Source: a virus. Taken from it: a stretch of DNA of 52,368 nt. The notes beneath the pieces are model-generated. The model saw only the letters and a list, made by a program, of their open reading frames with translations, did not search any database and was not told the DNA's origin. The DNA lies in the IMG/VR virus record IMGVR_UViG_3300010401_000336, positions 1-52,368 of that record. The stretch is one strand, 5' to 3'. Positions 1 through 52,368 of this stretch are shown here, piece after piece (the first letter of the stretch is position 1; every line of letters begins with the position of its first letter). The translations under genes were made by a program, and so were the position numbers.

Positions 1-322
1 CATCGAACCTGTCCGCCTGCTCCGGCTCCCAATGGCTGTCGTGAAGAAACGCTACGCCCTTGTACGCCTGCTGCGCCGAGACGTTCGTGAACATCGTAAC
101 GTCGTGCCCGAGACTGGCGAGACCAAGCGCGTACTGGACGGCGGTGGTTTCGCTGCCGGTCATCCCGCGCTGGTCGGACATGAGAGCGTTCACGTCGAGC
201 GGGCGGCCCATCGCTAGGGATGGGTAGATGACGGCGATCCGCCTCTTGTCAGCGCTCGGCTGTCGCTTCGTCGCGAGATACATGGACACCGCTTCCGCCA
301 TTTCCTGTTCGTTGAGATCCAT
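1..322 (-). CDS. Glycosyltransferase, N-terminal part (cut by window edge)
   Basis: The minus-strand frame opens with ATG at 322 and runs off the left edge after 107 codons. Its ATG overlaps the stop of the upstream glycosyltransferase (TGATG), so the two are probably translationally coupled. After a short helical start, the protein has a beta strand (RRIAVIYPSLAMG) and then RGMTGSETTAVQYALGLASL followed by GHDVTMFTN. This is the first Rossmann strand and the glycine/Glu acceptor-side loop of GT-B (GT4-like) glycosyltransferases, and it resembles GGSERMAWEMARRL in the neighbouring gene. It would transfer a sugar from an activated donor to an unknown acceptor. The catalytic C-terminal half is missing, so substrate cannot be inferred. 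Family call fairly sure; target unknown. Confidence 0.72.
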   Translation of the reverse strand, partial: MDLNEQEMAEAVSMYLATKRQPSADKRRIAVIYPSLAMGRPLDVNALMSDQRGMTGSETTAVQYALGLASLGHDVTMFTNVSAQQAYKGVAFLHDSHWEPEQADRFD

Positions 323-2754
323 CAGGCAGCCCTCGCAAAATTCGTCCGATACCCCACGACCGGCATGACCTCGACCTCGCGCAAAACTTGGTGAAACATT
401 TTCACCCAGTCACGCGCGAGCGTATCGAGCGAGAAGTTCTCCCGCGCGTACCGCTTCAGCTCCTCACGGTCCTCCTCGCCCGGCTTCAGCATCGCCGCGA
501 CGCAAGCGTCCGCGAACTGCGCCTTGTACTCGGGAGACAGCCAGTAGCCGTCGATCATTGTGCCGCGCAGTCCAACGGTCTCGTTGAGCGCAGCGATCGG
601 TGAGGTGACGACGCGACAACCGGCGGCTTGGGCTTCTTGGCCGGTGATGCAGCTGGTCTCAGTCCACCAAGTGGGGTAGCTCCAAACGCCAGAGCGCATC
701 TGCTCTTTCGCCAGCTCCGGTGGACTGATGCGCCCATGAAAGTGAACCCCCTGGCTCGCCCGCTCCGCCATCAGCCGCTCGAGGAATTCGATCTGCTGCT
801 TCTGCTCCGGTGACGCGAATCGCTTCCAGATGTCGAGCCCATAGTAGATGTGCAGCGACGCGTCCGGCACCTTCTCGCGGATGAATGGCAGCGCCTCGAT
901 CGCAACGAAGACGCCGCGGTCGAGCGAGGACGAGTAGAACATCCGATGCGGGTCGCGCTCCTCGGGCTTGTCGTAGAGCGAGAGATCGATACCGTTTCGC
1001 GTCTTGATGACCTGCGTCTCGTGCACGAAGTCGTACGTCTGGAGGAAGAACTGCCGGTGCCAATCGCTCAGGCACAGGAACCGGTCGATGCGGTGCGCCC
1101 GAACCTGGTTCAGCTCGGCTCCGCAGTGCACGTCGTGAACCCAGCAGAGCCGTGCTTTCGCCTGAACCTCGAACTGGTCGTCGATGGCGATCGGCCGGCG
1201 CGAGGGGATGAGCACGTCGCAGGTGAGGTGGTGGTAATCGAGATGATTGAACCACTCCACGCCCTCGAAGTTTCCCGGCTGTTCGCAATCACCGTAGACC
1301 CGGACGCGGTTGCCGAGCTTGACGAGCCTGCGCGCCATCTCCCAGGCCATGCGCTCCGAGCCGCCGATGCCGGTGGCCGCGATCGTGTCGGGCGTCCACC
1401 GCTCGGCACTCGGCCCGATGTAAAGGATGATGTCGAGACCCGGGTGATGGATAATCGTTGCGGCAGACGAAGCCTGCGCGGGCTGGCCCTCTCCCGCTGC
1501 CGTAGTCTTGGCGCGAAACTTTCCGTCGACCGCGGCGTTGAAGAGCTGCAAAGCCTGGTCGCTCAGCGCGCCGACCTTGTGCATCTCCTGGCCGAGCTGG
1601 CGAGCCTGACCCTGGAATACCCGAGATTTGGCGACGTTCAGGTTGAACTGCGTGTTCGGGTCGGCCGGTAGCGTCTTCAGGATCTCCTCGCACGACGCCA
1701 GCGCCCCAGCCGGGTCACCGATGTTCATGCACGCGACGATCAGGTACCGGTGCACCTCGACCTTGCGCTCCATCGGGTTGATGAAGAGGACCGTCTGCGT
1801 CTCGGGCGACGTGAGGTACCGCCGCGCGAAGTTCACGCACCGTTCCCAGTCGCGGACGTTGCCGGTCTTCTGGGCAAGGAAGTAGTAGGTCTTGGAGAGC
1901 GAGAAGAATGCCTCGCCCCATGCCTCGCGGACGGGGATGGCTTTTAGCGCCCACTCCGCGGCCTCCTCGAACCTCTGGAGCCCCTGGTAGTGGCGGCAGA
2001 CCTCGAGGTGAGCCAGGTATTTCTCGTCCTCCCAGCCGCTGAGCGCGATGTAGCGCTTGTGCATGTCGATCGACTGCTCGGGGTTGCCCGTCCAGCCAAG
2101 CTCGAGCCCAAGGTAGTAGAGCGCGCGCACGTCCGTATCGCCCACCTTGTTGTGGTAGGTCTGGAGGATCCGCAAGTTGCGTCCGCTCTCGACGGTCTTC
2201 GCAATGTCGCGCCGGCGGTGCACGTTGCGGATGCCCTCTTGGATCAGGATCTTCGGCGTGTCGCCAACCTGTGGCACCAGCGTCTCGTGGACCGGCGAGA
2301 TCCACTTGAAGTCGCGAGCGGGCTTGACCAGGCGCTCACGGATGAAGCGCATGGTGATGTTCCCCTGACCGTCGTGGTCGTAGTCGTAGTTCCACATTAC
2401 ACACGCCCGGGGAAGGTGGTCGTGCGCGGCTACGATTTCAGAAAGCTTTTCGGCTCCCACCATCACATCGTCGCCGTCCATCCACATGACCCACGGCTGG
2501 GTAGCGAGATCGAACGAGCGTTGACGAGCGAGGGAGAAGTCTTCGATGCGGTCTTCGGCATCGTTGCAGGCCGTAAACCGTTCCCACTTGTCGGCGTACT
2601 TCTGCGCGATGGCCGGCGTGTCGTCGGTTGAGCCCGTGTCGACGATCACGATCTCGGCCACATAGGGACGGATCGACTGAAGAGCGGCCTCGATGTTGGC
2701 CTGCTCGTTGCGTGTTATCAGACACACCGATACCGGTGCCTTGGTAATAGACAA
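322..2754 (-). CDS. Two-domain glycosyltransferase (GT2 - TPR - GT4 fusion)
   Basis: An 810-residue protein with three parts. Residues 7-180 form a GT2 (GT-A) domain: SVCLITRNEQANIEAALQSI, VDTGSTDDT, and the metal-binding DGDD near 93-96. Residues 190-400 are helical, TPR-like repeats (ALYYLGLELGWTGNPEQSID). Residues 437-800 are a GT4-like (GT-B) domain with GGSERMAWEMARRL (464-477), CLSDWHRQFF, KTRNGIDLSLYD and EAQAAGCRVVTSPIAALNE. The likely role is assembly of a glycan on a protein or surface polymer using two donor sites. The start is TTG at 2754, preceded by a G-rich stretch; the GT2 fold begins immediately, so little is lost. It follows the fibre genes in the same direction and overlaps the next glycosyltransferase. 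The acceptor could be the collagen-like fibres, host lipopolysaccharide or another surface polymer. Confidence 0.85.
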   Translation of the reverse strand: MSITKAPVSVCLITRNEQANIEAALQSIRPYVAEIVIVDTGSTDDTPAIAQKYADKWERFTACNDAEDRIEDFSLARQRSFDLATQPWVMWMDGDDVMVGAEKLSEIVAAHDHLPRACVMWNYDYDHDGQGNITMRFIRERLVKPARDFKWISPVHETLVPQVGDTPKILIQEGIRNVHRRRDIAKTVESGRNLRILQTYHNKVGDTDVRALYYLGLELGWTGNPEQSIDMHKRYIALSGWEDEKYLAHLEVCRHYQGLQRFEEAAEWALKAIPVREAWGEAFFSLSKTYYFLAQKTGNVRDWERCVNFARRYLTSPETQTVLFINPMERKVEVHRYLIVACMNIGDPAGALASCEEILKTLPADPNTQFNLNVAKSRVFQGQARQLGQEMHKVGALSDQALQLFNAAVDGKFRAKTTAAGEGQPAQASSAATIIHHPGLDIILYIGPSAERWTPDTIAATGIGGSERMAWEMARRLVKLGNRVRVYGDCEQPGNFEGVEWFNHLDYHHLTCDVLIPSRRPIAIDDQFEVQAKARLCWVHDVHCGAELNQVRAHRIDRFLCLSDWHRQFFLQTYDFVHETQVIKTRNGIDLSLYDKPEERDPHRMFYSSSLDRGVFVAIEALPFIREKVPDASLHIYYGLDIWKRFASPEQKQQIEFLERLMAERASQGVHFHGRISPPELAKEQMRSGVWSYPTWWTETSCITGQEAQAAGCRVVTSPIAALNETVGLRGTMIDGYWLSPEYKAQFADACVAAMLKPGEEDREELKRYARENFSLDTLARDWVKMFHQVLREVEVMPVVGYRTNFARAA

Positions 2755-2835
2755 AACGAACCCCGTTTCTTTGCCGTTGGTAGAGCGCGACGGCAGGGCG
2801 CGCGGGTTTGAAAAAGCTAAGCTAAGAAGAAGACT

Positions 2836-3102
2836 TTACGGCGTGATGTAGAACTCGATGCGCCCCACGAGCAGTTCGTTCTCGGTGGTCAGGTGGTTGG
2901 TGGCCACGAACAACTCGCCGCACCGATCGCTGCCAACCGTGATCGTCACCTGTTCGCTGGTCATCGTGGCCCCGTAGAGCGTCATACCTTCGCTCGGGGA
3001 GATGCTCCAAGTCGAGGTGATGCCGGTCGCGCCGTCGAGCTTTGGCCTGTAGTCGATGCCCCAGTCGAGGATCTCGCCGGCTGATTGTTGAGCGTGGAAC
3101 AT
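2836..3102 (-). CDS. Fibre-tail adaptor-like protein
   Basis: An 88-residue protein with ILDWGIDYRPKL, then TSTWSISPSEGMTLYGATMT and VATNHLTTENELLVGRIEFYI. This pattern (a conserved D/W at the start, a small beta sandwich, and a T-N-x-(I/L)-T-T-x-N/G motif before the last strand) is typical of the small phage fibre-tail adaptor or connector proteins encoded near tail fibre genes. It starts 4 bases after the stop of the LamG-like gene, in the same late operon. It probably helps join a fibre to the baseplate or virion. Assignment rests on pattern recognition, so family membership is moderate and exact position in the particle is unknown. Confidence 0.55.
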   Translation of the reverse strand: MFHAQQSAGEILDWGIDYRPKLDGATGITSTWSISPSEGMTLYGATMTSEQVTITVGSDRCGELFVATNHLTTENELLVGRIEFYITP

Positions 3103-3106
3103 GGGT

Positions 3107-3832
3107 TTAGAAGTTGGCCGCAGAGAAAATGACCGGCCGCCGTTGCCACTCGATCGGCTGCTCCTGGCTGTCGGTGAAGCTGCCCGCGCGGGTAAAGTTC
3201 GTGGCCGTTGTCCCTAGGTCGAGCTGGACGCTGGCCGCGTTCTGGCAGTCCAGGTATGTGTAGGCGCCGCCGGCCACGATTGCCGAGATTGGCGCCCGCT
3301 GTTGAAACTGCGCGATGGCCTGCGCCTGCGTCAGTTCGAGTGGACATACAATAAAGTGCGCGATCTTCCCGTTGAGAAAGAAGTCGCTCACGGAATCCGT
3401 GAATACGTCCAGGCTCACCGGGACCAGGGCAGTGGTGGTGGCCCGCGACGGCGTAATAAGGAACGAAGGGCTAGCTGGGTTGAAGCCCTCGATCAGGCAA
3501 TAGATGCTCTGCGCCCCGCTCCCTACGTTGTACGTGTAGCAGAAATGGATCCACCGCCCTACGAGCGAGGCGTTCGAGCCAATGGCGACATCGGTATTTG
3601 TGCTGGCACCAGTCTTGTATTCGACCTCAATGTCATCACCATTCGCGGCGTCATCTTGGAAGGCGGTCCAGAAGTCGAGCGTCGGATTGAACGCGCTAAA
3701 CGGGCTAGGGAAGGTGCCGGTGACTGCGGCGGCCCACTTCGCGGCAAAGGCGATAGAGAACGCCGTCGTTACATTCAACGCAAATGACCGGGTGAGCGAA
3801 CAGCCTGAGCCGCCTATGACAGAGTTTCCCAT
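3107..3832 (-). CDS. LamG/concanavalin-like tail fibre-associated protein
   Basis: A 241-residue beta-rich protein, probably a carbohydrate-binding jelly roll. LamG-like features are FSIAFAAKW near the start, then DIEVEYKTGAS, GRWIHFCYTYN, SIYCLIEGFN and FFLNGKIAHFIVC, the usual alternation of strands ending in the FLNG strand. ATG directly follows the TAG of the glycoside hydrolase gene, with GTGGTGGAG just upstream as ribosome binding site. It is probably a receptor- or polysaccharide-binding subunit of the fibre. Bases 3567-3661 of this gene recur exactly at the right end of the window (see repeat). The C-terminal 50 residues (TYLDCQNAASVQLDLG onward) look like an extra small strand-rich tail. 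Confidence 0.65.
   Translation of the reverse strand: MGNSVIGGSGCSLTRSFALNVTTAFSIAFAAKWAAAVTGTFPSPFSAFNPTLDFWTAFQDDAANGDDIEVEYKTGASTNTDVAIGSNASLVGRWIHFCYTYNVGSGAQSIYCLIEGFNPASPSFLITPSRATTTALVPVSLDVFTDSVSDFFLNGKIAHFIVCPLELTQAQAIAQFQQRAPISAIVAGGAYTYLDCQNAASVQLDLGTTATNFTRAGSFTDSQEQPIEWQRRPVIFSAANF
3567..3661 (+). repeat. 95-bp direct repeat, internal copy
   Basis: These 95 bases, inside the LamG-like gene, are identical to 52274-52368 at the right edge of the window and in the same orientation. The match stops at 3566/52273 (c versus g) on one side and at the end of the window on the other. In this copy the LamG reading frame continues smoothly, so this is the native context. Confidence 0.95.
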
Positions 3833-5224
3833 CTACTCCACCACCACAACCCAGTCAGGATCGCCGCCCGCGTTGTTACCAAAAGTCGTGGTATCGAATG
3901 CCTGGCTGCCGCTATTGGCATGCGTGGTCACGGTCGTGGGCGTTCCGTTGGTCGGGTCGATTCGCTTGATCGTCACCGTCGCCGCGCTGAATCCGGAAAA
4001 CGCGAGCGTCACGCTGCCCGCCGCCGGGACGTAGAGCCCTCCCCACGAACCGTCGGAAGCCTTCGATGCCGTGACGTAGTTGGCCGTTCCGGCAGTGCCT
4101 CGGCCGGCGGTGACGAAAGTGTTCGATTCATCAGGTACCAGCAGGTGCCAAGCGCGCGAGCGGATCGCCGTCGCCATCACCAGGAAGTGCGACATCGAGG
4201 TCGTGGTGAGGTTGCTCGTCCACGGCCCGTTGTTCGCGCTGAAGAGTGGGTTGCTTACCGTGCGGTTGCCGCCGAACGGCCACACGGCTTCATCGCCGTG
4301 GATCCAACCAGCGAGTCCACCGGAGAAGATCGACTGCCAGTGCTGGGAGCGAAGCTGCAAAGCGGTCGCCCCGCCGCCACCCGTGTTGCCCTCGTACCGG
4401 CCTTCGCCGAGGAGAACGGGCACAGGAGAGCCGAGGTCATATCCGCGCTGTACGGTGTCGTTGGTGATGACGCCGACCTGCGCGAAGTTGACGTCGTGCA
4501 TCGACGAATCGCCCACGTCGGTGGCGAGCGCGTCGGGCGGCCCACCCCAGTGAGCCGTGCGCAGCTGCGTCAGATTGGCCGCTTTGAGGATGGCCGCGAA
4601 CCCCTCGAGCAGGGTAAGCGCCGCACCGCTTAGTGGTGTCGGCGTCGAGTCGGGAGCAAGATCGCCGCCGATCACCCAGATAATGTTTTTGAAGCTCGCG
4701 TAGCGGGCGGCAAGGAAGGACGCGTACGCGTTGACCTTCGTCGTCCCGTTCGCGAGCAGCTGGTTGTACCAACCCTGGTCACCGCCGTGGCTGCCCATGT
4801 AGAGCGGGAACGCATAGACGAGAAAACCGCGCGCCAGGCATGCGTTGAGGTAGAAATCGACGTTCGCCCAGTAGGTTGCCGCAGGCAGCGAGAAGTCCGC
4901 GACCGTCGTCGCGCCACCACCACCAGTCGCGCCTGTGAAAGGTGAGTTGCCGTTTGCATCGAACGGCGGGGATTGCGAGAAGCAGTTTTCGATCAGCTCA
5001 ACGATTACGGTGTTGATCCCCTTGGCCTGCCTGTCGTTGAGGTAGGTGATCATCTCCGACTGCTGGAGCTGAGTGATCACGTCCCAGCCGGCATCGCCGA
5101 CTGGCAAGAACGGCACACCGCTCGGCGACTGAAAGAACCGCCGGTTGGCCGAGACGGAGAGGGGGAAGGTTCCTAAATTGGCGTTGTTGTGCAGCCGCCG
5201 GCTGGATCTGAATGAATAGGGCAT
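3833..5224 (-). CDS. DUF4038 glycoside hydrolase (virion polysaccharide depolymerase candidate)
   Basis: A 463-residue protein. I place the start at ATG 5224, which overlaps the stop of the collagen-like gene (TGATG), rather than at a longer frame inside that gene. Residues 28-330 match the DUF4038/apiosidase-like TIM-barrel family: NRRFFQSPSGVPFLPVGDAGWD, YLNDRQAKGINTV, IIWVIGGDLAPD (the GGD at 186-188) and PVLLGEGRYEG with Glu274. The last two lie where the family's catalytic Asp and Glu are expected. Residues 380-463 form a beta domain resembling the 'putative collagen-binding domain' commonly found after DUF4038. It sits between a collagen-like fibre and a LamG protein, so it probably cuts a host surface polysaccharide during adsorption. 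The exact sugar linkage is unknown. Confidence 0.8.
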   Translation of the reverse strand: MPYSFRSSRRLHNNANLGTFPLSVSANRRFFQSPSGVPFLPVGDAGWDVITQLQQSEMITYLNDRQAKGINTVIVELIENCFSQSPPFDANGNSPFTGATGGGGATTVADFSLPAATYWANVDFYLNACLARGFLVYAFPLYMGSHGGDQGWYNQLLANGTTKVNAYASFLAARYASFKNIIWVIGGDLAPDSTPTPLSGAALTLLEGFAAILKAANLTQLRTAHWGGPPDALATDVGDSSMHDVNFAQVGVITNDTVQRGYDLGSPVPVLLGEGRYEGNTGGGGATALQLRSQHWQSIFSGGLAGWIHGDEAVWPFGGNRTVSNPLFSANNGPWTSNLTTTSMSHFLVMATAIRSRAWHLLVPDESNTFVTAGRGTAGTANYVTASKASDGSWGGLYVPAAGSVTLAFSGFSAATVTIKRIDPTNGTPTTVTTHANSGSQAFDTTTFGNNAGGDPDWVVVVE

Positions 5225-8200
5225 CAGCCGAACGCCGCGCCGGCGCTCTGTACGTAGTACTGATTTGCCTGTGGCCCGGTGACGCCAACGGCGTACACAG
5301 AGAACAGATCGACGGTGCCGCTCATCGGGGAGCCGAAGTCCTGCATCTGGCTCGGCCAGTTGACGCGGCCCGTGGTGCCCGTCGGCCAATTCATCAGCGC
5401 CGTCGCCTTCCAGTGGAAGACGCGAAGCAAGTAGTTTCCGGGGCCCGTTGGCCCGGTCATGATGATGTTGGTCGTCGTGCCGATCGGGACGTACTGCTTC
5501 TGCCCCTTGGACAGATCGATGATCATCGTCTGGCCGGTCGTGGGATTCAGGAACTCACCGGCGAACTGGACGGAGTTGACGCCGAGCAAACGCCCGGAGT
5601 CGTCGAGGACGACCGGGCTATTGAGTAGCGCGCCGCCGCTCATACCGGTCCAGCGCGCGATGGCGTTCTGCGTCGCGCTTCCGGGGCCCACGATCGTTCC
5701 CGCTCCGCCGCCTCCAGCTGCGCCTGCTGGACCTTGTGCACCCTGCGGACCGGTCGGTCCGGTAGCGCCCGCGGGTCCGGTCGGGCCGGTAGGGCCGAGC
5801 CCGCCAGTTGGTCCCGTTGGGCCTAATCCACCGGTTGGGCCACCAGGTCCCGTCGGCTGAAGCGCGCCGGTGCCGAACGTTAGGGCGGGACTTGCGTAGT
5901 AGACGCCGAGTCGATCCTCAAAGAAGAGGATGTCCTCAGCTCCGCTTGCCACGCTGAGTGTTGGGATCGCGTTGCCCTGCCAGCGGACACCAGTCGGCCA
6001 GGTACTAACGAAGGTATTCGGCTCGACATGCTTGACCCGGAGCGCAAGCGACTGTGGGCCCGATGGCGGGCCGGTGAAGAGGAACGACGTGAGCGTCCCG
6101 ATGAACGCCGCTTGGTCGGGCCCGCTTGCCCAGTTGATGATCTGTGTCTGCCCGGTCGGAACCGAGACTTCCGCCGCATACTGAAGGCGCCGAACGTTCG
6201 AGAGTGTGCCGTCCGTTCCGATATAGACGGTGCTGTTCTTTAGGGTCGTGCCGCCGACGCCAGACCAAAGCGCGATGGCGTTGTCGACCGTCGCGTTGGG
6301 CCCGGTGATCCCGCCGCCACCGCCGGAGCTGGAGCCGTTGGCGCCAGCCGGTCCAGTGGCTCCCTGAGGTCCAGTTGGACCCGTGGATCCGAGTTGTCCT
6401 GTGACACCAGTGGCACCTTGAAGCCCAGTTGCGCCCTGAGGCCCCGTTGCACCCTGCTGTCCGGTCGGACCTTGCTGTCCCGTCGGGCCAAAGTTTCCGC
6501 TACCGCCCGTGCCGAAGGTGAGCGCAGCTGCGCCGTAGTAGGCGAGCTGAGTTGGACTGGTGCGCCTCCCGTCAACGACAACCAGATCGTGCGCGCCGCT
6601 GGCCGTGCTGAGCGTCGGGGTAACGCTGTCTTGCCAGAGGATCCCGGTCGGTTGCCATACGCCAGCCGTGTTGGCAGCGTTGTGGATGATGCGAAGGTTG
6701 ACCCAGCACGGACCCGTGGGCGGCCCCGTGAACATGAACGACGTGATCGCGTCAGAGACGAGCGCAGTTTGGTAGGGGCCGCTCTGGAAATTGATGATCT
6801 GCGTGAGGCCCGTCGGGACCTGAACGTCGCCAGCGAATTCGAGCGAGCGGACGCCGAATAGATTGCCGCCGTCGGTAAGCGCGACGGTGCTGTTGTTGAT
6901 CGCGGTGCCGTTTGGTCCGCTCCAGCGAACAAGTGCCTGGTGCTGCGTGATCGCGGGACCAGTGATCCCGGCGCCCCCTCCGCCTGAACCAGAGCCGTTA
7001 GCGCCCGCAGGACCGGTGACCCCGGGAGATCCCTGGGCACCCTGCGGTCCGATGCTGCCGGTGGGCCCCACAGAACCGGTGGGGCCGAGCCCGCCGGTCG
7101 GGCCGATCGTTCCCGTTGGTCCAACCTGGCCAGTTGGTCCTACGGTTCCAGTGGGCCCGACCGTGCCAGTAGGGCCCTGCTGTCCGGTCGGACCAACCTG
7201 TCCAGTAGGCCCGACGGTACCGGTCGGTCCCTGTTGACCGGTGGGGCCAACGCTTCCGGTGGGACCAGCGGCTCCTGTGACACCAGGCGAACCTTGGCTA
7301 CCAGCGGGTCCGGTCGGCCCAGTCGCGCCGGTTACACCTTGTGGACCGATCGTGCCCGTAGGTCCCTGCTGCCCAGTCGGTCCTTGGGGACCGGTGACAC
7401 CAGGACTACCCTGCTGACCCGCTGGTCCGGTCGGACCAGTGCTGCCCGTGACACCAGGGGCCCCCGCGGATCCTTGGCTTCCCTGAGCACCCTGTGGGCC
7501 CGTGACACCGGGAGAGCCTTGCTGCCCCGCGGGACCCGTCGGTCCGGTTGGACCCGTGACGCCAGGACTTCCTTGCGGGCCAGCGCCCGATCCTGCTGCA
7601 CCCTGTGGACCGGTCGACCCCGGGCTTCCCTGCTGGCCGGCGGCGCCGGTTGGCCCCGTCGTTCCCGTCGGACCAATCGCGCCCTCGAGCGAGGTGAGCA
7701 CCACAGAGCCGGTGAGGAAAACCTGGTGGGTGCCGGTGCCCTTCGAGAATTCAATCCAGCCGGTGTGGCCGCCCGGGCCGCTCGCCCGAATGACATTCTG
7801 GACCGTGACCGACTCGCGAACCGCGGTGCCGCCCTGAAGCGAGCGGACAACCGGCCCGGCAACTCCGTCGATGACTAGCCGAACGTCAACTTCGTTGAAC
7901 TGCGAGCCGGTGGCTTGGCCTCCAGTCGCCTGGAGCTCAAGCACGCCGACACCCCAGACCGGCGCCGTTGCCCCGCCGATGACGTAGGCAAAGCTGTTGT
8001 TGACCGCCGTGAACCCGAAGCCAGACGCCGCGCCGGGGCCGCCGCTCGTGCCCGACCAAACCGACGTTCCGACGGGAAGGCCGGCAATAATTGCGGCAGG
8101 TCCAGTAACCCCGGGAGAGCCCTGGCTGCCTTGCGCTCCAGCGGGTCCGGTCGGGCCGGTTGCGCCGGTGGTTCCCGCGGGACCCGTTGGTCCAGTGTTG

Positions 8201-8793
8201 CCTACCTGACCGGTCGGTCCAGCGGAGCCCGTCGGTCCGAGTCCACCTGTGGGTCCAGTCGGACCGAGCCCACCGGTAGATCCGATTTGCCCGCTCGGGC
8301 CCTGCTGCCCAGTAGGGCCGATCGATCCAGTGGGGCCAACCGTTCCCGTCTGTCCCTGCGGGCCAGTAACGCCGGGTGATCCTTGCGAGCCCGCCGGGCC
8401 TGTTGATCCGGCAACGCCAGCGGAACCCTGTGTGCCCTGTTGTCCAGCTGGACCCGTCGGGCCAGTCGCACCCGTCGCGCCGCGCTGACCCGTTGGACCG
8501 GTGACACCGGGCGTTCCTTGTGGCGCCCCAGCGGGGCCAGTAACGCCCGGGCTACCCTGCGCACCATCGGCGCCAGCGGGGCCGGTTGGTCCTTGTGGAC
8601 CGGTCGTGCCACCGCCAAAAGAAACGCCGCTGGGCAGCCCCGAGAAGACCCCGGGAGATCCCTGCGGCCCCTGCGGTCCGGTCGCCCCACGCGGTCCAGT
8701 CGCTCCGCTCGTGCTCGACCCGCTATTGTTGTTCGGTACTCCGCACGGAGCATCGCAATAGACGATGAACGTTCTACAGGCGGGGGCGGCCAT
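5224..8793 (-). CDS. Collagen-like tail fibre 1 with three repeated globular domains
   Basis: A 1189-residue protein that probably forms trimeric triple-helical rods. Gly-X-Y runs (GPTG, GVTG, GPAG, GPQG) cover about residues 31-48, 63-232, 373-599, 767-820 and 978-1028. Between them lie a unique globular domain (233-372) and three copies of a domain of roughly 155 residues (609-763, 827-976, 1031-1189). These share (A/R)xWSG or ARWTG, a (V/S)L(E/Q)(F/Y)A strand, PTGxTQIIN, FxFTGPPxGP and (A/L)LTFGTG. Thr is frequent in the Y position. Codons for the repeats are varied, which resists slippage. ATG at 8793 is clear; no strong ribosome binding site is visible. It is followed by the overlapping DUF4038 gene. 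Most likely a receptor-reading tail fibre. Confidence 0.9.
5227..5703 (-). repeat. Globular domain copy A3 of collagen-like fibre 1
   Basis: Residues 1031-1189, the C-terminal copy of the repeated fibre domain. It retains [32 protein letters not shown] and [10 protein letters not shown], but ends in a diverged SAGAAFG. As the fibre tip it is the best candidate for receptor contact or trimerisation. Confidence 0.75.
5866..6315 (-). repeat. Globular domain copy A2 of collagen-like fibre 1
   Basis: Residues 827-976. Shared signatures are [43 protein letters not shown] and [10 protein letters not shown]. They align closely with copy A1 and more distantly with A3. Confidence 0.8.
6505..6969 (-). 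repeat. Globular domain copy A1 of collagen-like fibre 1
   Basis: Residues 609-763. Shared signatures are [43 protein letters not shown] and AAALTFGTG. It follows the longest Gly-X-Y run and a Gly-rich hinge (SGSGGGG). Confidence 0.8.
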
Positions 8794-8839
8794 GGGTAAA
8801 GCTAAGAGGGTGCACGCGCTGTCTGGCGCGCAAGTAAAG

Positions 8840-9577
8840 TCAGGCCCACTCGGTCAAAGAATAGGCGTAGTAAGCGGCGGCCTCGGCGGCAGAATGCGTG
8901 CGCGCGAGCACCACGAGCTCAGCCAGCGCGCCATCGAAAGAATCCGAGGCCCCAGGCCCGTCGAAAAGTCGGAACCGGTTGAATGTCTGCGTGCCCACGT
9001 TGGCCGAGCCAAGACCTGCGGCGTTCCCGTTGAGGAAGAACGACATCACGGTCCCGGAGAACGAATAGCTAGCTCGAGTATGCGCACCGGTCGCAAAAAG
9101 ACCTGGCGAACTTACCGACGCCGACGCCGAAGCATCGTCCTCGCGGTCGTAACGCAGCACGTTGGATCCTGGGTTGTCACAGCGGCAAACCGACGTTGCG
9201 GCACCAGTCGTGTGATCCCAGGCGGTGAGCACATTGCTCCCGATTGTGTCGATCCTGAATGTTGCAAAGACAGAGAACGCGATGTCGTCGCCATTCATCC
9301 TGGAAAGCACGCTTCCGGATGTCAGAGATAGGGACTCAAGTGAATTGGTCGTGAGTACTGGGCGGCCACCCCAGCTCGTCGTGTCCCAGGTCGGCTGAAG
9401 CGAAACGGTAGTCTGCGCAACCGTATTTCCGTTGCCGCTTCGGTCTGACCACTGCGACACGGTACCGGAGCCGGTGACGTTCGCGTAGTTGGTCGACGCG
9501 TACCACCAGGCAAGCGGGTTCAGCGAACCGGGCGACCAACCAGTCTCGCCCGCTGCAATGATCTGCCTGAGATCCAT
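8840..9577 (-). CDS. LamG/concanavalin-like protein 2
   Basis: A 245-residue protein with a LamG-type layout. [10 protein letters not shown] is followed by [12 protein letters not shown], typical of carbohydrate-binding 'W-x-D-x-SGNGN' modules, then [40 protein letters not shown] and [14 protein letters not shown] overlaps the stop of collagen-like fibre 2 (TAATG), so the two are coupled. It probably binds a host polysaccharide as part of the fibre assembly. It resembles the 241-residue protein at 3107-3832 in fold and gene position (each comes shortly after a collagen-like gene), but the sequences are not close. No catalytic residues are evident. Confidence 0.68.
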
Positions 9578-11556
9578 TAGAGCTGGTAGCGGCTGCCGGG
9601 GTTCCAGCCGACGAGCGCGGTGTGCTTGAAGATCTGCCCCATGTTCGCCGCGAGCGTCGCGATGGTCCCGCTCGGGGTGCCCGTCACCGTAGAGATGATC
9701 TTCGCGTTGGCGCTTGAATCACGGTTCTCGATCGCCACGACCATGCCGTCCGTCACTCCCACCTGGCCGAGCGTGTACGTGCGGTCCGCGGAGTTGGTGC
9801 CGGGAACAAACCACACGGTACCGGTCGGCGCGCTCACGTTGGCATTGGCGTCCGGGAGAACCCCGCCGAACTGAGGACCTGCGATCGCGCGCATCGGACC
9901 CGAGCCGCCGAGCTTGCTTCGGCTCGCGCCGAAGAAGTCGAGGGAGTATTGGTCCATGGCGAGGGTGCCTACGGAGGTCTGCACAGTTGCCGCGGGGGTC
10001 AGCACTTGGCTCATCTCGACCCGCGTTGCCGTGCCGGCGCTGAAGGCGCCCCGAATGCGGGAGCCGTCTTTGAGTATGAGGGATGATGCGAGGATTGAGT
10101 CACTTTCGGTACCACGACATGTGACCATCCCGCCGAGCCGAACGTCGACCGTACCCGTGACAAGGCAGTCGTTGAGGAAAAGGTTCGTATTCGCCGAAGT
10201 GTTCTGATTCAGCGCGTTTGAGCCGTTGCCGTTCAGGTAGATGCCGCTGAGGGTGAGCGTCGGAGTGTTGGTCGGGAACCAGCCGATCGCGATGTTCGGT
10301 CGATTCGTGCCAGCGATCGGATACGTGGAATCGCTGAACGCGGCTAGCGTGAGCTGCGAGCTGCCCGTCTGCGTGATGTTGACGACGCCGTAATTGCCAG
10401 GGCTAAGGAGCAAAGTGCCGCCGCCAGCGGGGAGTCCCGCGAGGATAGCGACAATGTTTCCCGGATTGACAATCCAAGTCGCGTTGCTCGAGGCGGTCGG
10501 CCCCATCTGGAGGTAGCCGCTCGGGATGCCTACATTGCCAACGTTGCGCAGATCATTCTGCTGCCAGTCGGCCATGACAGGACTGAACTCATATTCGCCG
10601 ATAGTGGCGATCTTGATCTTGGCGCTCCCGCTCGTCGTCTCAAGCTGAAGCCCGCGCACGCCCTCTGTGCCGCCACCAACGATAACCGTATCAGGCACGT
10701 CACCGGTTGTGTACCTGACCACCGGAACGTCGAATGTGCCCGTCGAGCCGCGCGCAGAAACGAGCGAGGTGGTGCTATATGGCCCGCGAACGAAACCGCT
10801 CTGCGCCGCGCCGGTCGCGCCCTGCGCACCGAATTCGACGCTTCCGCCATCCGAACCAAGGCGCACGTCCTTAGCAAACCCAAGCGTGCCCGCGGTGCCG
10901 ATTGCAAGGTGCCCGCCGGTCACGCCCGTACCAATGGGCAGGCCGACGCCCGTGGGGCCCTGGACTCCCGTGACGCCGGGAGAGCCCTGCGAGCCCTGAA
11001 CGCCGATCGGACCGGTCGGACCGATCTGACCAGTTGGGCCTTGCGGGCCGGTGACGCCCGTGACGCCCTGCGGACCGGTGTTGCCGCGCGGACCGGTTGG
11101 GCCAGTGGGACCCGTGACACCGGGAGAGCCCTGAGGACCAGCGCCAGAGCCAGCTGCACCAGCCGGACCGGTGAGACCTAAGCTGCCCTGCGGACCTTGT
11201 GTGCCGACGGGCCCAACTGCGCCTTGCGGGCCTGTGACGCCTTGGATGCCTTGGATGCCCGTCTGGCCGATTGGGCCCGTCGGGCCAGTCTGACCCTGCG
11301 GACCGGTGACCCCCTGTTGACCGGTGGGACCCACGCTTCCGGTCGGCCCGGTGGGGCCGGGAACGCCGGTGACGCCAATGCTGCCGGTCGGGCCCTGTAC
11401 GCCGTAGGGGCCGGTGGGGCCAGGCGAACCCTGCGGGCCGATAGTTCCCGTGGGGCCGCCAGCGGGGCCTGCTGGGCCCGTGGGGCCGGCGGGACCTGTG
11501 CTGCCGACGGCGGACGCGAGCAGCGCATCAAGGAAGGTGAGTTCGGAAGAAGCCAT
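9577..11556 (-). CDS. Collagen-like tail fibre 2
   Basis: A 659-residue fibre protein. Residues 1-20 ([15 protein letters not shown]) are a short helical head, probably for attachment. Residues 21-204 are a Gly-X-Y triple-helix region rich in GPTG, GVTG and GPQG. Residues 205-660 are beta-rich: a shaft with [18 protein letters not shown] and [19 protein letters not shown], a right-handed beta-helix-like stretch ([50 protein letters not shown]), and a C-terminal knob ([20 protein letters not shown]). It is the second collagen-like fibre of this phage and directly precedes a LamG gene. Probably binds receptor or carries the next subunits. Confidence 0.87.
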
Positions 11557-11616
11557 GATCTAGGCGTAAAAGAAGGCTGACTTGCGTGCTGGTCTTTTGC
11601 TGGTCACAATGAAGAG
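11557..11616. promoter_or_regulatory. Divergent intergenic region upstream of the plus-strand gene
   Basis: These 60 bases separate the start of collagen-like fibre 2 (leftward) from the only rightward gene. A weak promoter-like pair for the plus strand is TTGCGT (11582-11587) with CACAAT (11605-11610), 17 bases apart. A tandem GCTGGTC..TTGCTGGTC lies between them. GAAGAG before 11617 may act as ribosome binding site. This fits a moron with its own promoter but is not strong evidence. Confidence 0.3.
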
Positions 11617-12438
11617 ATGCAAAAGAAACAAGCCGATAAGCTCAAGGTGACGATCGTCATGAACCGCGAAGAAAAGTCCGCACTAGAGAAGCGCGCCAAG
11701 GCCGAGCGGCTCTCATTGTCCGCCCTGGTCCGTCGTTTTGCGGTTGGGCTCGCCGCTCTGGCCCTGGTTGCCTGCGGCTCCGACTTCAGTTCGCAAAAAA
11801 CCGCTGGCGGGATTGGTGGCGGTGCGGGAATTGGCACTAGCGGAACCGCCGGCATGCCAGCCGACAACGGCGGCTCACCCGATGCGCCAGCGGTTGGCGA
11901 GGGGCACCTGTGCAACGACAAGGTGGCTTGCGATGCTGGTCTCTTCTGCGATGGCGACGGGAAGTGCTCGCTTCAGTCAGAACTCGGGGGCGCCTGCTCG
12001 ACCGCGGCCGAGTGCGTTAGCGGCCACTGTGTGGACGAGCAATGCGCCGCGCCGGTCGCGCCCTACGACGGACCCCCGTGGGTTGATTGCTCGGGGTCGG
12101 CCATCGTTGCTCGCGGATTTTCCGCACTCTGGAGCGAAGTTAGTTTCTCTGTTACCGCTGCTAGCCATGGCCCCGACTGGTCACTGATGACACTGGTTCC
12201 CACCATCAACGGCGAGCTACCACCGCTAATTAGTACCAATAAATCTAGATCAATGGACTCCGCCAACCAGACCCTTACGTTCACCCTGTCCTCCCCGCTA
12301 GACCCCTCGTTCGCTCCGTCTGATCTGATCGAAGTGGGGATCGGGTGGAGTCCAAGAGAGGCCGGAAACATCGTCGATGTGTCCCCGTCGGCTTGCTCGG
12401 CCCTTGTGAATGGCGAGAAACTGGCCGCGTGGCCCTAG
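11617..12438 (+). CDS. Cys-rich lipoprotein with RHH-like N-terminus (moron candidate)
   Basis: A 273-residue protein and the only rightward gene. Residues 9-40 (KLKVTIVMNREEKSALEKRA, then LSALVRR) look like a ribbon-helix-helix DNA-binding unit. They run straight into a lipoprotein signal: RRFAVGLAALALVAC with lipobox LVAC and Cys53. A Gly/Ser/Ala linker follows, then a Cys-rich module (CNDKVACDAGLFCDGDGKC, CSTAAECVSGHC) and a beta-rich end. Such Gly-rich linkers and Cys modules are common in myxobacterial outer lipoproteins. A 40-residue n-region is odd, so the true start may be TTG at 11716, leaving the RHH-like part untranslated or vestigial. It meets the 390-residue fibre gene tail to tail (4-base overlap). 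Possible role: lysogenic conversion or superinfection exclusion, by inference from position and export signal only. Confidence 0.7.
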   Translation: MQKKQADKLKVTIVMNREEKSALEKRAKAERLSLSALVRRFAVGLAALALVACGSDFSSQKTAGGIGGGAGIGTSGTAGMPADNGGSPDAPAVGEGHLCNDKVACDAGLFCDGDGKCSLQSELGGACSTAAECVSGHCVDEQCAAPVAPYDGPPWVDCSGSAIVARGFSALWSEVSFSVTAASHGPDWSLMTLVPTINGELPPLISTNKSRSMDSANQTLTFTLSSPLDPSFAPSDLIEVGIGWSPREAGNIVDVSPSACSALVNGEKLAAWP

Positions 12439-13607
12439 CTGCCTACAGCGATAGATCGCCAAGTGGATCCAATGCGCACAAACCATGTCCAGGAAGTCCT
12501 ACCGGCAGAGGCGGGTCCGAGTGTAACACTATCCCCAGTTTCTCCCTGAACCGTAAGCAGGCTAGTGGTGTCTGCGGTAGAAACTATTATCTCGTCGCCT
12601 GAGACGGATCCTGAATCTTGCAATATGTATGTACGATGTCCACCAAGGCCAGCGACGGGTACATATACAAGATTTGTGGCTGTGACGTAGACGCTAGTAT
12701 TGGAATCTGGGCCAATGGTGGGCTTTAGAACTATTCGACCAGATGTCCCGAACATTACAGGCGTCACGACTAGCGCATTGATCGTCAAGGAATCGCTCGC
12801 CGAGCTCCCGATCTCCGTATCCCCGTGCAGCCCCACGTCCCCGAAGAACGTGGTGGTGTCGTGGATCTCGTTATCCCCCGCGCCGCCGTCGACCACGAGG
12901 TTGCCGCCGAGGTGGGTGTTCCCGCCCACCGTGAGGTCATCGTTGCAGAAGATGTGGCCGTTGACGTTGTGCTCGGCTGTCGAGTTATTGCCAAGTTCAG
13001 TGCTCCCGGCGACGTTCACGTCTGCGAAGAAGTCGGCATTCCCGGATACGCGGAGGGGGTCGCCCACGGTGAAGGTGAACCCTGAGCCCGGGTTGCCGAT
13101 CTGCGAGTTGCCCCCGGTGATTACTGCTCCGCCGTTGCCGACAAGCTGATCGATAACAGTAAGATTGTGCCCCGCCACCACGTCGTCGTGCACGCTGAGC
13201 AGCGCGAACAAGTCCGTGGTGCCGTTCACCACCAGCGCGTCCGTGCCGGTGTTGCCTACGGTCAGGAGGTCGCCGGTGAAGCGGGCGTTGTTGGCGGCGC
13301 AGCTGAAGTCCGCGTCGCTGTGGATCGCCAGCTTGGCCCCGGAAATGTCGACGTCCCGGTTGACCGTCTGGGCGATGTTCCAGGTGACCGAGCCGCCTGC
13401 GTCGTTGAGAACGATGGGGCCGGTGATGCTGCTCGTCTTCCCGCGGTCGTCGAAGGCTTGGTGGGAGACCTGGGTATTGACGTAGAGCGCCGTATCAGCC
13501 AGGGCCTCGAAGGCGACGTTCACGCTCTCGGCGATCGCCGGATCGCCGTCACTCGGGAACACGTAGCTCGCGTGTAGCGTATTTACTGGGGCGTAGGTGA
13601 AGGGCAT
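12435..13607 (-). CDS. Beta-helical tail fibre-like protein
   Basis: A 390-residue protein. The N-terminus (MPFTYAPVNTLHASYVFPSD) resembles attachment heads of baseplate fibres. The middle consists of recurring short strands such as LTVGNTGTDALVVNG, LTVGGNTHLGGNLVVDG and GDVGLHGDTEIGSS, typical of triple-stranded beta-helical fibre shafts. The C-terminus (GRIVLKPTIGPDSNTSVYVT, SWTWFVRIGSTWRSIAVG) looks like a tip domain also seen in other phage fibres. It starts 3 bases after the tail protein I-like gene, as expected for the first fibre gene of a P2-like baseplate module. Its 3' end overlaps the plus-strand lipoprotein gene by 4 bases. Receptor unknown. Confidence 0.65.
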   Translation of the reverse strand: MPFTYAPVNTLHASYVFPSDGDPAIAESVNVAFEALADTALYVNTQVSHQAFDDRGKTSSITGPIVLNDAGGSVTWNIAQTVNRDVDISGAKLAIHSDADFSCAANNARFTGDLLTVGNTGTDALVVNGTTDLFALLSVHDDVVAGHNLTVIDQLVGNGGAVITGGNSQIGNPGSGFTFTVGDPLRVSGNADFFADVNVAGSTELGNNSTAEHNVNGHIFCNDDLTVGGNTHLGGNLVVDGGAGDNEIHDTTTFFGDVGLHGDTEIGSSASDSLTINALVVTPVMFGTSGRIVLKPTIGPDSNTSVYVTATNLVYVPVAGLGGHRTYILQDSGSVSGDEIIVSTADTTSLLTVQGETGDSVTLGPASAGRTSWTWFVRIGSTWRSIAVGS

Positions 13608-13610
13608 GGG

Positions 13611-14450
13611 CTAAACGCCGTCCAAGTAGAAAGTAGAGGGGATCCCGGCACGGTTGAAGTAGTTGCCCCATGTGCCGTTCGGATGGCCCGGGGTATTCGT
13701 GCTCGGATCAAAGAGCGTCGTATCGCCGGTCACGATGACGCCGCCGAAGCGCGAGGCATGCGAGCCGGCTGCCTTCCACTGAGCGATGAGGTTGTGTGCA
13801 TCGACCGCAAAGTTCTCGGTGAAGTTTTCTTCATAGCCCCAGCTCTGGCCTCCGCCCCAGAAGTGACCATCACCCCAGAACCAGGGGGTGAACCCCTCAT
13901 TTCGGTAGATGATGATCCAGAAGCGCACTTGGTCCGTCTGACCGTCCCAGTTCCAGTTGCTAGACAAGAGGCCAGCGCCCGCCGGATTGAGATACCTCTG
14001 ATAGCTGAGCACGCCGTTTTGGATCGTCCACCAGTCGGCGAAGAAGCGGCCGTTCTGATTCGTACCGTTCACCACGTAGCGGATGACCGGCGCGTTCGGG
14101 GAGAAGTAGGCGGCGAGTTCGGTGAGCAACGTTGGGGCATTGCCCGCGAACTTCCACGTCTGGAAGGCATGGCGGAGTCGTGGCCCGTAAGCCTCGTCGC
14201 TTTCACGGAATCCGCGCAGGATCTTGCGGTCGGCGCCGATGAAACGCAGCGCCTCGCTCTGGCACTTGCCAGGGAATCGCTGGATGACGCCGAGCCGCAG
14301 GTACTCGGCGAGGCAGTCGAAGATGATGCCGATGGCCGAGTAGGTGAACCGGTAGCCCTGGTCTCCGGCAAGCCACGGGGGGCTAAACTCCTGGACGGAG
14401 CCCCGGAAGACCGAGGTCGCCGGGACCGGCTGCATGCTCGGATCACTCAT
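13611..14450 (-). CDS. Baseplate/tail protein I-like (gpI position)
   Basis: A 279-residue protein directly after the baseplate J gene, overlapping it by ATGA (start 14450). This is the place gpI occupies in P2-like phages. The sequence has LAEYLRLGVIQRFPGKCQSE, IGADRKILRGFRESDEAYGP and LRHAFQTWKFAGNAPTLLTE, the helical N-terminal part typical of tail protein I-type or DUF2313-like baseplate proteins. It ends in an aromatic-rich portion (TPWFWGDGHFWGGGQSWGY) that probably contacts fibres. It likely joins the baseplate wedge and anchors the next fibre gene product. Order and helical core support the call; family assignment is moderate. Confidence 0.6.
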   Translation of the reverse strand: MSDPSMQPVPATSVFRGSVQEFSPPWLAGDQGYRFTYSAIGIIFDCLAEYLRLGVIQRFPGKCQSEALRFIGADRKILRGFRESDEAYGPRLRHAFQTWKFAGNAPTLLTELAAYFSPNAPVIRYVVNGTNQNGRFFADWWTIQNGVLSYQRYLNPAGAGLLSSNWNWDGQTDQVRFWIIIYRNEGFTPWFWGDGHFWGGGQSWGYEENFTENFAVDAHNLIAQWKAAGSHASRFGGVIVTGDTTLFDPSTNTPGHPNGTWGNYFNRAGIPSTFYLDGV

Positions 14451-15592
14451 GAGGCCAGCGTCAGCGTGATGGTCCCCAGCACCGCAACTTGGTTCACGTC
14501 AAGCCCCACGTCGGTACTAGGCGTAGTGAGCACGGCACGGACAATATCTGGTGACGCCTCGAACATCTGGCCGATGATCGCCGAGGTGAAGATGAACCCG
14601 CCCCCCGCCTGGTATCCACCGATCGGTGACAACCCAAAGTAGCTGATCAGCTTGTCAGTGATGAGCGTGGTCACCTCGGCAATGCTGAGCGACGACGTGC
14701 GGGTCAAGTAGATCGTGGCGGCAATGTTGACCGTGACGGCCGTGGCATTCACGGTGACCGCGGTGAACCCTGTCGGAACGCAGTTCAGCTGGATCGCGGT
14801 GTTCACGTCGGCCAAATCCCCGGCGTCGACCGGACCAGCCGCGTTCGCCACGTACACGATGACCGTGCCGTTGCCCTGGTCGAGGTTCGTCCTGGTGACC
14901 CCGATGTTGGAACCGTCGCTCGAGCGGACGGCGGTCTTGGCGAAGTAGTTGTAGGCGTCGCTCGGGCCGTTCGGTGAGGCCTTGGCCAATGATTCGCGAC
15001 AACGCACACGGAGCAGCGCGTCGCTCTCGGCGTCGTTTCCGACGAGCACGTCAAGGTTGGCCCCGGTGACCCCAAAGAGCGGGGTGACGATGCCGCTGAT
15101 TTCCCCGATGGCCGCGTTTGATGCGGATCCCGCTTCGTCGGCCTGGATGGTCAGGTCTAGAGTCTGCGGGGTGATGTTGCCGGGGGCGAGTGTGCCGCCC
15201 GTGGTGCACGTGTAGGTCTTGCCGCTTCGCGTGTTGTAGAAGCGCATGTCCCCCGCGTTCAGGGGATAGCTCACCGCGGCCACGCTGGTCAGCCGCAGTG
15301 TGCACGTGCCGAACGTCGCCTCCTCGCGTGTGACCTCGTAGAGCTGGAAGGCAAGGAGGGTGAGCCAGTCGCCCTCCGCATAGTCCAGCAGTCCGCCACT
15401 CGCGGCTACGACAGACGCGACGGAGAAGTTGGAGCCGGTCTGAGCGCAGATCTCCAGCAACTCACGGCCAACGCTTCCTGATTGCCATGCAGTGATCGGT
15501 AGCTCGACGGCTGCGGCAACCTCGAGGATTACCGCGAGCACTTCCTCGCGCGACTTCGCCGCGTAGAGCTGCGTAAGGGTGGGGACGCTCAT
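14447..15592 (-). CDS. Baseplate J-like protein
   Basis: A 381-residue protein of the baseplate J/gp47 (gpJ) family, a wedge component of contractile tails. Features include the N-terminal helical start, EVTREEATFGTCTLRLTSVA, AGDMRFYNTRSGKTYTCTTGG, the typical GEISGIVTPLFGVTGANL, then the hallmark GNDAESDALLRVRCRESLAK and SDAYNYFAKTA, and RTNLDQGNGTVIVYVANAAG. C-terminal strands and a GYQAGGGFIFTSAIIGQMFE helix complete the fold. It overlaps genes on both sides by ATGA (15589-15592 and 14447-14450), consistent with stoichiometric wedge assembly with gp25- and gpI-like proteins. Confidence 0.88.
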   Translation of the reverse strand: MSVPTLTQLYAAKSREEVLAVILEVAAAVELPITAWQSGSVGRELLEICAQTGSNFSVASVVAASGGLLDYAEGDWLTLLAFQLYEVTREEATFGTCTLRLTSVAAVSYPLNAGDMRFYNTRSGKTYTCTTGGTLAPGNITPQTLDLTIQADEAGSASNAAIGEISGIVTPLFGVTGANLDVLVGNDAESDALLRVRCRESLAKASPNGPSDAYNYFAKTAVRSSDGSNIGVTRTNLDQGNGTVIVYVANAAGPVDAGDLADVNTAIQLNCVPTGFTAVTVNATAVTVNIAATIYLTRTSSLSIAEVTTLITDKLISYFGLSPIGGYQAGGGFIFTSAIIGQMFEASPDIVRAVLTTPSTDVGLDVNQVAVLGTITLTLAS

Positions 15593-15975
15593 GAGCGGAG
15601 CAACTCAACGGTCACCGAGCTGACCGCGATCGTGAGATTGAACGGGCCCTGCGAGCCAGTGCCCGTGATGGCCAGCGTGAGCAGATTGGTCAGAGGGTCG
15701 AAAGAGGCGGACACGGTGGCCGAGAAGATGCGCTGGTCGCCGAGCAACGCCGCGGCGCACTGGCCACCGATGCGTGGCAGATCCTTCGGCGTGATCCCGG
15801 TGCTCAAGAAGTCGCGAGCGTCGAGCGTGTTGTCTATGGGGTTCGAGAGGAGCAGTCCGGGTCGGCAGAACAGCCGCCTGAGGCACACCTGGCCCATCAG
15901 CTCGGAACCGGACACGTCCCTCAGAAGCGGGTCTAGATCAGTGTCACAGCTGAGGTCGACTCCGTAGTCGGTCAT
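15589..15975 (-). CDS. Baseplate wedge protein, gp25/gpW-like
   Basis: A 128-residue protein with MTDYGVDLSCDTDLDPLLRD, SGSELMGQVCLRRLFCRPGL and IDNTLDARDFLSTGI. This matches the short gpW/gp25-like baseplate wedge proteins, in which a (Y)G-x-D-(L/I) start is followed by the 'L..R..(C/T)..G' helix. The C-terminal half is beta-stranded (ATVSASFDPLTNLLTLAITG). It lies directly upstream of the J-like gene with an ATGA overlap and downstream of the 456-residue duplicated protein. In the particle it would form part of the inner baseplate triggering sheath contraction. Confidence 0.75.
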   Translation of the reverse strand: MTDYGVDLSCDTDLDPLLRDVSGSELMGQVCLRRLFCRPGLLLSNPIDNTLDARDFLSTGITPKDLPRIGGQCAAALLGDQRIFSATVSASFDPLTNLLTLAITGTGSQGPFNLTIAVSSVTVELLRS

Positions 15976-17342
15976 GCGGCCACCAGGAAAATCTCTCGGT
16001 GTGCAGCCGTCGCAGCCGCATTCGCGGAGCTCACCATCTGTGCGGTCATGACCACGAGCTCGGCGGGACCGATCCCGCTGGCCGCAGTGACCGAATTGAT
16101 GGCCGCCCCGAGCCCAGATAGCGGCCCCGAGTAGCTGAAGGCGAAGGCGCCCGTCGTATCCAGGCTGCCCTTCATATCGTGATAGGTGCCCAGCGCCGGA
16201 GTGGCCGCCAGGGAGGCGGACAGCATTGCCTGGTAGCAGGCGTCGAGCTTCGCAGTGATTTGCGCGAACAGGCCGATCAAGAAGTCGAGCTTTGCCTGGA
16301 TGCTAGCGGAGACAGACGCGGAGGCATCGAGTTGGATGCTCAGCGCGATCGTCGGGTCGAGCGAGAAGGTGATGCCAGCGATGGCCTCGATGAGAAGCGC
16401 GATGTAGGCCGATGGGTCGTGAATTGTGATCTCTAGCTGCGCCTGAAGAGCCAGCGCCGCCTCGAGCTGGGCCCGGAGATCCGCGGTTGCCGCCGCCTCC
16501 GCCTCGGCCATCAGCTCCAGGACTTCGATGAGGCACGAGACGTGTTCTAAGATTTCGTCCCGCAGCGACTGGAGTTCTGTGCCGACAGTCAGGAATGCCG
16601 CGGAGGCGCCCGGGATCGTCTGGCTGACGTCGATGTTGCCGACGATGTTGGCCGGCAGTGGATCACCAAAGATGGCCGCTTGGGCTGCCTTGGCCGCCGA
16701 ATCCGCGTCCCGCACCAGCTGGACCGTGACGACCACGTTGCGGTTTGTGGATAGGCCTGTCGTGGCAGCCTGAGCGTCAAGGGCGGTGCCGAGACCAGCT
16801 AGCGCACCGGCGAAGGTGAACGCGTAGATCCCGCCGACCGCTAGGAGCGCCTTGGTTTGCTGGAAGTCTCCGATGACCGGAAACTCTGCGGCCGCGATGC
16901 CGAGCAGAGATACGTAGCAGGCGTTTAGGACGACCGTGATCGCCGCGAAGGCCGCCACAATCAACTCGATCTTCAGCTGCAATTCCAGGATGACCGCCAA
17001 CACCATCGTGAGCTGAATGCTCAGCGTGATGTCCGGGAGTAGCAGCTCGATGCTCGCGAGCAGCGCGATGCGCGCCTCGATCAGCGCGTCGATGTAGACC
17101 GACGGGAGCGTGAGCCCCAGTTGCAGGTTGAAGTTCAGCGCAATGTCTAGCTGGATGCTGAGCCCGAGCGTCGCGGTGAGCTGAAGCCCAACCATCCCCG
17201 AGAGCGCCTCGAGAAAGCAGGGGATGTGGAGGACTACCTCGTCGCGCAGAACCTCCAGTCCAAGCCCGGTTTCATTGAGCGCGCTCGCGAGTCCGGGGAT
17301 ACAGGCGCCAAACTTGACGGCGCCGAGATACGTGGCCGGCAA
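15972..17342 (-). CDS. Internally duplicated hydrophobic/helical baseplate-region protein
   Basis: A 456-residue protein of unknown function encoded between the gpV-like and gp25-like genes. It is a tandem duplication of about 220 residues. EVLRDEVVLHIPCFLEAL (first half) aligns with SLRDEILEHVSCLIEVLE (second). LNACYVSLLGIAA aligns with LDACYQAMLSASL, and YAFTFAGALAGLGTALDA with FAFSYSGPLSGLGAAINS. Between these, long amphipathic stretches alternate leucine and polar residues (LGLSIQLDIALNFNLQLGL, DITLSIQLTMVLAVILELQL). They look like helices or a long coiled assembly rather than membrane spans. Position points to a structural role in the baseplate or central spike. Confidence 0.6.
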   Translation of the reverse strand: MPATYLGAVKFGACIPGLASALNETGLGLEVLRDEVVLHIPCFLEALSGMVGLQLTATLGLSIQLDIALNFNLQLGLTLPSVYIDALIEARIALLASIELLLPDITLSIQLTMVLAVILELQLKIELIVAAFAAITVVLNACYVSLLGIAAAEFPVIGDFQQTKALLAVGGIYAFTFAGALAGLGTALDAQAATTGLSTNRNVVVTVQLVRDADSAAKAAQAAIFGDPLPANIVGNIDVSQTIPGASAAFLTVGTELQSLRDEILEHVSCLIEVLELMAEAEAAATADLRAQLEAALALQAQLEITIHDPSAYIALLIEAIAGITFSLDPTIALSIQLDASASVSASIQAKLDFLIGLFAQITAKLDACYQAMLSASLAATPALGTYHDMKGSLDTTGAFAFSYSGPLSGLGAAINSVTAASGIGPAELVVMTAQMVSSANAAATAAHREIFLVAA

Positions 17343-17361
17343 TGCAACTCAAAGCTCTCGT

Positions 17362-17946
17362 CTAGGCGATCTTCACAGACGGCGAGCCGGTGGAGATCAG
17401 CGCCGGCCAGCTACCGGTAGGCGGGAATACCGGCGGGGGCGCGGTCGCCGTGCTCAAGCTGACGAAGTAGGGAACGCCGGTCATCATGGGGCTCGGCGGG
17501 GGCGTCCCGGTGTCTCCCGCGGGGCTCACCGCGAAGCTGATGGTGAGGCCGAGGCTCGGCATGATCACCATGTCGCCCTGTCTACCGGCCGCCTGCTTTG
17601 CCGTCTCACCGATCTCGATGTTCCCGTCTGCCCGAAGCTTGGCTTTCCCGAACAGGACGAGCTGGTCGAGGTTTGCCAGATATGGCGCCGAGGGATCTGC
17701 TGACTCAAAGCCGAGCATGACGCTTGTGCCAGGCTTCAGCTCGATCTTCCACGGCGAGCGGATTGGCACCTTGGCCACCGCCGGCAGTCCGTACTTGCTC
17801 ACGCTCGGCTGACCGTCGAACGTCTGCGCGTCGTAATCGCAGGCGGTTACCGCGTACCGGTGTTGTCCGAGGAACTTCAGATTTGGCAGCTCCTCTGCCA
17901 GCAAAGCCTTGAAAGCCGCGCGGAAGCGATCAACCAGTTCAGCCAC
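17362..17946 (-). CDS. Baseplate assembly protein V-like (spike hub)
   Basis: A 194-residue protein. A helical start (MAELVDRFRAAFKALLAEEL) is followed by a beta OB-like section: RYAVTACDYDAQTFDGQPSV, LPAVAKVPIRSPWKIELKPG, TSVMLGFESADPSAPYLANL and KLRADGNIEIGETAKQAAGR. The motif 'G..V.(L/V)GFE.ADPSAPY(L/V)..' is typical of gpV/gp5-type baseplate spike proteins, which form the puncturing device of contractile tails. A Pro-rich C-terminal tail replaces the usual long beta helix, so the tip may come from another gene. It overlaps the small 91-residue gene by 8 bases. Confidence 0.68.
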   Translation of the reverse strand: MAELVDRFRAAFKALLAEELPNLKFLGQHRYAVTACDYDAQTFDGQPSVSKYGLPAVAKVPIRSPWKIELKPGTSVMLGFESADPSAPYLANLDQLVLFGKAKLRADGNIEIGETAKQAAGRQGDMVIMPSLGLTISFAVSPAGDTGTPPPSPMMTGVPYFVSLSTATAPPPVFPPTGSWPALISTGSPSVKIA

Positions 17947-18214
17947 CCATCACCTCAATCGTCGCCCGCGCCTTCCGTGTCCCCGATGCGTTCTGGACTC
18001 GCAGGATGAGCCTGGCAGCCTTCTCGATCTTTACGTCGAGCTCGTGCGCAAGGCTTGGCCGAGTTGACCCGACTTCGCCGCTCGGCGATTCGCAGTGCAA
18101 GCTGACCGCCAAGTTGCTGGTCGCCTTGAAGCGGGCGCCACGTGAGCCTTCGCGTGTCCAGACGACAAGCGAGCGCCCGGGGCGAATGGTTACCTCGAGC
18201 GTCAAGCTGCCCAA
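17939..18214 (-). CDS. Small conserved-looking baseplate-region protein
   Basis: A 91-residue beta-rich protein of unknown function between the hub (gpD-like) and spike (gpV-like) genes. It has LTLEVTIRPGRSLVVWTREG, then ARFKATSNLAVSLHCESPSG and AARLILRVQNASGTRKARATIEVMGG. The start is TTG at 18214, overlapping the upstream gene by 13 bases; a second TTG (MTLEV) lies three codons further on. The strand-only pattern and final 'ARATIEVMGG' suggest a small sandwich that may cap or line the hub. Tight packing and frame-consistent codon use support reality. Confidence 0.55.
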   Translation of the reverse strand: MGSLTLEVTIRPGRSLVVWTREGSRGARFKATSNLAVSLHCESPSGEVGSTRPSLAHELDVKIEKAARLILRVQNASGTRKARATIEVMGG

Positions 18215-18861
18215 ATCTCAGTTCGCAGTCGCTCCGGGCTCAGCCGATGCACGACTCCAGATATCTGAAACACGCCAGAGCCAAGCACGGGCGCCGAGAA
18301 CTTTGCGCCTGGCACCCAATCCTCGGGGATGTCCGTGGCAATCGGGAAGCGGCCCAGATTCGGGGCCACGTTTTCGCTCACCACGTCGAAGCGGCTGGAA
18401 ATTGTTGGGGTCGCCCGGTCGCCAACGCGCGTCGATCCGTCGGGCTGCACATACCAGGACGGGCAGAGCTGGTTCAGCGCCCGGCACGCCGGTCCGTTCT
18501 CGCGTGTGAAGAACACGCCGATCGTTTGATCAGCATCAACCGTGATGGTCTCGCCGCACGCTGAGGCCGCGTCGGTCAGTATGGGGGTCAGCTTGATCCC
18601 GTGCGGGTTGTTGTAAAAGCGCTGGCCGATGATCTTGCGCCAGCCGCCCTTGCCGCCGACGATGCGAAGGGATCCCGTGCCCGAGAAGTCACCGCGACGG
18701 AAGACGGCGCCGACGAGAGTTAGCCCGGCCAGCGCGAGCGTGACCGACGTGTCCGAGAATTCGATCACGTCGTCCAGCGTGGCGTCAGCTGTCCACAGCC
18801 CTCGCGCGGGGATGACCAGCTCGAGTTTCGTGCACCGGGCGCCGTTGATTGAGCAGAACAT
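18202..18861 (-). CDS. Tail hub protein, gpD-like
   Basis: A 219-residue protein likely to be the baseplate hub (gpD/gp27-like). It starts with INGARCTKLELVIPARGLWT and ADATLDD, the opening strands of phage hub domains. It continues with FRRGDFSGTGSLRIVGGKGG and IGQRFYNNPHGIKLTPIL, then DQTIGVFFTRENGPACRALN and SWYVQPDGSTRVGDR, a pattern seen in late-control D-type proteins ('W.v..dG.i.vg.R'). It comes directly after the tape measure and the 190-residue tail protein, the standard place for the hub. ATG overlaps the preceding stop by one base. Confidence 0.6.
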   Translation of the reverse strand: MFCSINGARCTKLELVIPARGLWTADATLDDVIEFSDTSVTLALAGLTLVGAVFRRGDFSGTGSLRIVGGKGGWRKIIGQRFYNNPHGIKLTPILTDAASACGETITVDADQTIGVFFTRENGPACRALNQLCPSWYVQPDGSTRVGDRATPTISSRFDVVSENVAPNLGRFPIATDIPEDWVPGAKFSAPVLGSGVFQISGVVHRLSPERLRTEIWAA

Positions 18862-19433
18862 CAGCCGGTTTCGTTGAAGCGCTGGCGAAGTTTCTCGATT
18901 TCCGCGTCCTGCTTATCCTGGACCGTAGGCTTACCGCCGCTGTTCTGGTTGTTGTTGCTCTGCTCGGGCGTGCTCGTCGCGTTCTTCGCCTTGGCCTGTC
19001 GGTACTCGATGGTCTCGACTGTCACCGACCAGCTCTGCCCACCATCGTCCACAAGCTCGCCGATACTTTCGGTGACCAGCCACCAAACATCGTTCGCGGC
19101 GAGCAGCGGGTGATAGATGTCGAACGGCTTCGGGTTCGCCTTCTCAGCGTCGTAAGAGAGCGCCGGGATGATCTGCTCGTAAAAGGCCCGCTGCTGAGCG
19201 TCCGTCCAGAGCAGGAATTTGATCTTGGGTTTCGCGAGATCCCAGCCGCGGTAGGTGATCGTCTGGCCCTGAGAGCCAGCGCTCTTCTTTACGTCCCAGG
19301 CAAACTTGCGCGCGGCGTCCGTAACCTTCAGGATGATCGCGGGCGTGCTGATCTTGCTGGTGTCAATGCCGGCGATCGTAGCCTTGTCGTAGTTGCTCGG
19401 GTCCGCAATGGGACCAACGGTGAGGACGCCCAT
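18861..19433 (-). CDS. Baseplate/tail protein next to tape measure
   Basis: A 190-residue protein following the tape measure gene with a one-base overlap. Middle section: QTITYRGWDLAKPKIKFLLW, AFYEQIIPALSYDAEKANPK and FDIYHPLLAANDVWWLVTES, then GGQSWSVTVETIEYR and a charged, disordered tail (SNNNQNSGGKPTVQDK). Phage genes at this place encode the adaptor between tube and hub. The 'FDIYHP' and 'W.V..E..EYR' elements fit known small tail proteins that join tube and baseplate. No LysM motif is evident. Function assigned by position and general resemblance. Confidence 0.5.
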   Translation of the reverse strand: MGVLTVGPIADPSNYDKATIAGIDTSKISTPAIILKVTDAARKFAWDVKKSAGSQGQTITYRGWDLAKPKIKFLLWTDAQQRAFYEQIIPALSYDAEKANPKPFDIYHPLLAANDVWWLVTESIGELVDDGGQSWSVTVETIEYRQAKAKNATSTPEQSNNNQNSGGKPTVQDKQDAEIEKLRQRFNETG

Positions 19434-21754
19434 TAGTCACCGGTTCCGGTCTGCAACGCCTGCCGTTCCCACCAGTCGGCCATCATCTGCGGGAACTTGT
19501 CCTCAAGATCCGCGGCCCCGGTGACGCCGTTGATCACTACCGCGCCGGCCTCCATGTGAAGGCTTGGCGCGCCGCCATGACCACGCTTCTCTCCCCGCTT
19601 GTCGGCAAGTCGCGCCGGCTCTGCTTGCGGTAGCGGGCGCGCGTTGTCGTTGCCCGCCAGGTGCGGCAGCTCAAGCCTTCGCGTGTGCTCCAGCTGCGGA
19701 GCAGCCCGGTAGGGGTCGCCGAGCCCAGCATGAGCACCGATGCCAGCGCGAGCCCCGACGCCGATCCCAATCCCGGCTCGAGCGCCAGCCGATGCCCTGA
19801 GCACAGCGTGCTCACGAAGCCCGGCAGAGAGTCCTGCGCCCGCGTGGGCAGACATGTGGGCACCCGCGCCTACCATCGCGCCCGTGGACGCCTTGGCGCC
19901 CGCGTGGATGCCACCGGCGAGGCCCGCGGAAAGATGGCCGCCCATCTTGGCCATGACGCGAGAGGGCGAGTGGATGCCGAACTTCTCTTTGAACTTGCTC
20001 AGCGCCGTCTCGGCCAGGTTGACCACGGTGTCGTACAGCTGTGACGCTGCGTTTTCGATACCCTGAATCAGCCCAGTGACCACGTTCTTGCCGGCATCAA
20101 CAGCGGCTAAGCCAAAGCCGACAATCGCGGTCTCCACGGTCGCGGCGACGGCTAGAAGCGCGAACATGCCTTCCACCAGGCGCAGCCCCCAGCTGACCGT
20201 AAACATGATGGCTGATCCGACCAGTGAGAACGCCGGGCCGAGCGCGATCATCTTGGACACCACGAACCCCGCCGCCTCGCCGACCATGCTCATCCACTCG
20301 GCCAGCTTTTGCGGGCCCGCCTGTTGGTCCTTGCCGAAGGTCGCGCCGAGCTGTCGCATGAGCGGCTTCAACGCGATTGCGATCTGTAGACCGATGATGA
20401 CCAGGCCCTTCAGGGCAACCTTGATGTACGGGATGACCGCTTCGGCTGCCTTGAACAACCCGTCGAATGCGGCGCTCAGAACATCGTGAAGAGCGGCTCC
20501 AGCCGGAGTAGCCTGGTCGACGATCGAGAGAATGCTTTGCAGCGCGTTGAGGAAACCCTCGACGTGCACGTCCTTGAACAGCTTGCCCACGTTGTCGTGG
20601 AACCGTTGCAGCTGAACGTCGAGGTCCATGGCCTGCTTGGCCGCGACTCCACCGAACTTATTGGAGATGACCGCGTTGAGCGCCGCGATCCCCGTCTCCG
20701 CCTTGATCTTACCGCTCTTGAGCTGCGCCTCGACCTGCTTCACGCCGACGCCGGTGCGCCGGGAAATCTCCTCGTAGAGCTTCTGTGTTTGAAGCCCCGT
20801 GCCGACCAGTTGCTTCGGCGACAGCGTGAACTTTCCGGTCTGGATCGCCCGCTCGGTAAGCTTCTGGAGCTTCTCGCCGGCCTCGGGTAGAACGGTCTCG
20901 GCCTGCGCAATGGCGCGCATTGAGTCGGTGAGCAGATCGCCGGATTCCCCAGCCGCAGCCAACTCGCGGGACAGCTGTGCCACCCGCGAGCTACCAATGC
21001 CGGTGACCTTGGTGATGTCGCTGATTGCCGACACCACCCGCTGTGCGGCCTCCTCGCTGCCGAGCATCGCGCTAAGCAGGTCGAGCGTTTTCTCCTTGGC
21101 CTCAACGGCCTCGATGGCCATGTGGGCGCCTTCGATGACAAGCTCACCCAGGCCCTCGGCTAGCTTGACGACGCCGGCGGCGGCGATAACGGCCGCGGCG
21201 GCGACACCAGCGACACCGGCAGCAGCCGCAGGGCTGATCCCGGTGATGTGCTCGAATCCCTCGCCGAGCTCGTAGAACGCCTGCTTGAGGCCGTACACGC
21301 CCCGGAGTGGTGCCCCGAGCGTAGAGGCAAGGTTGAGTAGCCCGTGACCGCCGGCTAGCTCCGCAATCTCCTTCAGTGTGCCCGCCAGCTGGGCTGCCTG
21401 AGGGCCACCACCAACGTGCGCCTGGACGGCCGCCACCGCATGGCCTACCGCCTTGCTCCGCTCTTGCTTCTGATATTCGGCATAGAGCGCCCGGGCGCGC
21501 TGCTTGTCGAGCTGCTCGGCTGACCTGGCCAGTTTCAACTGTTCGGACTTCGCGGCCTTGGTAGCCACGGACTGCCCGCCATGGGCAGCACTGGTCGCCG
21601 CCGGCACCTTGATCGACAGCTTGCCGAGGTCGCCGACCAGTCCCTTGACGCTCTTCAGTTGCGACTCAAGCGCAGACAAGGCAAGCGTTGCCGCCTTGGC
21701 CGGACCGCTCATCTTGTCGATGAGGTTGAGCGTGAAATCGATCGCACTAGGCAT
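19433..21754 (-). CDS. Tail tape measure protein
   Basis: A 773-residue protein that sets tail length and helps DNA passage. It is largely helical, with MPSAIDFTLNLIDKMSGPAK and LSALESQLKSVKGLVGDL at the start, a Gly/Ala-rich hydrophobic centre (SPAAAAGVAGVAAAAVIAAA) and further hydrophobic segments (LKGLVIIGLQIAIAL, AIMFTVSWGLRLVEGMFALL). The diagnostic FGIHSPSRVMAKMGGHLSAG motif lies near residue 600, and a Gly/Ala/His-rich end follows. It lies after the tail assembly chaperones, as in most long-tailed phages. At about 0.15 nm per residue, the tail would be near 115 nm (inference). A strong hairpin terminator precedes its start. Confidence 0.92.
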   Translation of the reverse strand: MPSAIDFTLNLIDKMSGPAKAATLALSALESQLKSVKGLVGDLGKLSIKVPAATSAAHGGQSVATKAAKSEQLKLARSAEQLDKQRARALYAEYQKQERSKAVGHAVAAVQAHVGGGPQAAQLAGTLKEIAELAGGHGLLNLASTLGAPLRGVYGLKQAFYELGEGFEHITGISPAAAAGVAGVAAAAVIAAAGVVKLAEGLGELVIEGAHMAIEAVEAKEKTLDLLSAMLGSEEAAQRVVSAISDITKVTGIGSSRVAQLSRELAAAGESGDLLTDSMRAIAQAETVLPEAGEKLQKLTERAIQTGKFTLSPKQLVGTGLQTQKLYEEISRRTGVGVKQVEAQLKSGKIKAETGIAALNAVISNKFGGVAAKQAMDLDVQLQRFHDNVGKLFKDVHVEGFLNALQSILSIVDQATPAGAALHDVLSAAFDGLFKAAEAVIPYIKVALKGLVIIGLQIAIALKPLMRQLGATFGKDQQAGPQKLAEWMSMVGEAAGFVVSKMIALGPAFSLVGSAIMFTVSWGLRLVEGMFALLAVAATVETAIVGFGLAAVDAGKNVVTGLIQGIENAASQLYDTVVNLAETALSKFKEKFGIHSPSRVMAKMGGHLSAGLAGGIHAGAKASTGAMVGAGAHMSAHAGAGLSAGLREHAVLRASAGARAGIGIGVGARAGIGAHAGLGDPYRAAPQLEHTRRLELPHLAGNDNARPLPQAEPARLADKRGEKRGHGGAPSLHMEAGAVVINGVTGAADLEDKFPQMMADWWERQALQTGTGD

Positions 21755-21762
21755 CAGAAAAC

Positions 21763-21799
21763 ACGAAAAGCCCGCGGCTCGTCTTTGAGCGCGCGGGCT
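21763..21799 (-). terminator. Rho-independent terminator-like hairpin before the tape measure gene
   Basis: On the minus strand the arms AGCCCGCG (21799-21792) and CGCGGGCT (21776-21769) pair perfectly. An inner stem GCTC/GAGC lies around AAAGAC with one bulged C, and TTTTC follows. The stop of the chaperone extension forms its first bases and the tape measure ATG is 9 bases past its T-run. It probably lowers or times tape measure expression relative to tube and sheath. Confidence 0.72.
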
Positions 21800-22306
21800 A
21801 GCCCTTGGTGTTCTGCCGGATAAAGACGTTCACCGCAGTGGCAACCTCGAAGGCTGCCGCATAGGCGGAGTCGTTATCCAACGGAGCCCCGAGGAGTTCC
21901 ATCAGCCCGTACGCAAAGAAGTCGGTGTCGCTTCTTACGCGGGCGTGTATTTTTTTGTTTGAGCTTCGGTGTCGACGCCGGCCAGCTTCAGTACGGCGTC
22001 AAGGCATGTCTGCGTGATCCCGGGAGACTTCTCAAGCCACGACTCGAAGATCGGGCGCGACGGCAGGATGACGCACTGGCAAACGAGCGCCTCGAAGGCT
22101 TTGGCGCGGGTCTTCTCGTCGAAAAGCAGGGCATTGTAGCGGGCGTATTCGCCACGGCTCGGGGAACGAAAGACAGCGACGCCTTTCTTCGTGCGGACCG
22201 CAGTGAACTCGCCGTGCTCGTCTTTGAGCCTCTTCGCCTCGGCTTCGGTGAGTAGCTCGTCAATCCCAACAACCTCGTCAGAGAGGCTGAGCGTACCATC
22301 GGACAT
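21798..22306 (-). CDS. Tail assembly chaperone, -1 frameshifted long form
   Basis: The long product arises by a -1 ribosomal shift at the heptamer A AAA AAA (21956-21950) near the end of the short chaperone. After Lys119 the reading frame changes to IHARVRSDTDFFAYGLMELL, then GAPLDNDSAYAAAFEVATAV and NVFIRQNTKG, stopping at TAG 21800-21798. The product is 169 residues. The downstream frame codes for a well-behaved peptide while the zero frame stops four codons after the slip. This is the standard arrangement of G/GT-type chaperones upstream of the tape measure, which bind tube and tape measure during assembly. The coordinates span the join; the shift is at 21950. Confidence 0.82.
21935..22306 (-). 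CDS. Tail assembly chaperone, short form
   Basis: A 123-residue protein between the tube and tape measure genes. It is mostly helical: LTEAEAKRLKDEHGEFTAVR, TKKGVAVFRSPSRGEYARYN, ALLFDEKTRAKAFEALVCQC, VILPSRPIFESWLEKSPGIT. 'AV.R..SRGEYARY' followed by '(A)LV..CV..P....(F)..(L).(K).PG' is characteristic of phage tail assembly chaperones that read the FRxP-type core of the tube/sheath region. It ends AQTKKYTPA, containing the slippery AAAAAAA. Short and long forms are usually made in a fixed ratio. Confidence 0.8.
   Translation of the reverse strand: MSDGTLSLSDEVVGIDELLTEAEAKRLKDEHGEFTAVRTKKGVAVFRSPSRGEYARYNALLFDEKTRAKAFEALVCQCVILPSRPIFESWLEKSPGITQTCLDAVLKLAGVDTEAQTKKYTPA
21950..21956 (-). promoter_or_regulatory. 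Programmed -1 frameshift slippery heptamer
   Basis: Seven consecutive A on the minus strand read as ACA AAA AAA TAC in frame, that is A_AAA_AAA, the strongest bacterial class of X_XXY_YYZ slip sites. A -1 slip opens a further 50 codons that end just before the tape measure gene. Confidence 0.85.
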
Positions 22307-22332
22307 GCGTTACCCCGTTTCTGTTTGCGAAC

Positions 22333-22803
22333 CTACGGAATATCAGGCGTGAGCGAAACACCGTTCCAGAGGATGCCGCTCGGCATCAGCGTGAGCTTGC
22401 GGACGATAGCGTCGCTCGAGCCCGATGACTGCGAGCCGCTTATCTCCGTGATCGTCGCTTGGACGATCGTGTCCTGGATGACAGCCAGTGGGCTCGCATC
22501 GATGAGCCCGATGCCAGCATCGTACGAGACCACGATGTCCCAGAACTGAGTCATCGCCTGCTCACCGAGCAGCTGCATCACCTGGTCGAACTCGGATTCT
22601 AGGATCGAAAGGTCAGCCTCAAACGTGAAATTACCGAGCGTCTGCCCGAGCGGGAGCGCGCCAGCACCGCGCACGTAGCCGCGGTCGGTCTTCACCGAGT
22701 AGTTGATCTCCGTGCAGCCGAGGGTGATATCGCCGGCTAGGCGGATCTCGATGCTGGACCATGCATGTCGGAATCCGTTCGTAAGCGGATATTGTATAGA
22801 CAA
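22333..22803 (-). CDS. Tail tube protein
   Basis: A 156-residue protein following the sheath gene, the constant position of the tube in contractile phages. Start TTG at 22803 (MSIQYPLTNGFRHAWSSIEI). The core is a beta sandwich: SVKTDRGYVRGAGALPLGQT, FTFEADLSILESEFDQVMQL, then DIVVSYDAGIGLIDASPLAV and IVRKLTLMPSGILWNGV. The 'G..R(G)(A)GA.PLGQT.G...FEA(D)..(I)...F(D)' pattern is typical of tube proteins of Mu- and P2-type tails that polymerise in hexameric rings. It probably lies inside the 492-residue sheath. Confidence 0.75.
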   Translation of the reverse strand: MSIQYPLTNGFRHAWSSIEIRLAGDITLGCTEINYSVKTDRGYVRGAGALPLGQTLGNFTFEADLSILESEFDQVMQLLGEQAMTQFWDIVVSYDAGIGLIDASPLAVIQDTIVQATITEISGSQSSGSSDAIVRKLTLMPSGILWNGVSLTPDIP

Positions 22804-22826
22804 CGGATAAGCCTTTCGCTACGCAA

Positions 22827-24305
22827 TCACGCGGCGATAGAAGCGAAGACCGGGTTGACGAAACTGAACGTGTCCGAAACCACCTTCACGTAACCCAGAG
22901 GGATCACACTCGTAGTCACAGTCAGCGTCTTCGTAACCGAGATGTTGTCCACGCGCGACACCACGCACTGCGCAGCACTCGCGTCCCCGGTATTCACAAC
23001 ACCGGCGTTCAACTTGGTATTGCACCCGCTCTCGATGCCCAGCGCATCACGCTCGAGAATGAACCCGGTCTTGCGGTTCAGCCGCACGTCGGTGGACAGC
23101 AACCGCGTGAAGTAAGCGCGCGAGATCCTGGCCGCCTCGTCCATCACCCGCCCGTACTGGAGCAACGTGAAGTCGCTCGTCGGGTCACACATGATGTTGG
23201 GGTTCGTGATGTAGTAGCCGGTGATCCCCGTGAAGCTGGTCACGGTCATGAACCGGTTTGCGTCGAGCCCGGGGTTCAGCTTCTCGTCGTGGTAGACGGT
23301 ATCGACCGGAACGCCGTTGAGCGGCCCCGTGTTGTTCGTGCCGCCGTAGTTCGGTGAGAGCGCACCGTCAGCAACGGCACCGATGTCACGGCCGATGTTG
23401 CGACGCCCCGCGCGCACGATGGCGAGACCACCGATGCTACGACGGAACTCGACCTTGGTGAGCGCGGAGATGCTCCGGCAAGCGCCGGCCGCGACGGAGA
23501 TGTAGTCGGTCGTGAACGTCCCGTAGTCGGCCGAGATGGCGGCCATCCACTGCGCCTCGGTTTCGCCGCTGTCGGCGATGTCGCGGGCCTCGACGATGAA
23601 GCGCACGAACTTCGTAAGCGAAAGGAATTGGACGACCTCGGCCAGAATCGTGTCGGCCTGCGATTTCGAGCAGGCACCGACCACGTAGCCAAGGCCAAAC
23701 TCGCGCACGTTGATGCGGAGCGCCTCGATCGCAGTGGCCACGTCCGCGGCTGCCCAGGTAGGCGCCGTCGTGGTCGCAGTGTAAGTATCGTCCTCCACAA
23801 CCGAAGCGGCCGTGAAGTTGAAGGTCATCCCGGTGGTGCCCGAAAGCCCCGAGTAGACCCGATTGGCCGGCATCGTGATCGCGCGGCTGGTGGTCAGGCC
23901 GCCGTCAAGAGAAACCGTGAAAGCCGGCTCGGGGTCACTCCCTGCGGTGCCGCTGCTCGTGGGGGTGACGATGATCGAGTAGGCGTCGAATGGCACACCG
24001 GTGATGGTCATCACGCTGGTGCCCGTGCCCGTGTGCACTACCGCACTGGCCGCGCCCGGTGTGCTCGTCGGCACCTTGACGAACAGCGTCGGGATGCCCG
24101 ACTGGATGCACTGCGCGGCGAGGTCGGGTCCGGGGCCGTAGCCGTAGTCGGCGACCAGGTTGTCGCTGCGTCGGTAGGAGTCTTGGACCGTGTTGGCAGT
24201 GCCGCCGGACGAGCAGCCAAAGATGGCCACCGTGCCCGCGGGGGAGGGCGCGACGTTTCCAAGCCCGTTACTCAGAATCGTGGCGTTGAAGGAAGGCGTC
24301 GGCAT
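22827..24305 (-). CDS. Contractile tail sheath protein
   Basis: A 492-residue protein. Start MPTPSFNATILSNGLGNVAP; the middle contains strand-rich insertions (TPTSSGTAGSDPEPAFTVSL). The conserved C-terminal sheath elements include MTVTSFTGITGYYITNPNIM, LLQYGRVMDEAARISRAYFT, LLSTDVRLNRKTGFILERDA and VDNISVTKTLTVTTSVIPLG. Sheath proteins typically have this 'R..(D)(D)(A).R(I)....(Y)....S' helical end with a final handshake strand. The gene lies upstream of the tube gene. It proves that this phage has a contractile (myovirus) tail. Confidence 0.9.
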   Translation of the reverse strand: MPTPSFNATILSNGLGNVAPSPAGTVAIFGCSSGGTANTVQDSYRRSDNLVADYGYGPGPDLAAQCIQSGIPTLFVKVPTSTPGAASAVVHTGTGTSVMTITGVPFDAYSIIVTPTSSGTAGSDPEPAFTVSLDGGLTTSRAITMPANRVYSGLSGTTGMTFNFTAASVVEDDTYTATTTAPTWAAADVATAIEALRINVREFGLGYVVGACSKSQADTILAEVVQFLSLTKFVRFIVEARDIADSGETEAQWMAAISADYGTFTTDYISVAAGACRSISALTKVEFRRSIGGLAIVRAGRRNIGRDIGAVADGALSPNYGGTNNTGPLNGVPVDTVYHDEKLNPGLDANRFMTVTSFTGITGYYITNPNIMCDPTSDFTLLQYGRVMDEAARISRAYFTRLLSTDVRLNRKTGFILERDALGIESGCNTKLNAGVVNTGDASAAQCVVSRVDNISVTKTLTVTTSVIPLGYVKVVSDTFSFVNPVFASIAA

Positions 24306-24306
24306 T

Positions 24307-24921
24307 TCAAGAGTCCTTGGTCACAAGAAAGTTCATCGTGCTCATCACGCCGCCCGTCGGAACTCCGGGCGCAATCGCTTGCACGGTTACGTCCGCAGTA
24401 ACGTCGCCCTGGAGAAGCCAGGTGAAGACGCTCGTGTCGATGCAGCCGCAGGGAAAGTCGATGTCTACGATCGGGATCTGAACGCGGATGCTCATCGTGT
24501 AGGCGAGCCCGCGATTGACGATGAGCGCGTTTACGTCGTGCTTGCCGCCCGTGATCACGAGCACTCGACCGAGCCCGCAAGCGCGATAGAGACTCAGAGC
24601 CGTTTGGTTGATCAGCGCGTTCAGTACATCGTAGTCTGCGGCTAGCTGGTTCTCGCCAAGCGCCCCGCTGCCCTCGGCGCCCCAGATCCAGATGTCACAG
24701 CCGGCCTGGCGCTGCATGTACGAGCGCGGGTTAGCGCCGGTCGTGCTGCCACCCAAGACGGACTGGACGATGTTGCCGTACTCGGGGTCGTTGCGTGGGA
24801 TGAAGACTACGCGGTTAGGCTCGGCGTTTTCATGCTTGAAAACTTCGCCGAACAGAACGCGAGCCGGACACCCGCTGGACCGAAAGTCATCGCGGACGAA
24901 CTTGAAAACGTCCGTGAGCAT
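24307..24921 (-). CDS. Tail terminator/completion-type protein
   Basis: A 204-residue protein between the gpG-like completion gene and the sheath gene. MLTDVFKFVRDDFRSSGCPA is followed by VRVLFGEVFKHENAEPNRVV and RNDPEYGNIVQSVLGG, then SYMQRQAGCDIWIWGAEGSG, DVLNALINQTALSLYRACGL and YTMSIRVQIPIVDIDFPCG. The alpha/beta order (an N-terminal helix, a strand, 'R.....D.WIW', then a long helix with 'L...L..A(L)') fits tail terminator proteins that cap the tube at the neck. Position supports this. Confidence 0.58.
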   Translation of the reverse strand: MLTDVFKFVRDDFRSSGCPARVLFGEVFKHENAEPNRVVFIPRNDPEYGNIVQSVLGGSTTGANPRSYMQRQAGCDIWIWGAEGSGALGENQLAADYDVLNALINQTALSLYRACGLGRVLVITGGKHDVNALIVNRGLAYTMSIRVQIPIVDIDFPCGCIDTSVFTWLLQGDVTADVTVQAIAPGVPTGGVMSTMNFLVTKDS

Positions 24922-24924
24922 CGG

Positions 24925-25320
24925 TCACTTGAGGGCCTTAGCGATCGAGGCTTGAGCGGCATCCGCAATCGGTTTCTCCCAAGCGGGCGGGAGCGCATCG
25001 CCACTTGGGACAAGCGGGCGAGCCGCCATCTTCACCGTGCGGCCCTGGTGAAAGCCGCCGGGCTTGGGGATGCGGACCGAGACGCCTTTGACGCCCGGTA
25101 CTACCTGGGAGCCCGAGCGCATGGCGCCCGACTTCTGTAGGTGGCTGGGCGTGCCATCGGCCTTGGCTGTCCATGGTTGTCCGTCTGGCCCCTTGCCGGA
25201 CTCGTACTCGGCTTGGACGAGGCCATCGACAATCGGCGCTAGATCGGCACTCACCGATTCAGCAGAAAGACTCTCTAGCCCGGCGATCAGCTTCGCCAGC
25301 TCGGCGAAACCGTCGGCCAC
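24925..25320 (-). CDS. Virion morphogenesis / tail completion protein (gpG/S-like)
   Basis: A 131-residue protein. FAELAKLIAGLESLSAESVS is followed by DGLVQAEYESGKGPDGQPWT, KADGTPSHLQKSGAMRSGSQ and a basic end. The motif 'E.(F/Y)..(G)..PDG.(P)W......(L).(K)(S)G.(L/M)..S' is the signature of phage virion morphogenesis proteins (tail_S, Mu gpG) that help finish head-tail joining. It follows the gp36-like gene and precedes the terminator-like gene, the order seen in Mu. Confidence 0.78.
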   Translation of the reverse strand: MADGFAELAKLIAGLESLSAESVSADLAPIVDGLVQAEYESGKGPDGQPWTAKADGTPSHLQKSGAMRSGSQVVPGVKGVSVRIPKPGGFHQGRTVKMAARPLVPSGDALPPAWEKPIADAAQASIAKALK

Positions 25321-25797
25321 TCACGTCCCCCAGTTGTCACCACCTGGAACGAACGGGGACACCGTGCCGTTTCCGGTGAGCTGGCCGTACCCGCGCTGAT
25401 TGTTCGTGAACACATCGGGCTGAAGCGATTCGGGCACAGCCTGGATTACCGTGAGAGCCGCTTGGCCGTTCGCTACACGGACGAGCCAGGCGGTGGCATC
25501 GAGGTAGCCCTGCCGGATGATGGCGTCCGAGCTGCCACCGGCTACGGCCGGGTTGTAGCCCCGGCGTCGCAAGAGGTACCAGGAAGCGATCTGGCAAACC
25601 GCGTCCACCAGTGACGGCGGGTACGGTCGGCTAAGTGGCAGCGAGTACTTGTCGCCCAGGAACGAATCGGCGTAGGCGCTCGCTGTGATGAGCGCCTGAA
25701 CCCAGGTTGACTTGTCGATCGAGGCCAGAGCTGGGCCGGGTAGGCCGAGATTCTGGAAGTCCTCGATCGAGGCGTACTGCGTGCCGGAGAGGGGCAC
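25321..25797 (-). CDS. Head-tail connector, DUF1320/Mu gp36-like
   Basis: A 158-residue protein with SGTQYASIEDFQNLGLPGPA, the core WVQALITASAYADSFLGDKY (alanine-rich helix with D-(S/T)-(F/Y)-L), SLPLSRPYPPSLVDAVCQIA and SWYLLRRRGYNPA. 'L....Y..LPL....P..L......IA.Y.L' is typical of DUF1320/gp36 head-tail adaptors. It lies directly downstream of the capsid gene as in Mu-like heads. It probably forms a ring between portal and tail. Confidence 0.8.
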   Translation of the reverse strand: MPLSGTQYASIEDFQNLGLPGPALASIDKSTWVQALITASAYADSFLGDKYSLPLSRPYPPSLVDAVCQIASWYLLRRRGYNPAVAGGSSDAIIRQGYLDATAWLVRVANGQAALTVIQAVPESLQPDVFTNNQRGYGQLTGNGTVSPFVPGGDNWGT

Positions 25798-25800
25798 GGG

Positions 25801-26799
25801 TTAGAAGCTCGCGTCGCTCGTCGCACAAAGGCTGAGAAACCAAAGTGTTTCCGCAGCACAGCCTCGACCTTCGACGCCGTACAAGAACTGGTGATTCTCG
25901 AAGACAGCCGGGTCCGTCGGCGAGATGCGCGGCGTCATGACCGGCGCCTGACGCAGCTGCCAGAGGAATGGCTTCACCGCACGCGTGGTGCAGAGCAGGT
26001 ACCAGGCGTTCGGCTTGGTCGCGAGCTCGGGGATGATCTTCAGCCCCACGCTGCCCTTCCACACGTTCGTGGTAGGACCGGTACCTGGCGACGTGGTGAC
26101 CACGAAGTCCGAGTTGACGATCAGCTTGCCCTGGCCAGCCAGCTGCGGAGGAACCACCAGCGTGTCCGGGATGATGCCGAGCGGCTGCCCGTCTGCGCCA
26201 ACCCAGGCCGACATGGTTTGCCATGCGGTGATGAAGTTGGAGTAGGTGAGCGACGTGCTGACCAACAGGTTCGACTGCGTGGTCGGCGTGTTGACGTTAC
26301 CGCCGAGGCCGCCGAGGTTGGAGCTACCGGCAACGTCACCGCCGAGCAGCGGGTGGTTGGTGGAGAACTGCGGCACGCCATCGTAGCCGTTCGTGATGGT
26401 CGCGCCGACACCGCCGCTCGTGCTCGTGGTGTTGGTGATCCAGCTTGCGATCTGCTGGTCGGGCCACTTCGCCGCCTGCATGCCGGCGTCCACCATTGAG
26501 AAGTTGAAGATGCCGTACTGGTCGTCCGACACGTCCCACTTGTCGAGCGCGTAGGTCAGCTCGAAGGGCTTGTTGACGATCGTGCGGCTGTGCGTGGTCA
26601 CCGCGTTCACGACGCGAGGCCCGAGCCACTGGCGCATGATGGGCAGGCGGTCCATCCAGCCGTACGTGATCTCGCGGCTCGCCGAAGGGATCGTGGTCGC
26701 TAGATCGCTGTACCAAACCGGCGTGGTGGTGAGCGCGTTTTGGTAGGAAAGGTTGAAGCCCCTGAACAAGATGTCCAGGTTGGAGGCAGTAATATCCAT
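25801..26799 (-). CDS. Major capsid protein, Mu gpT-like
   Basis: A 332-residue protein with the start of the Mu gpT family: ITASNLDILFRGFNLSYQNA, then TTPVWYSDLATTIPSASREI and TYGWMDRLPIMRQWLGPRVV. NKPFELTYALDKWDVSDDQY and GVPQFSTNHPLLGG follow, with a final HK97-type core (GQPLGIIPDTLVVPPQLAGQ, EGRGCAAETLWFLSLCATSD). No separate N-terminal scaffold region is present; scaffold is expected from the protease gene upstream. A 16-base palindrome (26801-26816) lies directly before the ATG at 26799 and displays the GGA of the ribosome binding site in its loop. Confidence 0.92.
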   Translation of the reverse strand: MDITASNLDILFRGFNLSYQNALTTTPVWYSDLATTIPSASREITYGWMDRLPIMRQWLGPRVVNAVTTHSRTIVNKPFELTYALDKWDVSDDQYGIFNFSMVDAGMQAAKWPDQQIASWITNTTSTSGGVGATITNGYDGVPQFSTNHPLLGGDVAGSSNLGGLGGNVNTPTTQSNLLVSTSLTYSNFITAWQTMSAWVGADGQPLGIIPDTLVVPPQLAGQGKLIVNSDFVVTTSPGTGPTTNVWKGSVGLKIIPELATKPNAWYLLCTTRAVKPFLWQLRQAPVMTPRISPTDPAVFENHQFLYGVEGRGCAAETLWFLSLCATSDASF

Positions 26800-26800
26800 G

Positions 26801-26816
26801 ACTCAAGTCCTTGAGT
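26801..26816 (-). promoter_or_regulatory. Palindrome presenting the capsid ribosome binding site
   Basis: ACTCAA-GGAC-TTGAGT on the minus strand: six-base arms around a four-base loop containing GGA, ending two bases from the capsid ATG. In mRNA this small hairpin would keep the ribosome binding site exposed and the upstream region structured, possibly helping the high expression of the capsid gene. Palindrome seen directly; role inferred. Confidence 0.5.
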
Positions 26817-26844
26817 TGTAAGAAAGGAGGTTTTGCGGCCCGGG

Positions 26845-27357
26845 TTACACGTACGCGCCAGCGCCGGTGCCCTGGAAAGGCTGAACCGTGCCGAGCTTCA
26901 CCCAGACACCGATGCCGACAGGCTCGCTCGTGCCGGTTGCATTCACGCCCACGACGGTGCCAGCTAGGCAGCGCGAACCGTTGGCGGGAGAGATGCGCGA
27001 GACAGTGTGGTCGTCGTTCAGCAGACACGCATGGCCGATGTCCGCAACGCCGACGGGCTGCGTCGGATCGTTGTCCAGGAAGAACGTGCCTTGCTGGATC
27101 TCGACCTGAAGAGCGCCGCTGGTGGCGCCGGAGGTCACGGAGCCGCCGGGCATTTGAGCGCCCTGATTGCTGAGCACGCCCATGCAGATGAGTGACGCGC
27201 CAGTCGAACCGGGGACGACGAAGCCAGCATTGTCCATGCAGACGACGCCACCGAAGTAGAGCGTGGTGGAAGCCTTGACGCCGACGGGGCCGAGCGTGTT
27301 GCCGTATTGCCCGTCGAGCTTCTGCGGCGTGAGGCGAGGAGTAGTAAGAGCAGCCAT
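26845..27357 (-). CDS. Capsid decoration-type protein (DUF2190-like)
   Basis: A 170-residue protein between the scaffold/protease gene and the major capsid gene. LDGQYGNTLGPVGVKASTTL, YFGGVVCMDNAGFVVPGSTG, CMGVLSNQGAQ, then DIGHACLLNDDHTVSRISPA and SRCLAGTVVGVNATGTSEPV. 'G..V..(D..G)....G......(G)V........(N)' with 'D(I/V)G..(C/V)...DD.TV' and 'AG.V..V' is shared by capsid decoration and gp-type head-stabilising beta-barrels common in Mu- and lambda-like phages. It probably trimerises on the capsid lattice. Confidence 0.72.
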   Translation of the reverse strand: MAALTTPRLTPQKLDGQYGNTLGPVGVKASTTLYFGGVVCMDNAGFVVPGSTGASLICMGVLSNQGAQMPGGSVTSGATSGALQVEIQQGTFFLDNDPTQPVGVADIGHACLLNDDHTVSRISPANGSRCLAGTVVGVNATGTSEPVGIGVWVKLGTVQPFQGTGAGAYV

Positions 27358-27392
27358 AGTTGTGGTCTCCGAAAAACTAAGAAGTCAGTGCG

Positions 27393-28064
27393 TTACGCCG
27401 CGATTCCGCGCGCGCGGTCGTGTTCGAGCTTTGCCCGGGCGCGCTTATCAGCGAGGAACGCGGCCTCGTTGGCGGCCTTGTCGACGCCGCCCATCAGCTT
27501 GCATGCGGCCTTCTCTTCCGCGGTGAGCTGGATGCTCTCCGCGTTGAAGCCGGCGGCGGGCTTCTTCGTCGAAGCGCGGGCCTCGACAACGGTCTCGTGC
27601 TCGTCGTCGGGCTCATGCTCTTCGTTGACGGGGCCGAACTTCGCGCCGCCGGTCATCTCGAGGTAACCATCGAGGCCCTCGTGGGTCATCTTCAGCGCCA
27701 TCACCTTGCGGTCGGGACGGAGCTGGCCGCTCTTGATGAGCGCCGTGACGCGCTGGGCGACGGTCTGCTCGGTCTGCGTGGTCTTCAGCTTGTCCGCGTG
27801 GCCCACGACCGCGCCGGCAAGCTTCTTGATGTCCTTGCAGCCGGTGAGTGAGACGCACGCCTCGATGACAGCCTTGGTGGCCGCGCTCTCGTCGTCGTCC
27901 TCATCCTCGTCGTCGTTCCCCTTCTTGGGAAACTTCGCCTTGGCCTCGGCCGCGTCGGCTTCCGCCTGCGCCTTGGCTGCGTTCGAGGTGTCGAGTTGCG
28001 CCTTGATCTCGGCAAGCTGTGCCTCGAGCTCGGCAATGCGGGCCTTGTACTGCTCTTCGTCCAT
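27393..28064 (-). CDS. Internal scaffold start within the protease gene
   Basis: An in-frame ATG at 28064 (residue 276 of the protease) is preceded by GGAG, 8 bases upstream, a far better ribosome binding site than most in this window. The 223-residue product is a typical scaffold: MDEEQYKARIAELEAQLAEI, AQLDTSNAAKAQAEADAAEA, then an acidic stretch (DDEDEDDDES) and a helical C-terminal part that would bind the capsid. Lambda Nu3 inside gene C is the precedent for such an arrangement. Role inferred from sequence and precedent. Confidence 0.65.
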   Translation of the reverse strand: MDEEQYKARIAELEAQLAEIKAQLDTSNAAKAQAEADAAEAKAKFPKKGNDDEDEDDDESAATKAVIEACVSLTGCKDIKKLAGAVVGHADKLKTTQTEQTVAQRVTALIKSGQLRPDRKVMALKMTHEGLDGYLEMTGGAKFGPVNEEHEPDDEHETVVEARASTKKPAAGFNAESIQLTAEEKAACKLMGGVDKAANEAAFLADKRARAKLEHDRARGIAA

Positions 28065-28889
28065 GGTGTTTTCTCCGGCAGCCGCAGCGATGGCCGCGGG
28101 GGAATCGGTAACGGTCAATTCGTCGGTGGTTGCGTCACCGAGCGTCACGTTGTGTGTGAGTTGCTCGAGCGCCGCGGCAACGGGATCGCCTGGTCGCTGC
28201 TCTTCCTTGTCGATCTCGTCAATCGCGGCGCGCACGAGATCCTTGATCTCGCCAGCCGTGACCGTGCTCGCCCGGGCCTGCGCATCGATTGATCGCGGCA
28301 CGTTGCGGAACATCGAGAGATCGAAGTGAGCCGCGAGCTTTGCGTTCGGGCTCTGGATCAGCGAATCGGCGAACCCGTAGGCAAGCGCCTCGGTGCCGGT
28401 CATCCACTTCTCTTCGTTCATCAGCGAGCCGATAAACTCCCGACTCCTGCCGCACTTGGCGCAGTAGATGTCGAGCATCATCTCGCGCATCGAATCGAGC
28501 ACGTCGGCCTGGTGCCGAAGCTCGTCGCTGCCGCCCTCGATCCACCCGTACGGATTGTGGATCATGAGGTACGAGGTCGCCGGCATCTCGAGCCGGCCGG
28601 ACATGGCAATCACCGAGGCAATCGACCCCGCCAGTCCGTCCACTTGGCAGGTAACCTCTGCCGTGTGGTTCTTCAGGATGTTGTAGATCGCGAGCCCCTC
28701 GGTGACGATGCCGCCGCCCGAGTTGATGCGAACACGGATCTTTTTGGCCTTCGGCGAGGCGCTCAGCGTGTCGAGAACCGACTGCGCGCTGATGCCGCCA
28801 CCGAAGAGCGGGTCTGCGCCGATGCCCTCGTACAAATCGAGCTCAAGGCTGTCTGAGCCCTGGCCGCGAAGGTTGAAGCCGATCGGCAT
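27393..28889 (-). CDS. ClpP-type head maturation protease fused to scaffold
   Basis: A 498-residue protein. Residues 15-200 are a ClpP/SppA-type serine protease: IRVRINSGGGIVTEGLAIYN (oxyanion loop), DGLAGSIASVIAMSG with nucleophile Ser89, and YLMIHNPYGW with His111. Residues 205-275 are a linker with QARASTVTAGEI, and 276-498 a coiled-coil, acidic scaffold portion. It would cleave scaffold and capsid N-termini during prohead maturation. It lies downstream of the portal and upstream of decoration and capsid genes. ATG at 28889; an alternative internal start at 28064 would yield free scaffold. Confidence 0.9.
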   Translation of the reverse strand: MPIGFNLRGQGSDSLELDLYEGIGADPLFGGGISAQSVLDTLSASPKAKKIRVRINSGGGIVTEGLAIYNILKNHTAEVTCQVDGLAGSIASVIAMSGRLEMPATSYLMIHNPYGWIEGGSDELRHQADVLDSMREMMLDIYCAKCGRSREFIGSLMNEEKWMTGTEALAYGFADSLIQSPNAKLAAHFDLSMFRNVPRSIDAQARASTVTAGEIKDLVRAAIDEIDKEEQRPGDPVAAALEQLTHNVTLGDATTDELTVTDSPAAIAAAAGENTMDEEQYKARIAELEAQLAEIKAQLDTSNAAKAQAEADAAEAKAKFPKKGNDDEDEDDDESAATKAVIEACVSLTGCKDIKKLAGAVVGHADKLKTTQTEQTVAQRVTALIKSGQLRPDRKVMALKMTHEGLDGYLEMTGGAKFGPVNEEHEPDDEHETVVEARASTKKPAAGFNAESIQLTAEEKAACKLMGGVDKAANEAAFLADKRARAKLEHDRARGIAA

Positions 28890-28968
28890 TGGTTCTTGGC
28901 GAAACGCTGCGCAGCGTCCCGAAAAAGATGGCGAGAGTGAGCGCCGCTATCAGCGTCGCCGCGAGCAC
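28843..28968 (-). CDS. Possible 41-residue membrane protein overlapping the protease start
   Basis: A GTG at 28968 overlaps the stop of the preceding gene (TAGTG) and opens 41 codons: VLAATLIAALTLAIFFGTLR, then SVSPRTNADRLQPSRP. The first 18 residues form a clear hydrophobic span with a following basic end. The last 47 bases lie inside the protease gene in another frame. Tight coupling and a credible membrane segment support it, but there is no homology I recognise and no ribosome binding site. It could be chance. Confidence 0.35.
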   Translation of the reverse strand: MLAATLIAALTLAIFFGTLRSVSPRTNADRLQPSRPGLRQP

Positions 28969-29336
28969 TACTTGGCGCGCAACGCGTTCACGAGATTCAC
29001 GGTCTCGCGGAACGCGGGGGCCAGCTCGACACTGCGCGCGTGGACCCAGCCCTCGGGCAGCTGGCAGGCGTCGCAGAGCGCGAACTCTTTGCGCTGGACG
29101 TTCAGGAACGCGCCGATTTCATCGTAGTTGGCCACGTTCGTGGTGGCCGTCACCGTGCGACACGCGATGGCGCCGCACGGGCACTTGTTCCGCAGACGCG
29201 GGTCCATGAGGAGCCATGCGAGGTCGCCAATAGCACCACGAAGCATGCCGACCTCGGCACGCAGGGATTCCAGATCCGAATCGGCCGAGCGCGCGGGGGC
29301 CTGATTGCGAACCTGCGCAGCGTTTTCCTTGCTCAT
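28968..29336 (-). CDS. Small Cys-containing protein in head operon
   Basis: A 122-residue protein of unknown function. I place the start at ATG 29336, overlapping the upstream stop (ATGA), instead of the longer frame that runs into the preceding gene. RSADSDLESLRAEVGMLRGA forms a helix. The pattern NKCPCGAIACRTVTATTNVA and FALCDACQLPEGWVHAR gives C-x-C, a later Cys, then C-x2-C, which suggests zinc binding. It ends in FRETVNLVNALRAK. It lies between portal- and protease-region genes, so it could be a regulator or a minor virion protein. Confidence 0.62.
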   Translation of the reverse strand: MSKENAAQVRNQAPARSADSDLESLRAEVGMLRGAIGDLAWLLMDPRLRNKCPCGAIACRTVTATTNVANYDEIGAFLNVQRKEFALCDACQLPEGWVHARSVELAPAFRETVNLVNALRAK

Positions 29337-29734
29337 CCCGTGCTCCAAATTCTTAGGGTGGCCGTGCCGCCTGGACCAGCCGAGATCTTGAGACCCTTGG
29401 CCCCATGCGGCGCCTGCTCGGGGAGCGTCGTCCGGGTGTTGGCGAACAGCACGCCGCACTGGTTGATCGCGGTGGGGCCGAAAACGCCCATCCCCGCGTC
29501 GGCTCGAGCGCCAGTCCCGAAAGTCGCGAACGAGTAGTAGATGTTGCCGACTTCGGCCGCCAGCATCAGCGGGTTGTCGCTGTTGACCGCGGTGCGCAGG
29601 TCTGAGAGCGCCGGGTCGGAATCGATGTTGAGGCAGGTGCCACCGGTCGGCACGTTCACGAGAACCGTGATGTGCGGCGGACCGGTGGGACCGTACTCGC
29701 CCGGGGCGAGCTGGATGAGTCTGATGCCTTCCAC
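29333..29734 (-). CDS. Unknown beta-rich virion-region protein
   Basis: A 133-residue protein without a family I recognise. GEYGPTGPPHITVLVNVPTG, LNIDSDPALSDLRTAVNSDN, PLMLAAEVGNIYYSFATFGT and KISAGPGGTATLRIWSTG suggest strands with Gly-rich turns. A virion protein, perhaps head decoration or internal scaffold-related, is plausible from location between portal and protease genes. It resembles the 129-residue protein at 31714-32103 in composition (strand-rich, with a pattern of 'Y.S....GTA'). Confidence 0.55.
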   Translation of the reverse strand: MEGIRLIQLAPGEYGPTGPPHITVLVNVPTGGTCLNIDSDPALSDLRTAVNSDNPLMLAAEVGNIYYSFATFGTGARADAGMGVFGPTAINQCGVLFANTRTTLPEQAPHGAKGLKISAGPGGTATLRIWSTG

Positions 29735-29738
29735 TGGT

Positions 29739-29990
29739 CTACCTTGCTGGGATCACGCGAACGGCATCGGACGCTGCGGCCAGCGCCTCGAGTTGCGCGA
29801 CATCTTCTGCGACTTCGCGCTTTGCCGAGTCCCAGCGGTCACCGCAACGCAAGCGCATTTCGACGGCGTGCTGCTCAGTGAAGCTCGAGAGGCGCACGCT
29901 CTTGAAGTACGGCTCGGAAGAGACCATCACCGGTGGGCCGCGGTACCCACGTAGCGCGAAGAGCGGTACGACTTGCTCTGACGGCATCCG
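29739..29990 (-). CDS. Unknown small protein after portal
   Basis: An 83-residue protein. I choose ATG 29990, 16 bases after the portal stop, rather than a frame starting inside the portal gene. It has PLFALRGYRGPPVMVSSEPY, FKSVRLSSFTEQHAVEMRLR and REVAEDVAQLEALAAASDAV. A helical C-terminal half with charged residues could pack against the portal. No recognised family. Confidence 0.5.
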   Translation of the reverse strand, partial: RMPSEQVVPLFALRGYRGPPVMVSSEPYFKSVRLSSFTEQHAVEMRLRCGDRWDSAKREVAEDVAQLEALAAASDAVRVIPAR

Positions 29991-30006
29991 GTCGTTCGGG
30001 TACTGG

Positions 30007-31521
30007 TCACTCGGCGGCTGCGTCTTTGCCAGACTCAGAATCTTTTGGATCCACGTCTCCGCCGTCGCCCACATCGGTCTTGTCGTCGCCCTTTGCTGGG
30101 GTCTCTAAGTTGTTCTTGGCAGCCTCAAGGCCAGCCATTGTCGCGTCCTGCTCGGCCTGGTGCTGCTCGATGGGCTTGTTCGCCTCAACGTCAGCGCGGA
30201 GTGGCACGCCGTAGCGCTCACCTGCGACCTTACGGTCCACCGGCCACCCGGCAGCTTCGAGCGGAAGCAGCCCCTGCGCAACGGAGACGAGGACCTTGCC
30301 TTCCTTCTCCTGGTCGCTCTCGGTCGACGCGAGCGATGCGGCAGGGGCTAGCTTCGGATTGCCGTAGTTGAATCCGCAGAACGGCCGGATGATGCGAAGG
30401 CTGACCGCTGCCGCCAGCTTCCGCCGGTCTGCAATCGCGTAGTCGCTGTCCTCGTCGCGGTGCGCATCCGCAGCAGCGAACGAGCCGCCGTCAACTTCCG
30501 TTGTGAGATTGGTCCCTCGGATCGCGAGGGTGATGCTGCGCTCGCACTGGGCGATGAGCCCCGGGAACGACTTCCACGCCTGATCCTTGGCCTCGAGCAG
30601 CTGCACGTCGAAGCCGACGCCGGGGCCGCCATCTTTGTTCGTCTGCTGCGGCAGCGAGAACATCGACTCGGAGCCGAGTCGCTGGATGCTGGCGAAAAAC
30701 CTCGCCTTGTCGCCAGCCGGCGCCTGCGCGGGGATCAGAAGCTTCTTGATCGGGAGGCCGTGGACCTCGGAGTACCTGCCCCAGTCACGTAGAGCGAACT
30801 GGCGGACGACCCAGGGAATGCTGCAGCTCCGCACGGCGCCGCGGATCCATCCGCGATACGAGCCCCACGGGGCGTACAGGAACCACTTCGGGTCGTTCTC
30901 GTCGATCTCCAGTATCCCCTTGTCCTGGGTGACGACCACGTACTTCCGGAGGTCGATTCGGTAGTAGATGTAGAGCGGGTGCCACAGCTTGAGCCGCGGG
31001 ACCCACAGGTCGTCCCTCGCTTCCCAGATCAACTCGCACAGGGCGAACCCCATGAAGATCGCCCAGAGCAGGATCTGCTCGGTGATCTCCTCGGTCAGAA
31101 TCTCTGGCCAAAGCTCTTGGATCTCTTTCGCTTGCCGCTTGCCACCCTTGGCCGGCTCGAAGTTCCACTCGCACTTGGTGACTCCCTTGATGCGTCCGTT
31201 GGCGGCCGCTTGGATGCGGTCGTCGGCGAGCATCGAGTCAACGAGGATCGCCGACTGCTGGAAGTTACCGAGTACGTGTCCCTGGACGGCGTTGCGGATG
31301 GTCCGGATCGACCAGTCCTGCCAGATGCTTACCGGGAGGTCTTCGTACTCTTCGGTCGGTGGCTTGGGACCGAGGTCACCGCCTGCGCCCGGCAGCGGCT
31401 TGTCCTGGGTGAGCCTGGTGGCCTTACGCGCCAGCTCCTCGCTGCTCTGGACGAAAGACTCGCCGGCCGCACGGATGCGCCAGAGTGCCGCGCCAGCGAC
31501 TCGCTCGAAAAGTGATGCCAT
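30007..31521 (-). CDS. Portal protein, Mu gp29-like (DUF935)
   Basis: A 504-residue protein that forms the dodecameric DNA gate of the head. Typical elements are MLADDRIQAAANGRIKGVTK, CEWNFEPAKGGKRQAKEIQE, LLWAIFMGFALCELIWEARD, HPLYIYYRIDLRKYVVVTQD and WFLYAPWGSYRGWIRGAVRS, then FALRDWGRYSEVHGLPIKKL. These match the DUF935/gp29 family used by Mu-like phages. A final acidic-basic tail (KNNLETPAKGDDKTDVGDGG) is less ordered. It follows the terminase and a few small genes, the standard packaging order. Confidence 0.9.
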   Translation of the reverse strand: MASLFERVAGAALWRIRAAGESFVQSSEELARKATRLTQDKPLPGAGGDLGPKPPTEEYEDLPVSIWQDWSIRTIRNAVQGHVLGNFQQSAILVDSMLADDRIQAAANGRIKGVTKCEWNFEPAKGGKRQAKEIQELWPEILTEEITEQILLWAIFMGFALCELIWEARDDLWVPRLKLWHPLYIYYRIDLRKYVVVTQDKGILEIDENDPKWFLYAPWGSYRGWIRGAVRSCSIPWVVRQFALRDWGRYSEVHGLPIKKLLIPAQAPAGDKARFFASIQRLGSESMFSLPQQTNKDGGPGVGFDVQLLEAKDQAWKSFPGLIAQCERSITLAIRGTNLTTEVDGGSFAAADAHRDEDSDYAIADRRKLAAAVSLRIIRPFCGFNYGNPKLAPAASLASTESDQEKEGKVLVSVAQGLLPLEAAGWPVDRKVAGERYGVPLRADVEANKPIEQHQAEQDATMAGLEAAKNNLETPAKGDDKTDVGDGGDVDPKDSESGKDAAAE

Positions 31522-31545
31522 GGGGCGCGCTATCGGCGCCCTGCA

Positions 31546-31713
31546 CTAGGAGGGCTCGTCGTCGTAGTAGGCCGCTTGGGCGAATCCGAAGATGATGCCA
31601 AGCACCACGGCCGCGGACTGCGTTTCCTCGCCGAGCACGTACCAGCGGTCGTCGTGGGAGTAGCTGAGAACGGGTGGTGACTCGTCGCACTCACACGAGC
31701 ACTCGGTGATCAT
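31546..31713 (-). CDS. 55-residue Cys-rich small protein
   Basis: A short gene whose ATG (31713) directly follows the TGA of the 129-residue gene and which ends 24 bases before the portal start. It begins MITECSCECDESPPVLSYSH, with a C-x-C-x-C triad, and then has a small hydrophobic helix (AAVVLGIIFGFAQAAYY). Cys-triad and hydrophobic segment suggest a metal- or membrane-linked role, but no family is known to me. Tight packing supports it being real. Confidence 0.55.
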   Translation of the reverse strand: MITECSCECDESPPVLSYSHDDRWYVLGEETQSAAVVLGIIFGFAQAAYYDDEPS

Positions 31714-32103
31714 TCAGTCGCCGGTGATGACGTAATCGACGTAGCCGTACGTCGTCTGTGCGGCCGTCAGCTGAATCGTGAGCGCGCCGAGTGGGGAAGG
31801 ACTGGGCGTCTTCGGGTTGCCGTAGAGCAACACGCCGCCGTCGGTGAGCGGTAGGCCCGTCGGGTTCGACTGCATCTTCAGCAGCGCAGCCGTGCCGATA
31901 CTGCTCTTCACGTAAAAGGCATTCGGGTTGCCAACGCCGCCGAGTGGCAGCGCAAACGTGGCGCCCGAGCTCGAGCCGCTCGGAATGTCGAGCGTCCCGA
32001 GAGAGCTGGCAAGGTACGAGCCCACGGAAACGATGTCCGTATTGACCGTCCCGCCACCGGGCGCGGTGTAGTTCAGCGAAGCGCTAAGGCTAACTTGAGG
32101 CAT
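31714..32103 (-). CDS. Unknown beta-rich protein between terminase and portal
   Basis: A 129-residue protein: VSLSASLNYTAPGGGTVNTD, IVSVGSYLASSLGTLDIPSG, ATFALPLGGVGNPNAFYVKS and LKMQSNPTGLPLTDGGVLLY. The strand-turn pattern resembles head fibre or decoration sandwiches and its GNP-, TGLPLTDGG-turns could expose loops on the capsid. It lies immediately after the terminase. No recognised family; a virion component is the most likely interpretation. Confidence 0.55.
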   Translation of the reverse strand: MPQVSLSASLNYTAPGGGTVNTDIVSVGSYLASSLGTLDIPSGSSSGATFALPLGGVGNPNAFYVKSSIGTAALLKMQSNPTGLPLTDGGVLLYGNPKTPSPSPLGALTIQLTAAQTTYGYVDYVITGD

Positions 32104-32106
32104 TGG

Positions 32107-34569
32107 TCACCAAGTCTCTAAAGGTTTCGGAGCAGCTGCGGCGAGCTGGTCGATGTAGGTCCAGTCGGGGTTCGCCCACATGTCGCCGCCGAGCATCAGC
32201 TCGGTGAAGGCCCACACAAGTGCGTCCATGCGGTCCGGGCTCTTCGTGGAGAACGCGGGGTCCCACGTGACCATCTGGTCTTCTAGCTGGGCGAAGCAGC
32301 CAACGTGGTGGATGCGGCCCTGCTCGTAGAGCGCAGCGATCGGCTCAGCTCGCACGGTCTTGCCGCGGGAGGCGCGAACCTTGGTGACCGCGAGATTCGG
32401 TCCCGCAGTCCTGATGTTCGCTTCCACGAGGTCGCCACCGTTGTTGACCTCGGCGATCACCCGGTCGGCTTCGTGCCGGCTATAGACGCCCAACACCTGC
32501 TGCGCCCACTGATTCGGTGTCGCCGCCGTCATCGACGCGTCCTCGATCACGTAGCCGTGACCGTTCACGCCGATGCCGGCGCATATGATGCCGGTCTCGT
32601 CGCTGTCCTCGCTGGACGAAACGGCCGGGTCAACCGCAACGATCACCCGCTGCATTGCGGGCATGTCGCCCGACTTGATGCGCAGCTCCTCGATGCGCCC
32701 GCGCTTCCAGAGCGCCCCGGGAGCGTCGTCCAAGACCTCGCCGTCGAGCTCCTGGCGACCTAGCCGGGTGCCCTCGTACTTCTGGACAATCTGCGCCAGG
32801 AAGGTCGGCGCTAGGTTTGATCGGTTATCGGCGGTGCGGCCCCGGGAGACCACCACGTCGCGGCCCTCACGCTTGAGTAGCCCGCGGATGATCTCCGTCG
32901 GTCGCGGGGTGGTCGCGATGACGGCGCGCGGATGCTTGCCCACGCGAAGCGAAAGCATCGCCTGGTCCCACGCTTCGGGGTAGCGCCAGGCGGCCAGCTC
33001 GTCGGCGACGAAAAGGTCGATGCCGGGACCACGGAAACGGTCAGGCTCGTCCGCTGAGTAAAGTCTTGCCCTGGCCCCGTTCGGCCAGGTGAGCCGGCTT
33101 TTGCTGGGCTCATAGGTCGGTCGGTTCCACTTGCGTGAGACCGCAAGGAACCCGCTCACGCCCTCAACGAGAACGTCGCGAACGTCGGCTGCGGTTGCGC
33201 CGGCGATGCCGATGCGTCCCGCCCTGCCAGACTCAACTTCGGACTGAACGAACTCGACGAGCGAGCGCGTATTGTGCGTCGGGATCATGGACCGCGACGC
33301 GAGGAAAAGATGACTCGGTGAGTCGACCTGGATACACCGTACCGGCACTGACGGTCGAGGCCTGATCTCGGTTATGTACCGACGGTGTACTCGGTTCGCT
33401 TGCCCCTTGCCCGAATGCTGCCTTGCTAGCTTTCGCTGCAACCGAAAAACTTGGGTATGCGGGGTGAACGTGGTTCGGTACCGAGGCCCACAATCTCGGC
33501 CCTTTAGAGTTGCGCGCTCTTCGCGTAACGTCGGCTTGAAACCAAGCGAGACACAGAGTTCAAAGAAGCCATCGGCTAGCGCCTTGCTTACTACCAAGAA
33601 TTCGCAATGCCCAGACGGCGTAACGCTCCCATCCGTGTCCATTAGGCCCTGAAGCAGGGCCAGCCTCTGACCGGCCGAGGCTCGAAGGTAGGTCTGCGGG
33701 ATGTGCTTGTTCTTCCGCACGCCAAGTCCACGGAGCTTTCGAATGAAGCCGCCGTCCGCTTGGCCAAGTCGATATCGTACGGCCCTCGATCTGATATCTT
33801 TACGAGGCGGCCCCACTTCACAGCCGGCAGCTCTCAGGAGCCCTGGCAATTCGCCATCCGCACTCGTGACCGTCGGATCACGGGAATCACCGTCACCCAG
33901 CCAGACTCCGAAAACGTACGGATCGATCGGCAGTGCCGCGGCAGGAAGCTGCAATTCCTGCGTCAAGTCAATCGAGTGGTTTCGCTCGCGACCGCCGTAT
34001 AGAAGCGTCTCACGGATCTGCTCGGTGGTGACAATAGAGGCGAAAAGCCTAGGCCTGCACTGTGTCCGCTCAGTCCTGCTGCTTGCGCCGCGAATCCTTC
34101 GTGTTTCTGCTTTGCGTACCGCGTGCGTCTTGGTCAGCCACTGATGCTCAGCATCCGCGACCATCACCGTTCCGTCATCGAAAACTACATCATAACAGAC
34201 GTGGTCTTGCATGACCTGCGTGACGAAAGTCACACGACACGGCTTTCCGCATTCATCGAAAACAGTGTCGCCAACGGCAACCTGCCCCATCGTGGTCCAG
34301 CCGCTCGGAGTCGGTATCTCCACGGCGCAGCTTAGCGCTTTACCGAATCCGCGTCCAGCGAGGAGAAGCCAGATCGTCCACCAGTCACCCGGCGGCGGAA
34401 GCTGGTTCGGTCGTGCCCAGAATCCCCATTCGCATGGGCCAAGCGGGTCGGTGCCGAGTAGCTCTAGCTCCGCCTCACTCAGGCTTACTATCGCCGCCGC
34501 TCGTTGCTCCGGCGGTAGTGCCAGTAGCCGCGAGGCCAGCGATTCGCTCGAGGAGTGCGCCCCTTGCAT
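32107..34569 (-). CDS. terL: Large terminase with intein in Walker A
   Basis: An 820-residue precursor (464 after splicing). N-extein 1-77: SEAELELLGTDP, WARPNQLPPPGDWW, LLLAGRGFGK. Intein 78-433. C-extein from Thr434: TRSLVEFVQSEVESGRAG, Walker B IDLFVADELAAWR, motif III AVIATTPRP, then the nuclease domain with AVDPAVSSSEDSDETGI, VIAEVNNGGD and SPDRMDALVWAFTELML. Splicing restores GRGFGKTRS, the packaging ATPase P-loop. It overlaps the small terminase gene by 95 bases. It cuts and pumps phage DNA into proheads. The N-terminal helical part (ALPPEQRAAAIVSL) is also typical, so the overlapping start at 34569 is credible. Confidence 0.93.
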   Translation of the reverse strand: MQGAHSSSESLASRLLALPPEQRAAAIVSLSEAELELLGTDPLGPCEWGFWARPNQLPPPGDWWTIWLLLAGRGFGKALSCAVEIPTPSGWTTMGQVAVGDTVFDECGKPCRVTFVTQVMQDHVCYDVVFDDGTVMVADAEHQWLTKTHAVRKAETRRIRGASSRTERTQCRPRLFASIVTTEQIRETLLYGGRERNHSIDLTQELQLPAAALPIDPYVFGVWLGDGDSRDPTVTSADGELPGLLRAAGCEVGPPRKDIRSRAVRYRLGQADGGFIRKLRGLGVRKNKHIPQTYLRASAGQRLALLQGLMDTDGSVTPSGHCEFLVVSKALADGFFELCVSLGFKPTLREERATLKGRDCGPRYRTTFTPHTQVFRLQRKLARQHSGKGQANRVHRRYITEIRPRPSVPVRCIQVDSPSHLFLASRSMIPTHNTRSLVEFVQSEVESGRAGRIGIAGATAADVRDVLVEGVSGFLAVSRKWNRPTYEPSKSRLTWPNGARARLYSADEPDRFRGPGIDLFVADELAAWRYPEAWDQAMLSLRVGKHPRAVIATTPRPTEIIRGLLKREGRDVVVSRGRTADNRSNLAPTFLAQIVQKYEGTRLGRQELDGEVLDDAPGALWKRGRIEELRIKSGDMPAMQRVIVAVDPAVSSSEDSDETGIICAGIGVNGHGYVIEDASMTAATPNQWAQQVLGVYSRHEADRVIAEVNNGGDLVEANIRTAGPNLAVTKVRASRGKTVRAEPIAALYEQGRIHHVGCFAQLEDQMVTWDPAFSTKSPDRMDALVWAFTELMLGGDMWANPDWTYIDQLAAAAPKPLETW
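33271..34338 (-). mobile_element. Class 3-type intein with LAGLIDADG endonuclease
   Basis: 356 residues (78-433 of TerL), inserted between the Lys and Thr of Walker A. Starts ALSCAVEIPTPSGWTTMGQV, so residue 1 is Ala rather than Cys or Ser. Ends SRSMIPTHN followed by Thr. The class 3 Trp-Cys-Thr set is present: W67 (ADAEHQW, block B), C335 (VPVRCIQVDS, block F), T354 (PTHN, block G). Two LAGLIDADG-like motifs, YVFGVWLGDGDS (about 141-152) and ALLQGLMDTDGSV (227-239), mark an inserted homing endonuclease. Splicing would run through Cys335 and Asn356. The endonuclease would cut an intein-free terL at the same codons. Class assigned from motif reading. Confidence 0.88.
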
Positions 34570-34990
34570 CGATCGCGATCGGCGCCCCGTCGGCGCCAGT
34601 CAATTCTTTCTTTTCGGGGGCGTATAGGCCGAGCAGCTTGGCTCGCTGGTCTTGAATCTTGACCAGCCGGTCGAGCGCTTTCAGCTGGAGCTCGTCGCCG
34701 TCTTCAGCTGTCGGCGCGCTGGTCAGCACTGCCTCGACGACGCTGAGCGCTCGCTCGAGTCTGGCAAGCTCCGTCCCGCGTTCGGCCTGGATGTACTCCT
34801 GGGCCTCGTCCGCGATCTCGGCCATCGCAGTCCGCACATCAAGGTGCGCAGTAGCGAGCCCGATGCCGAGCGTATCGGCGATTTCCTGGAAGCCTTTGCC
34901 CTTGGCCCGCAGCTTCACCGCCTCGGCACGCCTGAGCGCGATTCGGTCCTGATCAGCTGTCGTTGGTCGCCCACCCTTTTCGGTGGTCAT
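34475..34990 (-). CDS. terS: Small terminase subunit (HTH)
   Basis: A 171-residue protein with a helix-turn-helix near the start (EAVKLRAKGKGFQEIADTLG, IGLATAHLDV), a helical middle (EYIQAERGTELARLERALSV) that would oligomerise, and a C-terminal part with RLVKIQDQRAKLLGLYAPEK. The 'R..(A)..L.GL.AP.K' ending is common in small terminases. Its product recognises the packaging start and recruits the large subunit. It overlaps terL by 95 bases and starts 24 bases before the P-loop gene's stop. Confidence 0.8.
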   Translation of the reverse strand: MTTEKGGRPTTADQDRIALRRAEAVKLRAKGKGFQEIADTLGIGLATAHLDVRTAMAEIADEAQEYIQAERGTELARLERALSVVEAVLTSAPTAEDGDELQLKALDRLVKIQDQRAKLLGLYAPEKKELTGADGAPIAIDARGALLERIAGLAATGTTAGATSGGDSKPE

Positions 34991-35014
34991 GTCTTTTCGG
35001 GTTCAGCTGGTCGG

Positions 35015-35392
35015 TCAAACTTCGACCACCGGTGTCCGCCCACCGTCCCGCTCAACCCACTGCCCGAACACCGTCCGGATCGCCTTAGCCTGCCTGGCCT
35101 GCCCGTCCGTGTGCTCCTGATGCGGAACACCGAGCCAGATGGCCACGTCGACCGTGAGACCTGCTCGCAGCGCATTGGCCGCCTTGACTCCCTCGAGCAC
35201 GAAGGCCGGGGTGTCTTTGAGCGAATCAGCGATGATGGCCCCGCCACCCGTCTGGGGCAGGATGCCGATGAAATCGTCGGTGTGCACCACGTCACGGCCG
35301 TCGGTGGCCGTGTTGGCCAGCGTCGTCTTCCCACACCGGGCTGGACCGCAGATGGCCACTCGGGGCAGTGCGAGCGCTTCGGCTACGGTCAT
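35015..35392 (-). CDS. P-loop nucleotide-binding protein
   Basis: A 125-residue protein with Walker A GPARCGKTTLA (16-25), a short strand (VVHTDDFIG) and a Lys/Arg-containing lid-like portion (GQARQAKAIRTVFGQWVERD). Overall size and 'GP..(C)GK(T/S)T' then 'TDDF' fit compact P-loop kinases that phosphorylate nucleotides or small molecules, and small packaging-linked ATPases. The Asp in VAIWLG.P may be in the Walker B strand. It overlaps the preceding 69-residue gene by ATGA. Substrate unknown; too short for full deoxynucleotide kinase. Confidence 0.65.
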   Translation of the reverse strand: MTVAEALALPRVAICGPARCGKTTLANTATDGRDVVHTDDFIGILPQTGGGAIIADSLKDTPAFVLEGVKAANALRAGLTVDVAIWLGVPHQEHTDGQARQAKAIRTVFGQWVERDGGRTPVVEV

Positions 35393-35598
35393 GCCGTCTC
35401 GTCCGGCAGCTCGTTCTCGGGTAACCGGGAAAGCTGCCTGGAGATCATTAGCTCGCCGATGGAGACGCGCAGCGGCAAGTTCGATTCGCGCCAGCCGTGT
35501 GGTGTCGGGCGTGGTGCTTTGCGGGTGACCGGGCGCGTTGTCGCGTTCCGGCCGCGGTAGGCTTGGGTGGCTGGGAGGGTTTGGGCGGCCGGGGTCAT
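35389..35598 (-). CDS. Small basic protein, unknown
   Basis: A 69-residue protein with a strongly basic N-terminal half (AYRGRNATTRPVTRKAPRPT) and a C-terminal amphipathic helix (VSIGELMISRQLSRLPENEL). It is joined by ATGA overlaps to genes on both sides. The basic start suggests nucleic-acid contact; no family recognised. Confidence 0.5.
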   Translation of the reverse strand: MTPAAQTLPATQAYRGRNATTRPVTRKAPRPTPHGWRESNLPLRVSIGELMISRQLSRLPENELPDETA

Positions 35599-35822
35599 GC
35601 CACGAGGGCTACGGTTTTGGTCACGAGCAGGCAGACTTTGCCGGCGTCAACGCCCGCGGGGACGTGGTGAGTTTTTGAAGCGCAGGCTGGGCAGAGGACC
35701 GTATGGCAGTCCGAGCAACTCATGCCTGAGCACTCGCCCTTGGCCTTCAGGTCCACCCCGCACTCGCCGCAGTACCAGGTGAGCCATGCCCAGCCGGTTG
35801 GGTGGTGGCGGAGTGTCAACAT
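35595..35822 (-). CDS. Zinc-ribbon protein
   Basis: A 75-residue protein with CGECGVDLKAKGECSGMSC, then CSDCHTVLCPACASKTHHVP. Several C-x2-C pairs suggest two zinc knuckles. It starts ATG 35822 and ends in ATGA overlap with the basic 69-residue gene. Small zinc proteins are common phage regulators or host-takeover factors. Role unknown. Confidence 0.6.
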   Translation of the reverse strand: MLTLRHHPTGWAWLTWYCGECGVDLKAKGECSGMSCSDCHTVLCPACASKTHHVPAGVDAGKVCLLVTKTVALVA

Positions 35823-35894
35823 GTCTGGTGAGCGGGAGCGTGCACGCGCGGGGCTCCTAACCCCCTAATCGGCGCACGTGGGCGCACACATTGC

Positions 35895-36209
35895 CTACAC
35901 CGGGATACCTATCTTGGTTGCCGCCTTGGCCGACCACTCGGCGTAGCGCTCCATGATCTTCTGCAACGCGGCGACATGTAAGCGAATGTCGTCTATTTCT
36001 GGGAGCGCGATCCCGTCCGACTTCTCGGCGGACAGCGACTCCAAAACCGCCTTCATGGGCACCAGCCAAATTCGTCTTTTGCTGTGCGTGCCCCGTCGGA
36101 GCCGTGACTTGAACTTCCGGTACACGTTGGAGCGGTGACGGCCAAGGATCGCGGCAGCCTCGGCCAGGGTCAGCTCGGCCGGGAGGCGTTTCGGGTCGGT
36201 GGCTTTCAA
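35895..36209 (-). CDS. Helix-turn-helix DNA-binding protein
   Basis: A 104-residue protein. TLAEAAAILGRHRSNVYRKF, followed by KRRIWLVPMKAVLESL, forms an HTH with the following beta hairpin used to bind DNA (MerR/excisionase-like 'L(T/S)..EAA..LGR....(V)YR...' pattern). The C-terminal half is helical (IRLHVAALQKIMERYAEWSA). It is the best candidate for a late or packaging-region regulator in this window. It overlaps the 171-residue gene by ATGA. It could be a helper for terminase or lysogeny control. Confidence 0.65.
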   Translation of the reverse strand: MKATDPKRLPAELTLAEAAAILGRHRSNVYRKFKSRLRRGTHSKRRIWLVPMKAVLESLSAEKSDGIALPEIDDIRLHVAALQKIMERYAEWSAKAATKIGIPV

Positions 36210-36721
36210 TCGTCCTCGTCGCTCGGGAACGAGACCATCAGGCCCGAGAACACGAGGTCGAATCGGCGCAAAACCTGCTCCATCCGGTTTACGGGGCCGA
36301 GCTTTCCGACCCGGCTTGCCGCTACCGCATAGGCTTCCTGGGCCAGTTTCAGGAACTTGGCTCCCTTTGGGGCCGAGTCGTCGTACTTGGTGGCCGTGGC
36401 TCCGTACGCAGCGCGTAGTGTCATGCTGGCGGAAGGCTGCTCTTTCTTCCCATCGCAGATGTACGGCATGTGCCGATCGGCCTCCTGAAGCCGGCGGTAC
36501 ACCGTCGCCATGAAGTAGTGGCCGGCGCCGCCGGAGTACTGGTGTGCCCTGCCAAATGGGTCGGAGCGGGCCCCGCCCTCCGCGTTCATGCTGGGGACCC
36601 GAGGCTCGTAGCCGAAGTACTCGCCGACTTCGTTCGCGAGGTCCATGCCCCAGGTTCTGCGCTTGGGTTTCTCTGACTTGACGACCGGTACCAGCCCGGT
36701 GGTCATTGATTGGGAATCCAT
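36206..36721 (-). CDS. Unknown 171-residue protein
   Basis: A mainly helical protein between an HNH gene and the HTH gene. Contains EKPKRRTWGMDLANEVGEYF and DPFGRAHQYSGGAGHYFMAT, then VYRRLQEADRHMPYICDGKK and KGAKFLKLAQEAYAVAASRV. No catalytic motif I recognise. It starts ATG 36721 (another ATG is five codons in) and ends in ATGA overlap. Confidence 0.55.
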   Translation of the reverse strand: MDSQSMTTGLVPVVKSEKPKRRTWGMDLANEVGEYFGYEPRVPSMNAEGGARSDPFGRAHQYSGGAGHYFMATVYRRLQEADRHMPYICDGKKEQPSASMTLRAAYGATATKYDDSAPKGAKFLKLAQEAYAVAASRVGKLGPVNRMEQVLRRFDLVFSGLMVSFPSDEDD

Positions 36722-36770
36722 GCTAGCTTGCCCTTCCAGAACCCGCCGCCAAGCAGTTCTAAGGGCCGCG

Positions 36771-37340
36771 CTAGTCTTCCGTTGACTTCGCGGCCTTTCT
36801 CATATTCGCCGCAGCCATTGCTCGGCGCCCGAAGAACTCGACTATCCCCTGGGCGCCAAGCCACTCAAGGCCAACGCGATCGGACTTCCTGGAGTTGCAG
36901 AGCGCGCATGCGGGCACCACGTTGCTTTCGTCCGTCACACCGCCGGCTGACACCGGCACCACGTGCTCAAGCTGTAGCGGCCATACCCTGAGCCCACAGT
37001 ACGCACAGCAGCCTTGATGCGCCCTAACCATGCGGCGCCACGCCTCGGGCGTCAGGTCTCCTCCTGCGCGGAGATTGTTGATGCGTACCTGAGCCTCAGA
37101 TCCAGTGAAGCGCGGACCGGGCTTGTTCTTGCGAGCCGTACCATCCTTCTTTTGGATGTGGGTCGTGATGTCCCTGTACACCTCGGCCACCAACCTTGCC
37201 TCGTCTGTCGGGGTGGCGCATTCATCGAATAGGTCGTCGACCGTCTTTTCATCGTCGCCCTCTTCTTCTGGGTACGCAGGGTAAAAAAGATTGCTTCTGA
37301 TCATATCCGCTGCACCGAGGCCAGCTCGGTGTCCTTTCAC
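36771..37340 (-). CDS. HNH endonuclease, next to terminase
   Basis: A 189-residue protein. ARLVAEVYRDITTHIQKKDG is followed by the HNH fold CCAYCGLRVWPLQLEHVVPV, then SAGGVTDESNVVPACALCNS and RKSDRVGLEWLGAQG. C-x2-C pairs (CAYC...CALC), the H of 'LEHVVPVS.GG' and N of 'ESNVVPAC..CN' show an intact zinc-stabilised HNH active site. HNH genes near terminase often take part in packaging cleavage; a free-standing homing role is possible. Start may be GTG 37340 or ATG at MIRSN (37304). Confidence 0.82.
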   Translation of the reverse strand: MKGHRAGLGAADMIRSNLFYPAYPEEEGDDEKTVDDLFDECATPTDEARLVAEVYRDITTHIQKKDGTARKNKPGPRFTGSEAQVRINNLRAGGDLTPEAWRRMVRAHQGCCAYCGLRVWPLQLEHVVPVSAGGVTDESNVVPACALCNSRKSDRVGLEWLGAQGIVEFFGRRAMAAANMRKAAKSTED

Positions 37341-37380
37341 TTTCTCCGTCTTCTTCCCGAGCGCCCGCCAAGGTGCTCGA

Positions 37381-37407
37381 AAGGCCCGCCCTAACCGGTG
37401 GGCTTTT
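37381..37407 (+). terminator. Terminator-like hairpin between early and packaging regions
   Basis: AAGGCCCGCC / GGTGGGCTTT around CTAA-CC forms ten pairs (two G-U) on the plus strand and is followed by a T-rich stretch. On the minus strand the arms still pair except for two A-C mismatches, followed by TTT. The hairpin directly follows the stop of the last early gene (37408), so it may end the early operon, less strongly than its plus-strand direction. Confidence 0.42.
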
Positions 37408-37608
37408 CTATTTCACCCACTCCCCCAGCCTCTCCCTCGCCATCCTCTTCGCCTTCTTGCTGCCGTGCTTCTCCACGCTAAAGCTGGTGCACCGGGCCTT
37501 CCCGTCCCGCATCCTAGCCCACACCTGCCAGTGGTCGTGAGGCCGAGCTCGCTGCACTTTCCAGACGCGCTTGACGTAGCCGTAGGGGCGAGGGATTTCG
37601 GGGGTCAT
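37408..37608 (-). CDS. AP2/Arm-like small DNA-binding protein
   Basis: A 66-residue protein. I choose ATG 37608 (overlap ATGA with the upstream gene). Its sequence MTPEIPRPYGYVKRVWKVQR, then HWQVWARMRDGKARCTSFSV and GSKKAKRMARERLGEWVK, gives three strands then a helix. This is the fold of AP2 or integrase Arm-type DNA-binding domains ('W.(V/A).(I/V)...G(K)...SFSV..(H/Y)G...A...A.'). A regulatory role or homing-linked DNA binding is likely. Final gene of the early operon. Confidence 0.6.
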   Translation of the reverse strand: MTPEIPRPYGYVKRVWKVQRARPHDHWQVWARMRDGKARCTSFSVEKHGSKKAKRMARERLGEWVK

Positions 37609-37868
37609 CGCTTCACCATCCCCACCGGCTTCAACGGCTTCACAAACTCCTCCAAGACCGGCGGCTGCCGCACCACCCGCCCACTCACACTCCCCCAAGG
37701 CACCGCCGCAGCGTTGAAGCTTTCCCCATTCCGATACCCCGTCCCCTTCTGCTTCGGCCGCTTCGCCTTCACGGCGCTACTCGGCGGGCGGCCGAGATCG
37801 CTTGGCACCGGGGCGGGCTCGGGGTCGATGCCGGCGTCGAGGTGGGGGAGGGCGTCGGGGTCGATCAT
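37605..37868 (-). CDS. Unknown Pro-rich early protein
   Basis: An 87-residue protein of low complexity: MIDPDALPHLDAGIDPEPAP, then VPSDLGRPPSSAVKAKRPKQ and PPVLEEFVKPLKPVGMVKR. The basic centre and prolines suggest an unfolded adaptor. Overlap ATGA with the AP2-like gene. No family recognised. Confidence 0.45.
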   Translation of the reverse strand: MIDPDALPHLDAGIDPEPAPVPSDLGRPPSSAVKAKRPKQKGTGYRNGESFNAAAVPWGSVSGRVVRQPPVLEEFVKPLKPVGMVKR

Positions 37869-37900
37869 GGTTTCCCCTTCTCAAACTTCTCCCGCAGCCG

Positions 37901-38218
37901 CTAGAATTCCCTGCGCTCGCGCTCCGCGGTTTGCTCTAGGCGTTCGCGCGCGACCGCGTTTCGGTGCGCCGCGTAATCGTCCTCGCTGATAATGCCTCGG
38001 TTTTTCAGGGCGTAGATATGATCGCCGTCGAGTTCAGGCTCCTCTAGGTAGTGGCTCCCCTCGTATCCGCTGTTGGAGGCGACCAGCGCGAATGCGTCAT
38101 CGAACTCAAGGATCAGTTCCTCATCGTAACCAGTGGTCGTCGACGCTTTCACGATCCTCTTGCCAACGCAATCCGCAAGCCTCACCCGCGGCTTGCTTGT
38201 CTTCGGAAACGGAATCAC
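37901..38218 (-). CDS. Unknown acidic 105-residue early protein
   Basis: A 105-residue protein: VRLADCVGKRIVKASTTTGY, DEELILEFDDAFALVASNSG, then YLEEPELDGDHIYALKNRGI and a charged helix (HRNAVARERLEQTAERERRE). The first half forms strands with acidic residues exposed ('D.(L)(I)L.F.D....') found in several small phage proteins of unknown role. Overlaps the previous gene by ATGA. Confidence 0.55.
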   Translation of the reverse strand: MIPFPKTSKPRVRLADCVGKRIVKASTTTGYDEELILEFDDAFALVASNSGYEGSHYLEEPELDGDHIYALKNRGIISEDDYAAHRNAVARERLEQTAERERREF

Positions 38219-38451
38219 CTCCCCCTCCGCTTCCCCTGCTCGTCTTGCGAGAGGCAGGACGCCGCCAGCGCGACCAGCTCGCCGAGCGAGCAGAGGCTCT
38301 CGTACGGTCCGGGGAGCGCGGCGACCCGGGAATTCAGCGGCCAGCCTTCCGCGCGTCGCAGCACCTTGGCGGCGATGGTGCTCACCCGATCGCTGGTCTC
38401 CTTCCTCGGCCGGGGCCTGGTGGGGCGGCTGGGTTTGGGTTTCTTCTTCAT
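38215..38451 (-). CDS. Small Lys/Arg-rich early protein
   Basis: A 78-residue protein. Start ATG 38451 overlaps the membrane-protein gene's stop (ATGA). MKKKPKPSRPTRPRPRKETS is a basic Pro-rich tail. RVSTIAAKVLRRAEGWPLNS and SLCSLGELVALAASCLSQDE are two helices. It resembles small phage proteins with a 'VLR' helix and 'ALAASCLSQ' end, often near replication genes. Function unknown. Confidence 0.52.
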   Translation of the reverse strand: MKKKPKPSRPTRPRPRKETSDRVSTIAAKVLRRAEGWPLNSRVAALPGPYESLCSLGELVALAASCLSQDEQGKRRGR

Positions 38452-38630
38452 GGTTCTTCCTTCCAAAAGTACGCGAGGCAGGTCAATGCGAAGTTGAACA
38501 CGCATGCAATCGTGACGAAGATCGCCACCGGGTCACGATGGGCGCCCCTCTCGTCAGCGGCGACCATTGCGGAGAGCATCCCGACCATGAATAAGGTGCT
38601 CGTCTCGGTGAGGAATTCGCTGCGCCTCAC
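38448..38630 (-). CDS. Small membrane protein
   Basis: A 60-residue protein with two membrane segments: STLFMVGMLSAMVAADERG and VAIFVTIACVFNFALTCLAY, ending FWKEEP. The two spans with a short charged loop (DERGAHRDP) could make it a holin-like or superinfection-related protein, but it lies in the early operon far from the lysis block. Overlaps both neighbours by ATGA. Confidence 0.6.
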   Translation of the reverse strand: MRRSEFLTETSTLFMVGMLSAMVAADERGAHRDPVAIFVTIACVFNFALTCLAYFWKEEP

Positions 38631-39211
38631 GTTCCGCTCCCGTCGATGTACGCAATCAGCGCACTCAGCGCCGTCGTGATCTCAACCTGCCAACCCGACC
38701 CGGGTAGCACCGTGTTGCGAACCTGCCCGTCCACGAATTCGCGCGCCGACTTCTTGCCGCCTCGAACGAACGCGTCCTGGTCACCAACGTTCAGCCCGGT
38801 GACCACTGCGCCGCTAATGCCTGGCACCGGCCATTCCCTCCCGCGCGAATCGCGGCGGACGGGATCGGGTGGCACCGGGTCGACCGTGCGGTTCAGCTCG
38901 GGATAGTCGTCTGTTGCGGCGCGCGGGATGGCGGATTCGGAGGGGAGCGGCTGGTTGGGCCTCGCAAAATGAATCGCGGTCTCGCCGGGCCCGAACTCAG
39001 CACCGAGCGGAACGGTGAGCGCGGGCACGTGCACGTTCTTCGGCCCAGCTATCAGTTCGGAAATCTCGTGCTCCGGCGGGTTGAAATCCACTGCCATCTC
39101 GCGCACACGAACCCATCCGAGGTCGAGCATAGCGTCGGTGTCGGGCTCCCAAATCTCCGTAACGCCAGAGTCGTCTCGAACTTCGATGAAGAGGGATCGC
39201 TTGGTGGTCAA
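38627..39211 (-). CDS. Unknown 194-residue early protein
   Basis: I choose the TTG at 39211, preceded by AAGGAG five bases upstream and overlapping the stop of the 27-residue gene (TTGA). Starts LTTKRSLFIEVRDDSGVTEI; continues DAMLDLGWVRVREMAVDFNP, SELIAGPKNVHVPALTVPLG and a Pro-rich middle; ends QVRNTVLPGSGWQVEITTAL and SALIAYIDGSG. Strand-rich with a disordered centre. No family recognised. Confidence 0.5.
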   Translation of the reverse strand: MTTKRSLFIEVRDDSGVTEIWEPDTDAMLDLGWVRVREMAVDFNPPEHEISELIAGPKNVHVPALTVPLGAEFGPGETAIHFARPNQPLPSESAIPRAATDDYPELNRTVDPVPPDPVRRDSRGREWPVPGISGAVVTGLNVGDQDAFVRGGKKSAREFVDGQVRNTVLPGSGWQVEITTALSALIAYIDGSGT

Positions 39212-39291
39212 CGCTTCTCCTTGGCGCACTCCGGGCACACGCCATCGTCGGGGCGGTCGGAGCCGCAGTCACATTCCTCGATGACGCGCAT
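39208..39291 (-). CDS. 27-residue CxCGS micro-protein (copy 1)
   Basis: MRVIEECDCGSDRPDDGVCP then ECAKEKR. It has C-D-C-G-S-D and C-P-E-C, sufficient for one zinc site. ATG overlaps the stop of the 53-residue gene (TGATG) and its own TGA overlaps the TTG of the next gene. It also carries AAGGAG, the ribosome binding site of that gene, within its last codons. Shares (M)xx(L/I)(L/I)ExCxCGS with copies at 40690 and 41722. Existence inferred from tiling and shared motif. Confidence 0.55.
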   Translation of the reverse strand: MRVIEECDCGSDRPDDGVCPECAKEKR

Positions 39292-39452
39292 CAATCGGCG
39301 ACCCGTCTCCATCCCTCGGGCGCGCCCTCTCGCTGCTGGACGACCTCCCAGATCGCACCGAGCCCGCACAGTCCGACCGTCTCGTGCGTGTCGAACGAAC
39401 GCTCGTGCACCGCGTGGAGCACATCCAGTTCACTCACGAGGTAGCAGACCAT
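39291..39452 (-). CDS. Small 53-residue early protein
   Basis: MVCYLVSELDVLHAVHERSF, then DTHETVGLCGLGAIWEVVQQ and REGAPEGWRRVAD. ATG at 39452; stop overlaps the next ATG (TGATG). Two Cys residues and a W-rich helix, but no family recognised. It is too regular in codon use to be a chance frame, and it fills the gap between two supported genes. Confidence 0.5.
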   Translation of the reverse strand: MVCYLVSELDVLHAVHERSFDTHETVGLCGLGAIWEVVQQREGAPEGWRRVAD

Positions 39453-39464
39453 TGGATCGGCGCC

Positions 39465-39635
39465 TTAGTACATCTTGGCGCCGGCGGCATCGACGATATG
39501 GTGATGGCCGGTCTCAGAGTGCCCGACGATGAGCCGCCCACCATCCTCCTTCGCTGCCTTCGCGCCACCCGGCAACTTGTCGATCCTCCTGAACGCAACA
39601 TCGCCCTGGAATCCGCACTTCGTAATTTGCTTCAT
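39465..39635 (-). CDS. Small conserved GHSETGHHH protein
   Basis: A 56-residue protein. ATG 39635 overlaps the upstream stop (ATGA) and has GAGAGG upstream. MKQITKCGFQGDVAFRRIDK then GGRLIVGHSETGHHHIVDAA. Small proteins with 'G(D)V...R(I/V)..LP......(G)....(L)..GE(S/T)(T)GH.H' occur in many phages and bacterial genomes, usually next to the gene type found upstream here. The His cluster suggests metal binding. Function unknown. Confidence 0.65.
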   Translation of the reverse strand: MKQITKCGFQGDVAFRRIDKLPGGAKAAKEDGGRLIVGHSETGHHHIVDAAGAKMY

Positions 39636-40693
39636 GTTCTTGCCTCTCGGTTTCTGATGTCTTCTTCTGTAAATCCTGGGTATGTCCAGGCGTTCGCTTG
39701 CAAGGCCGTCCGCATCTCGCGCGGCACAGGCAGAACGAATGACCGCTTCGTGCCGCACTGCACGCGCAAAAACTTTTCGTTAGGTGCGTCTGGCAAGTTA
39801 ACCTCAAGCAACTCACCAACTTCCGGGTCGCGATCCTGATCGATCACTTTAGCGTCAAGCTTCGCCAGGATCTTGCTCCAGCCAATCAGTTCCGCCGCCG
39901 CTCGTCTCTGCTCGACGTTCGGCCAGTTGAGCGCGAGCTCCGGCTCGAGGTCTGCGCCCTTTTCGATCCATTCACTCGGCACACGCGTCCCGTTGACCGC
40001 GTAGATCGCCCAGCCGTCCGGGTACATTACCGCCGGCCCGGTCGCACAATGCAATCGACCAGCTGCGTTCCGCACGAGGACAGAATGCCGCTCGGACACC
40101 CAACAAATTCCGGCGTGAGGAATCGCCCAACCAGCTGACTCGCAGAGTCCGGTTAGGCCAAGCAGCGGCGCCGTGCTCTTCTTTAGCGCTAGCGCTTCTC
40201 GGAAGTATGCGTAGAAGCCCAGCCAGTTCGCGTCATGCTGCCCATATACGCTGGCCCGCACGCTGTCCCACACGCTGGCCCGCACGCTGGCCCGCACGCT
40301 GGCCCCCACGCTGGCCCACACGCTGTCCCGCACGCTGTCCCGCACGCTGTCCCACACGCTGGCCCCCACGCTGGCCCACACGCTGGCCCACACGCTGGCC
40401 CGCACGCTGGCCCGCACGCTGTCCCCCACGCTGTCCCCCACGCTGGCCCCGATCTCTTTGATCATCCGCTCATCGAGCACGATCGCGCGCACTAGCCCCT
40501 GCGACATCGGCGACCCGCACCACACGATCTTCTTCGGGGGCTCCAGCTTGGCAGCTCGGTACATCGACCGAATCGATCGCTCCGCCTTGGGGCGATCCGC
40601 CGGTTCCGTGCACAGACCGATCTTCGTCCAGCGTTCGACGAACTCGGGGAAGCGAGCGATTTGTTCTGGCGTGAGCGACTCGATCTTTTTCAT
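39632..40693 (-). CDS. DUF6745-like protein with [GRW][AD]SV repeats
   Basis: A 353-residue protein. ATG 40693 overlaps the stop of the 20-residue gene. Residues 1-81 are helical with IVWCGSPMSQGLVRAIVLDE. Residues 82-149 are 17 tandem tetrapeptides, each [G/R/W]-[A/D]-S-V. Residues 150-230 continue YGQHDANWLGFYAYFREALA; LHCATGPAVMYPDGWAIYAV and NGTRVPSEWIEKGADLEPEL resemble DUF6745-type proteins. A pitch of four residues with alternating polar and hydrophobic positions suits a beta-solenoid or elongated stack. It shares an operon with the GHSETGHHH protein and an HD phosphohydrolase. Family assignment from memory; role unknown. Confidence 0.7.
   Translation of the reverse strand: MKKIESLTPEQIARFPEFVERWTKIGLCTEPADRPKAERSIRSMYRAAKLEPPKKIVWCGSPMSQGLVRAIVLDERMIKEIGASVGDSVGDSVRASVRASVWASVWASVGASVWDSVRDSVRDSVWASVGASVRASVRASVWDSVRASVYGQHDANWLGFYAYFREALALKKSTAPLLGLTGLCESAGWAIPHAGICWVSERHSVLVRNAAGRLHCATGPAVMYPDGWAIYAVNGTRVPSEWIEKGADLEPELALNWPNVEQRRAAAELIGWSKILAKLDAKVIDQDRDPEVGELLEVNLPDAPNEKFLRVQCGTKRSFVLPVPREMRTALQANAWTYPGFTEEDIRNREART
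40247..40450 (-). repeat. 17 tandem 12-bp repeats encoding [GRW][AD]SV
   Basis: 204 bases made of 17 units with no indel. In coding sense each unit is NGG GMC AGC GTG, where N is G, C or T and M is C or A, so only two bases vary per unit. Order of units: GA, GD, GD, RA, RA, WA, WA, GA, WD, RD, RD, WA, GA, RA, RA, WD, RA. Confidence 0.95.
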
Positions 40694-40752
40694 CGGCTTC
40701 TCTTCTGGTCTTGTAGGTCGGAGCCGCAGGGGCATTGCTCCAGGAGAGTCAC
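40690..40752 (-). CDS. 20-residue CxCGS micro-protein (copy 2)
   Basis: GTG at 40752 overlaps the stop of the HD gene (GTGA), and the TGA at its end overlaps the ATG of the repeat protein (ATGA). Product VTLLEQCPCGSDLQDQKRSR. It fills the gap between two supported genes exactly and shares LLE-x-CPCGS with copy 3. It also contributes GAAGAG-type bases upstream of the next start. Zinc-binding C-x-C is plausible. Too short for a normal gene call. Confidence 0.5.
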   Translation of the reverse strand: MTLLEQCPCGSDLQDQKRSR

Positions 40753-41411
40753 TTGGTCGCCTCTCCGAGTTTCGCGAGCGACCGCCCCAGGTTTGCCCGG
40801 GCCTTCCGCTCCCACCGTGTGCGCCCGTAGTCCGTCATGTAGATCCATGGCCGCGCAGCGAAGCGCCTCAGGATGACGGCTCGGGCGGTAGCGAAAAGCA
40901 GATCGGGAACGTGCGCCCACTCCTCGCGCACGAGTTGTTCGTACCGGTCGAACGCTTCCTCGTTGGCGCCAAGGATCGAGAGGTCGGCGTCGCAGATGAT
41001 CGCCTCGTCGTGACGCAGGGGGACGCGGTCGTGAGCCGTGGCCACCACTAAGCGCGCAACCGTGGCACATTCCACATACCCCAGGCCGGCCGCTTGCGCT
41101 GCCCTTGACGCTTCGTTGCCGCTCACCTCTTCGTCGGTGGGCTCACCGGCTGAAACCCAGTCGTGAAACCAAAACGCCCAGCGGATCAGATCCCACTCGC
41201 GCGATTGAAACTTGGCGCCACGCGTTCTGTCCTCGTCGGCCATGTCGTCGATCCGCTTCAGCCCCCAGCCGATGTGCTCCAGCGTATGATAGCGGCGCAT
41301 CGGCGAGGAGTAAGCCGCCTCGATCCGATCGAACAGCATCGGGTCCGGCTCGGTCAACGGACCCACGAGATCGCGGACCAGCTGGTTGAATTGCTCGCGC
41401 GTCGCTTTCAT
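40749..41411 (-). CDS. HD-domain phosphohydrolase
   Basis: A 220-residue protein. I choose ATG 41411 (overlap ATGA). RYHTLEHIGWGLKRIDDMAD, then RWAFWFHDWVSAGEPTDEEV and CDADLSILGANEEAFDRYEQ give the H...HD...D set of HD metal hydrolases ('Y(H)(T/N)..H(I)' and 'FHD'). This group is the 'predicted metal-dependent HD superfamily phosphohydrolase' type (COG4339). Phage members may hydrolyse nucleotides or cyclic/oligo-nucleotide signals. The latter is attractive as an anti-defence role, but nothing here proves it. Confidence 0.82.
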   Translation of the reverse strand: MKATREQFNQLVRDLVGPLTEPDPMLFDRIEAAYSSPMRRYHTLEHIGWGLKRIDDMADEDRTRGAKFQSREWDLIRWAFWFHDWVSAGEPTDEEVSGNEASRAAQAAGLGYVECATVARLVVATAHDRVPLRHDEAIICDADLSILGANEEAFDRYEQLVREEWAHVPDLLFATARAVILRRFAARPWIYMTDYGRTRWERKARANLGRSLAKLGEATK

Positions 41412-41731
41412 CGAATCGAACTCCTGGCCATGGCCCAACCGACTGCGGTTGGCGGGAACCGAGCGATCGGAACCAGCGGTCCGGTCAGGTCGCTAAAATG
41501 CGGGTCGAGAACGGATGCGGATCGCAACCGCGCCTCGTTGGCCTTGTAGACCGCTAACTTCCTCCCTCCGTAGCTCGCCGCGTCCGGGTAGCGGATCTCG
41601 GCGACGCAATACACGCCAACCTGCTCGATATTCAGAATCTCGAAGCGGCGCGGGTTTGGATCGCCAGGCTCGGGCGTTCCGGATATGAGACGATCTGGGC
41701 TGCTGCTGCCGCCGAAAAGTCTTAGGCCCAT
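41408..41731 (-). CDS. Unknown 107-residue early protein
   Basis: I choose ATG 41731, preceded by AAGGA and overlapping the end of the 21-residue gene. MGLRLFGGSSSPDRLISGTP, then RFEILNIEQVGVYCVAEIRY, PDAASYGGRKLAVYKANEAR and LVPIARFPPTAVGWAMARSS. It has a small strand-helix pattern ('(V)Y(C)VAE(I)(R)YP....(Y)GG.KL.VY') found in other small phage proteins. Ends by ATGA overlap with the HD gene. Confidence 0.55.
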   Translation of the reverse strand: MGLRLFGGSSSPDRLISGTPEPGDPNPRRFEILNIEQVGVYCVAEIRYPDAASYGGRKLAVYKANEARLRSASVLDPHFSDLTGPLVPIARFPPTAVGWAMARSSIR

Positions 41732-41787
41732 GATGTGTCCTTCGCGCTGACCGAGCCGCAGGGGCAGAATTCGAGGAGGTGGATCAA
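41722..41787 (-). CDS. 21-residue CxCGS micro-protein (copy 3)
   Basis: TTG at 41787 overlaps the stop of the zinc-ribbon gene (TTGA). Product starts LIHLLEFCPCGSVSAKDTSW and ends Ala, stop TAA 41724-41722. HLLE-x-CPCGS matches TLLE-x-CPCGS of copy 2, and the DNA shares gagccgcaggggca. The last 10 bases overlap the next gene. It carries AAGGA, the ribosome binding site for that gene. Confidence 0.45.
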   Translation of the reverse strand: MIHLLEFCPCGSVSAKDTSWA

Positions 41788-41972
41788 AGCGTTTCCTTCG
41801 CGCGATGCAGCTCGTTCCAAGTCTTGCCCAGCCACGCGTAGAACAAGGCTGCGCAGCCGTGGCACAGGTCAAACGGGGCCCTCTCGCAATCGGTGAGACC
41901 GATCTCTCCTTCGTGGCCGTCGCGGGTGAAAACGTGGCCGCACCGGTCGCACGAGCTGGTGGTCTTCTTCAC
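41784..41972 (-). CDS. Zinc-ribbon protein with host-like HNH-type fingers
   Basis: A 62-residue protein: MKKTTSSCDRCGHVFTRDGH, then LTDCERAPFDLCHGCAALFY and a short helix. Two C-x2-C pairs (CDRC, CHGC) make a treble-clef-like zinc ribbon. GTG at 41972 overlaps the preceding stop (GTGA) and its stop overlaps the micro-gene start. Possibly a regulator or nucleic-acid binding factor. Confidence 0.62.
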   Translation of the reverse strand: MKKTTSSCDRCGHVFTRDGHEGEIGLTDCERAPFDLCHGCAALFYAWLGKTWNELHRAKETL

Positions 41973-42163
41973 TTGGCCCCTCCCACCTTCACCACCCTAA
42001 CCGCATACCCCATCACCGTCCTGTGCGTGTCGAACTGACACGCGGCGGTGACGTGGAGGTCGATGGCGCCGGAGTTGGGGCGGGTGGCGATGAACCAAGG
42101 GTCGGCATTGTATCTTGCACCGAGCGCTTCGGCGGCGGTGGTGAGTTTTACTGTGCCGGTCAC
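41969..42163 (-). CDS. Unknown 64-residue early protein
   Basis: GTG at 42163 overlaps the helicase stop (GTGA). VTGTVKLTTAAEALGARYNA, then DPWFIATRPNSGAIDLHVTA and YAVRVVKVGGAK. Strand-rich with one short helix. Although short, its frame-linked start, end and codon use match neighbours. Function unknown; often such genes downstream of a helicase are anti-host factors. Confidence 0.5.
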   Translation of the reverse strand: MTGTVKLTTAAEALGARYNADPWFIATRPNSGAIDLHVTAACQFDTHRTVMGYAVRVVKVGGAK

Positions 42164-43185
42164 GATCCGTACCTCCGGTCGTCGTCCTCTTCGGGGTTCC
42201 AGGTGTTGGGATGGATGCCCTCTCTTGCGCACTTCTCCAAGTACCTGCGCTCCACGTCGTCGTCGCTCTCGAAGCTCGCGAAGTCGCTGTTCCAGAACAG
42301 CTCCACGATCCGATTGCGCGGCCCGTTCTTCACCTTGTCGACGAATAGGCACTTCGTCCCCACCGGTAGAATCTTACCGCCACCCATGTCGAGCGGTGCC
42401 GTCGGCTCGAAGCCCAAGACGATGACCTCGGCCGCGTGCGCCATGTCGCGGCACTCGCGGATGTTGTCGCGCGTTGGGATCTTCGTGTTCTCGCCCGTGG
42501 TGAGCTGCGAGAACAGTACGCCGCTGATCTTCGCGTCCTTGATCACGTGGCGTAGCACGCTCGCGATCTCGCGGAACTTGACGCGCTCGTCCTGGAACCG
42601 GCGCTTGCTCCGGAACTCCTGCACGTAGTCGAACGCCACAAGATCGATTCGGTGCTCCTTGATGATCTTGCCGAGGTGCCCCGCGAGGTCCTCCACAGGA
42701 TACCGGCGGGCATCGACGAACACGGGCAGCTCCTCGGCCGCGACAACCACGTCGGCGACGCGCCCTGACTCGTCATCCTCGAGCTTCTTGTCGCGATACC
42801 GCATCGCATCCACGCGAGCGCGGCGCACCATCAATCGGTCGCCATAGACCTCCTCGGTGTCCTCGCTGGAGACGATGAGCACGCGCTTGCCCGCCCGGAT
42901 GTTGTCGTCCGTGAACGCAACCAGGAAGCTCGACTTGCCCCACGAGGTCGTCGCGCCGAACAGCCAGGTGAAGCCGGGACGAAAGCCGCCGGTGATGGCG
43001 TCGAGCGCCTTATGCCCGGTGCGGCATTGGACCCCCGGCGCTTCCTTCAGCTTTACCACCGAGGACTCGAGCAAATCCTTCACGGTGAGCACGCGCGGCA
43101 CGTTCAGCGCGAGCGGGCGGACGTTCGCTTTCGTGTCCGGCAGCGGCTTGCCCGCGGCGTGAAGGTCCGCTTGGTCTTCGCTCAT
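42160..43185 (-). CDS. DnaB-like replicative helicase
   Basis: A 341-residue RecA-fold protein lacking the long N-terminal domain of DnaB. It has TGHKALDAITGGFRPGFTWL, Walker A GATTSWGKS (77-85), VLIVSSEDTEEVYGDRLMVR, the acidic strand IDLVAFDYVQEFRS with the Walker B Asp, and SGVLFSQLTTGENTKIPTRD with the H4-type polar strand, plus KTKCLFVDKVKNGPRNRIVE. This is the family of phage DnaB/RepA-like 5'-3' helicases. It comes directly after primase and a replication-initiator-like gene. Confidence 0.85.
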   Translation of the reverse strand: MSEDQADLHAAGKPLPDTKANVRPLALNVPRVLTVKDLLESSVVKLKEAPGVQCRTGHKALDAITGGFRPGFTWLFGATTSWGKSSFLVAFTDDNIRAGKRVLIVSSEDTEEVYGDRLMVRRARVDAMRYRDKKLEDDESGRVADVVVAAEELPVFVDARRYPVEDLAGHLGKIIKEHRIDLVAFDYVQEFRSKRRFQDERVKFREIASVLRHVIKDAKISGVLFSQLTTGENTKIPTRDNIRECRDMAHAAEVIVLGFEPTAPLDMGGGKILPVGTKCLFVDKVKNGPRNRIVELFWNSDFASFESDDDVERRYLEKCAREGIHPNTWNPEEDDDRRYGS

Positions 43186-44216
43186 GCTGCCTCGGGCTCC
43201 TCGACGGTCCAGCGGAACACCTGCGCGCGATGCTTGACGCTCTGCTCGATGGCGTCCGCGTAGCGATTGCCTGCGCTATCCAGGTGCGTGAGGATCGTGA
43301 TCTCCGAGCCGTAGGGAACGCGCTCCGCGAACTCAGCTGTCCAGCTCCCCGAGCCGACGCCGACGATGACCTCGCTCGGGAACGTGATCGAGCGCACGAG
43401 CCAATCGGGCTCTCCCTCGCAGAGAACAACCGAGCTCGGGGACAGGTCGCCGCGAAGCCACCGTTGCGCCCGCTGGTTTGCGAGCACGAGAGCGGACGCG
43501 CGAAATCCGACCGGTGGCACGCGCTTCGGCGTCAACGCTTCCCCGGTCACCAGCCACGCGCGGACGCTCCGCATTTGGCCGGCGGCGTCGTACACGGGGA
43601 CGACCACGCGGTGGCCGCTGAGGTTCCAGTTGCGACCCCTGTACTTTGCCCAGCCGGGCACCCGCTCGTGGTGCGCGCCGGGATGGATCACCCTGGCGAG
43701 GTCGTGCCGAGCAACGGTCGCCGGGTCGATGCGCCGGCCCTCGAGCATGCCCATGGCGGCCAGGTCTTCGGTCACCGGGATGCACGAGAGCCACAGGTCG
43801 AGAACGTCACCGAGCGGCGGGTAGTCGCGCTCCGGCTCGGGATCGGCTTGCTGTGGCACCACGCGCCTCGCTGGCGCCGGTTTGCCTCCCCGGACTTGCT
43901 GGGCGTCGTCCGCCATGCCGGCGGCATCCAGGGCGGCGGCCAGGACGGACCGAAACTCGCGCGCCGGGTCGAGCCCGTTGACGGCGGCCACGAGGGTCAG
44001 GAGGTCACCGGTCCACTCGCACCCGTGGCACTTCACGGCCAGCGTTTCGCCCCGTCGGTGAAGCGAGCACGAGGCCCGGGACTCTTGGTGCACCGGGCAG
44101 CTCACGAGCGCGTAGGACCCGCCGTCGTGGGCAACCTTGAGCCCCAATGCCTTGGCCACAGCGAGTGGCCGCGAGAGGCGCTGACGGACTTCGCGCACGA
44201 GGTCGCGGTCGGTCAT
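43182..44216 (-). CDS. DNA primase with CHC2-type zinc and TOPRIM-like domain
   Basis: A 344-residue protein. Start ATG 44216 overlaps the upstream stop. SCPVHQESRASCSLHRRGET then LAVKCHGCEWTGDLLTLVAA has C-x2-H and C-x2-C, the DnaG-type zinc finger. Middle section WAKYRGRNWNLSGHRVVVPV. The TOPRIM-like end has SVVLCEGEPDWLVRS (E-G-x-x-D), VGVGSGSWTAEFAERV and ITILTHLDSAGNRYADAIEQ (D-x-A/D). It makes RNA primers for the adjacent helicase. Overlaps helicase by ATGA. Confidence 0.87.
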   Translation of the reverse strand: MTDRDLVREVRQRLSRPLAVAKALGLKVAHDGGSYALVSCPVHQESRASCSLHRRGETLAVKCHGCEWTGDLLTLVAAVNGLDPAREFRSVLAAALDAAGMADDAQQVRGGKPAPARRVVPQQADPEPERDYPPLGDVLDLWLSCIPVTEDLAAMGMLEGRRIDPATVARHDLARVIHPGAHHERVPGWAKYRGRNWNLSGHRVVVPVYDAAGQMRSVRAWLVTGEALTPKRVPPVGFRASALVLANQRAQRWLRGDLSPSSVVLCEGEPDWLVRSITFPSEVIVGVGSGSWTAEFAERVPYGSEITILTHLDSAGNRYADAIEQSVKHRAQVFRWTVEEPEAA

Positions 44217-45043
44217 AGGCCCTCGGCTCCGAAACGAACGCCGGCTGGGAGTTCCATTTTGGGCATGCCGTCGGAATCAACGTCTGGTTTTTTTGGTTTT
44301 TTGCTGGGGTCACGCCAATCGCCAGTGACGGCAGCGGCGAGGCATTTGCGCCAGCTGACCAGCGTCCGAAGATCGGCTTGGTCAGCAACGGCCTTGGCCA
44401 CGAACTTTTGGGTAATGGCAACGATCGCCCATTCTGGAACCGAGATCCCGCCGGTAGCCAACGTCGCGATCTGGGCCTCGGAAAGCTGCAAATCGGCCGG
44501 GCATGGCTGCGGCTGCTCCGGATCCGGAGCGGTAGTGGCAGGGAGTGGAAGGGCAGGGGGAGAGGAAGCGGAAGGGATCCCCGCGCCCGTGTGCGCGCGA
44601 GGGGGCGAAGAATCATCACTCTTCGGCAATTCTTCGCCCGTCTCACTCGCGCTTTCTTTGCCACCAGTCTTCGGTTTTTCTTCGCCCGAAGACTTTCGTT
44701 TCTTCGGTTTCTTTTTCTCGTAGCTCTTCGCTGCGCGAGCGCGCCCGTTTTTCCGCTCGGCCTCCACTTGCTCGCGGCTTTGGTTCCATTTCGTGAATTC
44801 GTGGATCAGGTAGCCGCCCGGCGCCTTGTCCCACAGGCCCACCCTTACGAGCGCCTTGGCCAGCTTGGTGGCGCTCATGAACGGGTAGAGCAAGCCGAGC
44901 ATCCGCTCCGGGATGAAACCGTCACGCGCCGGCTGCCGGTTCGCGTACATGAGCCCGCACGCCCAGAGCCAACAGGCTTCAGCCCCTGCGTCGAGTTGCT
45001 TGCGGTGCTCGTTCGCGCGGTCATCAATTTTCGCCCAGCTCAC
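44213..45043 (-). CDS. Replication-initiator/replisome organiser-like protein
   Basis: A 276-residue protein. I start it at GTG 45043, overlapping the stop of HNH 2 (GTGA). WAKIDDRANEHRKQLDAGAE then ACWLWACGLMYANRQPARDG, FIPERMLGLLYPFMSATKLA and VRVGLWDKAPGGYLIHEFTK: a winged-helix N-terminal domain typical of phage replisome organisers. A Lys/Pro/Ser-rich linker (KKKPKKRKSSGEEKPKT) leads to a small C-terminal domain (VPEWAIVAITQKFVAKAVAD, LRTLVSWRKCLAAAVTGDWR). It probably binds the origin and loads the helicase. Confidence 0.72.
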   Translation of the reverse strand: MSWAKIDDRANEHRKQLDAGAEACWLWACGLMYANRQPARDGFIPERMLGLLYPFMSATKLAKALVRVGLWDKAPGGYLIHEFTKWNQSREQVEAERKNGRARAAKSYEKKKPKKRKSSGEEKPKTGGKESASETGEELPKSDDSSPPRAHTGAGIPSASSPPALPLPATTAPDPEQPQPCPADLQLSEAQIATLATGGISVPEWAIVAITQKFVAKAVADQADLRTLVSWRKCLAAAVTGDWRDPSKKPKKPDVDSDGMPKMELPAGVRFGAEGL

Positions 45044-45570
45044 TGTTCCTCCCCGTGAATTCGATCGTGGCACTCTTCGCAGATCGCTCGCAGTTCCCAC
45101 AGGAACTCTTTCCCTACATGCTTGTAGGTAAGGTGATGCACTTGCGTGGCCGCCTGCGTTCCGCATCCTTCGCAGATCCCGCCCGCTCGTCGCCTAACTT
45201 GCGCCGCTCGTTCCCTCCAGGCGGGAGACCTCAGGTAGGCGTTGTACCAATCCCACCATTCCTTGTTTTGCTGGAGGCGGGCGCGCTCGATTCGCTCACA
45301 CTCGGCCTTGCGCTGTTCGGCCATCAGCTTGTTGTGCTGACGGTTCTCCACCGCGTTCAGGCAGATTTTGCAGGTGCCCCTACCGGTAGTTGCTATCTTG
45401 CCCGGAACCGCTCGGAGCCACTTGCCGCACAATGTGCGCTCGGTGTTCTCGGCGTCCACGAGGTGGACCTTGCCCGGGCCGAACTCGTGTGGGTCAGCCG
45501 CCCAAAGACCAGCTGCGATGTTCAAGCTGCCCTCGGTTTCCAGCGCGTCGCGTTCTTTGCGCCCCGCCAT
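45040..45570 (-). CDS. HNH endonuclease 2
   Basis: A 176-residue protein. N-terminal part VHLVDAENTERTLCGKWLRA with CKICLNAVENRQHNKLMAEQ; the HNH core is WWDWYNAYLRSPAWRERAAQ, CEGCGTQAATQVHHLTYKHV then LWELRAICEECHDRIHGEEQ. 'VHHLTY.H.G.E...(L)...C..CHD..H' is an intact HNH motif with flanking C-x2-C pairs. Phage replication-region HNH proteins may nick DNA for replication or act as homing nucleases. Overlaps replication protein by GTGA. Confidence 0.85.
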   Translation of the reverse strand: MAGRKERDALETEGSLNIAAGLWAADPHEFGPGKVHLVDAENTERTLCGKWLRAVPGKIATTGRGTCKICLNAVENRQHNKLMAEQRKAECERIERARLQQNKEWWDWYNAYLRSPAWRERAAQVRRRAGGICEGCGTQAATQVHHLTYKHVGKEFLWELRAICEECHDRIHGEEQ

Positions 45571-46019
45571 TCGCTAGCGGCGTCGTATGCCCACCAGAGA
45601 TCTCTGCTGCTCCCGTTGCACGAACGGCAAGACCAGCGCCCGCCCTCAGAGACGATCGTCGGTGACTTGCACGCGAGGCAGAACGTTAGAATAGCTCGGT
45701 CCCAACCGCCCTCAGCTTCGTAGATCTCGCCGATAAACTTGTCGGCGCCTGAGATGAGAATGGCAGCATCACCAGTCCAGCCGCCGTTCAGAATCTTCCG
45801 CTTCGCCGCGCGAATGTCTTCGTCGAGCGGCTTGATCTCGGTGAGGAGCGGCCGCTTCCTGAAGCCGAGATCAAAGTCGGGCAGGTACCCGTCTAGATCC
45901 ACCGGCTCGTAGTCCCACTTCCACTTGAGGGCCGTGAACAGATGCGCCCACGTCGCCTCAAGTCGTGAGCGAAACGTCACGCCGGCAAAGCTTGTGATGA
46001 TGCCGCGTCTAACGGGCAT
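45522..46019 (-). CDS. PD-(D/E)xK-type nuclease with zinc finger
   Basis: A 165-residue protein. FAGVTFRSRLEATWAHLFTA and LKWKWDYEPVDLDGYLPDFD, then LGFRKRPLLTEIKPLDEDIR make the pattern 'RS..E..WA..F......(Y)EP....YLPDF......(L)(L).E(I)K(P)', a PD-(D/E)xK nuclease core with E18, D50, E61-x-K63 as likely catalytic residues. The C-terminal half has FCLACKSPTIVSEGGRWSCR then SCNGSSRDLWW, a zinc ribbon. It resembles phage endonuclease/resolvase-type proteins and host restriction-like DNA cleaving enzymes. The start overlaps the 89-residue gene by 11 bases. Confidence 0.72.
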   Translation of the reverse strand: MPVRRGIITSFAGVTFRSRLEATWAHLFTALKWKWDYEPVDLDGYLPDFDLGFRKRPLLTEIKPLDEDIRAAKRKILNGGWTGDAAILISGADKFIGEIYEAEGGWDRAILTFCLACKSPTIVSEGGRWSCRSCNGSSRDLWWAYDAASEWRGAKNATRWKPRAA

Positions 46020-46278
46020 TCGTTAGCCTTCCGCCCATTCCAGGCGCCACCAGCCCGCGAAGTGCGGGATGTCCACTCGGGCTCATACTCCGAGGGGTGA
46101 CGACCGTAGCACGATTGCCGCACTCACCGCTAGCAAACGATGACAAAAAAGCGACCTGGCCAGCAGCGACGGTATGAGCGTCGAGCAGACCAGGCCGGAC
46201 CGCAACCTTTCGGCGCGGACTAGATGAGGTGAGCACGTCGCCGCGCGGGGACGCAAGCTGAACAGCCGGAGGGGTCAT
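46009..46278 (-). CDS. Hypothetical 89-residue protein
   Basis: ATG 46278 overlaps the stop of the methyltransferase gene (ATGA) and the TAG overlaps the start of the nuclease gene, so it fills an otherwise empty 255-base gap. MTPPAVQLASPRGDVLTSSS, then KVAVRPGLLDAHTVAAGQVA. Composition is not strongly protein-like and no motif is recognised, so it may be an untranslated spacer. Tiling is the main support. Confidence 0.4.
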   Translation of the reverse strand: MTPPAVQLASPRGDVLTSSSPRRKVAVRPGLLDAHTVAAGQVAFLSSFASGECGNRATVVTPRSMSPSGHPALRGLVAPGMGGRLTNAR

Positions 46279-47165
46279 GTTCCGACCTCGCCGAACAGCT
46301 CACCCTGCCCAAGGTTCACCGACGACACCGCCTTGACCGTCAGCTCCGCGCGCCCCGGGTCTTTCTCGATCCCGATGAACCGCCTCCCCTGAGCGACCGC
46401 AGCGCGTCCAGTTGTCCCGCCGCCCGAGCATGGGTCAACACAGAGATCACCACGCCGCGAATAGTCCGCCACGATGCACTGCATGGCGAGCAAGGGCTTT
46501 CCGCCGACGACGCGATCGGTTCCGCCGGTCGAGTTGATCTCGCGCTCGCCGGGGACGACGTAGGCTCCACGCAGCGTTCCCCAAGAGCTGAACGGCTCAC
46601 CCCGAGGCCGCGCGACGACGAGCCAGCAGGTCCAGCCGCTAGGACCATCGCCAGCCATCCGAACGCGTGAGCCGGTCTCCACGAGCGGGATCGGCGCGAA
46701 CGGATAGAGACCATGCCGGACGAGTGAAGTCCGCCAGGCCGGCGCGAGCACGTCATCGGTGATGGTGACGATCCAGCCGGCCGTTCGCGGGCACCAGATG
46801 TCGCAGAAGCGGCGAACGTCAGCGGGTGTCCAGGCCGAATACTCAATGTCGCGGCGGCCGCTTTCGCCAAGGGCAGCCTTGCGAGCCGAGTAGTTGCGTT
46901 CCCGAATGCGCGCCGTGTTGGTCGACCGAGCGCCGAACGCTGCGGCACGGTCGGCGGTCAGCTTGCCGTTCTGGTGTCCCGAATGGGTCCGCCCCGAATA
47001 GGGGGCGTCCACGCAAAGCAGGTTGGCCTTGCGAGCGGCCATGGCCGCCGCGACATGCTCGGCTCTGAGCGAATCGGCATGCCAGATTTCGGCGGTCTCT
47101 GCGCGGTAGATTAGCTTCGGTTCGCTCGGGGCATCGCCCGTTGCCTTGCACTTGGATTGGTTCAC
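46275..47165 (-). CDS. DNA methyltransferase (N4/N6, DAPY variant)
   Basis: A 296-residue protein. Start GTG 47165. ANLLCVDAPYSGRTHSGHQN carries a D-A-P-Y at 53-56 in place of the D-P-P-Y active site. The C-terminal GDLCVDPCSGGGTTGRAAVA then QGRRFIGIEKDPGRAELTVK is the SAM-binding motif I region. Motif IV before motif I marks beta-class amino-methyltransferases, active on adenine N6 or cytosine N4. Probably protects phage DNA from host restriction or adds an epigenetic mark. The next nuclease could form a modification-linked pair but no target site is visible. Confidence 0.85.
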   Translation of the reverse strand: MNQSKCKATGDAPSEPKLIYRAETAEIWHADSLRAEHVAAAMAARKANLLCVDAPYSGRTHSGHQNGKLTADRAAAFGARSTNTARIRERNYSARKAALGESGRRDIEYSAWTPADVRRFCDIWCPRTAGWIVTITDDVLAPAWRTSLVRHGLYPFAPIPLVETGSRVRMAGDGPSGWTCWLVVARPRGEPFSSWGTLRGAYVVPGEREINSTGGTDRVVGGKPLLAMQCIVADYSRRGDLCVDPCSGGGTTGRAAVAQGRRFIGIEKDPGRAELTVKAVSSVNLGQGELFGEVGT

Positions 47166-47482
47166 GCGCTCCTCCTATCCGCTCTCCAAGCCACCGCCGT
47201 CCTCACGGCCTCTTCAACGCTCCGCACCGTGCCCACGCGCAGGCCGGCTTTGGCGGCTCGGCGATGCCAATCCTTCTGTGCCGGCCGCAGCTTCCCGATC
47301 GGCGTCTTCGTTTCAAGGAAGCCCACGATCGGGGCGAGCAACATGGTGTCGGGGGTGCCATCGCTCATGCCGGCGAAGTAGCCGGCACGCGTCGGGACCT
47401 TGCCCGAGTTACAACGCTCGACCCAGAAGCCGGCGGCGGTGAGGGCGGCGCGGATTGAGCGGGAGATGTCGGTTTCGCTCAT
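47162..47482 (-). CDS. VRR-NUC nuclease
   Basis: A 106-residue protein. I choose ATG 47482 (overlap ATGA) over the longer frame. SETDISRSIRAALTAAGFWV then ERCNSGKVPTRAGYFAGMSD, GTPDTMLLAPIVGFLETKTP, IGKLRPAQKDWHRRAAKAGL. It has the VRR-NUC pattern: G.PD(T/L)......G(F).E(T/V)K...G(K)L...Q..(W/F) with D76-type and E-x-K residues. These small nucleases often act as Holliday junction resolvases or flap nucleases. Overlaps the methyltransferase by GTGA. Confidence 0.86.
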   Translation of the reverse strand: MSETDISRSIRAALTAAGFWVERCNSGKVPTRAGYFAGMSDGTPDTMLLAPIVGFLETKTPIGKLRPAQKDWHRRAAKAGLRVGTVRSVEEAVRTAVAWRADRRSA

Positions 47483-47865
47483 GAACTCACCCTCTTCGGC
47501 ACCACATGCACCGGTATCCCGCTCTTCACCGCCAAAGAGACCATGCTCAGCGTGCCGCGGCTCACACCATCCCAGAACGCCAGGCACAGCTCGGCGCCGT
47601 CATTCGCCATGGCCTCGTTGCGCATCGGGCCAGCGGCGAAACCGAATTGCTTCCAGTCCGCCGGGTACCGCTCGACGTTCGCTCCAGAGTCGCTAGCCCA
47701 CGTGTCGGCGATTGCGTCAGCACCGGTAGGGCACGCGCCGTGCACGATCGTCACGTCTGAGCACTCCTTGACGCCCAGGCGCGATAGCTCGAGCATCAGT
47801 GACTCGTAGACAGCGGCATCGTCCGACCAGTCGCGTGAGCCGCAGATGATGATGCGCGCCTTCAC
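47479..47865 (-). CDS. DUF2493/SLOG-type protein
   Basis: A 128-residue protein. ARIIICGSRDWSDDAAVYES, VTIVHGACPTGADAIADTWA, RYPADWKQFGFAAGPMRNEA and VHVVPKRVSS. 'GSRD(W/F)(S/T)D', 'HG.(C)(P)(T)GAD..A..WA' and 'P(A)(D)W......AGP.RN..M' mark the DUF2493/YAcAr group of the SLOG superfamily, Rossmann-like folds that bind nucleotide-derived ligands. Family members occur in phages and defence contexts. A role in sensing or destroying a nucleotide signal is an inference. Overlaps genes on both sides. Confidence 0.85.
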   Translation of the reverse strand: MKARIIICGSRDWSDDAAVYESLMLELSRLGVKECSDVTIVHGACPTGADAIADTWASDSGANVERYPADWKQFGFAAGPMRNEAMANDGAELCLAFWDGVSRGTLSMVSLAVKSGIPVHVVPKRVSS

Positions 47866-48026
47866 TTACGCACCTTCAGCTCCGCCAACCTCGCGAACGA
47901 ATGACCCACCCCGCACGAGTACACGCCGTCAGCCAGCACGATTGAGCCGGAGCAAACCGGGCAGACCAGAGTCTTGGCGACCGGGCGCGGGCGGGAGAGG
48001 CGGATTAGTTGGGTGAGGGTGGTCAC
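47862..48026 (-). CDS. 54-residue zinc-ribbon protein
   Basis: GTG at 48026 overlaps the stop of the radical SAM gene (GTGA); ends in ATGA overlap with the DUF2493 gene. VTTLTQLIRLSRPRPVAKTL then VCPVCSGSIVLADGVYSCGV, GHSFARLAELKVRK. C-P-V-C then 'Y(S)C..GH.(F)' resembles a zinc ribbon of the host transfer-methyltransferase type ('CP.C......Y.C..GH.F'), which carries four zinc ligands (C, C, C, H). Function unknown, perhaps a partner of the radical SAM enzyme. Confidence 0.6.
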   Translation of the reverse strand: MTTLTQLIRLSRPRPVAKTLVCPVCSGSIVLADGVYSCGVGHSFARLAELKVRK

Positions 48027-48949
48027 GTTTTCGCATCCCGCCAGTAGCCTTCGAGCCCGCGGATCTTCAGCGGGACGAGCTTGTCGCGCGGATACGTCGC
48101 TGCGTCTCGCATGTACCCCTCGATCACGAAGTACTCGTCGTTGATGGTGCCATCGGTGTAGTAGTTGAAGCTCTCGATGGACGTCTTGACGGTGCGCCAG
48201 AAGCACACATCTTTCCCGTGCATCGCGAACACCTCAGCCGAATAGAAGTGCCCCACGAGCGGGAATTCCTTCTTCACTTGCCCGAAGACGCGCTCGTAGA
48301 CCCGCACGTCCTCGATGAGGAACGCCTCGCGCGTATCCGTGCAAATGCGGCGCACCTGCACGTAGGCAACGTTCTCGAAGCTGCAAGCGTATCGGAGCAG
48401 CTCCGGGAACTCCGTCTGATTGTAGCGGTTGAGTACGATGCTCACGCGTACGCTCTTCGTCGCCGGGATGATCGTGTCCCAGTCGGGGATGTCCCGACGG
48501 CGCATGATCTTCCAGTTCGTCTCCGGGTCGCGCGAGTGAATCGAATAGCCGACGTTGCGGCGGCACCGGTTGATCACGTCCATTCGCTTCGGGGCCAGGT
48601 ACCCGTTCGTGCGAAGCCCCACGTCGAAGCCGCGCGCCTGCACATGGTCGACCAACTCGCCGAGGTGCCGATAGATCAGGCTGTCGGTGTTCTGTCCCGT
48701 GACGTAGATCCGCTTGATGCCGGCACCCGCGCACTTGTCGAGGTACGCGTCGAAGTTCGCCCACTCGCTGAAATGGACCTTCGTCTGGTCGTGCTTCTTG
48801 AACTCGTCGTCGATATCCTTGCCGAGGCAGAAATAGCAATCGACATTGCACGCGCCGAGAAGGTTTATGTTCGCAAACACGGGCGCCTCGCGGTGCATGT
48901 TCTTCTCGAACTCGGGCTCGTCGAGTTTGTTGCGCCACCGATCAGACAT
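48023..48949 (-). CDS. Radical SAM enzyme
   Basis: A 308-residue protein starting at ATG 48949, overlapping the upstream stop. FANINLLGACNVDCYFCLGK carries C34-x3-C38-x2-C41, the [4Fe-4S] motif. IKRIYVTGQNTDSLIYRHLG, then ELVDHVQARGFDVGLRTNGY and VRVSIVLNRYNQTEFPELLR follow the radical SAM barrel. The C-terminal part (FPLVGHFYSAEVFAMHGKDV, CFWRTVKTSIESFNYYTDGT) has one further Cys but no full SPASM motif. It uses SAM to start radical chemistry on an unknown substrate. Adjacent zinc-ribbon and DUF2493 genes could be partners; nucleotide or DNA-base modification is possible. Confidence 0.87.
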   Translation of the reverse strand: MSDRWRNKLDEPEFEKNMHREAPVFANINLLGACNVDCYFCLGKDIDDEFKKHDQTKVHFSEWANFDAYLDKCAGAGIKRIYVTGQNTDSLIYRHLGELVDHVQARGFDVGLRTNGYLAPKRMDVINRCRRNVGYSIHSRDPETNWKIMRRRDIPDWDTIIPATKSVRVSIVLNRYNQTEFPELLRYACSFENVAYVQVRRICTDTREAFLIEDVRVYERVFGQVKKEFPLVGHFYSAEVFAMHGKDVCFWRTVKTSIESFNYYTDGTINDEYFVIEGYMRDAATYPRDKLVPLKIRGLEGYWRDAKT

Positions 48950-49226
48950 TCGTGACCTCCCTCGGCCCCGCCTCACCCAAAAGCCTCGCCTCTCGCTCAC
49001 TCAGCAACGCGAGCCGCTCGATCATGAGCTTGGTCCACTCGGTATCGGCCTCCTCGACCAGCCGCAGCCAGTACGCCTTATCCTGCGTCCGCGACGACAC
49101 GAGCCGGCCGAACGCGAGCGACCGGATGCCTTCGATCGACGAGAGCTCCTTGTCGATCCGCGCCAGCCGCCGAGACAGCGCCGGCACGTACCCGCGTGGC
49201 TGCCGAAACTGGAGAAGCTTGCCCAT
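48942..49226 (-). CDS. Helical 94-residue early protein
   Basis: ATG 49226 overlaps the stop of the preceding membrane-anchored gene (TGATG). MGKLLQFRQPRGYVPALSRR then LARIDKELSSIEGIRSLAFG, RLVSSRTQDKAYWLRLVEEA and ERLALLSEREARLLGEAGPR. Nearly all helical with heptad-like leucines; probably a coiled coil. A longer frame upstream lies in the integrase-linked gene and is rejected. Function unknown. Confidence 0.55.
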   Translation of the reverse strand: MGKLLQFRQPRGYVPALSRRLARIDKELSSIEGIRSLAFGRLVSSRTQDKAYWLRLVEEADTEWTKLMIERLALLSEREARLLGEAGPREVTNV

Positions 49227-49477
49227 CAGTTCACCCGCACCCCTTCTGCCGTTCGGCGCCACCGCTGCGATTCGACGAGCGCACGCTTGAGCACGCTGGT
49301 CTCCCAGACGGCCTGGGTTGCCGCCGCGCACGCCGCGTCCCGTTGCCGCTCGGCCTTGTCCCGGGAGCGGACGGCGATGCGCAGGGTCTCGCGGTACCAG
49401 TCGCGGTCTCGGCGGAGACGCAGGGAGTAGCCGACGGCCAGGAGGGTGACCAGGGCGAGGGGAGCGGCGAGGCCCAT
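49226..49477 (-). CDS. Single-span membrane protein with coiled coil
   Basis: An 83-residue protein: MGLAAPLALVTLLAVGYSLR is an N-terminal membrane helix, then RLRRDRDWYRETLRIAVRSR and RDAACAAATQAVWETSVLKR form a long charged helix. Layout matches inner-membrane spanin-like or Rz-type proteins, but it lies after the integrase gene instead of the lysis block. ATG 49477 overlaps the integrase stop (TAATG). Could be a spanin or a host-factor anchor. Confidence 0.58.
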   Translation of the reverse strand: MGLAAPLALVTLLAVGYSLRLRRDRDWYRETLRIAVRSRDKAERQRDAACAAATQAVWETSVLKRALVESQRWRRTAEGVRVN

Positions 49478-50940
49478 TAGCCTTCCCCCCAGGGCGAGCG
49501 GAGGAGGGGCGGATCCACCAGCCCGAGCGCCTCCCCGGCCTTGCGGAGCGACGGCAGCGGGTCACCGCCGTCCAGCGCCGCCCGCTTGGAGACCAGCAGC
49601 GCGATCCCCGGCGCGGCGCCTTTCGCGTCTACCTGGCCGAACTTGAGGAGCCGCCTTTGATTCGCGTCAAACAGCGCATCGATCGGGATGATCTCTGCGA
49701 GTTTTCGGGGTGCCGACTGCTTCCGCTGATTGCCGCTTTCTTCCGTTGTTTCCCGCTCGCTACCGTCCGGTGTCCCTGATTCGAGTCCAGGCGCTGGAGC
49801 CCTGAAAGATGCCGCGAGCCGCTTCGGATCTAGGTCCAAGTCAAAAACGGCGACGGCTTCGCAGAGGGCTCGCCACTCGAACGTCGTGTAGTCGTCGATG
49901 GTCTCGCCGCGGGCGTTGTGGGTCACCCGCTCGAGCACGTCCTTGGGCGCCCCGTTCGACCGGGCGACGCTGATGAACGTGTGCCTGGTGGCGTGGAGGG
50001 TCCGGTTCTCGACCCCGAGCTTCGCGAGCCCACGCTGGAACATCTTGTAGGCGCTCGACTTGGTGTGGCATTCGCCGGCCCGGTTCGGGACGATGAAGTC
50101 GTCGGGCTCGGGCTTGCGACGGTGGACCAACTCGAAGCCCTCGGACCACCACCAGCGGAGCCGCTGCTCGAGCTCGGGGTGGACCGGGACGAGACGCGGG
50201 TGGGTGTCCTCGGCATCGTCGGTCTTGAGTGGCTGGTCCTCGTACTGCGTCCACACGTTGAGCGCCGAGAGCGGCTCCCAGTCCCGGCTCCAGTCCCGCC
50301 AGCGCCGGCCGCAGATCTCGCCCTCGCGCATGCCGGTGAAGAACGCGAGCGCGTTCCAGACCTGCTGGTCGGGGAGAAGCTCGGCCGCCCCAGTGAGGGA
50401 GCGAGACTCGGCTCGCGTGTACGGCTTGCGTCGGTTGCCCCGCGCACTCTTCCACCGGATCTCGCCGCGTGGGAGGACCGTCGGGTCGTCGGCGATCACC
50501 TCGTCGAACAGGGCGCGGCGGAATGCGCCGCGCACGATCCCGTAGACCGTGGCGAGCGACTTCTCACCGAGCTTGCCGTCCGCTCGGATCTCCTCGACGA
50601 GACGGAGCGTGTGCCGCGGCCGGACCTTCGTGATCGGCATGCTGGCGAACCAGGAGCGCTCGGCGCAGAGGACATGGTTGGCCACGAGCGCGCGATCGTT
50701 CTCCAGCGTTCGGTTCGTGCGCTTCGCGAAGTACACGTCGAACCAAGTGCGGACGAGGACGCGGCCCTTAGCCTCGGGGTTGTACGTGCCGCCCAGAACC
50801 TCAGCCTTGCGCTGCGCCTCGAGCCGTTCAGCCGAACGCTCGTCCGTGCCGGCGCGCTCCCACTTGGTCTTCCCGTTCCAGTCGAACGTGACCCAGTAGG
50901 CCGTCTTTCCGCTCTGGAGCCTACGCGGCACGATGGCCAT
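49477..50940 (-). CDS. int: Tyrosine integrase
   Basis: A 487-residue protein. N-terminal Arm-type DNA-binding strands (AYWVTFDWNGKTKWERAGTD), a core-binding helical domain (residues 60-150), then the catalytic domain. Catalytic residues: FFTGMREGEICGRRWRD gives R205; LHATRHTFISVARSNGAPKD gives H316-x2-R319; VTHN gives H341; TIDDYTTFEWRAL gives nucleophile Y351. A C-terminal extension of 130 residues rich in acidic and basic residues follows. It integrates and excises phage DNA at attP/attB. It overlaps the HTH gene by 20 bases. No attP is recognised nearby. Confidence 0.92.
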   Translation of the reverse strand: MAIVPRRLQSGKTAYWVTFDWNGKTKWERAGTDERSAERLEAQRKAEVLGGTYNPEAKGRVLVRTWFDVYFAKRTNRTLENDRALVANHVLCAERSWFASMPITKVRPRHTLRLVEEIRADGKLGEKSLATVYGIVRGAFRRALFDEVIADDPTVLPRGEIRWKSARGNRRKPYTRAESRSLTGAAELLPDQQVWNALAFFTGMREGEICGRRWRDWSRDWEPLSALNVWTQYEDQPLKTDDAEDTHPRLVPVHPELEQRLRWWWSEGFELVHRRKPEPDDFIVPNRAGECHTKSSAYKMFQRGLAKLGVENRTLHATRHTFISVARSNGAPKDVLERVTHNARGETIDDYTTFEWRALCEAVAVFDLDLDPKRLAASFRAPAPGLESGTPDGSERETTEESGNQRKQSAPRKLAEIIPIDALFDANQRRLLKFGQVDAKGAAPGIALLVSKRAALDGGDPLPSLRKAGEALGLVDPPLLRSPWGEG

Positions 50941-51118
50941 CGATGTACCTCAGTAGGGTTGCACGGTTGAAGCGCCACTCGCGACCGATCTTCTTGCCTG
51001 GTAACTCACCCTTGGTGGCACGCTTGGCGACGGTGTGAGAGCAGAGGCGCAGGAGCGCGGCGGCTTCTGTGAGCGTCAGGACTTCGCCCTGCTCGGGCGT
51101 GAGAGCCTGGTCGGTCAC
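50921..51118 (-). CDS. xis: Excisionase-like HTH protein
   Basis: A 65-residue protein. GTG 51118 overlaps the endolysin stop (GTGA). VLTLTEAAALLRLCSHTVAK then RATKGELPGKKIGREWRFNR and ATLLRYIDGHRAA: HTH_17/excisionase-type 'L(T)..EAA.LL....(T)V...(A)..G.(L)PG.K(I/V)GR.W.F....(L)..(Y/W)'. Such proteins bend DNA and help the integrase excise. Overlaps the integrase start by 20 bases, so they are co-translated. Symbol given for role, not for close homology. Confidence 0.78.
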   Translation of the reverse strand: MTDQALTPEQGEVLTLTEAAALLRLCSHTVAKRATKGELPGKKIGREWRFNRATLLRYIDGHRAA

Positions 51119-51630
51119 AACAGCCCCCGAACCTTGCGGTACGTCGCCAGTCTCTCCCGCTCCCCCTTCATCGCCTGGTCGCAATGCTTCGCACCGAGCA
51201 GCCGGAACGCTCCCAGGATCCGCGCGTCGCCGGTCTCGTGGCACGCGCTCAATGCCCACCGAGCATGACGAGCCGCGACCTCCGCTTGGTGCTCCACGTT
51301 CTCGATCCCGGTCATGCGCGCCCACGAGTCGTCAGACATTCCGTTACGATGCGCTTGCCACGGGCCTCTCGCTCTGAACGTCATCGAGCCGTCCGCGTGG
51401 CGCACCGGATCGCATTCCCAGCGACGGCAATCACCCTGGGCAATCCTGAGTGAAAAGTGCGTCTCCGCGTTCGACCACGCGATCAGAAATGCCGCCTCGT
51501 CCTGCGTCTGCGAGACCTTCGCCACGGCCGCCGCGATCGCGTTGAGCTGCGCTTCCTTCTCCGGCCCGCGCACATCCTCGTGGAAGATGGCGAGCAGGCC
51601 GAGGGCGGTTAGGATGGCTTGGAGGGTCAT
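51115..51630 (-). CDS. Lysozyme-like/transglycosylase endolysin candidate
   Basis: A 171-residue protein with an N-terminal hydrophobic helix (MTLQAILTALGLLAIFHE), which may act as a signal-arrest or secretion segment. It continues NAIAAAVAKVSQTQDEAAFL, IAWSNAETHFSLRIAQGDCR, then SMTFRARGPWQAHRNGMSDD and ARWALSACHETGDARILGAF. The 'SN-E-T-H-F' Glu followed by a 'R(A)RG(P)WQ' strand is the layout of lysozyme-like transglycosylases (catalytic Glu then GLWQ). It would cut peptidoglycan at the end of infection. It lies last in the block of four tiny membrane proteins, all overlapping. Confidence 0.68.
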   Translation of the reverse strand: MTLQAILTALGLLAIFHEDVRGPEKEAQLNAIAAAVAKVSQTQDEAAFLIAWSNAETHFSLRIAQGDCRRWECDPVRHADGSMTFRARGPWQAHRNGMSDDSWARMTGIENVEHQAEVAARHARWALSACHETGDARILGAFRLLGAKHCDQAMKGERERLATYRKVRGLL

Positions 51631-51752
51631 GAGTGCATGCGCCCGTGGAACAGGAGACCAACGAAAATCTGAAAGCAGCCGATCCAGATCCAGTGGCCAA
51701 CGCCCGCGATCGCGTCGCAGAGCTTCTTCAGTTGCGCGTCCGTCAATGCCAC
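51627..51752 (-). CDS. 41-residue membrane protein of lysis block
   Basis: GTG at 51752; the stop TGA 51629-51627 overlaps the endolysin ATG. VALTDAQLKKLCDAIAGVGH then WIWIGCFQIFVGLLFHGRMH. One membrane helix (WIWIGCFQIFVGLLF) after an amphipathic start. Fits a tiny holin- or pinholin-like protein. Starts inside the end of the 28-residue gene. Confidence 0.55.
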   Translation of the reverse strand: MALTDAQLKKLCDAIAGVGHWIWIGCFQIFVGLLFHGRMHS

Positions 51753-51829
51753 AGTCCTCCGCACCCAGCCCCAGCGCCGAAGGCCATCAAGAAGAATATC
51801 GCGGTGACGGCGAGGGTGCGGATGGTCAT
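51743..51829 (-). CDS. 28-residue lipobox-like membrane peptide
   Basis: ATG 51829 overlaps the preceding TGA (ATGA). MTIRTLAVTAIFFLMAFGAG then AGCGGLWH. A short hydrophobic helix ending in A-G-A-G-C, similar to a lipoprotein signal and small enough to be an Rz1-like outer-membrane spanin reduced to its core, or merely a membrane peptide. Supported by tiling. Confidence 0.45.
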   Translation of the reverse strand: MTIRTLAVTAIFFLMAFGAGAGCGGLWH

Positions 51830-52002
51830 TTCGACTCCTCGCAGACATCGTGCGACATGCGGCACCCGTGGCCCTCGACATGCACGAAACGTCCACCGGC
51901 CTCGTGGCAATTCGCCCGACGCAGGCGCTCAACGTACGCATCGCCAATCTGCGACGCGCTGATGAACACAAAAAATACCCCGAGCCAAAGCAGGTCTTTC
52001 AC
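51826..52002 (-). CDS. 58-residue membrane protein with Cys-rich tail
   Basis: GTG at 52002 overlaps the stop of the previous gene (GTGA). VKDLLWLGVFFVFISASQIG is one membrane helix, followed by DAYVERLRRANCHEAGGRFV and HVEGHGCRMSHDVCEESK with three Cys in an outward portion. A holin accessory, spanin or superinfection protein is possible. No family recognised. Confidence 0.5.
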   Translation of the reverse strand: MKDLLWLGVFFVFISASQIGDAYVERLRRANCHEAGGRFVHVEGHGCRMSHDVCEESK

Positions 52003-52175
52003 GGCAAATCCCCCCTCGGTCCCTCACCACTATTCACCTGCAGCTCCGTCAAGCATTCGCGCGCCCCCGAGCAGATGGCGTGCGGAGGAAGCGGCTTCTC
52101 CGGAACGCTGTCCCAGTTCGCCATGAGGTTGAGCGAGACGACGAGGCCGATGGCCATGAAGAGGCGGAAGGTCAT
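51999..52175 (-). CDS. 58-residue small exported/membrane protein
   Basis: ATG 52175 and stop 52001-51999. MTFRLFMAIGLVVSLNLMAN is a signal-anchor, then WDSVPEKPLPPHAICSGARE and CLTELQVNSGEG with two Cys that may pair outside the membrane. First gene of the lysis block. Its product could be a spanin-type or signal-peptide-bearing lysis helper. Function inferred from place. Confidence 0.5.
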   Translation of the reverse strand: MTFRLFMAIGLVVSLNLMANWDSVPEKPLPPHAICSGARECLTELQVNSGEGPRGDLP

Positions 52176-52368
52176 CTGTCACCTGCTGTGGCGTGGTATC
52201 CCGAATTGGTGTGGATCGCTGCCGCGCTGGGAATCCGTGCGTTGCCAAAGGATCCCGTAGGTGGACAAAAGGGGAGGCGTTCGAGCCAATGGCGACATCG
52301 GTATTTGTGCTGGCACCAGTCTTGTATTCGACCTCAATGTCATCACCATTCGCGGCGTCATCTTGGAA
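52030..52368 (-). pseudogene. Truncated LamG-like fragment at the window edge
   Basis: Reading from the right edge, the minus strand enters in frame as FQDDAANGDDIEVEYKTGAS then TNTDVAIGSNAS, identical to the LamG-like protein at 3107-3832. After 32 codons, sequence similarity ends and the frame continues PFVHLRDPLATHGFPARQRS to a stop at 52030, overlapping the 58-residue gene in another frame. This would be a broken or recombined gene copy, or a product of incorrect joining. Confidence 0.5.
52274..52368 (+). repeat. 95-bp direct repeat, terminal copy
   Basis: The final 95 bases of the window are identical to 3567-3661 in the same orientation. The flanking base differs (g at 52273, c at 3566). 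The length and edge position suit either a real duplicated segment at which assembly stopped or the fixed overlap of an assembly graph. Confidence 0.95.

Follow-up and report, generated by a model that had tools for sequence, protein, structure and literature searches.

Class 3 inteins are recognised by a Trp at position B:12, a Cys at F:4 and a Thr at G:5, together with the lack of an N-terminal nucleophile (PMC3196547, PMC5050341), and the order of the two branched intermediates in their splicing has been established (PMC5222942). In the structure of the M. chimaera intein, the catalytic triad consists of Cys124, His65 and Thr143, with Trp67 as the remaining signature residue (PMC7664689). 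Splicing of the M. smegmatis DnaB intein is blocked when Cys48 and the Cys of block F form a disulfide; Cys48 was called non-conserved in the original paper, and all Cys48 mutants tried failed to splice (PMC6195587). In mycobacteriophages, the large terminase subunit (TerL) is the commonest intein host, with the site TerL1-a located between Lys and Thr. Class 3 inteins occur in mycobacteriophage TerL, five TerL inteins have been shown to splice and two to be active endonucleases, and in the same survey mycobacteriophage Terminase_6 proteins carried inteins at the C-motif (TerL6-f) only (Kelley et al. 2016, PMC5050341).

The DNA analysed here, referred to as the window, is a virus record of 52,368 bases from IMG/VR, classed as linear. 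It encodes a Mu-type portal, a Mu-like gpT head protein, a tape-measure match, Baseplate_J and an integrase, a gene set which most likely identifies it as a temperate tailed phage or a prophage fragment. Two long proteins with collagen-like triple-helix repeats are encoded beside the tail genes (window 5224-8793 and 9577-11556, minus strand), and one contig end carries a two-domain glycosyltransferase with GT2 and GT1/GT4-like matches and an apiosidase-like glycoside hydrolase (322-2754 and 3833-5389, minus strand). The gene for the large terminase subunit, terL, is organised as follows.

32107-34569, minus strand: terL precursor, 820 codons plus stop, comprising N-extein, intein and C-extein (open reading frame; PF03237 and PF17289 above cut-off).
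34339-34569, minus strand: N-extein, 77 aa, ending in AGRGFGK, the first part of the Walker A motif (matches intein-free TerL relatives).
33271-34338, minus strand: predicted class 3 intein with LAGLIDADG endonuclease, 356 aa, precursor residues 78-433, in frame and stop-free (homology, alignment, model).
34300-34338, minus strand: block A, intein residues 1-13, starting with Ala1 (alignment with 32 other inteins).
34195-34197, minus strand: Cys48, aligned with the residue of that number which serves as redox switch in the M. smegmatis DnaB intein (24 of the 33 inteins have Cys here).
34135-34167, minus strand: block B, residues 58-68, with DxxH (Asp62, His65) and Trp67 (His65 and Trp67 invariant, 33/33).
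33886-33921, minus strand: first LAGLIDADG motif, residues 140-151, catalytic Asp149 (Asp in 32/33; model helix 140-149).
33697-33711, minus strand: endonuclease block D, residues 210-214 (NKHIP), with Lys211 (invariant, 33/33).
33625-33657, minus strand: second LAGLIDADG motif, residues 228-238, catalytic Asp236 (Asp in 32/33; model helix 222-235).
33298-33345, minus strand: block F, residues 332-347, nucleophile Cys335 (invariant, 33/33).
33271-33291, minus strand: block G, residues 350-356 (SMIPTHN), with Thr354, His355 and Asn356 (Thr and Asn invariant, His in 32/33).
32107-33270, minus strand: C-extein, 387 aa plus stop, starting with TRSLVEF, whose Thr+1 completes the Walker A motif (Terminase_6 domain matches).

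The preliminary description, made from the sequence alone, had placed an intein at 33271-34338, and the minus strand of this interval does translate without a stop into 356 aa, in frame inside the 820-aa open reading frame. The junctions read LLLAGRGFGK, then ALSCAVEIPTPSGW...SRSMIPTHN, then TRSLVEFVQS; the insert thus splits the P-loop between the Lys and the Thr of Walker A, with GRGFGK before it and TRSLV after it, as had been proposed. The 464-residue terminase with a perfect P-loop anticipated in that description is also recovered when the exteins of 77 and 387 aa are joined, the motif reading AGRGFGKT. Matches to Terminase_6N at precursor residues 453-626 (PF03237, E 2e-14) and to Terminase_6C at residues 645-789 (PF17289, E 1e-17) assign the product to the Terminase_6 large subunits, with an ATPase domain bearing Walker A and an RNase H-like nuclease domain. 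The phage also encodes a DnaB-like helicase (window 42160-43185, minus strand); its gene is without an intein, though inteins of this family are known from DnaB.

Among solved structures searched with phmmer, the best match was the M. smegmatis class 3 DnaB intein (6bs8, E 1e-31); those of M. chimaera (6rix, 6riy) were also found, the class 3 structures ranging from E 1e-31 to 3e-30, and the alignments span both the N- and the C-terminal splicing segments. At the sequence level this likeness is far beyond chance, and the class 1 intein gp41-1 reached an E of only 0.32 as against 1e-31 for the class 3 structures. PI-SceI came next in the PDB sequence search, through its endonuclease part. No intein-splicing model from Pfam or NCBIfam was matched at the thresholds used, which returned the terminase and a sub-threshold LAGLIDADG_3 match only. 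Scanning viral contigs with the intein yielded 43 relatives, 28-47% identical, and 33 inteins were aligned, of which four came from annotated phages and one, L079, had turned up in the search for terminase relatives; the nearest of the others shares only about 50% identity with the window intein.

Both the start of the intein and its signature residues agree with what had been claimed. Residue 1 is Ala, and no Cys, Ser or Thr is available there as a nucleophile; among the 33 aligned inteins it is Ala in 20 and Cys or Ser in none (the aligned L190 sequence is one codon short at its start, and its true first residue is Ala). The Trp-Cys-Thr signature lies at B:12, F:4 and G:5 as Trp67, Cys335 and Thr354, the block F Cys falling at residue 335 as predicted, and these residues, together with His65 and Asn356, are invariant in all 33 inteins, His355 being present in 32. 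The block B His, the penultimate His, the terminal Asn and a Thr at +1 are therefore all in place, and the match of blocks B, F and G to class 3 inteins bears out the class 3-like identity.

An AlphaFold2 model of the intein, computed from an alignment of 29 sequences, reached a mean pLDDT of 93.8 and a pTM of 0.91. It consists of a HINT domain and a LAGLIDADG domain in which helices 140-149 and 222-235 bear the two motifs, FGVWLGDG (143-150) and LQGLMDTDG (229-237), in a double-motif fold that keeps both catalytic acids, D149 and D236; the LAGLIDADG motifs reported earlier are confirmed and the domain is intact in the model. With Foldseek, the match to PI-SceI extends along the entire chain (E 1e-18, TMq about 0.74), class 3 mini-inteins are matched at TMt 0.82-0.88, and the best structural matches among viral models were an intein-bearing DnaB and terminases.

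Occupancy of the site was assessed in C-extein relatives from viral and bacterial contigs, scored by junction pattern. In 124 of the 126 readable relatives the P-loop is continuous and in two (L079, L147) it holds an insert, with 18 more being unreadable; intein-free alleles with the same target, for which the preliminary description proposed a search, thus exist, and the sister genes of L079 are empty at the exact point. The L079 intein is 48-52% identical to that of the window, and its joined flanks cross the junction in single blastn alignments to intein-free L078 (94.2% over 984 bases), L069 (93.0%) and L052 (90.2%), and the joined flanks of the window likewise give alignments spanning the junction, at 66-68%, with intein-free terL genes. 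Three further terminases of this look found via the intein (L004, L005, L015) have the insert between GRG(F/A)GK and TR, the Terminase_6 assignment being confirmed by Pfam for L015 only. Sporadic occupancy with exact empty sites fits a mobile element with one exact target. A terminase relative on a Methanoregulaceae MAG contig (L158, ORF from 627) has an intact P-loop, GRGNGKT, and an apparent class 1 mini-intein (CLVAGT start, GILTHN end, Cys next) after WADEI, near the Walker B region.

Anatomy, homology, conservation, the fold model and the existence of empty alleles are the observed basis on which the insert is best explained, with a probability of roughly 0.93, as a full-length class 3 intein with a LAGLIDADG homing endonuclease in a Terminase_6-type Walker A motif, predicted to splice by the class 3 route. 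Decay of endonucleases is common among inteins. A splicing intein with an inactive endonuclease, inherited vertically and no longer mobile, is the alternative that survives best, yet it is the less likely one, given that Asp149, Lys211, Asp234 and Asp236 are all retained, the domain is modelled with high confidence and the exact site is occupied sporadically. Far less probable is an intein of class 3 by descent that has lost splicing and left a dead terminase, for example in a decaying prophage. A prophage-remnant class 3 pseudo-intein is documented, but that one is without the block F Cys (PMC3196547), and although the contig is linear and carries a gene for an integrase, here the catalytic residues are all intact, the frame of 820 codons is whole, the portal, head, tape-measure and baseplate genes around terL are all open, and a PF03237 search of the window found no second Terminase_6N match. 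Intein positions 4-7 read CAVE instead of the usual LDTP, which counts against the preferred explanation, and class 1 inteins begin with Cys, but a class 1 intein starting at Cys4 (S/CAVEIPTPSG...), followed by its class-1-like stretch and leaving ALS to the N-extein, was rejected and has next to no chance of being correct, since the other 32 aligned inteins all have Leu, Val, Ile or Thr at position 4, no residue of the WCT signature is missing and splicing would give GKALST in place of the GKT of the 124 intein-free relatives.

For the preferred class 3 reading, the splicing route is taken by homology with studied class 3 inteins. Cys335 of block F, aided by His65 and Thr354, would attack the Lys-Ala1 bond after the P-loop Lys and accept the N-extein, which would then pass from Cys335 to Thr+1; cyclisation of Asn356 would release the intein, and the new peptide bond would restore AGRGFGKT. 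Because the N-extein would pass to Thr+1 at the P-loop, this residue would be the splicing nucleophile and the Walker A Thr at once. As long as the intein is in place the P-loop is interrupted, and ATP hydrolysis by the terminase should be impossible; it is reasonable to suppose that packaging depends on splicing and that the unspliced protein is unable to package. The endonuclease is probably still active, in which case terL alleles without the intein would be cut at this site and the intein would spread by homing.

Cys48 and the block F Cys335 are both present in the window intein, and the occurrence of Cys48 in 24 of the 33 aligned inteins is contrary to its label as non-conserved (PMC6195587). 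By analogy with M. smegmatis, the intein might gate DNA packaging by redox state, in which case the packaging motor would mature later in an oxidised cell; this is considered improbable. As every Cys48 mutant tried failed to splice, its conservation may reflect folding or catalysis, not sensing. With Cys48 conserved, redox control of packaging in phages can be put directly to the test, and the occupied L079 allele with the empty L078, L069 and L052 provides natural material for homing tests.

The family is widespread. A search of 50,697 phage records at E 1e-5 gave 742 that match the intein, some of the weaker matches spanning the endonuclease part only, and 513 of the 742 extend over at least 80% of the intein length. 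Insertion between Lys and Thr or Lys and Ser also occurs in HK97-type TerL (L001), gpA-type TerL (L007, L011, L021), the T4-type gp17 of phage ECD7 (L195), the TerL of mycobacteriophage JeTaime (L190) and DnaB (L041 and Rousseau, L189). The intein tree is mostly unresolved, with 7 of 30 inner branches well supported, and on it host-gene labels cluster no more than shuffled labels do, a result compatible both with repeated jumps between genes and with their absence. One family member with Pro first (L012:3998-5017) lies inside a P22-like portal protein, and the class 3 intein family is for this reason not confined to P-loop proteins. Four others (L024, L037, L039, L043) have a complete WCT signature with Gly first and follow a junction of the (D/K)(W/F/Y)K type; their host protein has no Pfam name (L037) and is nuclease-like by eye only.

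Compared with known systems, the window intein resembles M. smegmatis DnaB intein 1 (6bs8) and M. chimaera DnaB1 (6rix, 6riy) in its class 3 signature, in its position after the GK of the P-loop, in the numbering of His65 and Trp67, and in the presence of Cys48. Those are mini-inteins without an endonuclease, in a bacterial helicase and followed by Ser+1, whereas the window intein has a LAGLIDADG domain, a phage terminase as host and Thr+1. It shares with mycobacteriophage TerL1-a inteins a phage terminase host and insertion between the invariant Lys and the P-loop Thr, and the JeTaime intein, class 3 by motif and perhaps at the TerL1-a site, is 39% identical to it; the TerL1-a hosts belong to the TerL1 family (PMC5050341) and the window host to Terminase_6. 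The L079 intein is likewise of 356 aa, in the same terminase family by sequence and at the same site (GRGWGK/ALALD...PTHN/SRTGAE), but with Ser in place of Thr at +1. Insertion between Lys and Thr of phage TerL has been published before, as have TerL inteins of class 3 (PMC5050341), and the finding is for this reason less unusual than the preliminary description implied: apart from the homing material and the conservation of Cys48, this is an ordinary, presumably mobile intein in a conserved ATPase site. What differs from the mycobacteriophage survey is a Terminase_6-type protein split in its P-loop, which extends the work on mycobacteriophage TerL inteins to the Lys-Thr site in the Terminase_6 of a phage whose head genes are Mu-like.
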